From the NCBI GenBank assembly GCA_029964075.1, contig CM057146.1:14093501-14157500 (forward strand): a stretch of 64,000 nt of DNA. The letters run 5' to 3'. The notes beneath the pieces are model-generated. The model searched no databases. It worked only from the letters and a program-made list of their open reading frames with translations, and was not told the origin of the DNA. The position numbers were made by a program, and so were the translations under genes. This document shows positions 1 through 64,000 of this stretch, piece after piece; the first letter of the stretch is position 1; every line of letters starts with the position of its first letter. The DNA is from Patiria pectinifera (taxonomy: Eukaryota; Echinodermata; Asteroidea; Valvatida; Asterinidae).

Positions 1-87
1 CGATTTGTGCCGGCGTATCCTATTCGCCTCGTGCGCACGAGACGAAAGCAATTTTTAAAGTTTTTATTTTGTGCCCCCAAAAACCAC
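1..87. repeat. Tail of the preceding unit (end of foldback 2 right arm)
   Basis: These bases match the end of foldback 2 in other units, for example 57285-57365 and 38848-38929, including GTGCGCACGAGACGAAAGCA and a TTTTTATTTTGTGCCCCC tract. The array therefore extends to the left of the window. Confidence 0.85.
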
Positions 88-2199
88 TAAAGCCAGAAAA
101 TAATGCATATGACGAATTTAGGGATTTTTCATGCAACAAGTACAAATTTCCGTGAAATTTGCGTTCATGAAACCAAAAAACTATTTGGATTTTATATTCC
201 AGCAAAATATAATCAAATTGCTTTCTTTCTTTACATACAAAATGTACAAATTTCCACTGTAGCTTTTCGTAAATGCAATAAATGTACAATAGCTCAAGCA
301 TTAAAATTCACTAAAGTAGCAGTCTGGCTGAGTCCTCTCCTTTGGCTTCTCTATATCGGTAACTTCACACCAACTATTTCTCAAAATCATCGAGGCTGGT
401 CTCTGCCCTCTCCTCGGAATCTCATCTCAAAATCTGCTCCATTCCAAACTCGTCTTGCTTATAAACCCCAGTAGAAATATTAAAGCGATGTCACATGGTC
501 CAAAAATTCGGTATGCATTCAAAAACAAACTAAGTATTCGACAATCAAAATGATGCAAAGTATAAACACGCTACTCAATAAACCTTTTCACTGTGAAATA
601 ATAATTTATGCCCTAAAAATGGTTTTGTGGCAAGAAGCGAAATTGGTCCATTACAATGTACAGCGGTACAAACAAACAGAAAAGGCCCTGAAATCGTCAT
701 GGGCATTACTTTCTGGCCAAAGTGGACTTTTTGGGGGTCAAAAAAATCACAACTTAAAACAATGCTTTCTTCTCGAGCGACTATGAGGGCGAAGGGAATC
801 AGCAGGGCTCCTTTCAGTGAAAATTAGTAACTGTGCACTTCGCGGTACCATCCACCAAAATGACGGGACGAATCGCGCTGCTGAATCGCGCCGGGCTGAA
901 CCACCGGCTGAATCACAGGCTGCGCCCGTGCGCCGTCACAAACGATGTCGATGTCACCGTGCACGAACCATCACGTTGACCGGGCACTGGGCGTACAGGC
1001 CCGGCGGGCGCCACGCCAAAAACCACGCTGCGCTATATCGGTCATTATTATAAAAAATAAAGCAATAAAGAAAATCAAGTCGATACAATTAAAAAAGAAT
1101 TTTAAAAATATTTTCCAAAGTTAATTGTCAAATTGCATCTTTCGATAGTGATTGACGACACTGTTGCAACTTTTTCCGCTGACCAATATACATGTATATA
1201 GCGCAGCGTGTTTTTTTCGTGTGGCTCACGCCGGGCCTGTACGTCCAGTGCCCGGTCAATGTGACTGTCCATGCAAGGTGACATCGTTTGTGGCCCGCAG
1301 CCCGTAATTCAGCCCGCGGTTCAGCCCGGCGCAACTCATCACCGCGTTCAGTCCGAAATTTGGAGATGGAACACCGAAGTGCACAGTTACTCATTGTCAC
1401 TCGTGCGGAATGGAGCCCTGCTGATTGCCTTAGCCCTCGTGTGCTCGGGACGAAGGCAATTATTTAAGTCTTCATTTTGTGCATCAAGAAAGAAGCGAGA
1501 AGTCCTTGGAGAAATTGCGAAAAAAAAACACCCGAATGTTTGTACCCCTGTACGTTTTTGATGGACCTTTTTCCGGTTCTTGCCTCAAGACCATTGATGC
1601 GCATGCGCATCATTTATTTTTATCATTTATAAGTAACAGGTCTATGACATCCCCACTGGAGCCGACCACACATTCTTAGACGGTTCAATAACTCTGAAAT
1701 ACTGTTTGGGCGTGGCAGCCCCCCCCCCAAAAAAAAAATTGTATCTCAACTACATGCGTGTTCAGTAGAAACCACAAAAATCCCTGCCACGTAAATTGGT
1801 GTTTGTCATTTTGAACAGAAATTACGTTGAAAAAAAATATATCACCTTGTGACACGTGACCAGCGGTTTCATTGGATGATTCATTAGAACCAACAATTGT
1901 GTTGTCAGTGCAGCGTGATTTTCGCTTGGCAGGCGCCCGGGCCTGTAAACCCGATGCCCGGTCAACATGACCGTCAGTGCACAGTGAAATCATTTTGTGC
2001 CGGCGTACCCCGTAATTCAGCCACGGTGACGCCTGGCGCAACTCTGCACCGAAAGTCGGCCCGAAATTTGGTGGTACCCCAAAGCAAACGGTTATTTCTG
2101 GCACTAGAGCAGACAGGAGCCCGGCTGTTTTCCTCGCCCTCGTGCGCACGAGACGAAAGCAATTTTTGAAGTTTTTATTTTGTGCCCCCCACAAACCAC
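88..2199. repeat. Array unit 0, shortened by an internal deletion of about 4 kb
   Basis: The unit has the AT-rich block (88-600), foldback 1 (605-1610) and the next block (1610-1905). At about 1905-1910 the sequence jumps from TTGTGTTGTCAG straight into GCAGCGTGATTTTCGC, the start of the foldback 2 right arm. Other units have about 4 kb between these points: CRE site, tRNA-like relics, minisatellite and TATA block. Confidence 0.85.
605..1610. repeat. Foldback 1 of unit 0
   Basis: The left arm (about 605-1050, minus sense) and right arm (about 1150-1610, plus sense) are diverged inverted copies. Both contain CCCGGT...GTGAC, TTCAGCCCG and AAGGAGCCCTGCTGATT-type segments when read in the same sense. 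The right arm ends with an intact TGCGCATGCGCA at 1598-1609. Confidence 0.75.
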
Positions 2200-2260
2200 T
2201 AAAGCCAGAAAATAATGCCTTTGGCGATTTTAGGGATTTTTCATGCAACAAGTACAAATT
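1909..2260 (+). repeat. Foldback 2 right arm only (unit 0/1 junction)
   Basis: The segment from GCAGCGTGATTTTCGC through GCCAGAAAATAATGCC matches the right arm of foldback 2 in other units. Its inverted partner was removed by the unit 0 deletion. Confidence 0.75.
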
Positions 2261-2714
2261 TCCTTGAAATTTGCGTTCATAAACAAAACGACTATTTGGA
2301 TTTTCAATTCCAGCAAAGTATAATCAAATGGCTTTCTTTCTTTACATACAAAATGTACAAATTTCCACTGTAACTTTTCGTAAATAAAACAAATAATGCA
2401 ATAAACGTACAATAGCTCAAGCATTAAAATTCACTAAAGTAGCAGTCTGGCTGAGCCCACTCCTTTGGCTTCTCTATATCGATAAATTCACACCAATTAT
2501 TTCTCAAAATCATCGAGGCTGGTCTTTGCCCTCTCCTCGGAATCTCATCTCAAAATCTGCTCCATTCCAAACTCGTCTTGCTTATAAACCCCGAGAGAAA
2601 TATTAAACCGATGCCACATGGTCCAAGAATTCGGTATGCATTCAAAATCAAATTAAGTATTCGACAATCAAAATGATGCAAAGTATAAACACGCTACTCA
2701 ATACACCTTTTCAT

Positions 2715-3726
2715 TGTAAAATAATAATTTATGCCCTAAAAATGGTTTTGAGGCAAGAAGCGAAATCGGTCCATTACAAATGTACAGCGGTACAAACAAA
2801 CAGAAAATCCCCTGAAATCGTCATGGGCATTACTTTCTGACCAAAGTGGGCTTTTTTGGGGTCAAAAAAATCACAACTTAAAAAAATGCTTTCTTCCCGA
2901 GCGGCTATGAGGGCGAAGGGAATCAGCAGGGCTCCTTTCCGCACGTGTGAAAATCAGTAACTGTGCACTTCGCGGTACCATCCACCAAAATAACGGGACG
3001 AATCGCGCTGCTGAATCGCGCCGGGCTGAACCACCGGCTGAATCACAGGCTGCGCCGTCACAAACGATGTCGATGTCACCGTTCACGAACCATCACGTTG
3101 ACCGGGCACTGGGCGTACAGGCCCGGTGGGCGCCACGCCAAAAACCACGCTGCGCTATATCGGTCATTATTATAAAAAATAAAGCAATAAACAAAACAAA
3201 GTCCATACAATTAAAAAAGAATTTCAAAAATATTTTGCAAAGTTAATTGTCAAATTGTATCTTTGGATAGTGATTGACGACACTGTTGCAACTTTTTCCG
3301 CTCACCAATATGTATAGCGCAGCATGTTTTTTTCGTGTGGCTCACGCCGGGCCTGTACGCCCAGTGCCCGGTCAATGTGACTGACCATGCACGGTGACAT
3401 CGTTTGTGGCCCGCAGCCCGTAATTCAGCCCGCGGTTCAGCCCGGCGCAATTCATCACCGCGTTCAGTCCGAAATTTGGAGATGGAACACCGAAGTGCAC
3501 AGTAACTCATTGTCACTCGTGCGGGAAGGAGCCCTGCTGATTGCCTTAGCCCTCGTGTGCTCGGGACGAAGGCAATTATTATTTAAGTCTTCATTTGGTG
3601 CATTAAGAGAAAAACGAGAAATCCTTGGAGAAATTGAGAAAAAAATTCCCGAATGTTTGTACCCCTGTACATTTTTGATGGACCATTTTCGCTTCTTGCC
3701 TCAAGACCATTTATGCGCATGCGCAT
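2715..3726. repeat. Foldback 1 of unit 1 (representative copy)
   Basis: Read as reverse complement, the left arm (about 2715-3165) lines up with the right arm (about 3300-3726). Shared landmarks in the same order are GCGCAGC, GCCGGGCCTGTACGCCCAG, TGCCCGGTCAA, GTGACATCG, TTCAGCCCGGCGC, GAAGTGCACAGTTACT, GGAGCCCTGCTGATT, GTACATTT and CTTGCCTCAA. Identity is roughly 70-80% by eye, so the arms are old. The spacer is AT-rich (about 3165-3300). The arms are more GC-rich than the rest of the unit. This is the layout of a foldback or long-TIR DNA element, but no transposase or clear target duplication is visible. Confidence 0.75.
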
Positions 3727-4463
3727 CATTTATTTTTATCATTTATAAGTAACAGGTCTATGACATCCCAACTTGAGCCGAACACACATTCTTAGACGGT
3801 TCAATAACTTTGAAAAAACTGTTCGGGCGTGGCAGCCCCCCCCCCCCCATAGAAATAATTTTGTATCTCAACTGCTACATCATGCGTGTTCAGCAGAAAC
3901 CACAAAAATCCCTGCCACGTAAACTAAATTCGTGTTTGTCATTTTAAACAGAAATTACGTTGAAAAAAAATATCACCTTGTGACACGTGACCAGCGGTTT
4001 CATTGGATGATTCATTAAAACCAACAATTGTGTTGTCAGTCAGTCAGGAGCGCAATAACGTTTTCCAATAACGAATTGATACCAAGGGGTAAATAAGCAT
4101 TATTACTTAAAGTAGATGTACCGGGTTTATCATCCCCACCCCAAACTAGAATTAGTTAGTACTTGAAAGTTATGAACTTAGGCATTGTCAGTAAGGTTGG
4201 ATCACGGCAATTGCGTCCATGCCGTCATAAATAACTAAGAATCATTTATTTCAAAACAAAGACTAAAATTCTATATTTTCGTTGTTCCGATTCATTGGTA
4301 AAATGAGTTGTCAAGTGTCGTCGTGTTGACGTCATCATATGTTAGGCGACACCATCCTACAGGTCAATTTCTCAAAGTCGTATATCTACAGAACCACAAG
4401 CCGCATTGGCTTACAACTTTGTTGGTGAATACTCGGGTACGAGTTCAAACTGAACAGTGGAGA

Positions 4464-4480
4464 GACGTCATGATGACGTC
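4464..4480. promoter_or_regulatory. CRE-like doublet, site a (representative)
   Basis: GACGTCATGATGACGTC: two ATF/CREB-type half palindromes separated by TGA. Equivalent sites lie at 11196-11212, 27231-27247, 49477-49493 and 53646-53662. They are full TGACGTCA pairs at 35171-35189 and 42327-42345. One half is mutated near 20209-20225 (GATGTCATG) and the spacer near 59634-59650. The motif is seen directly; binding is inferred. Confidence 0.5.
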
Positions 4481-5141
4481 TTCAAGGGATTTTAAACGGA
4501 TTTCCAATCTTTTTATAATTTTTATGAGTTTAAACAAATAAAGAAAAATACTTTGGAGGCCCGAATCAGACAAAGGAAACATATTTTGTGACCGAAAAGA
4601 AGATCCGACTGAAAATAGCAAAAAAAAAGAATAGATCCCTGTGATCATTACAAGTATGTCCACTTAAAAAAACCCCAATAATTAGGACAAATACTCCCGA
4701 CTCTCCAAGTACGGACGTATTTCATGCACACATCAAAGTAAAGTTATTTTAAAAACCTTTCATAATCTGTTCAGTTCTTGGATGTTTATTGGTCACTTTC
4801 GGAAAAAATGATCCATCCAGAAATGATCACCTCTAAAAGTGGTCCAAAATCACATCGCCATTCTTCGCCCCAAGTAGCCCAGTTAAAGGGTCCGATTCTT
4901 TCCAAATTTCACAACAGTAGGCCTACGACATCACACAAGGCACGGCAGCCAACCTTATGTTTCTTAAACCCTCCAATTGTTGGCCTTCCAAATGCTCAAA
5001 TAACAGAAAATTTAATTGTTGTGAGTAAAAATAAAGCCAGCAAATCATCCGGAGCCACGAACCACACGAAGACAAACGATTTTTGTGACAGGAACGAAGA
5101 TCCGACAGAAAAATTAATAGATAAAAGGAACACATAATCGT

Positions 5142-5205
5142 AACTGCAAACCCGACATTCGAACTTGGGACCTTTCGCATCACCTTCATGTTCAATGCAC
5201 CTTGA
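5142..5205 (-). repeat. tRNA-like relic B (representative)
   Basis: On the minus strand the segment contains AAGTTCGAATGTCGGG, close to a tRNA T-arm/B box (GGTTCGAATCC), preceded by GGTCCC. The T-stem does not pair well and no acceptor stem is seen, so this is a SINE head or tRNA fossil, not a gene. Other copies: about 12095-12157, 21108-21172, 28112-28175, 36068-36131, 43229-43292, 50362-50425, 54527-54590 and 60515-60578. Confidence 0.4.
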
Positions 5206-5634
5206 ATTGAAGTATAAAGACTCCAAGAACGATATTGTAAGGCATGTTGATATACTTTGGCGTGTGATTTATATTTTGAGTTATTACTCAGAACATTTTG
5301 TGCAGGTGTAAAATCTTGCCGGTTGCGTCTCGGATGAAAAAAAAATAGAATTAAATTGAATCAATAAAAAGTTGAGTGGCCATGTCATCTCAGCCCCTCC
5401 TAAGGGATCGCTGCCCACGTAGATAAAACAAATTGAGAGGAAATTTGGAAGTAAATTGATTGAGGCGGCTTTTTCATCAATCAAAATTTTTAAACAAATG
5501 ATAATAAATGCAGGTGTATTAGGTAACAACGATTTTGCAGATCACGCCATAGATAATGTTACACAGCGCACAATGTAAAAGAGTGATAATTGAGAACGCA
5601 CGAAGCGTTCAGCAGCGACGCCGTTACGCAGTAA

Positions 5635-6011
5635 GGCCAAAAAAAAAAAGTCTCCGGTTTCTGGTATGCGCGCGCATCGCCGTAGCCATGCGCGTCGGCA
5701 AAATGAAAAAAGTTTTTTTTTCAATACAAGATGATGTTCCAAAACCGCCAAACTCACTGGTTTGACTGGAATTCTGCTGCTGCACAATTTTAACGTGTTT
5801 TTAGATGGGGTTATGATCGACAATAAGATTTATGTGGCCTCTCTGGACTCCCATATATTTGCACTAAGTTTAGTTGGGCACCATTTGCAGTCATCAGCCG
5901 ACATTTGAAGCCAAAAAAAAAAAAACCAGGTAAAAAAAAAAAAAGCCGCGTCGTCGCACCACTTTTGGGGCAAGCTCCATACCAGAAACCGGAGACTTTT
6001 TTTTTTTGGCC
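5635..6011. mobile_element. Non-autonomous DNA transposon (MITE), Harbinger-like by its TAA duplication
   Basis: The element has terminal inverted repeats of about 34 bp: GGCC, a run of A, then GTCTCCGGTTTCTGGTATG at the left, and the exact reverse at the right. It is flanked by the 3 bp duplication TAA (5632-5634 and 6012-6014). Other units show the empty site GTAGTAAGGTTCATG, for example at 12587-12600 and 21599-21613, so the boundaries are certain. A 3 bp TWA duplication is characteristic of PIF/Harbinger. At 377 bp with no open frame it depends on a transposase elsewhere. A-runs and T-runs also occur internally (5700-5725 and 5915-5945). Confidence 0.85.
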
Positions 6012-6039
6012 TAAGGTTCATGTTTTTGATCCAGCTTGT

Positions 6040-6600
6040 CTTTGAATTCAGCTCATTCGGATTTGAGATCGTTTGTACATGAGCACGTCTGGACCTTAGC
6101 TAGTATAAACTTCAGGTCATTCGGACTTCAACTCGGACTTGAGCTCGTTCGTACCTGATCGAGCACGCCTAGACTTTAGCTATAAACTCGAGGTCATTCG
6201 GACTTGAGCTCGTTTGTACCTGATCGAGCACGCCTAGACTTTAGCTAGTAAACTCGAGGTCATTCGGACTTCAACTCGGACTTGAGCTCGTTTGTAACTG
6301 ATCGAGCACGCCTAGACTTTAGCTAGTAAACTCGAGGTCATTCGGACTTCAACTCGGACTTGAGCTCGTCTGTACCTGAGCACGCCTTGAATTTAGCTAG
6401 TATAAACTCGAGGTCATTCGGACTTCAATTCGGACTTGAGCTCGTTTTAATTGAGCACGCCTTGACTTTAGCTAGTATAAACTCGAGGTCATTCGGACTT
6501 CAACTCGGACTTGAGCTCGTCTGTACCTGAGGACGCCTTGACTTTAGCTCGTTAAACTCGAGGTCATTCGGACTCATCCAGACCTGAGGTCTTTTGGAGT
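6040..6600. repeat. Minisatellite, 73-78 bp period, about 7 copies (unit 1)
   Basis: Tandem copies of a 73-78 bp monomer containing GAGGTCATTCGGACTTCAAC, TTGAGCTCGTTTGTACCTGA and GCACGCCTAGACTTTAGCTA. This is the longest allele of this block in the window. Copies differ by point changes and by a small deletion in the second copy near 6190. Confidence 0.9.
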
Positions 6601-7028
6601 TCGTTTGTCGGGACAACTGAGATTTTGAGGAAGGCTTGGTCATATCGTCCCCATTTTGAAAGGTAGGCCTTCGTTTTAACATTTCATATTTAGTCACAGC
6701 TAAGTGCAGGTTATCACGTTGACAATAACGAATATTAAACTTTTATCCAGCATAACAACGAAAAACTGCAACCCTCATAAAAACTGGATTTTATTTAGAT
6801 TTTTGTCTTGCCCCCAAACAAATCCTCCCTGTCGGTATACTGTCATTATCGAGTCCGATGGGGAACGGGGCCATTCTACCCAGCGAGAACTGAATTATTG
6901 TCGGGCACCAAATAACTTGACCCTTGTAAAGTGATTGTTAGAAAACTAAACGTGGTCAGCGGTCTCAAACGATGTTTCATTCGATGTCACATCGGTTGGA
7001 TAGGCCCAGCCCGAAAGTTTGACCTTGG

Positions 7029-7075
7029 TATATATTGACGCCTAATAGATGAACCGACCAGCCCTCAGAACAAAG
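7029..7075 (+). promoter_or_regulatory. TATA-like box with downstream CTCAG (unit 1)
   Basis: GGTATATATTGACG is followed about 35 bp later by CCCTCAGAACAAAGC. The same arrangement is present at 13387, 22331, 37440 and 61812. In units 6 and 8 the TATA is replaced by CGGTAGTCACCC (44519 and 55879). Spacing from TATA to a possible initiator is right for an RNA polymerase II core promoter, but no reading frame follows. Confidence 0.3.
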
Positions 7076-7889
7076 CTAATGTGAAGCATTTCTTGTTGTG
7101 ATACATTATATGTTCATATTTCAACGCAAATTTTTGTCTTTGTTTCCTCAACCAAATTCCTCAACCCTCATTCACAATTGATATAATATACATAATACTC
7201 CAACGACTGCGTTCCGGTGTTTCTTGATCTAGCGATCATGGGGTAGCTTCCTGGTCCCGTGACTAGTAGTGCTTATGACGGTCCGTAGGTCCGCAAATGC
7301 GGGGCAATTTCTTAAAATTTAACAAATGGTTTTTAAGTTTAAAAAGTCAATCTCTATTTTATGTGCCACTAAAGGGTGCCCTTTCCGGTGATATCGCCAT
7401 CATTGTTTTCTTGGTGTTTGGCATTTCTCACTAAACATTCAATTTCACAAATTACTTGTCTGTACTAAAATGCTCCCGTTTTCGAGTTAAATTCAATTTT
7501 CATTGCACTTCCAATAAAACCTGAAGTGAAGGTCAAGTGGTTTTGTGACCGGGAAGAAATGTTGCTAAAGGCACCGTCTACCACCTCACGAAAAACGATA
7601 ACGACACTAAAAGATAGAGTTAAGAGTATTTTTTCAAAGCCTGCCCTTAAATCGCTTGTAAGTTGATACCTGATGACGTCATGAGGACGTCACAAAATCT
7701 TTGGACCGATGCCCAAGTTCGTACCAGGCTTTATTATCACCACGTCAACCGTTTGGAAGAAATCGTGGTTTGTTTTGACTGGGGCTCATTTCTGTATTTT
7801 GAATTTACCTAACTTGGACCTTCCGGTCATACCAAAAAAAATGTTCAGGAGAAAACCCGCCGAATTATAGACATTTTGTGCTAAGACAT

Positions 7890-8334
7890 TCATAATAATG
7901 CACGCATGCGCATAAATGCACCTGGCGACAAAAAGTGAAAGCAGCCCACTTAAATGTACAGGGGTCAAAATTGTTTGTCATTTGCTTTCAATTTCTCCAG
8001 GATTTGTCCCTTTTTTATTGAGGAAAGGCTCTAAAATCGTCATAGGCATTGCTTTCTGGTCTCAGTGGGTTGGGGGGGAGGGAGGCACAAAATAAAATCC
8101 TTAAGAATTGCAAAAGATTCTAGCAGGGTTCCTTTCCGCACTGGTGCCAAAAATAAACATGCTTGGGGGATTCCTGGTTCAACTACAAACACTAGCGATC
8201 ATCTTTAAAAATGTCAGGTTTTGAAATACCATCGAGAGTCAAAGGTAGTGATTGACGAGAATGTTGCAACTTTCTGCCGCTGACCGATATAGTGCAGCGT
8301 GATTTTCGCGTGGCAGGCGCCCGGGCCTGCCACG
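7890..8334. repeat. Foldback 2, first copy in unit 1 (right arm truncated)
   Basis: The left arm starts with GCACGCATGCGCATAAATG and includes GGGTTCCTTTCCGCACTGGTGCC. The right arm begins at about 8290 (GCAGCGTGATTTTCGCGTGGCAGGCGCC-type) but stops at 8334, where an unrelated piece of the unit is joined. Confidence 0.7.
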
Positions 8335-8405
8335 AGGCGGCTTTTTCATCAATCAAAATTTTCAAACAACTGATAATAAATGCAGGTGTATTAGGTAACA
8401 ACATT
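8335..8405. repeat. Displaced fragment of the mid-unit block
   Basis: GGCGGCTTTTTCATCAATCA through GTATTAGGTAACAAC normally sits just before the minisatellite (for example 5463-5529 and 12417-12484). Here it is embedded in foldback 2, followed by a short ATTATTATT tract and a second foldback 2 left arm. It marks a rearrangement specific to unit 1. Confidence 0.8.
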
Positions 8406-9000
8406 ATTATTATTAGGTAACATTACAGGGGTCAAATTGTTGTCATCTGCTCTCAATTTCTCCAGGATTTGTCATTTTTTTAATTTAGAAAAGGCCTTAA
8501 AATCGTCATAGGCATAACTTTCTGGTCTCAGTTCTGGTCTCATTGGGTTTTTTTTGGAGGGGGGGCACGAAAAATAATCTTTAAAAATTGTTTGTGTCCC
8601 GTGCGCACAAGGGCGACTATCAGCAAGGTTCCTTTCCGCACCGGTGCGAAAAATAAACATGCTTGGAAGATTCCCGGTTCAACTACAAAACACTAGCGAT
8701 CATCTTTTCAAATGTCAGGTTTTGAAATACCATCGAGAGCCAAAGGTAGTGATTGACGAGAATGTTGCCGCTGACCGATATAGTGCAGCATGATTTTCGC
8801 GTGGCAGGCGCCCGGGGAAGTACACCCGATCCCTGGTCAACGTGACCGTCAGTGCACGGTGAAATCGATTTGTGCCGGCATATCCCTTTCCCCTCGTGCG
8901 CACGAGACAAAAGCAATTTTTAAAGTTTTTATTTTGTGCCCTCAAAAACCACTAAAGCCAGAAAATAAAGCATATGACGATTTAGGGATTTTTCATGTAA
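8406..9000. repeat. Foldback 2, second copy in unit 1, running into unit 2
   Basis: Left arm about 8410-8700 (GTTCCTTTCCGCACCGGTGCG) and right arm about 8780-9000, around a spacer with GATTGACGAGAATGTTG. The right arm merges with the start of the next unit, showing that the unit-start sequence is itself part of the arm family. Confidence 0.7.
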
Positions 9001-9489
9001 CAAGTACAAATTTCCGTGAAATTTGCGTTCATGAAACCAAAAAAACTATTTGGATTTTATATTCCAGCAAAATAAAATCAAATTGCTTTCTTTCTTTACA
9101 TACAAAATGTACAAATTTCCACTGTAGCTTTTCGTAAATAAAACAAATAATGCAATAAACGTACAATAGCTCAAGCATTAAAATTCACTAAAGTAGCAGT
9201 CTGGCTGAGCCCTCTCCTTTGGCTTCTCTATATCGATAACTTCACACCAATTATTTTTCAAAATCATCGAGGCTGGTCTCTGCCCTCTCCTCGGAATCTC
9301 ATCTCAAAATCTGCTCCATTCCAAACTCGTCTTGCTTATAAACCCCAGAGAAATATTAAAGCGATGCCATGGTCCAAGAATTCGGTATGAATTCAAAAAC
9401 AAACTAAGTATTCGACAATCAAAATGATGCAAAGTATAAACACGCTGCTCAATAAACCTTTTCACTGTGAAATAATAATGAATGCCCTA

Positions 9490-10480
9490 AAAATTGGTTT
9501 TGAGGCAAGAAGCGAAATCGGTCCATTACAAATGTACAGCGATACAAACAAACAGAAAAGCTCCTGAAATCGTCCTGGGCATTACTTTCTGGCCAAAGTG
9601 GTTTTTTGGGGTCAAACAAAAATCACAACTTAAAAAAATGCTTTGTTCCCGAGCGACTATGAGGGCGAAGGGAATCAGCAGGGCTCCTTTCAGCACGAGT
9701 GAAAATTAGTAACCGTGCACTTCGCTGTACCATCCACCAAAATAACAGGACGAATCGCGCTGCTGAATCGCGCCGGGCTGAACCGCTGGCTGAATCGCGG
9801 GCTGCGCAGGCACAAACGATGTCGATGTCACCGTGAACGAAACGTCACGTTGACCGGGCACTGGGCGTACAGGCCCGCTGGGCGCAACGCCAAAAACCAC
9901 GCTGCGCTATATCGGTCATTATTATAAAAAATAAAAGCAATAAACAAAACAAAGTCCATACAATTAAAAAAGATATTCAAAAATATTTTCCAAAGTTAAT
10001 TGTCAAATTGTATCTTTCGATAGTGATTGACGACACTGTTGCAACCTTTTGCCGCTGACCAATATATATAGCGCAGCGTGTTTTTTTCGTGTGCCTCACG
10101 CCGGGCCTGTACGCCCAGTGCCCGGTCAATGTGACTGTCCATGCACGGTGACATCGTTTGTGGCCCGCAGCCCGTAATTCAGCCCGCGGTTCAGCCCGGC
10201 GCGATTCATCACCGCGTTCAGTCCGAAATTTGGAGATGGAACACCGAAGTGTACAGTTACTCATTGTCACTCGTGCGGAAAGGAGCCCTGCTGATTGCCT
10301 TCGCCCTCGTGTGCTCGGGACGAAGGCAATAATTCAAGTCTTCATTTTGTGCATCAAGAAAGAAGCGAGAAGTCCTTGGAGAAATTGCGAAAAAAACACA
10401 CCCGAATGTTTGTACCCCTGTACATTTTCGAAGGACCTTTTTCGCTGCTTGCCTCAAGACCATTTATGCGCATGCGCATC
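9490..10480. repeat. Foldback 1 of unit 2
   Basis: Arms about 9490-9930 and 10030-10480. The outer end of the right arm carries an intact TGCGCATGCGCA (10467-10478). Confidence 0.75.
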
Positions 10481-12649
10481 ATTTATATTTATCATTTATA
10501 AGTAACAGGTCTATGACATCCCAACTGGAGCCGACCACACATTCTTAGACGGTTCAATAACTTTGACAAAAAATGTTTTGGCGTGGCAGCCCCAAGAAAA
10601 TATAATTTTGTATCTCAACTGCTAGACGTGTGTTCAGCAGAACAACAAAAATCCCTGCCACGTAAACTAAATTCGTGTTTGTCATTTTAAACAGAAATTA
10701 CGTTGAAAAAAAAAATCACCTTGTGACACGTGACCAGCGGTTTCATTGGATGATTCATTAAAACCAACAATTGTGTTGTCAGTTAGTCAGGAGCACAATA
10801 ACGTTTTCCAATAACGACTTTATACCAAGGGGTAAATAAGCATTATTACTTAAAGTAGGTGTACAGGGTTTATCATCCCCACCCCAAACTAAGAATGAGT
10901 TAGTTCTTGAAAGTTATGAACTTAGGCATTGTCAGTAAGGTTGAATCACCGCAATTGCGTCCATGACTAAGAATCATTTATTTCAAAGCAAAGACTAAAA
11001 TTCTTTATTCACGTTGTTCCGATTCATTGGTAAAATGAGTTGTCAAGTGTCGTCGTGTTGACGTCATCATGTGTTAGGCGACACCATCCTAAAGGTCAAT
11101 TTCACTAAGTCGTATATCTACAGAACCACAAGCCGCATTGGCTTACAAGTTTGTTGGTGAATAGTCGGGCACGAGTTCAAAATGAACAGTGGAGAGACGT
11201 CATGATGACGTCTTCAAGTGATTTTAAACGGATTTCCATGCAATCTTTTTATAATTTTTGTGAGTTTAAAAAAATAAAGAAAAATTGTTTGGAGGCCCGA
11301 ATCAGACAAAGGAAGCATATTTTGTGACCGAAAAGAGGATCTGACTAAAAATAAGCAAAAAAGAATCGCAATTGCCAACCCGGGATTCGCACTCCGGACC
11401 GTTCGTATGCCAAGCGAAAACCTTAACCACAAGCCAACGCAGCTTGCAAGACCGCGCGCAGTGAAAATGGCGTACGTAATGATACACGTACACCTGCATG
11501 TTAACATAAACATGTACATCTTATCATTAGTCAAGCCGCCCAAACATTCTTTACTCCAGATGTCTGCGCGATAAACATTAACTGTCATAGATCCCTGTGA
11601 CAATTACAAGTATGTCCACTTAAAAACCCCCAACATAATTAGGACAAATACTCCCGACTCTCCAAGTACGGACGTATTTCATGCACACATCAAAGTAAAG
11701 TTATTTTAAAAACCTTTCATAATCTGTTCAGTTCTTAGACGTTTATTGGTCACTTTCGGGAAAAAATGATCCATCCAGAAATGATCACCTCTAAAAGTGG
11801 TCCAAAATCCCATCGCCATTCTTCGCCCCTAGTAGCCCAGTTAAAGGGTCATATTCTTTCCAATTTTCACAACGGTAGGCCTACGACATCACACAAGGCA
11901 CGGCAGCCAACCTTATGTTTCTTAAACCCTCCAATTTGGCCTTCGAAATGCTCAAATAACAGAAAATTTAATTTTTGTGAGTAAAAATAAAACCAGCAAA
12001 TCATCCGGAGCCACGAACCACACGAAGACAAACGATTTTTGTGACAGGAACAAAGATCCGACAGAAAATTAATAGATAAAAGGAACGCATAATCGTAACT
12101 GCAAACCCGACATTCGAACTTGGGACCTTTCGCATCACCTTCCTGTTCAATGCACCTTGAATTGAAGTATATAGACTCCAAGAACGATATTTTAAGGCAT
12201 GTTGATATATTTTGGCGTGTGATTTATATTTTGAGTTATTACACAGAACATTTATGTGCAGGTGTAAAATCTTGCCGGTTGCGTCTCGGATGAAAAAAAT
12301 TGAAATAAAATGAATCAATATAAATTTGAGTGGCCATATCATCTCAGCCCCTCCTAAGGGATCGCTGCCCACGTAGATAAAACAAATTGAGAGGAAATTT
12401 GGAAGTAAATTGATAGAGGCGGCTTTTTCATCAATCAAAATTTTCAAACAACTGATAATAAATGCAGGTGTATTAGGTAACAACGATTTTGCAGATCACG
12501 CCATAGATAATGTTACACATGCAGCGCACACTGTACAAGAGTGATAATTGAGAACGCACGAAGCGTTCAGCAGCGACGCCGTTACGTAGTAAGGTTCATG
12601 TTTTTGACCCAGCTTGTCTTTGAATTCAGCTCATTCGGATTTGAGATCG

Positions 12650-12970
12650 TTTGTACATGAGCACGTCTGGACCTTAGCTAGTATAAACTTCAGGTCATTT
12701 GGACTTCAATTTGGACTTGAGCTCGTTTGTACCTGATCGAGCACGCCTAGACTTTAGCTTGTAACTCGAGGTCATTCGGACTTCAACTCGGACTTGAGCT
12801 CGTTTGTACTTGAGCTCGCCTAGACTTTAGCTAGTAAACTCGAGGTCATTCGGACTTCAACTCGGACTTGAGCTCGTTTGTACCTGAGGACGCCTTGACC
12901 TTAGCTCGGTAAACTCTAAGTCATTCGGACTCATCCGGACCTAAGGTCTTTTGGAGTTCGTTGGTCGGGA
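12650..12970. repeat. Minisatellite, about 4 copies (unit 2)
   Basis: Same monomer as at 6040-6600, including TCATTCGGACTTCAACTCGG and GGACTTGAGCTCGTTTGTAC. The first copy has CATTTGG in place of CATTCGG. Confidence 0.88.
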
Positions 12971-14044
12971 CAACTGAGATTTTGAGGAAGGCTTGTTCAT
13001 ATCATCCCCATTTTGAAAGGTAGGCCTTCGTTTTAACATTTCATATTTAGTCATAGCTAAGTGCAGGTTATCACGTTGACAATAACGAATATTAAACTTT
13101 TATCCAGCATTACAACGAAAAACTGCAACCCTCATAAAAACTGGATTTTATTTAGATTTTTGTCTTGCCCCCAAACAAATCCTCCCTGTCCGTATACTGG
13201 CATTATCGAGTCCGATGGGGAACGGGGCCATTCTACCCTGCAAGAACTGAATTATTTTCGGGCACCAAATAATTTGACCTCTGTAACGTGATTGTTAGAA
13301 AACTAAACGTGGTCAGCGGTCTCAATCGATGTTTCATTCGATGTCACATCGGTTGGATAGGCCCACCCCGAAAGTTTGACCCTTGGTATATATTCACACC
13401 TAAAAGACGAACCGACCAACACTCAGAACAAAGCTAAGGCGAAGCATTTCTTGGTGTGATACAATATTTGTTCATATTTCAACTCAAATTTTTGTCTTTG
13501 TTTCGTCAATCAAATTCCTCAACCCTCATTCACAATTGATATAATATACATAATACTCCAACGACTGCGTACCGGTGTTTCTTGATCTAGCGATCTTGGG
13601 GTAGCTTCCTGGTCCCGTGACTAGTAGTGCTTGTGACGGTCCGTAGGTCCGCAAATGCGGGGCAATTTCTTAAAATTTAACAAATGTTTTTTTAATTTGA
13701 AAAGTCAATCTCTATTTGATGTGCCACTAAAGGGCGCCCTTTCCGGTGATATCGCCATCATTTTTTTCTTAGTGTTTGGCATTTCCCACTAAACACTGAA
13801 TTTCACAAATGACTTGTCTGTACTAAAATGCTTCAATTTTCGAGTTAATTTCAATTTTCGTTGCACTTCCAATAACACCGGAAGTGAAGGGCAAGCGGTT
13901 TTGTGCCCGGGAAGAAAATGTTGCTGAAGGCACCGTCTACCACCTCGCGACAAACGATAACGACACTCAGATTCAGTTTGTGAGAGAGAGTTAAAAGTAT
14001 TTTGTCTAAGTATGCCCTTAAATCGCTTGTAATTTGATATCTGA

Positions 14045-14063
14045 TGACGTCATGATGACGTCA
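14045..14063. promoter_or_regulatory. Full CRE doublet, site b (representative)
   Basis: TGACGTCATGATGACGTCA, two consensus TGACGTCA elements 3 bp apart. Identical doublets: 22987-23005, 38098-38116, 56545-56563 and 62450-62468. Unit 1 has one intact copy (7674-7681) and a changed second one; unit 6 keeps only the second (45173-45180). The site is absent from type II units because the block is absent. Confidence 0.5.
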
Positions 14064-14274
14064 CTAAATCCATTACATCTTCGAACCCATGTCCAAGTTC
14101 TACCAGGTTTTATTATGGCCACGTCAACCGTTCGGATGAAATCTTGGTTGTTTTGACTGAGGCTCATTTCTGTATTTTTAATTCAACTTACTTTGACTTT
14201 TCGGTCAGACCAAAAACTGTTTAGCAGGAGAAAACCCGTCGAATATAGACTTTTTACTAATAAATTCATACTAA

Positions 14275-15060
14275 TGCACGCATGCGCATCAATGGGCATG
14301 GCGACAAAAAGTGAAAGTAGCCCACTGTAATGTACAGGGGTCAAATTTTTGTTTTCTGCTCTCAATTTCGCCAGGATTTGTCATTTTTTTATTTAGAAAA
14401 GGTCCTAAAATCGTAATAGGCATAACTTTTTGGTCTCAGTTCTGGTCTCATTGGGGTTTTTTTTTTGGGGGGGGGGGCACGAAAAATAATCTTTAAAAAT
14501 TGCTTTTGTCCCGAGCGCACAAGGGCGACTATCAGCAGGGTTCCTTTCCGCACCGGTGCGAAAAATAAACATGCTTGGAAGATTCCCGGTTCAACTACAA
14601 AACACTCGCGATCATCTTTTCAAATGTCGGGTTTTGAAATACCATCGAGATTCAAAGGTAGTAATTGACGAGAATGTTGCAACTTTTTGCTGCTGACCGA
14701 TAAAGTGCAGCGTGATTTTCTCGTGGCAGGCGCCCGGGCCTGAACACCCAATGCCCGGTCAACGTGACCGTCAGTGCACGGTGAAATCATTTTGTGCCGG
14801 CGTATCCCGTAATTCAGCCAATGACCAAATGACGCCTGGCGTAACTCTGCACCGAAATTCGGCCCGAAATTTGGTGGGTGGTATCCTAAAGCCAACGGTT
14901 ATTTCTGGCACTCGTGCAGACAGGAGCCCAGCTGTTTTCCTCGTCCTCGTGCGCACGTGACGAAAGCAATTTTTAAAGTTTTTATTTTGTGCCCCCCAAA
15001 ACCACTAAAGCCAGAAAATAATGCCTATAACGATTTTAAGAATTTTTAATGCAACAAGTA
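14275..15060. repeat. Foldback 2 of unit 2
   Basis: Left arm 14275-14600 (GCACGCATGCGCATCAATG at its outer end), spacer 14600-14690, right arm 14700-15060. The right arm keeps the longer version with GACGCCTGGCGTAACTCTGC that is missing in units 1b, 3, 5 and 8. Confidence 0.75.
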
Positions 15061-15544
15061 CAAATTTCCTTGAAATTTGCGTTCATAAACAAAACGACTA
15101 TTCGGATTTTAAATTCCAGCAAAGTATAATCAAATTGCTTTCTATCTTTACATTCAAAATGTACAAATTTCCACTGTAACTTTTCGTAAATAAAACAAAA
15201 TAATGCAATAAACGTACAATAGCTCAAACATTAATATTCACAAAAGTAGCAGTCTGGCTAAGCCCTCTCCTTTGCCTTCTCTATATCGGTAACTTCACAC
15301 CAATTATTTCTGATAATCATCGAGGCTGGTCTCTGCCCTCTCCTCGGAATCTAATCTCAGAATCTGCTCCATTCCAAACTCTTCTTGCTTATTAACCCCG
15401 AGAGAAATATTAAAGCGATGCCACATGGTCCAAGAATTCGGTATGCATTCAAAAACAAACGAAGTATTCGACAATCAAAATGATGCAAAGTATAAACACG
15501 CTACTCAATAAACCTTTCCACTGTGAAATATTAATTTATGCCCT

Positions 15545-16516
15545 CAAAATGGTTTTGAGGCAAGAAGCGAAATCGGTCCATTACAAATGTACAGCGGTAC
15601 AAACAAACAGAAAAGGCCCTGAAATCGTCATGGGCATTACTTTCTGGCCAAAGTGGGCTTTTTTGGGGTCAAACAAAAATCACAACTTAAAAAAATGCTT
15701 TGTTTCCGAGCGACTATGAGGGCGAAGGGAATCAGCAGGGCTCCTTTCAGCACGAGTGAAAATTAGTAACTGTGCACTTCGCGGTACCATCCACCAAAAT
15801 GACGGGACGAATCGCGCTGCTGAATCGCGCCGGGCTGAACCACCGGCTGAATCACGGGCTGCGCCGGCACAAACGATGTCGATGTCACCGTTAACGAACC
15901 GTCACGTTGACCGGGCACTGGGCGTACAGGCCCGGCGGGCGCCACGCCAAAAACCACGCTGCGCTATATCGGTCATTATTATAAAAAAATAAAGCAATAA
16001 AGAAAATCAAGTCGATACAATTAAAAAAGAATTTCAAAAATATTTTCCAAAGTTAATTGTCAAATTGTATCTTTGGATAGTGATTGACGACACTGTTGCA
16101 ACTTTTTTCCGCTCGCCAATATATATAGCGCAGCGTGTTTTTTTCGTGTGGCTCACGCCGGGCCATTACGCCCAGTGCCCGGTCAATGTGACTGTCCATG
16201 CACGGTGACATCGTTTGTGGCGGCGCAGCCCGTAATTCATCACCGCGTTCAGTCCGAAATTTGGAGATGGAACACCGAAGTGCACAGTTACTCATTGTCA
16301 CTCGTGCGGAAAGGAGCCCTGCTGATTGCCTTCGCCCTCGTGTGCTCGGGACGAAGGCAATTATTTAAGTCTTCATTTTGTGCATCAAGAGAAAAACGAG
16401 AAATCCTTGGAGACATTGAGATAAAAAAAATTCCCGAATGATTGTACCCCTGTACATTTTCGATGGATCATTTTCGCTTCTTGCCTCAAGACCATTATTT
16501 TATGCGCATGCGCATC
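15545..16516. repeat. Foldback 1 of unit 3
   Basis: Arms about 15545-15985 and 16085-16516. The right arm has a deletion near 16222-16240 that removes the CGCGGTTCAGCCCGGCGC stretch. TGCGCATGCGCA is intact at 16503-16514. Confidence 0.72.
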
Positions 16517-16945
16517 ATTTATATTCATCATTTATAAGTAACAGGTCTATGACATCCCAACTGGAGCCGACCACACATTCTTAGACGGCTCAATAACTTT
16601 GAAAAACTGTTCGGGCGTGGCAGCCCCCCCCCCCCCCCAAAAAAAAATTGTATCTCAGCTACATGCGTGTTCAGCAGAAACCACAAAAATCCCTGCCACT
16701 AAAACTAAATCGTGTTTGTCATTTTAAACAGAAATTACGTTCAAAAAAAATATATCACCTTTTGACACGTGACCAGCGGTTTCATTGGATGATTCATTAA
16801 AACCAACAATTGTGTTGTCAGTCAGTCAGGAGCACAATAACGTTTTCCAATAACGACTTAATACCAAGGGGTAAATAAGCATTATTACTCAAAGTAGATG
16901 TACAGGGTTTATCATCCGCACCCCAAACTAGAATGAGTTAGTATA

Positions 16946-18581
16946 CATACTTTTGCATACTTTTCCTCTGTGTTTAACCCTGATGGTCTGGTTCCCAATG
17001 ACCCATCTCCTTCTTCACTACCATTACCTGGTCTTTCAGAACTGTATGTGCCTGTAGGTAAGATTAATTCTATTATACGTAATCTACCCACCAACAAATC
17101 TCCTGGCCCTGATGGCATTATTCCTGGTATATTAAAGAATAAAGAAGATTTCTTGCCAAGTATCCATCCCTCTGTGCTTGCTGTTCAACACCTCTCTAAG
17201 CTCAGGAAAATTACCCGATGCTTGGCGATGTGCAAACATTACCCCCGTTTTCAAAAAGGGTGATAAATCCATTCTGTCGAACTACAGACCTGTTGCACTG
17301 ACATCCGTTCTGTGTAAAATTCTAGAGAGTGTTGTTGCGGCTGCCATAACAGATCACGTGGGTATGTTTGGGTTGTTGAACAGCAATCAACACGGCTTTA
17401 CAAAACGCCGAAGCTGTGTTACCCAACTCCTCAATGTTATTCATCAATGGGCACTGACTCTTGATGTTCCACGCCCTCCCCGAATTGACGCCGTCTTCCT
17501 AGACATGTCAAAGGCATTTGACAGGATGCCACACCATATCCTGCTTAGTAAACTTTCATCGGTTTACAACATCCAGGGTGTGGTCTGGCGTTGGGTCAGA
17601 TCATTTTTGACTGGCAGGAAGCAACGTGTTCTTTTCCAGGGTAGTGTTTCCTCATGGGTCAGTGTTTCATCTGGTGTTCCCCAAGGTAGCGTTCTTGGAC
17701 CCACCTTATTCAACCTGTTTGTCAATAGCATTCCCGACTGTGTCTCCTCTAGCTGTGTTCTGTTCGCTGACGATGCTTTGCTCTTCCGAGTCATCCGGTC
17801 GGTTGAGGATGAGTTCCAGCTGCAGAACGACTTAAATAATATGCAAGACTGGTGTTTAAATCATGACATGCTCTTCAATACAACCAAAACTAAGGTTATG
17901 CACGTCACCAGAAGCAAAAATATCCATCCTCCAGTTTACACACTTGGTGATGCTGCCCTGTCTACAGTTACCTCTATTCAATATTTAGGTGTCACTATTA
18001 GCTCCAATCTTCAATGGAATTCCCATATTGACTCACTTGTCTCACGTGCAAATCGCCTCCTGGGTTTCATCCGTACTATTGCTGGCGGAGCATCAACTCA
18101 AGCCATATTCTGCCTTTACAAATCTCTGATCCTGCCTATCCTGGAATATGGCATTCCAGCTTGGGGTACTCACACTATCTCTCAACAGCAAAAGATTGAG
18201 CGCGTACAACGCACTGCCACCCGCATTGCTTTGAAACAAAGACGCGGTGAAATGCCATATGAGGATAGGTTGGGTCAGTTAAACTGGTCTTCTCTTTCAT
18301 CTAGAAGAGATTACTTACTATGCTCTTTTGCTTTTAAATGTTTATCTGGTGTTTGCAGGTGCGAGTCGATCAACGACAATGTTCTCATAAATGCACGCCA
18401 TCCAGAATCCCTTACCTTCCGTCATCTGCCTTCTCGTACACAAGCTTTATATCATTCTCCTACTCGTTATCTTCCAAGACTTTGGAACCAATTTCCACCC
18501 CATATTAGGGATTCTGCAGTACTGGACACTCTACCTGTTTTCCTGAGGAATCTTCGGCAATTACTTTTCTCAGACAACTGA
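16946..18581 (+). pseudogene. Reverse transcriptase domain of the LINE, one frameshift
   Basis: Non-LTR reverse transcriptase, which would prime cDNA synthesis on nicked target DNA. The first frame (from 16946) gives AYFSSVFNPDG and the RT motif NKSPGPDGI. A one-base shift near 17175-17180 moves the rest into the frame read from 17178, open for 467 codons. Motifs there: PVFKKGDKS and NYRPVALTSVL (residues 24-45), DMSKAFDRMPH, SGVPQGSVLGP, the catalytic FADDALLF, and YLGVTISSNLQW. The C-terminal connection region ends with LWNQFPPHIRDSAV before a TGA stop. The endonuclease domain and ORF1 are missing by truncation. Apart from the single shift the frame is intact, so the copy is fairly young. 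Confidence 0.9.
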
Positions 18582-18716
18582 TTTCATTATCCTCATTAGT
18601 GTTTTCATATACTTGTTGCATTTAATTGGTGGGGACTTTCACATGACTTTCACATGACTTTCACATGATTTGGGCTTCGTTGCATTAGTCTTCTTGCTTG
18701 CGTGTAATTTGTAACA

Positions 18717-19531
18717 TATGGTGTTCTATATCTGCCATCTCGCGTGGCGGATCTCGCGTGGCGGATCTCGCGTCGCGCCTCGCGGATCTCGCGTCGCGCC
18801 TCGCGGATCTCGCGTGGCGCCTCGCGGATCTCGCGTCGCGCCTCGCGGATCTCGCCTCGCGGATCTCGCCTCGCGGATCTCGCCTCGCGGATCTCGCCTC
18901 GCGGATCTCGCCTCGCGGATCTCGCCTCGCGGATCTCGCCTCGCGGATCTCGCCTCGCGGATCTCGCCTCGCGGATCTCGCCTCGCGGATCTCGCCTCGC
19001 GTTTTTTTTTCTTCTGGGTGTTGCGCATGCGCATATATATAAGAGAAATGATGGCTATATCCCATTCAGAGACGCCTCTCCTATAGATTGGCTTGTGAAT
19101 AAAAATGTGCGTAAGAAATGCGCATGCGCAAATATATAAGAGAAATGATGGCTATAACCCATTCAGAGACGCCTCTCCTATAGATTGGCTTGTGAATAAA
19201 AATGTGCGTAAGAAATGCGCATGCGCAACACCCAGAAGAAAAAAAACGCGAGGCGAGATCCGCGAGGCGAGATCGGGGAGGCGAGATCCGCGAGGCGAGA
19301 TCCGCGAGGCGAGATCCGCGAGGCGAGATCCGCGAGGCGAGATCCGCGAGGCGAGATCCGCGAGGCGAGATCCGCGAGGCGAGATCCGCGAGGCGAGATC
19401 CGCGAGGCGCCACGCGAGATCCGCGAGGCGCCACGCGAGATCCGCGAGGCGCGACGCGAGATCCGCGAGGCGCGACGCGAGATCCGCCACGCGAGATCCG
19501 CCACGCGAGATGGCAGATATAGAACACCATA
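18717..19531. mobile_element. Foldback transposon with 14 bp repeat arms, nested in the LINE 3' UTR
   Basis: The termini TATGGTGTTCTATATCTGCC and its exact reverse complement are flanked by a 6 bp target duplication GTAACA (18711-18716 and 19532-19537). Each arm (about 300 bp) starts with this unique end, then CTCGCGTGGCGGAT-type repeats, then about 11-12 tandem copies of a 14 bp unit (CTCGCCTCGCGGAT), then TTTTTTTCTTCTGGGTGTTG and TGCGCATGCGCA. The arms are inverted and almost identical. The centre holds a 97 bp direct duplication. No transposase is encoded. The plan (tandem-repeat outer domain plus inner domain) resembles sea urchin TU foldback elements, though this is an analogy in layout only. 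Confidence 0.88.
19034..19227 (+). repeat. 97 bp direct tandem duplication at the foldback centre
   Basis: Two head-to-tail copies (about 19034-19130 and 19131-19227) of a sequence starting AAGAGAAATGATGGCTATA and ending AATGCGCATGCGCAA, differing at about two positions. It breaks the symmetry of the inverted element. It matches the outer ends of the large palindrome at 31477-34159. Confidence 0.85.
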
Positions 19532-19877
19532 GTAACAGGGGTCAGTTTTCTTGTTGCTGTTTAATATTTTCATTATTTTCTTGTACCTTGTTTTGTTCTT
19601 GTCTGCGTTTGTCTGCTTATTATGTGCGGGGTTACATACCTGTGGGTAATAGTAATTGAATTTACTTTTGTGACCCCTGACCCACACATCGTCTTTTATA
19701 TATCGTCTTCGGATGTTTTCATTCATATTATGTGTTGTTTTTGTGGCCCCTACACTTATACAGTGTCGTCTTTTGTGTTTATTTTGTTTTATTTTGTATT
19801 TCGTAGCTTTCATACATTTTTGTTTAGTTTTTGTTTTTCATACCGTGTTTGTTCATTGTGCATTGTTTTGGTCGAAT

Positions 19878-19901
19878 AAATAATAATAATAATAATAATA
19901 A
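19878..19901 (+). repeat. (TAA)n 3' tail of the LINE
   Basis: About eight TAA units following GTCGAATAAA, directly abutting the target duplication. It marks the LINE 3' end. Confidence 0.9.
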
Positions 19902-21639
19902 TAGTACTTGAAAGTTATGAACTTAGGCATTGTCAGTAAGGTTGGATCACGGCAATTGCGTCCACGCCGTCATATATGAATAAGAATAATTTATTTCAAA
20001 ACAAAGACTAAAATTCTTGATTCACGTTGTTCCGATTCATTGGTAAAATGAGTTGTCAAGTGTCGTCGTGTTGACGTCATCATATGTTAAGCGACACCAC
20101 CCTAAAGATCAATTTCTCAAAGTCGTATATCTACAGAACCACAAGCCGCATTGGCTTACAACTTTGTTGTTGAATAGTCGGGCACGAGTTCAAACTGAAC
20201 AGTGGAGAGATGTCATGATGACGTCTTCAAGAGATTTTAAACGGATTACCAATCTTTTTAAAATTGTTATGAGTATAAACAAATAAAGAAAAATACTTTG
20301 GAGGCCCGAATCAGACAAAGGAAACATATTTTGTGACCGAAAAGAAGATCCAACTGAAAAAAGCAAAAAAGAACCGTACTTTGTCAACCCGGGATTCGAA
20401 CTCCGGACCATTCGTGTGCCAAGCGAGAGTCTTAACCACAAGCCAACGCAGCTTGCACAACCGCGCACACTGTAAAATAACGTACGTAATGATACACATA
20501 CACTTGCATGTTAACATAAACATGTACATTTTATCATTAGTCAAGCCGCCCAAACATTTTCTACCTCAGATACCTGGGCGATATACATTAACTGTCATAG
20601 ATCCCTGTGATAATTACAAGTATGTCCGCTTAAAACCCTCCCCCCCAATAATTAGGACAAATACTCCCGACTCTCCAAGTACGGACGTATTTCATGCACA
20701 CATCAAAGTAAAGTTATTTTAAAAACCTTTCATAATCTGTTCAGTTCTTAGACGTTTATTGGTCACTTTCGGGAAAAATTATCCATCCAGAAATGATCAC
20801 CTCTAAAAGTGGTCCAAAATCCCATCGCCATTCGTTGCGCCAAGTAGCCCAGTTAAAGGGTCATATTCTTTCCAAATTTCACAACGGTAGGCCTACGACA
20901 TCACACAACGCACGGCAGCCAACCTTCTGTTTCTTAAACCCTCCAATTGTTGGCCTTCGAAATGCTCAAATAACAGAAAATTTAATTGTTGTGAGTAAAA
21001 ATAAAACCAGCAAATCATCCGGAGCCACGAACCACACGAAGACAAACAATTTTTGTGACAGGAACGAAGATCCGACAGAGAAATTAATAGATAAAAGGAA
21101 CACATAATCGTAACTGCAAACCCGACATTCGAACTTGGGACCTTTCGCATCACCTTCCTGTTCAATGCACCTTGAACTGAAGTATATAGACTCCAAGAAC
21201 GATATTGTAAGGCATGTTGATATATTTTGGCGTGTGGTTTATATTTTGAGTTATTACACAGAACATTTAAGTGCAGGTGTAAAATCTTGCCGGTTGCGTC
21301 TCGGATGAAAAAAATTGAAATAAAATGAATCAATAGAAATTTGAGTGGCCATGTCATCTCAGCCCCTCCTAAGGGATCGCTGCCCACGTAGATAAAACAA
21401 ATTGAGCGGAAATTTGGAAGTAAATTGATTGAGGCGGCTTTTTCATCAATCACAATTTTCAAACAAATGATAATAAATGCAGGTGTATTAGGTAACAACG
21501 ATTTTGCAGATCACGCCATAGATAATGTTACACATGCAGCGCACACTGTACAAGAGTGATAATTGAGAACGCACGAAGCGTTCAGCAGCGACGCCGTTAC
21601 GTAGTAAGGTTCATGTTTTTGACCAAGCTTGTCTTTGAA

Positions 21640-21920
21640 TTCAGCTCATTCGGATTTGACCTCGATTGTACCTGATCGAGCACGCCTAGACTTTAGCTAG
21701 TAAACTCGAGGTCATTCGGACTTCAACTCGGACTTGAGCTCGTTTGTACCTGATTGAGCACGCCTAGACTTTAGCTAGTAAACTCGAGGTCATTCGGACT
21801 TCAACTCGGACTTGAGCTCGTCTGTACCTGAGCTCGCCTTGACTTTAGCTCGTTAAACTCGAGGTCATTCGGACTCATCCGGACCTGAGGTCATTTGGAG
21901 TTTGTTTGTCGGGACATCTG
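21640..21920. repeat. Minisatellite, about 3-4 copies (unit 3)
   Basis: The shortest allele of the 73-78 bp repeat in the window; the first copies seen in other units are missing (the block enters at GGATTTGACCTCGATTGTACC). Confidence 0.87.
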
Positions 21921-23214
21921 AGATTTTGAGGAAGGCTTGGTCATATCATCCCCATTTTGAAAGGTAGGCCTTCGTTTAAACATTTCATATTTAGTCATAG
22001 CTAAGTGCAGGTTATCACGTTGACAACAACGAATATTAAACTTTTATCCAGCATAACAACGAAAAACTGCAACCCTCATAAAAACTGGATTTTATTTAGC
22101 TTTTTGTCTTGCCCCCAAACAAATCCTCCCTGTCGGTATACTGGCATTATCGAGTCCGATGGGGAACGGGGCCATTCTACGCTGCAAGAACTGAATTATT
22201 GTCGGGCACCAAATAATTTGACTACTGTAAAGTGATTGTTAGAAAACTAAACGTGGTCAGCGGTCTCAATCGATGTTTCATTCGATGTCACATCGGTTGG
22301 ATAGGCCCACCCCGAAAGTTTGACCCTTGGTATATATTCACGCCTAATAGACGAACCAACCAACACTCAGAACAAAGCTAAGGCGAAGCATTTCTTGATG
22401 TGATACAATATTTGTTCATATTTCAACTCAAATTTTTGTCTTTGTTTCCTCAATCAAATTCCTCAACCCTCATTCACAATTGATATAATATACATAGTAC
22501 TCCAACGACTGCGTACCGGTGTTTCTTGATCTGGCGATCTTGGGGTAGCTTCCCGATCCCTGACTAGTAGTGCTTGTGACGGTCCGTAGGTCCGCAAATG
22601 CGGGGCAATTTCTTAAAATTTTAACAAATGGTTTTTAAAATAAAAAGTCAATCTCTGTTTGATGTGCCACTAAAGGGCGCCCATTCCGGTGATATCGCCA
22701 TCATTATTTTCTTAGTGTTTTGCATTTCCCACTAAACACTGAATTTCACAAATTACTTGTCTGTACAAAAATGCTTCCATTTTCGAGTTAATTTCAATTT
22801 CATTGCACTTCCAATAACACCCGAAGTGAAGGTCAAGCAGTTTTGTGCCCGGGAAGAAAATGCTGCTGAAGGCACCGTCTACCACCTCGCGACAAACGAT
22901 AACGACACTCAGATTCAGTTTGTGAGAGAGAGTTCAAAGTATTCTGTCTAAGTCTGCCCTTAAATCGCTTGTAATTTGATATCTGATGACGTCATGATGA
23001 CGTCACCAAATCCATTACATCTTCGAACCCATATGTCCAAGTTCTACCAGGTTTTATTATGACCAAGTCAACCGTTCGGAAGAAATCTTGGTTGTTTTGA
23101 CTGAGGCTCATTTCTGTATTTTTAATTCAACTTACTTTGACTTTTCGGTCATACCACAAACTGTTTAGGAGGAGAAAACCTGCCGAATATAGACTTTTTA
23201 CTGATAAATTTATA

Positions 23215-23870
23215 ATAATGCACGCATGCGCATAAATGGGCCTGGCGACAAAAAGTGAAAGTAGCCCACTGTAATGTACAGGGGTCAAATTGTTGTCATC
23301 TGCTCTCAATTTCTCCAGGATTTGTCATTTTTTTAATTTAGAAAAGGTCCTAAAATCGTCATTGGCATAACTTTCTGGTCTCATTTCTGGTCTCATTGGG
23401 GTTTTTTTTTTGGGGGGGGGGCACGAAAAATAATCTTTAAAAATTGCTTTTGTCCCGAGCGCACTAGGGCGACTATCAGCAGGGTTCCTTTCCGCACCGG
23501 TGCGAAAAATAAACATGCTTGGAAGATTCCCGGTTCAACTTCAAAACACTAGCGATCATCTTTTCAAATGTCAGGTTTTGAAATACCATCGAGAGCCAAA
23601 GGTAGTGATTGACGAGAATGTTGCAACTTTTTGCCGCTGACCGAAATAGTGCAACGTGATTTTCGCGTGGCAGGCGCCCGGGGAAGTACACCCTATCCCT
23701 GGTCAACGTGACCGTCAGTGCACGGTGAAATCGATTCGTGCCGGCGTATCCTATTCGCCTCGTGCGCACGAGACGAAAGCAATTTTTTAAGTTTTTATTT
23801 TGTGCCCCCCAAAACCACTAAAGCCAGAAAATAATGCATATGACGATTTAGGGATTTTTCATGCAACAAG
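23215..23870. repeat. Foldback 2 of unit 3
   Basis: Left arm from GCACGCATGCGCATAAATG (23220) with a T9-G9 run at 23404-23421; right arm about 23645-23870, short version (jumps from CCGGCGTATCC to TATTCGCCTCGTGCGC). Confidence 0.75.
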
Positions 23871-25022
23871 TACAAATTTCCGTGAAATTTGCGTTCATGA
23901 AACCAAAAAACTATTTGGATTTTATATTCCAGCAAAATATAATCAAATTGCTTTCTTTCTTTACATACAAAATGTACAAATTTCCACTGTAGTTTTTCGT
24001 AAATAAAACAAATAATGCAATAAACGTACAATAGCTCAAGCATTAAAATTTACTAAAGTAGCAGTCTGGCTGAGCCCTCTCCTTTGGCTTCTCTATTTCG
24101 ATAACTTCACACCAATTATTTCTCAAAATCATCTAGGCTGGTCTTTGCCCTCTCCTCGGAATCTCATCTCAAAATCTGTTCCATTCCAAACTCGTTTTGC
24201 TTATAAACCCCGACAGAAATATTAAAGCGATGCCACATGGTCCAAGAATTCGGTATATATGCATTGAAATGACGAAGTAAATATTCAACAATTAAATGTA
24301 TACAAAGTATAAACACGCTACGCAATGAACCTTTTCACTATTAAATAATAATTTTTGCCCTAAAAATGGTTTTTAGGCAAAAAGTAAAATTGGTTCATTA
24401 CCAATTGTACAGGGGTACAAACATTTGGGTCATTTTCCCTCAATTTCTCCAGGATTCCTTTATTTATTTCTTTAGGAAAGCCCCTGAAATCGTCATGGGC
24501 ATTACTTTCTGGCCAAAGTGGGTTTTTAAAAATTGGTTCTTTAAATTATTGGCGAAGGAAACATGCAGGGCCCTAAAAAAATTGTTTTGAGGCAAAAAGC
24601 AAAATCCATTACAAAATGTACAGCGATACAAACAAACAGAAAAGCCCCTGAAATCGTCCTGGGCATTACTTTCTGGCCAAAGTGGGTTTTTGGGGGGTAA
24701 AAAAAAATCACAACTTAAAAAAAATGCTTTGTTCCCGAGCGAATATGAGGGTGAAAGTAATCAGCAGGGCTCCTTTCCGCACGTGTGAAAATTAGTAACT
24801 GCACTTCGCGGTACCATCCACCAAACTACGGGACAAATCGCTGCTGAATCGCGTCGGGCTGAACGGCGGGCTGAATCACGGGCTGCGCCGACACAAACGA
24901 TGTCGATGTCACCGTGCACGAACCTTCACGTTGACCGGGCACTGGGCGTACAGGCCCGGCGGGCGCCACACGATAAATCACGCTGCGCTATATCGGTCAG
25001 TGGCAAAAAGTGGCAACATTCT

Positions 25023-25722
25023 CGATCCCGATATTTACAATTATCTCTCTTTCTTATTATATAAATAAATGTAGTGGTCGGCCCTGCTGTCTTAATCAGA
25101 GGGGGGAGACTTGTCCACCAGTTAAGGAGGATGGGAGGCAATCACTAAGCATGGACAATCATCAAACACTTCTCATCGGTTTCTGTCAGTAGGTGATTTG
25201 GTTGATTTATTGATGAGTGATGAAGCTCAGTTGAAATACAATATTTCAATAGAAATTTAAAAAAAACCACGACGTCTTCAAATCTTTGCTTAAATGACTT
25301 CAAAAGCAGCTATGCAGCACCTCGCTCCAGTTGTTGGGCTGTCCAGGTACGGGCCTTCAGGTCTTTAGCTCGCAAAAGAAGGTTTTTGACGTGAATCTGG
25401 CTCACATCATGCAACGGCATGGTCCGAAGAAAAGGAAAAAAGGACGTGCAAATCCTGCACGTAGGCCACTTACTTCCGAAAAAAAACACCCGAAGAAGTC
25501 CGAAGCACAAAAACCAGATTTACTTTAGTAAAAGATCACATTTCTGGAATGATTTAACATTATGAAAAAACTTTAAATGTATTCTGCAAGCTTATACATG
25601 CCCAATAAAGTAGTAGGAATAAAGTTTCCGAACGCACTTAGCAACCACGAGTCAATGACGTCATCAAGCTTATGGCGCGTACGTAAGTTTTTAAAGGGGA
25701 ATTCCCAGATCCCTACATAAAG
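25023..25722. repeat. 690-700 bp segment of unknown origin in the foldback 1 spacer (unit 4)
   Basis: Only units 4, 6 and 7 have this segment (others at about 40131-40823 and 47275-47966). It starts at CGATCCCGATATTTACAAT and ends at CCCAGATCCCTACATAAAG. It contains a GGGGGGAGACTTGTCC patch, an inverted GGACGTGC/GCACGTAGG pair (25442-25467), a CRE (25656-25663) and AATAAA motifs near 25604 and 25618. Short frames exist but are not kept between copies. I do not recognise it. Confidence 0.7.
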
Positions 25723-25841
25723 AAATAAACAAAACAAAGCCCAGTAAATGAAAAAAAAAAAAGAATTTCACAAATATTTTCCAAAGATAATTATCAAATT
25801 GTATCTTTCAATGGTGATTGACGACACTGATGCCACTTTTT

Positions 25842-26095
25842 GGCGCATTGTAAGGGTTTCAGGGGCTTGGTTTTCATATTCCTCGTTCATATCAGAACTC
25901 TCTATACCATTTTGGGAAATGGTTAGGGATAACAAATTATCAGAAACTTTATGGCCAGTTTTGTTTTCATCTCGAGGGGGCACATTAATGCTCGAGGGCC
26001 ACGAGGAGGCACATTTATGTCCGCAAAAGGGGCACTTGGTACATCTGGGTGGGGGATTCCCCCAGCCCCCCCCCCCGGTTTCGCCGCCCCCGCGC
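25842..26095 (-). other. Captured exon-like segment with conserved open frame (unit 4)
   Basis: About 250 bp inserted between the GCCACTTTTTGGCGC and GCGCTGACCG parts of the foldback 1 spacer; other units read straight across. On the minus strand one frame reads CTKCPFCGHKCASSWP, then NVPPRDENKTGHKVSDNLLS, then NEEYENQAPETLTMR. The composition (Cys pairs CxxCxxxC, then a polar tail with YENQ, which fits a Y-x-N SH2-type site) looks like real protein rather than random translation. CCCACCCAG just before it resembles a splice acceptor. No known protein is recognised. The C-run at 26066-26076 shifts the frame relative to the array sequence. Confidence 0.5.
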
Positions 26096-28738
26096 TGACC
26101 GGTATATTTAGCGCAGCGTGATTTTTCGTGTGGCTTCCGCCGGGCCTGTACGTCCAGTGCCCGGTCAATGTGACTGTCCATGCACGGTGACATCGTTTGT
26201 GGCCCGCAGCCCGTAATTCAGCCCGCGGTTCAGCCCGGCGCAATTCATCACCGCGTTCAGCCCGTGATTTGGAGTTGGAACACCGAAATGCACAGTTACT
26301 CATTGTCACTCGTGCGGAAAGGAGCCCTGCTGATATCCCTTCGCCTTCGTGTGAATCGGGACGAAGGCAATAATTTAAGTCTTCATTTTGTGCATCAAGA
26401 CAAATTGTGAAAAAAACCGACCCGAATGTTTGTACCCCTGTACATTTTTGATGGACCTTTTTCGCTTCTTGCCTCAATACCATTTATGCACATGCGCATT
26501 ATTTATATTTATCATTTATAAGTAACAGGTCCATGACATCCCAACTGGAGCCGACCACACATTCTTACACGGTTCAATAACTTTGACAAAAAAATGTTTG
26601 GGCGTGGCAGCCCCAAGAAAATATAATTTTGTATTTCATCTACTACATGCGTGTTCAGCAGAAACCAAAAAAATCCCTGCCACGTAAACTAAATTCGTGT
26701 TTGTCATTTTAAACAGAAATTACGTTGAAAAAAAATATATCACCTTGTGACACGCGACCAGCGGTTTCATTGGATGATTCAATAAAACCAACAATTGTGT
26801 TGTGAGTCAGTCAGGAGCACAATAACGTTTTCCAATAACAAATTGATACCAAGGGGTAAATAAGCATTATTACTTAAGGTAGATGTACGGGGTTTATCAT
26901 CCCCACCCCAAACTAGAAGGAGTTAGTACTTGAAAGTTATAAACTTAGGCATTTTCAGTAAGGTTGGATCACGGCAATTGCGTCCACGCCGTCATATATG
27001 ACTAAGAATCATTCATTTCAAAACAAAGACTAAAATTCGTTAATCACGTTGTTCCGATTCATTGGTAAAATGAGTTGTCAAGTGTCGTCGTGTTGACGTC
27101 ATCATCTGTTAGGCGACACCACCCTAAAGGTCAATTTCTCAAAGTCGTGTATCTACAGAACCACAAGCCGCATTGGCTTACAACTTTGTTGGTGAATACT
27201 CGGGCACGAGTTCAAAATGAACAGTGGAGAGACGTCATGATGACGTCTCCAAGTGATTTTAAACGGATTTCCAATCTTTTTATAATTGTTATGAGTTGAA
27301 ACAAATAAAGAAAAATACTTTTGAGGCCCGAATCAGACAAAGGAAACATATTTTGTGACCGAAAAGAAGATCCTACTGAAAATAGCAAAAAAAGAATCGT
27401 AATTGCCAACCAGGGATTCGAACTCCGGACCGTTTGTATGCCAAGCAAGAGTCTTAACCACAAGCCAACGCAGCTTGCACGGCCGCGCGCACTGAAAAAA
27501 ATGACGTCCGTAAAATAAATATTTACATCTTATCATTAATAAAACCGCCAAAACATTCTTTACCCCAGATACCTGTGCGATATACATTAACTTTCAAAAA
27601 TTCCTGTGTTAATTACAAATATGCCCACTTAAAAAAAAATATCAGGCCAAATACTCCCGACTCTTTAGGTACGTGCGTGTTTCGTGCACACATCAAAGTA
27701 AAGTTATTTTAAAAGCCTGTCATTATGTTCATTTCTTAGACGTTTATTGGTCACTTTCGGGAATGAAATATCCATCCAGAAATGATCACCTCTACAAGTA
27801 GTCCAATATCCCATCGCCGTTAAAAAAACACCTGTATTCCTACGCCCCAAGAAGCTCAGTTTAAGGGTCCGATTCTTTCACAACGGTAGGCCTACGACAT
27901 CACACAACGCACGGCAGCCAACCTTACGTTTCTTAAACCCTCCAATTGTTGGCCTTCGAAATGCTCAAATAACAGAAAATTTCATTTTTGTGAGTAAAAA
28001 TAAAACCAACAAATCATCCGGAGCCACGAATCACACGAAGACAAAAGATTGTTGTGACCGGAACGAAGATCCGGCGACAGAAAACAATAATAGATAAAAG
28101 GAACACATAATCGTAACTGCAAACTCGACATTCGAACTTGTGACCTTTTGCATCACCTTCCTTTTCAATGCACCTTGAATTGAAGTATATAGACTCCAAT
28201 AACGATATTTTAAGGCATGGTCATAAATTTTGGCTTTTGATTGATATTTTGAGTTATTACACAGACAATTTATATGCAGGTGTAAAATCTTGGCAGTTGC
28301 GTCCCGGATGAAAAAAATACAAAAACATTTGAGTAGCCATATCATCTCATCCCTCCTTAGGGATCGCTGCCCACGTAGATAAAACAAATTGAATGGCAGT
28401 AAATTGATTGAGGCTTTTTCATCAATTTTTTCAAACAAAATTTAATGATAATAAATGCAGGTGAATTGGGTAACAACGATTTTGCAGATCACGCCATAGA
28501 TAATGTTACACATCGCACACTGTCCAAGAGTGATGATTGAGAACGCACCTGCAGTGCTGCAGCAGTCCACGCCGTATTCAGGCCTTATTTAGACAATTAT
28601 TTTTTAAAACTCGTTCACCTTTGTACGAAAGCCCGTTCGTGCCAGGTTTTGAAAGTAAAACAAAAATATTGCGCAACAACGCAATAGTTTTTGTTTTCAA
28701 AATATCGTGGTAGTTTTTCGAAATCACGCTCAAGTATT

Positions 28739-29577
28739 CAAATCAAATCACATTTATTTCCTCTTCATGACAGAAATGAAAAAGTAATATAAGTACTTAA
28801 ACATATAAAGGCCACTAGAGGTGGCAAAACCTTAAAAGCATAGCTTGTATCAGGCATGCCATTACACAAAACAGACGAATAATAACAGGAAAAAAAGAGA
28901 AAAAAAAAACAATTAAAAACAAAGACCAATTACACACATGTATAATTCTAAGCAGTTAGCAAAGTTGTGAAAAAGTTATAAAAATAATATTAATAATTAA
29001 TAATGGGCTACGAGTAGGATCGTCGTGGATACAGAGTCCAATTATGGCAGAGGCATATAACATATAAAATATATTACATTACATAAGATACAATTTAAGT
29101 TTGCGTTTGAAAATATTATGACCTTAAACATCTGAGAGACAATGGTACATTGTTCCATATTTTAGGTCCGGTGTATTTAATGTTGTATTGGAAGGCAGAT
29201 GTTCTATGTTGCGGTATGTGGAAATGTAAGTTAGTAGACACACGAGTATTATAGTTATGCAAATTGCAGTTTAGTACAAACATGTTTGAATAGGAAATGG
29301 GCAGTAAATTGTTTTTAAACTTGTACATAAATAGAGCTTGTTGGTATTTATTTAGGTTTGTTATGCTTAAATATTTTAGTTCACGCAAGAGAGGTTGACT
29401 ATGGGCCCTATATGGTGAATTTGTAATAATTCGAACAACTCTTTTCTGCAATTTTATTAGTTTATCCAAATTCGTACGGAATGTATTCCCCCAAACAATG
29501 TTACAGTAAGAAAAATAAGGAAGTATTAATGAACTATAGAGAGTATTTAATACCTCAGAGGGAACAGTATGATTGTT
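28739..29577 (-). mobile_element. 5'-truncated LINE fragment (CR1-like) in unit 4
   Basis: Unit 7 has the empty site CTCAAGTATTGCGTAATAAT (50992-51011), so the insert is exactly bounded, with target duplication GTATT (28734-28738 and 29578-29582). The element is on the minus strand: its 5' truncation is at 29577 and its 3' end at 28739, where it finishes in two GATTT/ATTTG repeats as in many CR1/L2-type LINEs. The 3' UTR is about 375 bp. Confidence 0.88.
29116..29577 (-). pseudogene. C-terminal end of a LINE reverse transcriptase
   Basis: About 150 codons ending in a TAA/TAG-type stop at 29116-29118. Typical region after the RT palm: LYSSLILPYFSYCNIVWG, then LIKLQKRVVRIITNSPYRAH, LRELKYLSITNLNKYQ and KYTGPKIWNNVPLSLR. 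The frame is intact over the surviving part. The open frame continues upstream of 29577 into array DNA, but those residues (MVSQLMYCVILQ...) are not part of the element. No catalytic motif is retained. Confidence 0.85.
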
Positions 29578-29768
29578 GTATTGCGTAATAATATAGTGTT
29601 GCAAAATAACGCAATACATTAATTGCGAAACCACTAAATATTGCGAAACAACTCAGTATTGCGAATTAACGCAATGGTATTTCGAAATATTAAACGTTAT
29701 TTGAGTATTGCGAAAATAACGCAATAATGCCTGAGTATTGCGAAAATAATGCAATAATGCCCGAGTAT

Positions 29769-29950
29769 GACTAGAGCAGGCTAGTCGAAACGTTGAGACC
29801 AAATACCAGTTCTTTTAGAACTAAAGCGGGACTGTTCTTATCAGAACTAAAAACTACTCAGCAAAAGTTGATAATAAGCAGGAAAAGATCTTATCAGAAC
29901 TAAATATCTACCGAGCGACGGTAGTTATTGGTGTTACCGCAAACCGAAAC
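29769..29950 (+). mobile_element. Possible Penelope-like retroelement remnant (unit 4)
   Basis: GACTAGAGCAGGCTAGTC (a 6 bp stem) is followed directly by GAAACGTTGAGACC, then paired ATTCT/AGAAC motifs and CTACCGAGCGACGGTAG (another hairpin, 29909-29925). A stem followed by GAAACGTTG is the signature of hammerhead-derived sequence in Penelope-like element ends. Here the upstream CTGATGA has been replaced by CCGAGTAT, so it cannot be active. Family assignment is from memory of the motif, not alignment. Confidence 0.4.
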
Positions 29951-30544
29951 GATACTGATACTCCACAATGCAAAACCTAAAATCTTAATGCAATAGTATT
30001 GATAAATAGCAATTTAACGCAATAGAATTGCAAAATAACGCAATGGTATTGCGAAATATTGAACGCATTCCATTTGAAGATAGAAAAACTAAATATTTGG
30101 ATTTAAAATTCCAGCAAAGTGTATATGAAATTGCTTTCTTTCTGTACATAACAAAATGTACAAACTTTCCACAGTAACTTTTCGTTAATAAACAAATAAT
30201 GCAATAATCTTACAATAGCTCAAGCATTAAAATTCAATAATGCCGTAATCTTGCAAAGCCCTCTCCTTTGGCTTCTCCATATCGATAACTTCACACCAAT
30301 TATTTCTCAAAATCATCGAGGCTGGTCTCTGCCCTCTCCTCGGAATCTCATCTCAGAATCTGCTCCATTCCAAACTCGTCTTGCTTATAAACCCCGGGAG
30401 AAATATTAAAGCGATGCCACATGGTTCAAGAATTCGGTATGCATTTAAAAACAAACAAAGTATTCGACAATCAAAATGATGCAAACTATATACACGCTAC
30501 TCAATAAACCTTTTCACTGTGAAATAATAATTTATGCCTTAAAA

Positions 30545-31478
30545 ATGGTTTTGAGGCAAGAAGCGAAATCGATCCATTACAAATGTACAGCGGTACAAAC
30601 AAACAGAAAAGCCCCTGAAATCGTCATGGGCATTACTTTCTGGCCAAAGTGGACTTTTCGGGGGTCAAAAAAATCACAACTTAAAAAAAATGCTTTCTTC
30701 CCGAGCGACTATGAGGGCGAAGGGAATCAGCAGGGCTCCTTTCAGCACGAGTGAAAATCAGTAACTGTGCACTTCGCGGTACCATCCGTCAAAATAACGG
30801 GACGAATCGCGCTGCTGAATCGCGCCGGGCTGAACCACCGGCTGAATCACGGGCTGCGCAGACACAAACGATGTCGATGTCACCGTGAACGAAACGTCAC
30901 GTTGACCGGGCACTGGGCGTACAGGCCAGCTGGGCGCAACGCCAAAAACCACGCTGCGCTATATCGGTCATTATTATGAAAAATAAAGCAATAAAGAAAA
31001 TAAAGCCCATACAATTAAAAAATAATTTCAAAAATATTTTCCAAAGTTAATTGTCAAATTGCATCTTTGTTGACGACACTGTTGCAACTTTATCCGCTGA
31101 CCAATATATATAGCGCAGCGTGTTTTTTTCGTGTGGCTCACGCCGGGCCTGTACGCCCAGTGCCCGGTTAATGTGACTGTCCATGCACGGTGACATCGTT
31201 TGTGGCCCGCAGCCCGTAATTCAGCCCGCGGTTCAGCCCGGCGCGATTCATCACCGCGTTCAGTCCGAAATTTGGAGATGGAACACCGAAGTGCACAGTT
31301 ACTCATTGCCACTCGTGCGGAAAGGAGCCCTGCTGATTGCCTTCGCCCTCGTGTGCTCGGGACGAAGGCAATTATTTAAGTCTTCATTTTGTGCATCAAG
31401 AAAGAAGCGAGAAGTCCTTGGAGAAATTGGCGATAAAAACACACCCGAATGTTTGTACCCCTGTACATTTTTGATGGA
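30545..31478. repeat. Foldback 1 of unit 5 (left arm and interrupted right arm)
   Basis: Left arm 30545-30975; right arm 31080-31478, where it is cut by the palindrome inside GTACATTTTTGATGGA. The remaining outer part of the arm follows at 34404-34452, after the duplicated stretch. Confidence 0.75.
31235..31478 (+). repeat. 244 bp host duplication, left copy
   Basis: From AGCCCGGCGCGATTCATC to ACATTTTTGATGGA. Matches 34160-34403 with one visible difference (TTGCCAC here, TTGTCAC there). It is ordinary foldback 1 right-arm sequence. Confidence 0.92.
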
Positions 31479-31717
31479 TGAGAGAAATGATGGCTCTATC
31501 CCATTCAGAGACGCCTCTCTTATAGATTGGCTTGAGAATAAAAAAATGTGCGTAAGAACAACACATTGAATTATTCGATGGTGTGATATTGTGTGGTTTA
31601 TTTCTTCAATTAAGACACATGAAGGGGTCTTAAAAATTGGGTAGAAATAGGAGGGAGAAATCAATTGAAGTTTTGACCGTAGCCAAGTTTACCCAGGCAG
31701 TGGGGTGGGTTAGGTTT

Positions 31718-31797
31718 TACCTGAGGGCATTAGCGGGAATGCATTTTCGTCCCTTCGGGGACTCATCAGCCGCTAGATTCAAAAGAATCCGTAGGTA
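31718..31797 (-). ncRNA. Hammerhead ribozyme motif (left arm, minus strand)
   Basis: Mirror copy of the motif at 33839-33918; the 45 nt core is 31731-31775. Read on the minus strand it has the same TAGCGG, CTGATGA, GTCCC-CGAA-GGGAC, GAAA and CCGCTA segments. It would act only in transcripts running leftward out of the palindrome. Confidence 0.85.
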
Positions 31798-32652
31798 TGG
31801 GTCAGTGAGTTAAAAGGAACTCACTTGGAGAAAGATATTCCGTCAAAATTTATCTGATATGTGACACTTGCAAGTTCATTTGGATGAGATTGGTTCATCC
31901 AAGAGTGAAATCAGGATGTCAAAGGTATTGTCGTTCTCAGATAAGTGGAAGACGGGTTGGTATAGCCGAGTTGGGAACAAAGTTGGATCTTTTACTTCAA
32001 GCTATTTTCTCGGTAGGGGAGAGTGATAGCTTTGAGAGGTTGGTTATAAATTGTTCATTTGGTGGGCTACTTCTTTCTGTTGGTTAGCTTGGGACAGCCG
32101 ATGGGGATTTGAACATGAATGGGCAAATCTTTTGGCTTTAAATCTTAGTATTCCCTTTGTGGAAGGAACTAATGTTTTCCTAGTCATGGTTATTATGATA
32201 ATAATAATGATAATTATTATTTATAATAAAATGGTAAACACAATGAACAAATCTCTTTTTGGTAGAGGTGAAGGCTCTGAAAAGAGCCGTTTGTGTTTGA
32301 TGGAGACCGGAGGTGGTTTAGCGGTGCCGCTTGGCTGGTTGCTTGGTCGACTGCTCACGTAGGAAATGGTTGAGCAGTTAACGAGCAGTGGCGATGTTTC
32401 CCTTGGTGAGGAGTTGGCTCTTGATTTGGTCGAGAGCTTCGAGGTGCTGTTCTTGGAAGAAGCGTTGATTTTCCTCTTTCCAGTCCTGAACACTGAACCC
32501 AGAGCTTCCACTGAGATACGCACCACTGAACACCGACCAGCCATTCATTCATACACCAGCAAAGGGACACTATCTTTTGTGGTCTAGCCCACGTCCGCTT
32601 CACAGGCAAGTATACTAAGCTAAGGGCGCTCTCTTGGTCATCCGACAACATC

Positions 32653-33258
32653 ATGTCAACCCAAGATTCAAACCCATCCAGTTCCCCGTTCTCATGTGCG
32701 CAGGTAATACCCGAAACTGACTTCTCTGATTCAGACGTGTCTGAAAACAGTGAATCTCTCTTTCATACTCTGGCCCAGGAAGCGCAAACTTCCATCAGTC
32801 AGATCTCATTAAGAGACCCAAAAAGTAAGGACAAACCGGTACCCAGAACAAAAGACCAACAGCAAACAAATAGGAATCATCGTCTAGAAAATAAGGACTA
32901 CAGATTTGTCCGAAAACTAGCGGTGCCCCTCCAACAACTTGTTTCGCATCCAGTCGCCCTGAACAAGCAGATCACCCTACTGGAGAAAGCTGTCAAAACC
33001 AAGAACCCACCGAAATACCTCTACACCTAAGTCTCACTACCCACTCCACCCGAAGGTCATCATCTCCAAACAAACTTGAAGACCGTGTGGAAACAAGTGG
33101 CCACAACCGCTGCCCTTGGGTTCACCATATTGAACCCACAGCAGTTACAGGACTGGAAAGAGGAAAATCAACGCTTCTTCCAAGAACAGCACCTCGAAGC
33201 TCTCGACCAAATCAAGAGCCAACTCCTCACCAAGGGAAACATCGCCACTGCTCGTTAA
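32653..33258 (+). pseudogene. Degraded ORF of about 200 codons in the palindrome centre, family unknown
   Basis: Starts at an ATG after GACAACATC and runs 125 codons to an in-frame TAA (33028-33030), then continues in the same frame for another 75 codons to TAA at 33256-33258. The N-terminus is acidic and Ser-rich (SSPFSCAQ, DFSDSDVSENSES); the middle is basic (DPKSKDKPVPRTKDQ); then LAVPLQQLVSHPVALNKQ, LLEKAVKTKNPPKYLYT, and after the stop VSLPTPPEGHHLQTNLKTVW and WKEENQRFFQEQHLEALDQ. It looks like the start of a retroelement ORF1/Gag-like protein, but I recognise no domain. The last 37 codons lie in the right arm. An overlapping frame continues with RPSNQPSGTAKPPPVSIKHK to about 33415, suggesting a frameshift near 33255. 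Confidence 0.55.
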
Positions 33259-33838
33259 CTGCTCAACCATTTCCTACGTGAGCAGTCGACCAAGCAACCA
33301 GCCAAGCGGCACCGCTAAACCACCTCCGGTCTCCATCAAACACAAACGGCTCTTTTCAGAGCCTTCACCTCTACCAAAAAGAGATTTGTTCATTGTGTTT
33401 ACCATTTTATTATAAATAATAATTATCATTATTATTATCATAATAACCGTGACTAGGAAAACATTAGTTCCTTCCACAAAGGGAATACTAAGATTTAAAG
33501 CCAAAAGATTTGCCCATTCATGTTCAAATCCCCATCGGCTGTCCCAAGCTAACCAACAGAAAGAAGTAGCCCACCAAATGAACAATTTATAACCAACCTC
33601 TCAAAGCTATCACTCTCCCCTACCGAGAAAATAGCTTGAAGTAAAAGATCCAACTTTGTTCCCAACTCGGCTATACCAACCCGTCTTCCACTTATCTGAG
33701 AACGACAATACCTTTGACATCCTGATTTCACTCTTGGATGAACCAATCTCATCCAAATGAACTTGCAAGTGTCACATATCAGATAAATTTTGACGGAATA
33801 TCTTTCTCCAAGTGAGTTCCTTTTAACTCACTGACCCA

Positions 33839-33918
33839 TACCTACGGATTCTTTTGAATCTAGCGGCTGATGAGTCCCCGAAGGGACGAAAATGCATTCC
33901 CGCTAATGCCCTCAGGTA
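33839..33918 (+). ncRNA. Hammerhead ribozyme, type I with very short stem III (right arm)
   Basis: Self-cleaving RNA motif. Core in order: stem I strand TAGCGG (33861-33866); CTGATGA (33867-33873); stem II GTCCC/GGGAC (33874-33878 and 33883-33887) with loop CGAA; GAAA (33888-33891); stem III within the self-complementary AATGCATT (33891-33898); cleavage nucleotide C 33899 preceded by T; stem I return strand CCGCTA (33900-33905). All conserved core positions are present. An outer stem TACCT/AGGTA (33839-33843 and 33914-33918) extends stem I around an internal loop that holds a GATTC-TTTT-GAATC hairpin. Such type I hammerheads with minimal stem III are known from retrozymes and Penelope-like elements and often act as dimers. 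It lies about 600 nt downstream of the ORF, in the same sense. Confidence 0.88.
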
Positions 33919-34159
33919 AAACCTAACCCACCCCACTGCCTGGGTAAACTTGGCTACGGTCAAAACTTCAATTGATTTCTCCCTCCTATTTCTACCCAAT
34001 TTTTAAGACCCCTTCATGTGTCTTAATTGAAGAAATAAACCACACAATATCACACCATCGAATAATTCAATGTGTTGTTCTTACGCACATTTTTTTATTC
34101 TCAAGCCAATCTATAAGAGAGGCGTCTCTGAATGGGATAGAGCCATCATTTCTCTCATC

Positions 34160-34403
34160 AGCCCGGCGCGATTCATCACCGCGTTCAGTCCGAAATTTGG
34201 AGATGGAACACCGAAGTGCACAGTTACTCATTGTCACTCGTGCGGAAAGGAGCCCTGCTGATTGCCTTCGCCCTCGTGTGCTCGGGACGAAGGCAATTAT
34301 TTAAGTCTTCATTTTGTGCATCAAGAAAGAAGCGAGAAGTCCTTGGAGAAATTGGCGATAAAAACACACCCGAATGTTTGTACCCCTGTACATTTTTGAT
34401 GGA
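34160..34403 (+). repeat. 244 bp host duplication, right copy
   Basis: Second copy of 31235-31478, immediately outside the palindrome, after which the unit continues normally with CCTTTTTCGCTTCTTGCC. Far longer than the 2-20 bp duplications of ordinary transposons. Confidence 0.92.
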
Positions 34404-35345
34404 CCTTTTTCGCTTCTTGCCTCAAGACCATTTATGCGAATGCGCATCATTTATATTGATCATTTATAAGTAACAGGTCTATGACATCCCAACTGGAGCC
34501 GACCACACATTCTTAGACAGTTCAATATTTTTGACAAAAAATGTTTTGGCGTGGCAGCCCCAAGAAAATATAATTTTGTATCTCAACTGCTAGACGTGTG
34601 TTCAACAGAACAACAAAAATCCCTGCCACGTAAACTAAATTCGCGTTTGTCATTTTAAACAGAAATTACGTTGAAAAAATATATATCACCTTTTGACACG
34701 TGACCAGCGGTTTCATTGGATGATTCATTAAAAACAACAATTGTGTTGTCAGTCAGTCAGGAGCACGTTTTCCAATAACGAATTTATAACAAGGGGTAAA
34801 TAAGCATTAATACTTAAAGTAGATGTACAGGGTTTATCATCCCCGCCCCAAACTAAGAATGAGTTAGTTCTTGAAAGATATGAACTAAGGCATTGTCAGT
34901 AAGGTTGGATCACCGCAATTGCGTCCACGCCGTCATTAATGACTAAGAATCATTTATTTCAAAACAAAGACTAAAATTCTATATTTTCGTTGCTCCGATT
35001 CATTGGTAAAATGAGTTGTCAAGTGTCGTCGTGTTGACGTCATCATATGTTAGGCGACACCATCCTAAAGGTCAATTTCTCAAGGTCGTATATCTACAGA
35101 ACCACAAGCCGCATTGGCTTACAACTTTGCTGGTGAATAGTCGGGCACGAGTTCAAAATGAACAGTGGAGTGACGTCATGATGACGTCATCAAGTGATTT
35201 TAAACGGATTTCCAATCTTTTTATAACTTTTATGAGTTTAAAAACTAAAGGAAAATAATTTGGAGGCCCGAATCATACAAAGGAAACATATTTTGTGACC
35301 GAAAAGAGGATCCGACTAAAAAATAGCAAAAAAAAAGAATCGTAC

Positions 35346-35424
35346 TTTGCCAACCCGGGATTCGAACTCCGGACCGTTCGTATGCCAAGCGAGAGTCTTA
35401 ACCACAAGCCAACGCAGCTTGCAC
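35346..35424 (-). repeat. tRNA-like relic A (representative)
   Basis: The minus strand reads GGCTTGTGGTTAAGACTC (A-box-like) and, about 30 nt later, GGAGTTCGAATCCCGGG (B-box-like). T-stem pairing is imperfect and there is no convincing acceptor stem or CCA context, so this is a SINE head or pseudo-tRNA. Copies: about 11365-11453, 20380-20462, 27403-27483, 42505-42586, 49647-49730, 53855-53930 (truncated) and 59807-59885. Missing in unit 1. Confidence 0.5.
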
Positions 35425-36604
35425 AACCGCGCGCACTGTAAAATGACGTACGTAATGACGTACACCTGCATGTTAACATAAACATGTACATCTCAATATC
35501 ATAAGTCAAGCCGCCCAAACATTTTTTACCTCAGATACCTGGGCGATATACATTAACTGTCATAGATCCCTGTGATAATTACAAGTATGTCCACTTAAAA
35601 AACCCCCAATAATTCGGACAAATACTCCCGACTCTCCAAGTACGGACGTAATTCATGCACACATCAAAGTAAAGTTATTTTAAAAACCTTTCATAATCTG
35701 GTCAGTCCTTAGACGTTTATTGGTCACTTTCGGGAAAAATGATCCATCCAGAAATGATCACCTCTAAAAGTGGTCCAAAATCCCATCGCCATTCTTCGCC
35801 CCAAGTAGCCCAGTTAAAGGGTCATATTCTTTCCAAATTTCACAACAGTAGGCCTACGACATCACACAACGCAAGGCAGCCAACCTTATGTTTCTTAAAC
35901 CCTCCAATTGTTGGCCTTCGAAATGCTCAAATAACAGAACATTTAATTTTTGTGAGTAAAAATAAAACCAGCAAATCATCCGGAGCCACGAACCACACGA
36001 AGACAAACGATTTTTGTGACAGGAACGAAGATCCGACAGAAAAATTAATAGATAAAAGGAACACATAATCGTAACTGCAAACCCGACATTCGAAATTGGG
36101 ACCTTTCGCCGTCACTTTACTGTTCAATGCACCTTGAATTGAAGTATAAAGACTCCAGGAACGATATTGTAAGGCATGTTGATATATTTTGGCGTGTGAT
36201 TTATATTTTTAGTTATTACACAGAACATTTATATGCAGGTGTAAAATCTTGCCGGTTGTGTCTCGGATGAAAAAAATTGAAATAAAATAAATCAATAAAA
36301 AATTTGAGTGGCCATATCATCTCAGCCCCTCCTAAGGGATCGCTGCCCACGTAGATAAAACAAATGGAGAGGAAATTTGGAAGTAAATTGATTGAGGTGG
36401 CTTTTTCATCAATCAAAATTTTCAAACAAATGATAATAAATGCAGGTGTATTAGGTAACAACGATTTTGCAGATCACGCCATAGATAATGTTACACAGCG
36501 CACACTGTACAAGAGTGATAATTGAGAACGCACGAAGCGTTCAGCAGCGACGCCGTTACGTAGTAAGGTTCATGTTTTTGACCCAGCTTGTCTTTGAATT
36601 CAGC

Positions 36605-37020
36605 TCATTCGGATTTGAGATCGTTTGTACATGAGCACGTCTGGACCTTAGCTAGTACAAATTTCAGGTCATTCGGACTTCATCTCGGACTTGAGCTCGT
36701 TTGTACCTGATCGAGCACGCCTAGATTTTAGCTAGTAACTCGAGGTCATTCGGACTTCAACTCGGACTTGAGCTCGTCTGTACTTGATTAAGCACACCTA
36801 GACTTTAGCTAGTAAACTCGAGGTCATTCGGACTTCAACTCGGACTTGAGCTCGTTTGTACTTGAGCACGCCTAGACTTTAGCTAGTAAACTCGAGGTCA
36901 TTCGGACTTCAACTCGGACTTGAGCTCGTCTGTACCTGAGCACGCCTTGACTTTAGCTCGTTAAACTCGAGGTCATTCGGACTCATCCGGACCTGAGGTC
37001 TTTTGGAGTTCGTTGGTCGG
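36605..37020. repeat. Minisatellite, about 5 copies (unit 5)
   Basis: Same 73-78 bp monomer, bounded by the shared leader TTGTACATGAGCACGTCTGG and the trailer GGTCGGGACAACTGAG. Confidence 0.88.
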
Positions 37021-38329
37021 GACAACTGAGATTTTGAGGAAGGCTTGGTCATATCATCCCCATTTTGAAAGGTAGGCCTTCGTTTTAACATTTCATATTT
37101 AGTCATAGCTAAGTGCAGGTTATCACGTTGACAATAACGAATATTAAACTTTTATCCAGCATAACAACGAAAAACTGCAACCCTCATAAAAACTGGATTT
37201 TATTTAGATTTTTGTCTTGCCCCCAAACAAATCCTCCCTGTCGGTATACTGGCATTATCGAGTCCGATGGGGAACGGGGCCATTCTACCCTGCAAGAACT
37301 GAATTATTTGTCGGGCACCAAATAATTTGACCTCTGTAAAGTGATTGTTAGAAAACTGAACGTGGTCAGCGGTCTCAATCGATGTTTCATTCGATGTCAC
37401 ATCGGTTGGATAGGCCCACCCCGAAAGTTTGACCCTTGGTATATATTCACGCCTAAAAGATGAACCGACAAACACTCCGAACAAAGCTAAGGCGAAGCAT
37501 TTCTTGATGTGATACAATATTTGTTCATATTTCAACGCAAATTTTTGTCTTTGTTTTCTCAACCAAATTCCTCAACCCTCATTCACAATTGATATAATAT
37601 ACATAATACTCCAACGACTGCGTGCCGGTGTTTCTTGATCTAGCGATCTTGGGGTAGCTTCCTGGTCCCGTGACTATTAGTGCTTGTGACGGTCCGTTGG
37701 TCCGCAAATGAGGGGCAATTTCTTAAAAGTTTAACAAATGGTTTTTAAATTTAAAAAGTCAATCTCTATTTTATGGTCCACTAAAGGGCGCCCTTTCCGG
37801 TGATATCGCCATCATTTTTTCCTGGTGTTTGTCATTTCCCACTAAACACAAAATTTCACAAATGACTTGTCTGTACTAAAATGCTTCAATTTTTGAGTTA
37901 AATTCAATTTTCATTGCACTTCCAATAACACCGGAAGTGAAGGTCAAGCGGTTTTGTGCCCGGGAAGAAAATGTTGCTGAAGGCACCGTCTACCACCTCG
38001 CGACAAACGATAACGACACTCAGATTCAGTTTGTGAGAGAGAGTTCAAAGTATTTTGTCTAAGTCTGCCCTTAAATCGCTTGTAATTTGATATCTGATGA
38101 CGTCATGATGACGTCACCAAATCCATTACATCTTCGAACCCATATGTCCAAGTTCTACCAGGTTTTATTATGACCAAGTCAACCGTTCGGAAGAAATCTT
38201 GGTTGTTTTGACTGAGGCTCATTTCTGTATTTTTAATTCAACTTACTTTGACTTTTCGGTCATACCACAAACTGTTTAGGAGGAGAAAACCTGCCGAATA
38301 TAGACATTTTACTGATAAATTCATAATAA

Positions 38330-38990
38330 TGCACGCATGCGCATAAATGGGCCTGGCGACAAAAAGTGAAAGTAGCCCACTGTAATGTACAGGGGTCAAA
38401 TTTGTGTCATCTGCTCTCAATTTCTCCAGGATTTGTCATTTTTTTTAAATTTAGAAAAGGCCCTAAAATCGTCATAGGCATAACTTTCTGGTCTCAGTTC
38501 TGGTCTCATTGGGTTTTTTTTGGAGGGGGGGGGGCCACGAACAATAATCTTTCAAAATTGCTTGTGTCCCGTGCGCACAAGGGCGACTATCAGCAAGGTT
38601 CCTTTCCGCACCGGTGCGAAAAATAAACATGCTTGGAAGATTCCCGGTTCAACTACAAAACACTAGCGATCATCTTTTCAAATGTCAGGTTTTGAAATAC
38701 CATCGAGAGTCAAAGGTAGTGATTGACGAGAATGTTGCCGCTGACCGATATAGTGCAGCATGATTTTCGCGTGGCAGTCGCCCGGGCAAGTACACCCGAT
38801 CCCTGGTCAACGTGACCGTCAGTGCACGGTGAAATCGATTTGTGCCGGCGTATATATCCCTTTCGCCTCGTGCGCACGAGACGAAAGCAATTTTTAAAGT
38901 TTTTATTTTGTGCCCCCAAAAACCACTAAAGCCAGAAAATAATGCATATGACGATTTAGGGATTTTTCATGCAACAAGTACAAATTTCCG
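38330..38990. repeat. Foldback 2 of unit 5
   Basis: Left arm from GCACGCATGCGCATAAATG (38331), with a TTTTTTTTGGAGGGGGGGGG run at 38513-38535; short right arm 38750-38990. Confidence 0.75.
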
Positions 38991-40130
38991 TGAAATTTGC
39001 GTTCATGAAACCAAAAAACTATTTGGATTTTATATTCCGGCAAAATATAATCAAATTGCTTTCTTTCTTTACATACAAAATGTACAAATTTCCACTGTAG
39101 TTTTTCGTAAATAAAACAAATAATGCAATAAACGTACAATAGCTCAAGCATTAAAATTCACTCAAGAAGCAGTCAGGCTGAGCCCTCTCCTTTGGCTTCT
39201 CTATATCGGTAAATTCACACCAATTATTTCTCAAAATCATCGAGGCTGGTCTCTGCCCTCTCCTCGGAATCTCATCTCAAAATCTACTCCATTCCAAACT
39301 TGTTTTGCTTATAAACCCCGAGAGAAATATTAAAACGATGCCACATGGTCCAAGAATTCGGTATATATGCATTGAAATGACGAAGTAAATATTCAACAAT
39401 TAAATGTATGCAAAGTATAAACACGCTACTCAATTAACCTTTTCACTGTTAAATAATAATTTTTTGCCCTAAAAATGTTTTTTAGGCAAAAAGCAACATT
39501 GGTCCATTGCCAATTGTACAGGGGTACAAACATTTTGGTCATTTTCCCTCAATTTCACCAGGATTCCTTTATTTATTTCTTTAGGAAAGCCCCTGAAATC
39601 GTCATGGGCATTACTCTCTGGCCAAAGTGGGTTTTTAAAAATTGGTTCTGTAAATTATTGGCGAAGGAAACCAGCAGGGCCCTAAAAAAATTGTTTTGAG
39701 GCAAAAAGCAAAATCCATTACAAAATGTACAGCGATACAAACAAACAGAAAAGCCCCTGAAATCGTCATGGGCATTACTTTCTGGCCAAAGTGGGCTTTT
39801 TGGGGGTAAAAAAAATCACAACTTCAAAAAAGGCTTTCTTCCCGAGCAAATATGAGGGCAAAGGGCATCAGCAGGGCTCCTTTCCGCACGCGTGAAAATT
39901 AGTAACTGCACTTCGCAGTACCATCCACCTAACTACGGGACGAATCGCTACTGAATCGCGTCGGGCTGAACGGCGGGCTGAATCACGGGCTGCGCCGACA
40001 CAAACGATGTCGATGTCACCGTGCACGAACCTTCACGTTGACCGGGCACTGGGCGTACAGGCCCGGCGGGCGCCACACGAAAAATCACGCTGCGCTATAT
40101 CGGTCAGTGGCAAAAAGCGGCAACATTCTC

Positions 40131-40823
40131 GATCCCGATATTTACAATTATCTCTCTTTCTTATAATATAAATAAATGTAGTGGTCGGCCCTGCTGTCTT
40201 AATCAGAGGGGGGAGACTTGTCCACCAGTTAAGGAGGATGGGAGGCAATCACTAAGCATGGACAATCATCAGACACTTCTCATCGGTTTCTGTCAGTAGT
40301 TGATTTGGTTGATGTATTGATGAGTGATGAAGCTCAGTTGAAATACAACATTTCAATAGAAATTAAAAAAAAAACACGACGTCTTCAAATCTTTGCTTAA
40401 ATGACTTCAAAAGCAGCTATGCAGCACCTCACTCCAGTTGGTGGGCTGTCCAGGTACGGGCCTTCAGGTCTTTAGCTCGCAAAAGAAGGTTTTTGACGTG
40501 ATCTGGCTCACATCATGCAACGGCATTGTCCGAAGAAAAGGAAAAAAGGACGTGCAAATCCTGCACGTAGGCCACTTACTTCCGAAAAAACCCGAAGAAG
40601 TCCGAAGCACAAAAACCAGATTTACTTTAGTAAAAGATCACATTTCTGGAATGATTTCACATTATGAAAAAACTTTAAATGTATTCTGCAAACTTATACA
40701 TGCCCAATAAAGTAGTAGGAATAAAGTTTCCGAACGCACTTAGCAACCACGAGTCAATGACGTCATCAAGCTTATGGCGCTACGTAAGTTTTTAAAGGGG
40801 AATTCCCAGATCCTTACATAAAG
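40131..40823. repeat. 690 bp spacer segment (unit 6 copy)
   Basis: Second copy of 25023-25722. Small indels (for example loss of CACC-type bases near 40588) change every short frame relative to unit 4, which argues against coding. Confidence 0.7.
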
Positions 40824-40940
40824 AAATCAACAAAATAAAGCCCAGTAAATGAAAAAAAAAAGAATTTCACAAATATTTTCCAAAGATAATTATCAAATTG
40901 TATCTTTCAATGGTGATTGACGACACTGATGCCACTTTTT

Positions 40941-41187
40941 GTCGCATTGTAAGGGTTTCAGGGGCTTGGTTTTCATATTCCTCGTTCATATTAGAACTCT
41001 CTATACCATTTTGGGAAATGGTTAGGGATAACAAATTATCAGAAACTTTATGGCCAGTTTTGTTTTCATCTCGAGGGGGCACATTAATGCTCGAGGGCCA
41101 CGAGGAGGCACATTTATGTCCGCAAAAGGGGCACTTGGTACATCTGGGTGGGGGAAGTCCCCAGCCCCGGTTTCGCCGCCCCCGCGC
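40941..41187 (-). other. Captured exon-like segment (unit 6 copy)
   Basis: Keeps the frame of the unit 4 copy from CTKCPFCGHKC through NEEYENQAPETLTMR, with one clear replacement (SSDMNEE to SSNMNEE). The C-run beyond it is shorter (AGCCCCGG). Confidence 0.5.
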
Positions 41188-43759
41188 TGACCGGTATATT
41201 TAGCGCAGCGTGATTTTTCGTGTGGCTCCCGCCGGGCCTGTACGTCCAGTGCCCGGTCAATGTGACTGTCCATGCACGGTGACATCGTTTGTGGCCCGCA
41301 GTCCGTAATTCAGCCCGCGGTTCAGCCCGGCGCAATTCATCACCGCGTTCAGCCCGTAATTTGGAGTTGGAACACCGAAGTGCACAGTTACTCATTGTCA
41401 CTCGTGCGGAAAGGAGCCCTGCTGATATCCCTTCGCCTTCGTGTGAATCGGGACGAAGGCAATAATTTAAGTCTTCATTTTTTGCATCAAGACAAATTGT
41501 GAAAAAAACTGACCCGAATGTTTGTACCCCTGTACATTTTTGATGGACCTTTTTCGCTTCTTGCCTCAAGACCATTAATGCGCATGCGCATTATTTATAT
41601 TTATCATTTATAAGTAACAGGTCTATGACATCCCAACTGGAGCCGACCACACATTCTTAGACAGTTCAATAACTTTGACAGAAAAAAATGTTTGAGCGTG
41701 GCAGCCCCAAGAAAATATAATTTTGTATCTCAACTGCTAGACGTGTGTTCAGCAGAACAACAAAAATCCCTGCCACGTTAAACTAAATTCGTGTTTGTCA
41801 TTTTAAACAGAAATTACGTTGAAAAAAAAATCACCTTGTGACACGTGACCAGCGGTTTCATTTTATGATTCATTAAAAACAACAATTGTGTTGTCAGTCA
41901 GTCAGGAGCACAATAACGTTTTCCAATAACGACTTTATAACAAGGGGTAAATAAGCATTATTACCTAAAGTAGATGTAGGCTACAGGGTTTATCATCCCC
42001 ACCCCAAACTAAGAATGAGTTAGTTCTTGAAAGATATGAACTTAGGCATTTTCAGTAAGGTTGGATCACCGCAATTGCGTCCACGCCGTCATTTATGACT
42101 AAGAATCATTTATTTCAAAACAAAGACTAAAATTCTATATTTTCGTTGTTCCGATTCATTGGTAAAATGGGTTGTCAAGTGTCGTCGTGTTGGCGTCATC
42201 ATCTGTTAGGCGACACCATCCTAAAGGTCAATTTCTCAAAGTCGTATATCTACAGAACTACAAGCCGCATTGGCTTACAACTTTGCTGGTGAATACTCGG
42301 GCACGAGTTCAAAATGAACAGTGGAGTGACGTCATGATGACGTCATCAAGTGATTTTAAACGGATTTTCAATCTTTTTATAACTTTTATGAGTTTAAACA
42401 ACTAAAGGAAAATACTTTGGAGGCCCGAATCATACAAAGGAAACATATTTTGTGGCCGAAAAGAGTATCCGACTAAAAAATAGCAAAAAAAAAGAATCGT
42501 ACTTTGCCAACCCGGGATTCGAACTCCGGACCTTTCGTATGCCAAGCGAGAGTCTTAACCACAAGCCAACGCAGCTTGCACGACCGCGCGCACTGTAAAA
42601 TGACGTACGTAATGATACACGTACACCTGCATGTTAACATAAACATGTACATCTCAATATCATAAGTCAAGCCGCCCAAACATTTTTTACCTCAGATACC
42701 TGGGCGATATACATTAACTGTCATAGATCCCTGTGATAATTACAAGTATGTCCACTTAAAAAAAACCAATAATTAGGACAAATACTCCCGACTCTCCAAG
42801 TACGAACGTAATTCATGCACACATCAAAGTAAAGTTATTTTAAAAACATTTCATAATCTGTTCAGTTCTTAGACGTTTATTGGTCACTTTCGGGAAAAAT
42901 GATCCATCCAGTAATGATCACCTCTAAAAGTGGTCCAAAATGCCATCGCCATTCTTCGCCCCAAGTAGCCCAGTTAAAGGGGCATATTCTTTCCAAATTT
43001 CACAACGGTAGGCCTACGACATCACACAAGGCACGGCAGCCAACCTTATGTTTCTTAAACCCTCCAATTGTTGGCCTTCGAAATGCTGAAATAACAGAAA
43101 ATTTCATTTTTGTGAGTAAAAATAAAACCAGCAAATCATCCGGAGCCACGAACCACACGAAGACAAACGATTTGTGTGACAGGAACGAAGATCCGACAGA
43201 AAATTAATAGATAAAAGGAACACATAATCGTAACTGCAAACCCGACATTCGAAATTGGGACCTTTCGCATCACCTTCCTGTTCAATGCACCTTGAATTGA
43301 AGTATAAAGACTCCAAGAACGATATTGTAAGGCATGTTGGTGTATTTTGGCGTGTGATTTATATTTTGAGTTATTACACAGAATATTTATGTGCAGGTGT
43401 AACATCTTGCCGGTTGCGTCTCGGATGAAAAAAATTGAAATAAAATGAATCTATAAAAATTTGAGTGGCCATATCATCTCAGCGCCTCCTAAGGGATCGC
43501 TGCCCACGTAGATAAAACAAATTGAGAGGAAATTTGGAAGTAAATTGATTGAGGTTTCTTTTTCATCAATCACAATTTTCAAACAAATGATAATAAATGC
43601 AGGTGTATTAGGTAACAACGATTTTGCAGATCACGCCATAGATAATGTTACACGTGCAGCGCACACTGTACAAGAGTGATAATTGAGAACGCACGAAGCG
43701 TTCAGCAGCGACGCCGTTACGTAGTAAGGTTCATGTTTTTGACCCAGCTTGTCTTTGAA

Positions 43760-44110
43760 TTCAGCTCATTCGGATTTGAGATCGTTTGTACATGAGCACG
43801 TCTGGACCTTAGCTAGTATAAACTTCAGGTCATTTGGACTTCAATTTGGACTTGAGCTCGTTTGTATTTGATTGAGCACGCCTAGACTTTAGCTAGTAAA
43901 CTCGAGGTCATTCGGACTTCAACTCGGACTTGAGCTCGTTTGTACCTGAGCACGCCTAGACTTTAGCTAGTAAACTCGAGGTCATTCGGACTTCAACTCG
44001 GACTTGAGCTCGTTTGTACTTGAGCACGCCTAGACTTTAGCTAGTAAACTCGAGGCCACTCGGACTCATCCGGACCTGAGGTCTTTTGGAGTTCGTTTGT
44101 CGGGACAACT
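43760..44110. repeat. Minisatellite, about 4 copies (unit 6)
   Basis: Last copy altered to GAGGCCACTCGGACTCATCC. Confidence 0.87.
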
Positions 44111-45394
44111 GAGATTTTGAGGAAGGCTTGATCATACCATCCCCATTTTGAAAGGTAGGGCTTCGTTTTAACATTTCATATTTAGTGTTAGCTAAGTGCA
44201 GGTTATCACGTTGACAATAACGAATATTCAACTTGTATGCAGCATAACAACGAAAAACTGCAACCCTCATAAAAACTGGATTTTATTTAGATTTTTGTCT
44301 TGCCCCCAAACAAATCCTCCCTGTCGGTATACTGGCATTTTCGAGTACGATGGGGAACGGGGCCATTCTACCCTGCAAGAACTGAATTATTGTCGGGCAC
44401 CAAATAATTTGACCTCTGTAAAGTGATTGTTTGAAAACTGAACGTGGTTAGCGGTCTCATTTGATGTTTCAATCGATGTCACATCGGTTGGATAGGCCCA
44501 ACCCGAAAGTTTGACCTTCGGTAGTCACCCTAATAGATGAACTGACCAACACTCAGAACAAAGCTAATGTGAAGCATTTCTTGATGTAATACAATATTTG
44601 TTCGTATTTCAACGCAAATTTTTGTCTTTGTTTCCTCAACCAAATTCCTCAACCCTCATTCACAATTGATATAATATACATAATACTCCAACGACTGCGT
44701 GCCGGTGTTTCTTGATCTAGCGATCTTGGGGTAGCTTCCTGGTCCCGTGACTAGTAGTGCTTGTGACGGTCCGTTGGTTCGCAAATGGGGGGCAATTTCT
44801 TAAAAGTTTAACAAATGGTTTTTTAATTTGAAAAGTCAATCTCAATTTGATGTGCCACTAAAGGGCGCCCTTTCCGGTGATATCGCCATCACTTTTTCTT
44901 GGTGTTTGGCATTTCCCACTAAACACTCAATTTCACAAATTACTAGTCTGTACTAAAATGCTTCCATTTTCGAGTTCATTTCAATTTTCATTGCACTTCC
45001 AATAACACCTGAAGTGAAGGTCAAGTAGTTTTGTGACCGGGAAGAAATGTTGCTAAAGGCACCGTGTACCACCTCACGAAAATCGATAACGACACTAAAA
45101 GATAGAGTTAAGAGTATTTTGTCAAAGCCTGCCCTTAAATCGCTTGTGAGTTGATACCTGATGGCGTCATGATGACGTCACAAAATCCTTAACATCTTTG
45201 GACTGATGCCCAAGTTCGTACCAGGCTTTATTATGACCACGTCAACCGTTTGGAAGAATTCGCGGTTTGTTTTGACTGGGGCTCATTTCTGTATTTTGAA
45301 TTCACCTAACTTGGACCTTCCGGTCATACCAAAAAATTGTTCAGGAGAAAACCTGCCGAATTATAGACATTTTGTGCTAATACATTCATAATTA

Positions 45395-46140
45395 TGCACG
45401 CATGCGCATGAATGCACCTGGCGACAAAAAGTGAAAGCAGCCCACTGAAATATACAGGGGTCAAAAATTTTTGTCATTTGCTTTCAATTTCTCCAGGATT
45501 TGTCCTTTTTTTTAATTGAGGAAAGGCTCTAAAATCGCCATAGGCATTGCTTTCTGGTCTCAGTGGGTTGGGGGGGGGAGGCACAAAATAAAATATTTAA
45601 GAATTGCAAAGGATAATAGCAGGGTTCCTTTCCGCACTGGTGCCAAAAATAAACATGCTTGGGGATTCCTGGTTCAACTACAAAACACTAGCGATCATCT
45701 TTTCAAATGTCAGGTTTTGAAATACCATCGAGAGCCAAAGGTAGTGATTGACGAGAATGTTGCAACTTTTTGCCGCTGACCGATATAGTGCAGCGTGATT
45801 TTCGCGTGGCAGGCGCCCGGGCCTGTACACCCGATCCCCGGTCAACTTGACCGTCAGTGCACGGTGAAATCATTTTGTGCCGGCGTATCCCGTAATTCAG
45901 CCACTGTGACGCCTGGCGCAACTCTGCACCGAAATTCGGCCCGAAATTTGGTGGATGGTATCCCAAAGCAAACGGTTATTTTCTGGCACTAATACAGACA
46001 GGATCCCTGCTGTTTTCTCGCCCTCGTGCGCACGAGACGAAAGCAATTTTAAACAGTTTTTATTTTGTGCCCCCAAAAACCACTAAAGCCAGAAAATAAT
46101 GCTTTTGAGGATTTTAGGGATTTTTCATGCAACAAGTTCA
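45395..46140. repeat. Foldback 2 of unit 6
   Basis: Left arm from GCACGCATGCGCATGAATG (45397); long-version right arm 45785-46140 with GACGCCTGGCGCAACTCTGC. Confidence 0.75.
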
Positions 46141-46805
46141 AATTTCCTTGAAATTTGCGTTCATAAACCAAACGACTATTTGGATTTTATATTCCAGCAA
46201 AATACAATCAAATTGCTTTCTTTCTTTACATACAAAATGTACACATTTCCACTGTAACTCTTCGTATAAACTAAAGAAATAATGCAATAAACGTACAATA
46301 GCTCAAGCATTAAAATTTACTAAAGTAGCAGTCTGGCTGAGCCCTCTCCTTTGGCTTCTCTATATCGATAACTTCACACCAATTATTTCTCAAAATCATC
46401 GAGGCTGGTCTCTGCCCTCTCCTCGGAATCTCATCTCAGAATCTGCTCCAATAATGCTTTTGAGGATTTTAGGGATTTTTCATGCAACAAGTTCAAATTT
46501 CCTTGAAATTTGCGTTCATGAAACCAAAAAAACTATTTGGATTTTATATTCCGGCAAAATATAATCAAATTGCTTTCTTTCTTTACATACAAAATGTACA
46601 AATTTCCACTGTAGTTTTTCGTAAATAAAACAAATAATGCAATAAACGTACAATAGCTCAAGCATTAAAATTCACTAAAGAAGCAGTCAGGCTGAGCCCT
46701 CTCCTTTGGCTTCTCTATATCGGTAACTTCACACCAATTATTTTTCAAAATCATCTAGGCTGGTCTCTGCCCTCTCCTCGGAATCTCATCTCAGAATCTG
46801 CTCCA
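46096..46805 (+). repeat. 355 bp tandem duplication of the AT-rich block
   Basis: Two copies, 46096-46450 and 46451-46805, each starting ATAATGCTTTTGAGGATTTT and ending ATCTGCTCCA. The copies have already diverged (CATAAACCAAACG against CATGAAACCAAAAAAAC), so the second copy seems to come from a different unit by unequal exchange. Confidence 0.87.
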
Positions 46806-47274
46806 TTCCAAACTCGTCTTGCTTATAAACCCCGGGAGAAATATTTAAGCGATGCCACATGGTCCAAGAATTTGGTAGGCATTCAAAAACAAACGAAGTA
46901 TTCGACAATCAAAATGATGCAAAGTTCTGGCCAAAGTGGGCTTTTTGGGGTTAAAAAAAAATCACAACTTAAAAAAATGCTTTCTTCCCGAGCGACTATG
47001 AGGGCGAAAGGAATCAGCAGGGCTCCTTTCCGCACGTGTGAAAATTAGTAACTGCACTTCGCGGTACCATCCACCAAACTACGGGACAAATCGCTACTGA
47101 ATCGCGTCGGGCTGAACGGCGGGCTGAATCATGGACTGCGCCGACATAAACGATGTCGATGTCACCGTGCACGAACCTTCACGTTGACCGGGCACTGGGC
47201 GTACAGGCCCGGCGGGCGCCACACGAAAAATCACGCTGCGCTATATCGGTCAGTGGCAAAAAGCAGCAACATTC

Positions 47275-47966
47275 TCGATCCCGATATTTACAATTATCTC
47301 TTTTTCTTATTATATAAATAAATGTAGTGGTCGGCCCTGCTGTCTTAATCAGAGGGGGGAGACTTGTCCACCAGTTAAGGAGGATGGGAGGCAATCACTA
47401 AGCATGGACAATCATCAGACACTTCTCATCGGTTTCTGTCAGTAGTTGATTTGGTTGATTTATTGATGAGTGATGAAGCTCAGTTGAAATACAATATTTC
47501 AATAGAAATATAAAAAAGAAGACGTCTTCAAATCCTTGCTTAAATGACTTCAAAAGCAGCTATGCCGCACTTCACTCCAGTTGGTGGGCTGTCCAGGTAC
47601 GGGCCTTCAGGTTTTTAGTTTGCAAAAGAAGGTTGTTGACGTGAATCTGGCTCACATCATGCAACGGCATGGCGAAGAAAAGGAAAAAAGGACGTGCAAA
47701 TCCTGCACGTAGGCCACTTACTTCCGAAAAAAACCGAAGAAGTCCGAAGCACAAAAACCAGATTTACTTTAGTAAAAGATCACATTTCTGGAATGATTTA
47801 ACATTATGAGAAAACTATAAATGTATTCTGCAAACTTATACATGCCCAATAAAGTAGTAGGAATAAAGTTTCCAAACGCACTTAGCAACCACGAGTCAAT
47901 GACGTCATCAAGCTTATGGCGCGTACGTAAGTTTTTAAAGGGGAATTCCCAGATCCCTACATAAAG
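47275..47966. repeat. 690 bp spacer segment (unit 7 copy)
   Basis: Third copy; minor changes such as AAAAAAGAAGACGTCTTC near 47512. CRE retained in GTCAATGACGTCATC near 47896. Confidence 0.7.
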
Positions 47967-48587
47967 AAATAAACAAAACAAAGCCCAGTCAATAAAAAAA
48001 AAAGAATTTAACAAATATTTTCCAACGTTAATTATCAAATTGTATCTTTCAATGGTGATTGACGACACTGATGCCACTTGTTGGCGCATTGTAAGGGTTT
48101 CAGGGGCTTGGTTTTCATATTCCTCGTTCATATCAGAACTTTCTATACCATTTTGGGAAATGGTTAGGGATAGCAAATTATCAGAAACTTTATGGCCAGT
48201 TTTGTTTTCATCTCGAGGGGGCACATTAATGCTCGAGGGCCACGAGGGGGCACATTTATGTCCGCAAAAGGGGCACTTGGGTAAATCTGGGTGGGGGAAG
48301 TTCCCCAGCCCCCCCCCCCCCGGTTTCGCCGCCCCCGCGCTGACCGGTATATTTAGCGCAGCGTGATTTTTCGTGTGGCTTCCGCCGGGCCTGTACGTCC
48401 AGTGCCCGGTCAATGTGACTGTCCATGCACGGTGACATCGTTTGTTGCCCGCAGCCCGTAATTCAGCCCGCGGTTCAGCCCGTAATTTGGAGATGGAACA
48501 CCGAAGTGCACAGTTACTCATTGTCACTCGTGCGGAAAGGAGCCCTGCTGATATCCCTTCGCCTTCGTGTGATCGGGACGAAGGCAA
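47769..48587 (-). other. 272-codon open frame fusing array DNA and the captured segment (unit 7)
   Basis: The longest open frame outside the reverse transcriptase. It reads through the foldback 1 right arm (minus sense), a Gly-rich tract from the C-run, the exon-like segment, and on into the AT-rich 690 bp segment. In units 4 and 6 a different C-run length puts the parts in different frames. It is probably a chance fusion, not a gene, although it could make a peptide if transcribed. Confidence 0.25.
48083..48340 (-). other. Captured exon-like segment (unit 7 copy)
   Basis: Frame kept as KCPFCGHKCAPSWPSS (one S to P change) through NEEYENQAPETLTMR. The upstream Cys is lost (DLPKCPFC). C-run of 14 at 48308-48321. 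Confidence 0.5.
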
Positions 48588-50809
48588 TAATTTAAGTCTT
48601 CATTTTGTGCATCAAGACAAAAGCGAGGAGTCCTTGGAAATTGCGAAAAAAACCGACCCGAATGTTTGTACCCCTGTACATTTTCGAAGGACCTTTTTCG
48701 CTTCTTGCCTCAATACCATTTATGCACATGCGCATTATTTATATTTATCATTTATAAGTAACAGGTCCATGACATCCCAACTGGAGCCGACCACACATTC
48801 TTACACGGTTCAATAACTTTGACAAAAAATGTTTTGGCGTGGCAGCCCCAAGAAAATATAATTTTGTATTTCATCTACTACATGCGTGTTCAGCAGAAAC
48901 CAAAAAAATCCCTGCCACGTAAACTAAATTCGTGTTTGTCATTTTAAACAGAAATTACGTTGAAAAAAAATATATCACCTTGTGACACGCGACCAGCGGT
49001 TTCATTGGATGATTCAATAAAACCAACAATTGTGTTGTGAGTCAGTCAGGAGCACAATAACGTTTTCCAATAACGAATTGATACCAAGGGGTAAATAAGC
49101 ATTATTACTTAAGGTAGATGTACGGGGTTTATCATCCCCACCCCAAACTAGAAGGAGTTAGTACTTGAAAGTTATAAACTTAGGCATTGTCAGTAAGGTT
49201 GGATCACGTCAGTAAGGTTGCAATTTCGTCCATGCCGTCACATATGACTAAGAATCATTTATTTCAAAACAAAGACTAAAATTCTATATTCACGTTGTTC
49301 CGATTCATTGGTAAAATGATTTGTCAAGTGTCGTCGTGTTGACGTCATCATCTGTTAGGCGACACCACCCTAAAGGTCAATTTCTCAAAGTCGTGTATCT
49401 ACAGAACCACAAGCCGCATTGGCTTACAACTTTGTTGGTGAATACTCGGGCACGAGTTCAAAATGAACAGTGGAGAGACGTCATGATGACGTCTTCAAGT
49501 GATTTTAAACGGATTTCCAATATTTTTATAATTGTTATGAGTTGAAACAAATAAAGAAAAATACTTTGGAGGCCCGAATCAGACAAAGGAAACATATTTT
49601 GTGACCGAAAAGAAGATCCTACTGAAAATAGCAAAAAAGAATCGTAATTGCCAACCAGGGATTCGAACTCCGGACCGTTTGTATGCCAAGCAAGAGTCTT
49701 AACCACAAGCCAACGCAGCTTGCACGGCCGCGCGCACTGAAAAAAATGACGTCCGTAAAATAAATATTTACATCTTATCATTAATAAAACCGCCAAAACA
49801 TTCTTTACCCCAGATACCTGCGCGATATACATTAACTTTCAAAAATTCCTGTGTTAATTACAAATATGCCCACTTAAAAAAAAAAATATCAGGCCAAATA
49901 CTCCCGACTCTTTAGGTACGTGCGTGTTTCGTGCACACATCAAAGTAAAGTTATTTTAAAAGCCTGTCATTATGTTCAATTCTTAGACGTTTATTGGTCA
50001 CTTTCGGGAATGAAATATCCATCCAGAAATGATCACCTCTACAAGTAGTCCAATATCCCATCGCCGTTAAAAAAAAAACCTGTATTCCTACGCCCCAAGT
50101 AGATCAGTTTAAGGGTCCGATTCTTTCAAAACGGTAGGCCTATACGACATCACACAACGCACGGCAGCCAACCTTACGTTTCTTAAACCCTCCAATTGTT
50201 GACCTTCCAAATGCTCAAGTAACAGAAAATTTCATTTGCGTGGGTAAAAATTAAAAACAACAAATCATCCGGAGCCACGAATCACACGAAGACAAAAGAT
50301 TGTTGTGACCGGAACGAAGATCCGGCGACAGGAAAAAAATAGATAAAAGGGACACATAATCGTAACTGCAAACCCAACATTCGAACTTGTGACCTTTCGC
50401 ATCGCCTTCCTGTTCAATGCACCTTCAATTGAAGTATAAAGACTCCAAGAACGATATTTTAAGGCATGGTCATCAATGTTTGCTTTTGATTTATATTTTG
50501 AGTTATTACACAGACAATTTATATGCAGGTGTAAAATCTTGCCGGTTGCGTCCCGGATGAAAAAAATAGAAATAAAAGGAATCAAAAAAATTTGTGTGTT
50601 CATATCATCTCATCCCCTCCTTAGGGATCGCTGCCCACGTAGATAAAACAAATTGAATGGAAGTAAATTGATTGAGGCTTTTTCATCAATTTTTTCAAAC
50701 AAAATTTAATGATAATAAATGCAGGTGTATTAGGTAACAACGATTTTGCAGATCACGCCATAGATAATGTTACACAGCGCACACTGTCCAAGAGTGATGA
50801 TTGAGAACG

Positions 50810-51502
50810 CACCTGCAGTGCTGCAGCAGTCCACGCCGTATCCAGGCCTTTTTTAGACAATTATTTTTTAAAACTCGTCCACCTTTGTACGAAAGCCCGT
50901 TCGTGCCAGGTTTTGAAAGTAAAACAAAAATGTTGCGACACAACGCAATAGTTTTTGTTTTCAAAATATCGTGGTAGTTTTTCGAAATCACGCTCAAGTA
51001 TTGCGTAATAATATAGTGTTGCAAAATAACGCAATACATTAATAGCGAAACCACTAAATATTGCGAAACAACTCAGTATTGCGAATTAACGCAATGGTAT
51101 TTCGAAATATTAAACGTTATCTGAGTATTGCAAAAATAACGCAATAATGTCTGAGTATTGCGAAAATAATGCAATAATGCCCGAGTATGACTAGAGCAGG
51201 CTAGTCGAAACGTTGAGACCAAATACCAGTTCTTTTAGAACTAAAGCGGGACTGTTCTTATCAGAACTAAAAACTACTCAGCAAAAGTTGATAATAAGCA
51301 GGAAAAGATCTTATCAGAACTAAATATCTACCGAGCGACGGTAGTTATTGGTGTTACGGCAAACCGAAACGATACTGATACTCCACAATGCAAAACCTAA
51401 AATCTTAATGCAATAGTATTGATAAATAGCAATTTAACGCAATAGAATTGCAAAATAACGCAATGGTATTGCGAAATATTGAACGCATTCAATTTGAAGA
51501 AA
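50810..51502. repeat. Type II replacement block of unit 7 (empty-site version)
   Basis: Matches 28545-30082 without the LINE. Contains ATTGCG/CGCAAT hairpins (about 50935-51180 and 51415-51475) and the Penelope-like remnant (51189-51370). Confidence 0.8.
51189..51370 (+). mobile_element. Possible Penelope-like remnant (unit 7 copy)
   Basis: GACTAGAGCAGGCTAGTC followed by GAAACGTTGAGACC, essentially identical to 29769-29950 (one visible change, GTTACGGC for GTTACCGC). Confidence 0.4.
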
Positions 51503-51964
51503 GAAAAACTAAATATTTGGATTTAAAATTCCAGCAAAGTGTATATGAAATTGCTTTCTTTCTGTACATAACAAAATGTACAAACTTTCCACAGTAACTT
51601 TTCGTTAATAAACGAATAATGCAATAATCTTACAATAGCTCAAGCATTAAAATTTAATAATGCCGTAATCTTGCAAAGCCCTCTCCTTTGGCTTCTCCAT
51701 ATCGATAACTTCACACCAATTATTTCTCAAAATCATCGAGGCTGGTCTCTGCCCTCTCCTCGGAATCTCATCTCAGAATCTGCTCCATTCCAAACTCGTC
51801 TTGCTTATAAACCCCGGTAGAAATATTAAAGCGATGCCACATGGTCCAAGAATTCGGTATGCACTAAAAAACAAACTAAGTATTCGACAATCAAAATGAT
51901 GCAAAGTATAAACACGCTACTCAATAAACCTTTTCACTGTGAAATAATAATTTATGCCCTAAAA

Positions 51965-52938
51965 ATGGTTTTGAGGCAAGAAGCGAAATCGGTCCATTAC
52001 AATGTACAGCGGTACAAACAAACAGAAAAGGCCCTGAAATCGTCATGGGCATTACTTTCTGGCCAAAGTGGACTTTTCGGGGATCAAAAAAATCACAACT
52101 TAAAAAAATGCTTTGTTCCCGAGCGACTATGAGGGCGAAGGGAATCAGCAGGGCTCCTTTCAGCACGAGTGAAAATCAGTAACTGTGCACTTCGCGGTAC
52201 CATCCACCAAAATAACGTGACGAACCGCGCTGCTGAATCGGGCCGGGCTGAACCACCGGCTGAATCACGGGCTGCGCAGGCACAAACGATGTCGATGTCA
52301 CCGTGAACGAAACGTCACGTTGACCGGGCACTGGGTACAGGCCGCTGGGCGCCACGCCAAAAACCACGCTGCGCTATATCGGTCATTATTATAAAAAATA
52401 AAGCAATAAAGAAAATAAAGCCCATACAATTAAAAAATAATTTCAAAAATATTTTCCAAAGTTAATTGTCAAATTGCATCTTTGTTGACGACACTGTTGC
52501 AACTTTTTCCGCTGACCAATATATTAGCGCAGCGTGTTTTTTTCGTGTGGCTCACGCCGGGCCTGTACGCCCAGTGCCCGGTTAATGTGACTGTCCATGC
52601 ACGGTGACATCGTTTGTGGCCCGCAGCCCGTAATTCAGCCCGCGGTTCAGCCCGGCGCGATTCATCACCGCGTTCAGTCCGAAATTTGGAGATGGAACAC
52701 CGAAGTGCACAGTTACTTATTGTCACTCGTGCGGAAAGGAGCCTTGTTGATTGCCTTCGCCCTCGTGTGCTCGGGACGAAGGCAATAATTTAAGTCTTCA
52801 TTTTGTGCATCAAGAAAGAAGCGAGAAGTCCTTGGAGAAATTGCGATAAAAACCGACCCGAATGTTTGTACCCCTGTACATTTTTGATGGACCTTTTTCG
52901 CTTCCTGCCTCAAGACCATTTATGCGAATGCGCATCAT
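51965..52938. repeat. Foldback 1 of unit 8
   Basis: Arms 51965-52385 and 52485-52938. Outer motif mutated to TGCGAATGCGCA, as in unit 5. Confidence 0.74.
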
Positions 52939-53691
52939 TTATATTGATCATTTATAAGTAACAGGTCTATGACATCCCAACTGGAGCCGACCACACATTC
53001 TTAGACGGCTCAATAACTTTGACAAAAAATGTTTTGGCGTGGCAGCCCCAAGAAAATATAATTTTGTATCTCAACTGCTAGACGTGTGTTCAACAGAACA
53101 ACAAAAATCCCTGCCACGTAAACTAAATTCGTGTTTGTCATTTTAAACAGAAATTACGTTGAAAAAAAATATCACCTTGTGACACGTGACCAGCGGTTTC
53201 ATTGGATGATTGTGTTGTCAGTCAGTCAGGAGCACAATAACGTTTTCCAATAACGAATTGATACCAAGGGGTAAATAAGCATTATTACTTAAAGTAGATG
53301 TACAGGGTTTATCATTCCCACCCCAAACTAGAATGAGTTAGTACTTGAAAGTTATGAACTTAGGCATTTTCATTAAGGTTGGATCACGGCAATTGCGTCC
53401 ACGCCGTCATATATGACTAAGAATCATTTATTTCAAAACAAAGACTAAAATTCGTTAATCACGTTGTTCCGATTCATTGGTAAAACGATTTGTCAAGTGT
53501 CGTCGTGTTGACGTCATCATCTGTTAGGCGACACCACCCTAAAGGTCAATTTCTCAAAGTCGTATATCTACAGAACCACAAGCCGCATTGGCTTACAACT
53601 TTGTTGGTGAATACTCGGGCACGAGTTCAAAATGAACAGTGGAGAGACGTCATGATGACGTCTTCAAGTGAATTTAAACGGATTTCCAATC

Positions 53692-53772
53692 TTTTTCTTT
53701 TTTTTATGAGTTTAAACAAATAAAGAAAATACTTTTTTTTTTTTATGAGTTTAAACAAATAAAGAAAATACT
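53692..53772 (+). repeat. Short tandem duplication at TTTTTATGAGTTTAAAC
   Basis: TTTTTTTATGAGTTTAAACA through AAAGAAAATACTTT occurs twice in succession, only in this unit; the T-runs suggest slippage. Confidence 0.85.
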
Positions 53773-55064
53773 TTGGAGACCCGAATCAGACAAAGGAAAC
53801 ATATTTTGTGACTGAAAAGAAGATCCGACTGAAAATAGCAAAAAAGAATCGTAATTGCCAACCCGGGATTCGAACTCCGGACCGTACGTATGCCAAGCGA
53901 GAGTCTTAACCAAAAGCCAACGCACACCTGCATGTTAACATAAACATGTACATCTTATCATTAGTCAAGCCGCCCAAACATTTTCTACCTCAGATACCTG
54001 GGCGATACACATTAACTGTCATAGATCCCTGTGATAATTACAAGTATGTCCACTTAAAAAAACCCAATAATTAGGACAAATACTCCCGACTCTCCAAATA
54101 CGGACGTATTTCATGCACACATCAAAGTAAAGTTATTTTAAAAACCTTTCATAATCTGGTCAGTCCTTAGACGTTTTTTGGTCACTTTCGGGAAAAATGT
54201 TCCATCCAGAAATGATCACCTCTAAAAGTGGTCCAAAATCCCATCGCCATTCTTCGCCCCAAGTAGCCCAGTTAAAGGGGCATATTCTTTCCAAATTTCA
54301 CAACGGTAGGCCTACGACATCACACAAGGCACGGCAGCCAACCTTATGTTTCTTAAACCCTCCAATTGTTGGCCTTCGAAATGCTCAAATAACAGAAAAT
54401 TTCATTTTTGTGAGTAAAAATAAAACCAGCAAATCATCCGTAGCCACAAACCACCCGAAGACATACGATTTGTGTGACAGGAACGAAGATCCGACAGAAA
54501 ATTAATAGATAAAAGGAACACATAATCGTAACTGCAAACCCGACATTCGAAATTGGGACCTTTCGCATCACCTTCCTGTTCAATGCACCTTGAATTGAAG
54601 TATAAAGACTCCAAGAACGATATTGTAAGGCATGTTGATATATTTTGGCATGTGATTTATATTTTGAGTTATTACTCAGAACATTTATGTGCAGGTGTAA
54701 AATCTTGCCGGTTGCGTCTCGGATGAAAAAAAATTGAAATAAAAGAAATCAATAAAAATTTGAGTGGCAATATCATCTCAGCCCCTCCTAAGGGATCGCT
54801 GCCCACGTAGATAAAACAAATTGAGAGGAATTTTGGAAGTAAATTGATTGAGGTGGCTTTTTCATCAATCAAAATTTTCAAACAAATGATAATAAATGCA
54901 GGTGTAATAGGTAACAACGATTTTGCAGATCACGCCATAGATAATGTTACACAGCGCACACTGTACAAGAGTGATAATTGAGAACGCACGAAGCGTTCAG
55001 CAGCGACGCCGTTACGTAGTAAGGTTCATGTTTTTGACCCAGCTTGTCTTTGAATTCAGCTCAT

Positions 55065-55470
55065 TCGAATTTGAGATCGTTTGTACATGAGCACGTCTGG
55101 ACCTTAGCTAGTATAAACTTCATGTCATTTGGACTTAAACTCGGACTTGAGCTCGTTTGTACTCTAGCATGCCTAGACTTTAGCTAGTAAACTCGAGGTC
55201 ATTCGGACTTCAACTCGGACTTGAGCTCGTTTGTACCTGATTGAGCACGCCTAGACTTTAGCTAGTAAACCCGAGGTCATTCGGACTTCAACTCGGACTT
55301 GAGCTCGTTTGTACTTGAGCCCGCCTAGCGTTTAGCTAGTAAACTCGAGGTCATTCGGACTTCAACTCGGACTTGAGCTCGTCTGTACCCGAGCACGCCT
55401 TGACTTTAGCTCGTTAAACTCGAGGTCATTCGGACTCATCCGGACCTGAGGTCTTTTGGAGTTCGTTGGT
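55065..55470. repeat. Minisatellite, about 5 copies (unit 8)
   Basis: Same monomer; variants include CTCTAGCATGCCTAG (55162) and CCTAGCGTTTAGC (55324). Confidence 0.88.
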
Positions 55471-56764
55471 CGGGACAACTGAGATTTTGAGGAAGGCTTG
55501 GTCATATCATCCCCATTTTGAAAGGTAGGCCTTTGTTTTAACATTTCATATTTAGTCATAGCTAAGTGCAGGTTATCACGTTGACAATAACGAATATTAA
55601 ACTTTTATGCAGCATAACAACGAAAAACTGCAACCCTCATAAAAACTGGATTTTATTTAGATTTTTGTCTTGCCCCCAAACAAATCCTCCGTGTCCGTAT
55701 ACTGGCATTATCGAGTCCGATGGGGAACGGGGCCATTCTACCCTGCGATAACTGAATTATTGTCGGGCACCAAATAATTTGTCCTCTGTAAAGTGATTGT
55801 TTGAAAACTAAACGTGGTCAGCGGTCTCATTCGATGTTTCATTCTATGTCACATCGGTTGGATAGGCCCAACCCGAAAGTTTGACCCGCGGTAGTCACCC
55901 TTATAGATGAACTGACCAACACTCAGAACAAAGCTAATGTGAAGCATTTCTTGATGTGATACAATATTTGTTCATATTTCAACGCAAATTGTTGTCTTTG
56001 TTTCCTCAATCAAATTCCTCAACCCTCATTCACAATTGATATAATATACATAATACTCCAACGACTGCGTGCCGGTGTTTCTTGATCTAGCGATCTTGGG
56101 GTAGCTTCCTGGTCCCGTGACTAGTAGTGCTTGTGACGGTCCGTTGGTCCGCAAATGCGGGGCAATTTCTTAAAAGTTTAACAAATGGTTTTTAAATTTT
56201 AAAAGTCAATCTCTCTTTCATGTGCCACTAAAGGGCGCCCTTTCCGGTGATATTGCCATCATTTTTTCTTGGTGTTTGGCATTTCTCACTAAACACTCAA
56301 TTTCACAAATGACTTGTCTGTACTAAAATGCTTCCATTTTCGAGTTAGATTCAGTTTTCATTGCACTTCCAATAACACCCGAAGTGAAGGTCAAGTGGTT
56401 TTGTGACCGCGAAGAAAATGTTGCTGAAGGCACCGTCTACCACCTCGCGACAAACGATAACGACACTCAGATTCAGTTTGTGAGAGAGAGTTAAAAGTAT
56501 TTTGTCTAAGTCTGCCCTTAAATCGCTTGTAATTTGATATCTGATGACGTCATGATGACGTCACAAACATCTTCGAACCCATGTCCAAGTTCTACCATGT
56601 TTTATTATGACCACGTCAACCGTTCGGAAGAAATCTTGGTTGTTTTGACTGAGGCTCATTTCAGTATTTTTAATTCAACCTACTTTGACTTTTCGGTCAT
56701 ACCAAAAACTGTTTAGGAGGAGAAAACCTGCCGAATATGGACTTTTTACTGATAAATTCATAAT

Positions 56765-57420
56765 AATGCACGCATGCGCATAAATGGGCCTGGCGACAAA
56801 AAGTAAAAGTAGCTTACTGTAATGTACAGGGGTCAAATTTTTGTCATCTGCTCTCAATTTCTCCAGGATTTGTCACTTTTTTAATTTAGAAAAGGCCCTA
56901 AAATCGTCATTGGCATAACTTTCTGGTCTCATTTCTGGTCTCATTGGGTTTTTGGGTTTTTTTGGGGGGGTGGGCCACGAACAATTAAAAATTGCTTGTG
57001 TCCCGTGCGCACAAGGGCGACTATCAGCAGGGTTCCTTTCCGCACCGGTGCGAAACATAAACATGCTTGGAAGATTCCCGGTTCAACTACAAAACACTAG
57101 CGATCATCTTTTCAAATGTCAGGTTTTGAAATACCATCGAGAGCCAAAGGTAGTGATTGACGAGAATGTTGCAACTTTTTGCCGCTGACCAATATAGTGC
57201 AGCGTGATTTTCGCGTGGCAGGCGCCCGGGCAAGTACACCCGATCCCTGGTCAACGTGACCGTCAGTGCACGGTGAAATCGATTTGTGCCGGCGTATCCT
57301 ATTCGCCTCGTGCGCACGAGACGAAAGCAATTTTTAAAGTTTTTATTTTGTGCCCCCAAAAACCACTAAAGCCAGAAAATAATGCATATGACGAATTTAG
57401 GGATTTTTCATGCAACAAAT
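56765..57420. repeat. Foldback 2 of unit 8
   Basis: Left arm from GCACGCATGCGCATAAATG (56768); short right arm 57200-57420. Confidence 0.75.
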
Positions 57421-57904
57421 ACAAATTTCCGTGAAATTTGCGTTCATGAAACCAAAAAAACTATTTGGATTTTATATTCCAGCAAAATATAATCAAATTG
57501 CTTTCTTTCTTTACGTACAAAATGTTTAAATTTCCACTGTAGCTTTTCGTAAATAAAACAAATAATGCAATAAACGTACAATAGCTCAAGCATTAAAATT
57601 CACTAAAGTAGCAGTCTGGCTGAGTCCTCTCCTTTGGCTTCTCTATATCGATAACTTCACACCAATTATTTCTCAAAATCATCGAGGCTGGTCTTTGCCC
57701 TCTCCTTGGAATCTCATCTCAGAATCTGCTCCATTCCAAACTCTTCTTGCTTATAAACCCCAGGAGAAATATTAAAGCGATGTCACATGGTCCAAGAATT
57801 CGGTATGCATTCAAAATCAAACTAAGTATTCGACAATCAAAATGATGCAAAGTATAAACACGCTACTCAATACACCTTTTCATTGTAAAATAATAATTTA
57901 TGCC

Positions 57905-58903
57905 CTAAAAATGGTTTTGAGGCAAGAAGCGAAATCGGTCCATTACAAATGTACAGCGGTACAAACAAACAGAAAATCCCCTGAAATCGTCATGGGCATT
58001 ACTTTCTGGCCAAAGTGGGCTTTTTTGGGGTCAAAAAAATCACAACTTAAAAAAATGCTTTGTTCCCGAGCGGCTTTGAGGGCGAAGGGAATCAGCAGGG
58101 CTCCTTTCCGCACGTGTGAAAATTAGTAATTGTGCAATTCACGGTACCATCCACCAAAATAACGGGACGAATCGCGCTGCTGAATCGCGCCGGGCTGAAC
58201 CGCCGGCTGAATCACGGGCTGCGCAGGCACAAACGATGTCCATGTCACCGTGCACGAACCGTCACGTTGACCGGGCACTGGGCGTACTGGCCGGTGGGCG
58301 CCACGCCAAAAACCACGCTGCGCTATATCGGTCATTATTATCAAAAATAAAGCAATAAACAAAACAAAGTCCATACAATTAAAAAAGATATTCAAAAATA
58401 TTTTCCAAAGTTAATTGTCAAATCGTATCTTTCGATAGTGATTGACGACATCGACACTGTTGCAACTTTTTCCGCTCACCAATATTATATAGCGCAGCTT
58501 GTTTTTTTTCGTGTGGCTCACGCCGGGCCTGTACGCCCAGTGCCCGGTCAATGTGACTGTCCATGCACGGTGACATCGTTTGTGGCCCGCAGCCCGTAAT
58601 TCAGCCCGCGGTTCAGCCCGGCGCGATTCATCACCGCGTTCAGTCCGAAATTTGGAGATGGAACACCGAAGTGCACAGTTACTCATTGTCACTCGTGCGG
58701 AAAGGAGCCCTGCTGATTGCCTTCGCCCTCGTGTGCTCGGGACGAAGGCAATTATTTAAGTCTTCATTTTGTGCATCAAGAGAAAAACGAGAAATCCTTG
58801 GAGAAATTGCGAAAAAAAAACCACCCGAATGTTTGTACCCCTGTACATTTTTGATGGACCATTTTCGCTTCTTGCCTCAAGACCATTTATGCGCATGCGC
58901 ATC
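57905..58903. repeat. Foldback 1 of unit 9
   Basis: Arms 57905-58345 and 58445-58903; TGCGCATGCGCA intact at 58890-58901; spacer has an extra CATCGACA near 58449. Confidence 0.75.
58890..58901. promoter_or_regulatory. NRF-1/alpha-Pal-like palindrome (representative)
   Basis: TGCGCATGCGCA matches the NRF-1 consensus. It sits at the outer end of foldback 1 right arms: 1598-1609, 3713-3724, 10467-10478, 16503-16514 and 41579-41590 intact; one base changed in units 4, 5, 7 and 8. Three more copies lie in the foldback transposon (19022, 19119 and 19216). Binding is not shown. Confidence 0.35.
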
Positions 58904-61059
58904 ATTTATATTTATCATTTATAAGTAACAGGTCTATGACATCCCAACTGGAGCCGAACACACATTCTTAGGCGGTTCAATAACTTTGACAAAAAATGTT
59001 TGGGCGTGGCACTAGCCCCAAGAAAATATAATTTTGTATTTCATCTACTACATGCGTGTTCAGCAGAAACCACAAAAATCCCTGCCACGTAAACTAAATT
59101 GGTGTTTGTCATTTTAAACAGAAATTACGCTGAAAAAAATATCACCTTGTGACACGTGACCAGCGATTTCATTGGAAGATTAATTAAAACCAACAATTGT
59201 GTTGTGAGTCAGTCAGGAGCACAATAACGTTTTCCAATAACGAATTGATACCGAGGGGTAAATAAGCATTATTACTTAAAGTAGATGTACAGGGTTTATC
59301 ATCCCCACCTCAAACTAAGAATGAGTTAGTTCTTGAAAGTTAAGAACTTGGGCATTGTCAGTAAGGTTGGATCACGGCAATTGCGTCCATGCCGTCATAT
59401 ATGACTAAGAATCATTTATTTCAAAATAAAGACTAAAATTCTATATTCACGTTGTTCCGATTCATTGGTAAAATGAGTTGTCAAGTGTCGTCGTGTTGAC
59501 GTCATCATCTGTTAGGCGACACCATCCTAAAGGTCAATTTCTCAAAGTCGTATATCTACAGAACTACAAGCCGCATTGGCTTACAACTTTGTTGGTGAAT
59601 ACTCGGGCACGAGTTCAAAATGAACAGTGGAGAGACGTCAAGATGACGTCTTCAAGTGATTTTAAACGGATTTCCAATCTTTTTTTAATTTTTATGAGTT
59701 TAAACAAATAAAGAAAAATACTTTGGAGGCCCGAATCAGACAAAGGAAACATATTTTGTGACCGAAAAGAGGATCCGACTAAAAATAGCAAAAAAAATTG
59801 GTAATTGCCAACCCGGGATTCGAACTCCGGACCGTTCGTACGCCAAGCGAGAGTATTAACCACAAGCCAACGCAGCTTGCACGGCCGCGCGCACTGTAAA
59901 ATGACGTCCGTAAAATAAACATGTACATCTTATCATTAATCAACCCGCCAAAACATTCTTTACCCCAGATACCTGCGCGATATACATTAACTGTCAAAAA
60001 TCCCTGTGATCATTACAAATATGCCCACTTAAAAAAAAAAAAAAAATATCAGGCCAAATACTCCCGACTCTTTAGGTACGTGCATGTTTCGTGCACACAT
60101 CAAAGTAAAGTTATTTTAAAAGCCTGTCATTATGTTCAATTCTTAGACGTTTATTGGTCACTTTCGGGAATGAAATATCAATCCAGAAATGATAACTTCT
60201 ACAAGTAGTCCAATATCCCATAGCCGTTAAAAAAACCCTGTATTCCTACGCCCCAAGTAGCTCAGTTTAAGGGTCCGATTCTTTCACAACGGTAGGCCTA
60301 CGACATCACACAACGCACGGCAGCCAACCTTACGTTTCTTAAACCCTCCAATTGTTGGCCTTCGAAATGCTGAAATAACAGAACATTTAAGTTTTGTGAG
60401 TAAAAATAAAACCAGCAAATCATCCGGAGCCACGAATCACACGAAGACAAACGATTTTTATGACAGGAACGAAGATCCGACAGAAAAATTAATAGATAAA
60501 AGGAACACATAATCGTAACTGCAAACCCGACATTCGAACTTGGGACCTTTCGCATCACCTTCCTGTTCAATGCACCTTGAATTGAAGTATAAAGACTCCA
60601 AGAACGATATTGTAAGGCATGTTGATATATTTTGGCGTGTGGTTTATATTTTGAGTTATTATACAGAACATTTATGTGCAGGTGTAAAATCTTGCCGGTT
60701 GCGTCTCGGATGAAAAAAATTGAAATAAAATGAATCAATAAAAAATTTGAGTGGCCATGTCATCTCAGCCCCTCCTAAGGGATCGCTGCCCACGTAGATA
60801 AAATAAATTAAGAGGAAATTTGGAAGTAAATTGATAGAGGCGGCTTTTTCATCAATCAAAATTTTCAAACAAATGATAATAAATGCAGGTGTATTAGGTA
60901 ACAACGATTTTGCAGATCACGCCATAGATAATGTTACACATGCAGCGCACACTGTACAAGAGTGATAATTGAGAACGCACGAAGCGTTCAGCAGCGACGC
61001 CGTTACGTAGTAAGGTTCATGTTTTTGACCCAGCTTGTCTTTGAATTCAGCTCATTCGG

Positions 61060-61395
61060 ATTTGAGATCGTTTGTACATGAGCACGTCTGGACCTTAGCT
61101 AGTATAAACTTCAGGTCATTCGGACTTCAACTCGGACTTGAGCTCGTTTGTACCTGATCGAGCACGCCTAGACTTTAGCTAGTAACTCGAGGTCATTCGG
61201 ACTTCAACTCGGACTTGAGCTCGTTTTTACCTGATCGAGCACGCCTAGACTTTAGCTAGTAAACTCGAGGTCATTCGGACTTCAACTCGGACTTGAGCTC
61301 GTCTGTACCTGAGCACGCCTTGACTTTAGCTCGTTAAACTCGAGGTCATTCGGACTCATCCGGACCTGAGGTCTTTTGGAGTTCGTTGGTCGGGA
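61060..61395. repeat. Minisatellite, about 4 copies (unit 9)
   Basis: Same monomer, with one GTTTTTACC variant (61224). Confidence 0.88.
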
Positions 61396-61811
61396 CAACT
61401 GAGATTTTGAGGAAGGCTTGGTCATATCATCCCCATTTTGAAAGGTAGGCCTTCGTTTTAACATTTCATATTTAGTCATAGCTAAGTGCAGGTTATCACG
61501 TTGACAATAACGAATATTAAACTTTTATCCAGCATAACAACGAAAAACTGCAACCCTCATAAAAACTGGATTTTATTTAGATTTTTGTCTTGCCCCCAAA
61601 CAAATCCTCCCTGTCCGTATACTGGCATTATCGAGTCCGATGGGGAACGGGGCCATTCTACCCTGCAAGAACTGAATTATTGTCGGGCACCAAATAATTT
61701 GACCTCTGTAAAGTGATTGTTAGAAAACTAAACGTGGTCAGCGGTCTCAATCGATGTTTCATTCGATGTTACATCGGTTGGGTAGGCCCACCCCAAAAGT
61801 TTGACCCTTGG

Positions 61812-61855
61812 TATATATTCACGCCTAAAAGATGAACCGACCAACACTCAGAACA
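61812..61855 (+). promoter_or_regulatory. TATA-like box with CTCAG 35 bp downstream (unit 9)
   Basis: GGTATATATTCACGCC then CACTCAGAACAAAGC. Best-kept form of the motif also seen at 7029, 13387, 22331 and 37440. Confidence 0.3.
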
Positions 61856-62554
61856 AAGCTAAGGCGAAGCATTTCTTGATGTGATACAATATTTGTTCAT
61901 ATTGCAACGCAAATGTTGTCTTTGTTTCCTCAATCAAATTCCTCAACCCTCATTCACAATTGATATAATATACATAATACTTCAACGACTGCGTCCCGGT
62001 CGGTGTTTCTTGATCTAGCGATTTTGGGGTAGCTTCCTGGTCCCGTGACTAGTAGTGCTTGTGACGGTCCGTAGGTCCGCAAATGAGGGGCAATTTCTTA
62101 AAAGTTTAACAAATGGTTTTTAAATTAAATAGTCAATCTCTATTTGATGTGCCACCAAAGGGCGCCCTTACCGGTGATATCGCCATGATTTTTTTTGGTG
62201 GTTGTCATTTCCCTAAACATTCAATTTCACAAATTACTTGTCTGTACTAAAATGCTTCCATTTTCGAGTTAATTTCAATTTTCATTGCACTTCCAATAAC
62301 ACCGGAAGTGACGGTCAAGCGGTTTTGTGCCCGGGAAGAAATGTTGCTGAAGGCACCGTCTACCACCTCGCGACAAACGATAACGACACTCAGATTCAGT
62401 TTGTAAAAGTCTAAGTCTGCCCTTAAATCGCTTGTAATTTGATACCTGATGACGTCATGATGACGTCACAAAATCTATAACATGTATTATGAATTTACCT
62501 AACTTGGACCTTGCGGTCATACCAAAAAAATTGTTCAGGAGAAAACCCGCCGAA

Positions 62555-63240
62555 TTATAGGGGTCAAAATTGTTTGTCATTTGCTTTCAATTTCTCCAGG
62601 ATTTGTCCCTTTTTTAATTGAGGAAAGGCTCTAAAATCGTCATAGGCATTGCTTTCTGGTCTCAGTGGGTTGGGGGGGGGTGTGCACAAAATAAAATCTT
62701 TAAAAATTGCTTTCGTCCCGTGCGCACGAGGGCGAAGGATACTAGCAGGGTTCCTTTCCGCACTGGTGCCAAAAATAAACATGCTTGGGGGATTCCCAGT
62801 TCCACTACAAAACACACTAGAGAGCATCTTTAAAAATGTCGGGTTTTGAAATACCATCGAGAGTCAAAGGTAGTGATTGACGAGAATGTTGCAACTTTTT
62901 GCCGCTGACCGATATAGTGCAGCGTGATTTTCGCGTGGCAGGCGCCCGGGCCTGCCACGGTCAACGTGACCGTCAGTGCACGGTGAAATCATTTGTGCCG
63001 GCGTATCCCGTTATTCAGGCACGGTGACGCCTGGCGCAACTCTGCACCGAGATTCGGCCCGAAATTCGGTGGATGGTTCCTATACCCCAAAGCAAACGGT
63101 TATTTTCTGGCACTCGTGCAGACAGGAGCCCGGCTGTTTTCCTCGCCCTCGTGCGCAGTTTTTATTTTGTGCCCCCAAAAACTATTAAAGCCAGAGAATA
63201 ATGCCTATGACGATTTTAGGGATTTTTCATGTAACAAGTA
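62555..63240. repeat. Foldback 2 of unit 9
   Basis: Left arm begins abruptly after a deletion near 62553; long-version right arm 62925-63240, with its own gap at 63157 (CGCAGTTTTTATTTTG). Confidence 0.72.
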
Positions 63241-64000
63241 CCAATTTCCTTGAAATTTGCGTTCATAAACATAACGACTATTCGGATTTTAAATTCCAGC
63301 AAAGTATAATCAAATTGCTTTCTTTCTTTACATACAAAATGTACAAATTTCCACTGTAACTTTTCGTAAATAAAACAAATAATGCAATAAACGTACAATA
63401 GCTCAAGCAATAAAATTCACTAAAGTAGCAGTTTGGCTGAGCCCTCTCCTTTGGCTTCTCTATATCGATAACTTCACACCAATTATTTCTCAAAATCATC
63501 GAGGCTGGTCTCTGCCCTCTCCTCGGAATCTCATCTCAAAATCTGCTCCATTCCAAACTCGTCTTGCTTATAAACCCCGGGAGAAATATTAAAGCGATGC
63601 CACATGGTCCAAGAATTCGGTATGCATTAAAATGACAAAATAAATATTCAACAATCAATCTATGCAAAGTATAAACACACTACTCAATAAACCTTTTCAC
63701 TGATAAATAATAATTTATGTCAAATAAAAAAGGTATTGAGGCAAGAAGCGAAATCGGTACACTACAAATGTACAGCGATACAAACAAACAGGAAAGTCCC
63801 TAAAATCGTCACAGGCATTACTTTCTGGCCAAAGCGGGTTTTTTTGGGGGTACAAAAAATCGAAACTTTAAAAACTGCTTTCTTCCCGAGCGAATACGAG
63901 GGCGAAGGGAATCAGCAGGGCTCCTCTCCTCACGAATGACAATGAGTAACTGTGCACTTCGGTGTTCCAACTCCAAATTTCGAACTGAACGCGGTGATGA
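63186..64000. repeat. Array unit 10, cut by the window end
   Basis: AT-rich block 63186-63720, then the foldback 1 left arm (63725-64000). The end of this arm (GTTCCAACTCCAAATTTCG) is the reverse complement of right-arm sequence found elsewhere, an unusually good match between arms. Confidence 0.85.

Follow-up and report, generated by a model that had tools for sequence, protein, structure and literature searches.

The window, by which we mean the whole 64-kb stretch of DNA analyzed here, consists of eukaryotic repeats: long satellite-like monomers, themselves containing minisatellites of 74-78 bp, form an array. Within the array lies a 2.68-kb head-to-head inverted insertion that carries a type I hammerhead ribozyme motif, and the satellite monomers provide the empty sites against which insertions can be dated. 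The same insertion harbors a broken open reading frame (ORF1), the remnant of a second (ORF2), and a stem-loop of the histone mRNA type between them (Table 1). A separate LINE insertion (16943-19902; RVT_1 ORF at 17136-18581) with an (AAT)n tail also interrupts the array; the few named relatives of a LINE in the window point to an animal host. A second palindrome (18710-19537; arms of 325 nt, 98%) is nested in a LINE tail. It contains two tandem 97-bp units in which about 80 bp match the 3' terminus of the hammerhead element (91-93%), with TGCGCATGCGCA and a TATA-like run upstream.

Table 1. Coordinates of the features of the palindromic insertion, in window positions.
Feature	Position	Strand	Remarks
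Whole insertion, head-to-head inverted	31479..34157	.	both ends read TGAGAGAAATG inward
Left inverted arm, shorter copy of element 3' part	31477..32488	-	1012 nt, 1 mismatch to right arm
Right inverted arm	33148..34159	+	1012 nt
Left target-site duplication copy	31233..31478	+	1 mismatch in 246 relative to right copy
Right target-site duplication copy	34158..34403	+	abuts insertion end
ORF1	32653..33318	+	in-frame stops 33028, 33256; own stop codon 33316-33318
Histone mRNA 3' stem-loop with purine stretch	33343..33389 (core 33348-33363)	+	RF00032 29.6 bits, cut-off 34
Histone stem-loop, mirror copy	32247..32293	-	in left arm
ORF2 remnant	33449..33760	+	N-terminal stretch from about 33449, C-terminal tail to near 33760; reverse transcriptase core missing at about 33696
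Type I hammerhead ribozyme motif, right arm	33861..33905	+	letters, Rfam, motif scan, fold; predicted cleavage after C33899
Hammerhead stem I	33861-33866 with 33900-33905	+	TAGCGG with CCGCTA
Hammerhead CTGATGA	33867-33873	+	
Hammerhead stem II	33874-33878 with 33883-33887	+	GTCCC with GGGAC, loop CGAA
Hammerhead GAA, AATGCATT, predicted cleavage C	33888-33890, 33891-33898, 33899	+	
Hammerhead mirror copy, left arm	31731..31775	-	predicted cleavage C at 31737, - strand
3'-terminal 81-bp module	34078..34158	+	mirror 31478-31558; 91-93% relatives at 19039-19117, 19136-19214

The palindrome and its hammerhead motif

The two arms are separated by 659 nt, and their sole difference falls in the first codon of the ORF2 remnant. 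TC follows as the next two bases in 27 of 33 other copies of the family that end at 34157; the insertion is therefore probably two bases longer on each side (31477-34159), with a flanking duplication of 242-246 bp. All nine paralogous monomers in the window hold the duplicated stretch as a single copy in the same orientation, and when the insertion is removed in silico the joined flanks continue unbroken through nine of nine. The two flanking copies differ at 1 of 246 positions, while the best other monomer reaches about 97%. Together, the unbroken empty sites and the mutual closeness of the flanks identify a target-site duplication made at insertion, and the insertion is recent.

The hammerhead letters reported in the preliminary description at 33839-33918 are exact, including an outer TACCT/AGGTA extension, and the mirror copy placed at 31718-31797 is their reverse complement, a consequence of the inverted arms. 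The motif presents CUGANGA, stem II, GAAA, a stem III with the A15.1-U16.1 pair, H17, and a stem I open to the flanks, as expected of type I. That such a set is unlikely by chance is borne out by a relaxed motif scanner, which hit 2 of 1500 first-order Markov surrogates of 64 kb at least once and, in the window, found the two mirror copies and no others. Likewise, the exact 25-nt core with at most three mismatches occurs only at the two mirror places in the window and in none of 100 shuffles. Comparison with the Rfam type I model (RF00163) gave a divided result: 33861-33905 aligned over all 45 model positions, but the score of 25.7 bits lies below the gathering score of 34 (E-value 0.00028 in the 301 nt searched, 0.059 over the whole window). 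At the gathering threshold, Rfam returned no matches in the whole window, and the hammerhead cut-off was reached by none of 15 relatives searched.

The fold of the 80-nt hammerhead stretch is not exceptional (z -1.94; 9 of 200 shuffles equally good), and the minimum-energy fold of a lone hammerhead 45-mer upsets the catalytic core. Two co-folded 45-mers, in contrast, form a double hammerhead at -36.1 kcal/mol, versus -31.0 for two misfolded monomers (-15.5 each), with eight intermolecular pairs in stem III. This agrees with passages of PMC7761336 in which minimal Penelope hammerheads may self-cleave as dimers; the same passages describe minimal variants from Penelope-like elements (PLEs) without helix III or loop contacts, and call the role of hammerheads in PLEs still a mystery. 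One minimal Penelope-type hammerhead required its protein (PMC11167929). On this modeling, we consider it somewhat probable that the hammerhead would cleave as an RNA dimer through its self-complementary AAUGCAUU stem III.

Conservation across the family was counted in 32 aligned rows, the window plus 31 of 42 aligned hammerhead relatives; the 11 left out were two rows of locus L014 near 9135 and 9715, which show relatedness only in their right half, and nine additional copies from loci that already contribute a row. An intact catalytic core is seen in 27 of the 32, and core, A15.1-U16.1 pair and position 17 are kept together in 22; a scanner that demands a 5 bp stem I was passed by 24 of 42 copies. 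Stem cells are paired at 92.1%, a value that is the same with columns shuffled, because the stems hardly vary, and that falls to 29-39% when the stems are slid. In 22 distinct rows, compensatory changes were found at 0 pairs.

Copies and coding capacity of the family

A genome search yielded 40 scored hammerhead copies from 67 candidates, the window's two included, at 90-100% identity. We fetched 27 loci holding the other 38 copies and submitted 15 of them to Rfam. All 27 align to the window unit, and of the 50 element 3' ends read, 44 fall at 34155-34157 of the window, 8 alignments that stop before 34140 having been set aside. The 81-bp module at this end was considered as a host promoter or small RNA gene and rejected, since it is the 3' end of the family. 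Head-to-head layout with outward 3' ends is present in 16 of 27 loci, which are not fully independent because three pairs have common flanks (L012/L013, L026/L027 and L030/L031). Direct copies also occur in L010, L012 and L014, and arm length varies among copies. The window form without reverse transcriptase (RT) is contiguous in L010 (97%) and L017 (95%) and thus represents a non-autonomous subfamily rather than a one-off.

Three of these loci have features of their own. In L014 (1385-2591), three tandem units (370, 370 and 461 bp) that all retain an intact hammerhead lie beside RT-bearing copies of the family. The L019 copy is flanked on both sides (1791-2147 and 7244-8209) by a different RT at 47-50% identity, and apparently inserted into a distinct but related element. 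A hammerhead copy in L024 adjoins an 861-aa ORF (5938-8520) with NACHT and leucine-rich repeat matches.

The ORF1 frame is weak from the window alone: its length was equalled with zero, one or two stops by 74, 35 and 58 of 2000 surrogates, respectively. In the relatives, the frame is open throughout in L035 and over most of its length in L019, and comparison of the window with L035, L019 and L015 gives dN of 0.19-0.20 against dS of 0.67-0.78 (dN/dS about 0.25-0.30). The low dN relative to dS indicates a real gene that has been under selection. ORF1 has no recognized domain (sub-threshold matches only in Pfam and PHROGs, none in PDB), and a protein search with the 166 residues up to the first in-frame stop found no relatives at E 0.01. 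Exact patterns gave no match in viral contigs or GTDB genome contigs; protein-guided scanning of viral contigs picked up 15 and 5 stretches with a matching word, none of them coding for a relative.

ORF2 is complete only outside the window copy. In L015 and L019, about 1.7 kb of RT-coding sequence splits the window parts at about 33696. One Pfam scan found RVT_1 matches in six of ten ORFs from relatives (E 4.4e-7 to 5.6e-13), with more in a further scan, and none in the frames scanned from the window copy. The RT ORF ends 108 nt upstream of the hammerhead core in L013 and L019. No GIY-YIG model was among the Pfam hits for the ORFs scanned in the window and its relatives; a profile search of the RT against solved structures returned nothing, and its best NCBIfam matches, far under their cut-offs, were group II and Drt3a RTs. 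A DIRS-type element had been considered, and was dropped once the RT ORF was found and its motifs read as Penelope-like. We take the motif order to be that of Penelope-like RTs, and by this order rather than by phylogeny the relatives' RT would fall in the Penelope clade. We therefore rate PLE membership as likely.

A full-length element runs from ORF1 through the histone-type stem-loop, ORF2 (reverse transcriptase) and the hammerhead to a fixed 3' end. Overall, the hammerhead very likely belongs to a PLE, of which it would be the 3'-terminal ribozyme, with catalysis predicted from its sequence. The window element, in turn, is in all likelihood an RT-deleted, 5'-truncated copy of an endonuclease-less, two-ORF PLE, a reading we hold with good confidence. 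The preliminary description had left the choice between retrozyme and Penelope-like element open for its short-stem-III, type I hammerhead; the RT ORF upstream in relatives and the head-to-head layout favor the latter.

A histone-type stem-loop between the ORFs

The stem-loop core starts 29 nt past the ORF1 stop codon and about 85 nt before the first ORF2 codon. Although the window copy scores below the RF00032 cut-off, seven of the 15 loci searched exceed it, at 36.5-39.2 bits (L012, L015, L017, L019, L030, L032 and L035). Nine of the 15 hold the stem-loop region, L010 and L025 below the cut-off, and it is unaligned in the other six. Downstream, a purine stretch such as AAAAGAGA is found in the window and most copies. 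It is absent from L025, L026 and L027, short head-to-head copies whose stem-loop is joined directly to sequence located 3' of the hammerhead, which accounts for the loss.

Canonical histone stem-loops lie a short distance from the stop codon and at a typical spacing from the purine stretch, to which the role of U7 is tied. The element resembles the histone mRNA 3' stem-loop of RF00032 in core, flanks, downstream purine stretch and short stop-codon distance, and departs from it in position, after a retroelement ORF1 and before an RT ORF.

The structure could be a chance product, or a by-product of coding sequence, with no role. The sub-threshold score in the window and the three copies without purines are in line with this, as are the changes in the 16-nt core, which is one base off in 4 of 13 other aligned copies, lost in one and identical in the remaining 8, and the ORF1 frame of L015, which has no stop before the stem-loop and continues through it. 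Against it, ORF1 stops directly upstream in the window, L019 and L035, and the L012 frame ends there too; the purine stretch keeps a histone-like spacing; and close to half of the loci searched surpass the cut-off. Moreover, the core is unchanged between the window and L012, L015 and L019, despite ORF1 dS of 0.67 (L015) and 0.78 (L019), and differs from L035 by one change at dS 0.73. By a rough estimate, the neutral chance of an unchanged core is below 1e-4 per comparison, the comparisons being non-independent. High synonymous divergence beside an unchanged core makes neutrality unlikely, and we consider a stem-loop without a role unlikely as well.

Use of the stem-loop for the 3' end of an ORF1 mRNA is, then, a serious if tentative proposal, to which we give slightly less than even weight. 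ORF1 would be made from a non-polyadenylated, histone-type mRNA, and ORF2 would be present on read-through RNA only. A search of open-licence papers with a few phrasings found none on a histone stem-loop signal in any retroelement or transposon. The hammerhead and the layout are already known for PLEs; the histone-type signal between the ORFs is, within the scope of that search, new.

Affinities and proposed route of insertion

A type I hammerhead could also mark a metazoan retrozyme, a small non-autonomous element with tandem hammerheads that releases circular RNA. The hammerhead is indeed minimal type I, and the three tandem units of L014, with intact hammerheads, have about the size of 150-450 bp that passages of PMC7229834 give for metazoan repeats with such hammerheads. 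The window insertion, however, pairs its hammerhead with a mirror copy and has no direct tandem of units of that size, which speaks against a typical retrozyme. Its coding content also argues otherwise: there is a disrupted ORF1, which in relatives has been under selection, and an ORF2 remnant, and relatives encode RT. Relative to metazoan non-LTR retrozymes, the family therefore shares the hammerhead type and, at L014 alone, tandem units of about 373 bp, and differs in its coding relatives, inverted layout and long unit. We regard a retrozyme as very unlikely.

Assembly or library preparation might instead have created the palindrome around a genuine element that bears the hammerhead, given near-identical arms and a locus seen in the assembly alone. 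Such an origin is highly improbable: a single target duplication abuts both ends exactly, the usual 3' end of the family terminates both arms, the nine paralogous monomers all present the empty site, and the same head-to-head layout recurs at 16 of 27 other loci. Finally, a DNA transposon or MITE that has terminal inverted repeats of kilobase length and bears the hammerhead by happenstance is scarcely credible, for although the 1012-bp arms are near-perfect and a target duplication is present, 242-246 bp far exceeds the 2-11 bp of transposase products, copies vary in arm length, direct tandems exist, RT-encoding relatives share the hammerhead and the 3' end, and no transposase model was among the Pfam hits to 15 reading frames scanned inside the insertion.

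Since no GIY-YIG was found, the closest comparison is with endonuclease (EN)-deficient, two-ORF PLEs, for which passages of PMC6431247 describe the hammerhead as the characteristic 3'-terminal fold. Athena and Terminons, as portrayed in parts of PMC6431247 and PMC3846280, resemble the present family in having two ORFs, an RT without EN, a 3'-terminal hammerhead and tandem copies. Unlike rotifer EN-deficient PLEs, the 27 loci feature no telomere-like run (TTAGGG- or TTAGG-type, at least 18 nt). Further differences are a hammerhead about 250 nt before the end, the head-to-head layout, and the histone stem-loop that lies between ORF1 and ORF2.

Canonical Penelope/Poseidon elements (RT plus GIY-YIG; e.g., PAc of Anolis) likewise carry a minimal type I hammerhead in the terminal repeat and, in passages of PMC3846280, inverted pLTRs placed head to head. 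We also count as a likeness, inferred for the present family, that the Penelope-like protein cuts and extends both strands (PMC11167929). The same passages of PMC3846280 give these elements a target duplication of 8-10 bp, in contrast to 242-246 bp here. In addition, the present family has no GIY-YIG that we found, and its ORF1 is separate.

Rotifer R9 is a LINE with its own endonuclease. Its target duplication of 126 bp, termed exceptionally long in the title of a reference cited in the consulted part of PMC6895275, is the longest comparable one met in those portions of the literature on long duplications that we covered. R9 shares this trait with the window insertion, at about half the length, and differs in being rDNA-specific by the cited title.

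For the window insertion, we propose that a copy devoid of the RT core and the 5' end was mobilized by RT acting in trans. Opposite strands would be nicked at two places about 245 bp apart, each nick offering a 3' end, and both ends would prime reverse transcription from a common 3' end of the element RNA. One cDNA would extend for about 1.67 kb and its partner for about 1.01 kb; head-to-head joining and fill-in would then leave the palindrome and the long duplication. Two-strand priming would account for the identical, outward 3' ends, the unequal copy lengths and the duplication, and a protein acting on both strands, as noted above for Penelope, would be consistent with it. For head-to-head copies, passages of PMC3846280 instead favor self-priming on an antisense template, which would account for the palindrome and not for the long duplication. 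No long target duplication was found at the 16 other head-to-head loci, which leaves the two-nick route with a single insertion behind it; three of the 16 show exact matches of 5-6 bp, indistinguishable from chance. The 242-246 bp duplication is thus a single case so far, and the other loci may be older or rearranged. We give an even chance to an insertion in which distant nicks, one on each strand, both primed from a single RNA end.

Taken jointly, these features suggest, tentatively and with somewhat less than even confidence, an animal PLE that uses the replication-dependent histone mRNA machinery of its host. The stem-loop and a U7-type downstream element between ORF1 and ORF2 would yield a non-polyadenylated ORF1 mRNA limited to S phase, RT would be rationed to read-through RNA, and the downstream hammerhead would trim that RNA. 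EN-independent priming on both strands at widely spaced nicks would then produce palindromic copies.

The family combines many copies, partners in the same genome that bear RT, and an insertion beside nine empty sites; with these, the priming route can be put to the test. Should the stem-loop be in use, the ORF1 of a retroelement would be coupled via the histone pathway to the cell cycle, and the element would have a new means of setting the ratio of ORF1 protein to RT.
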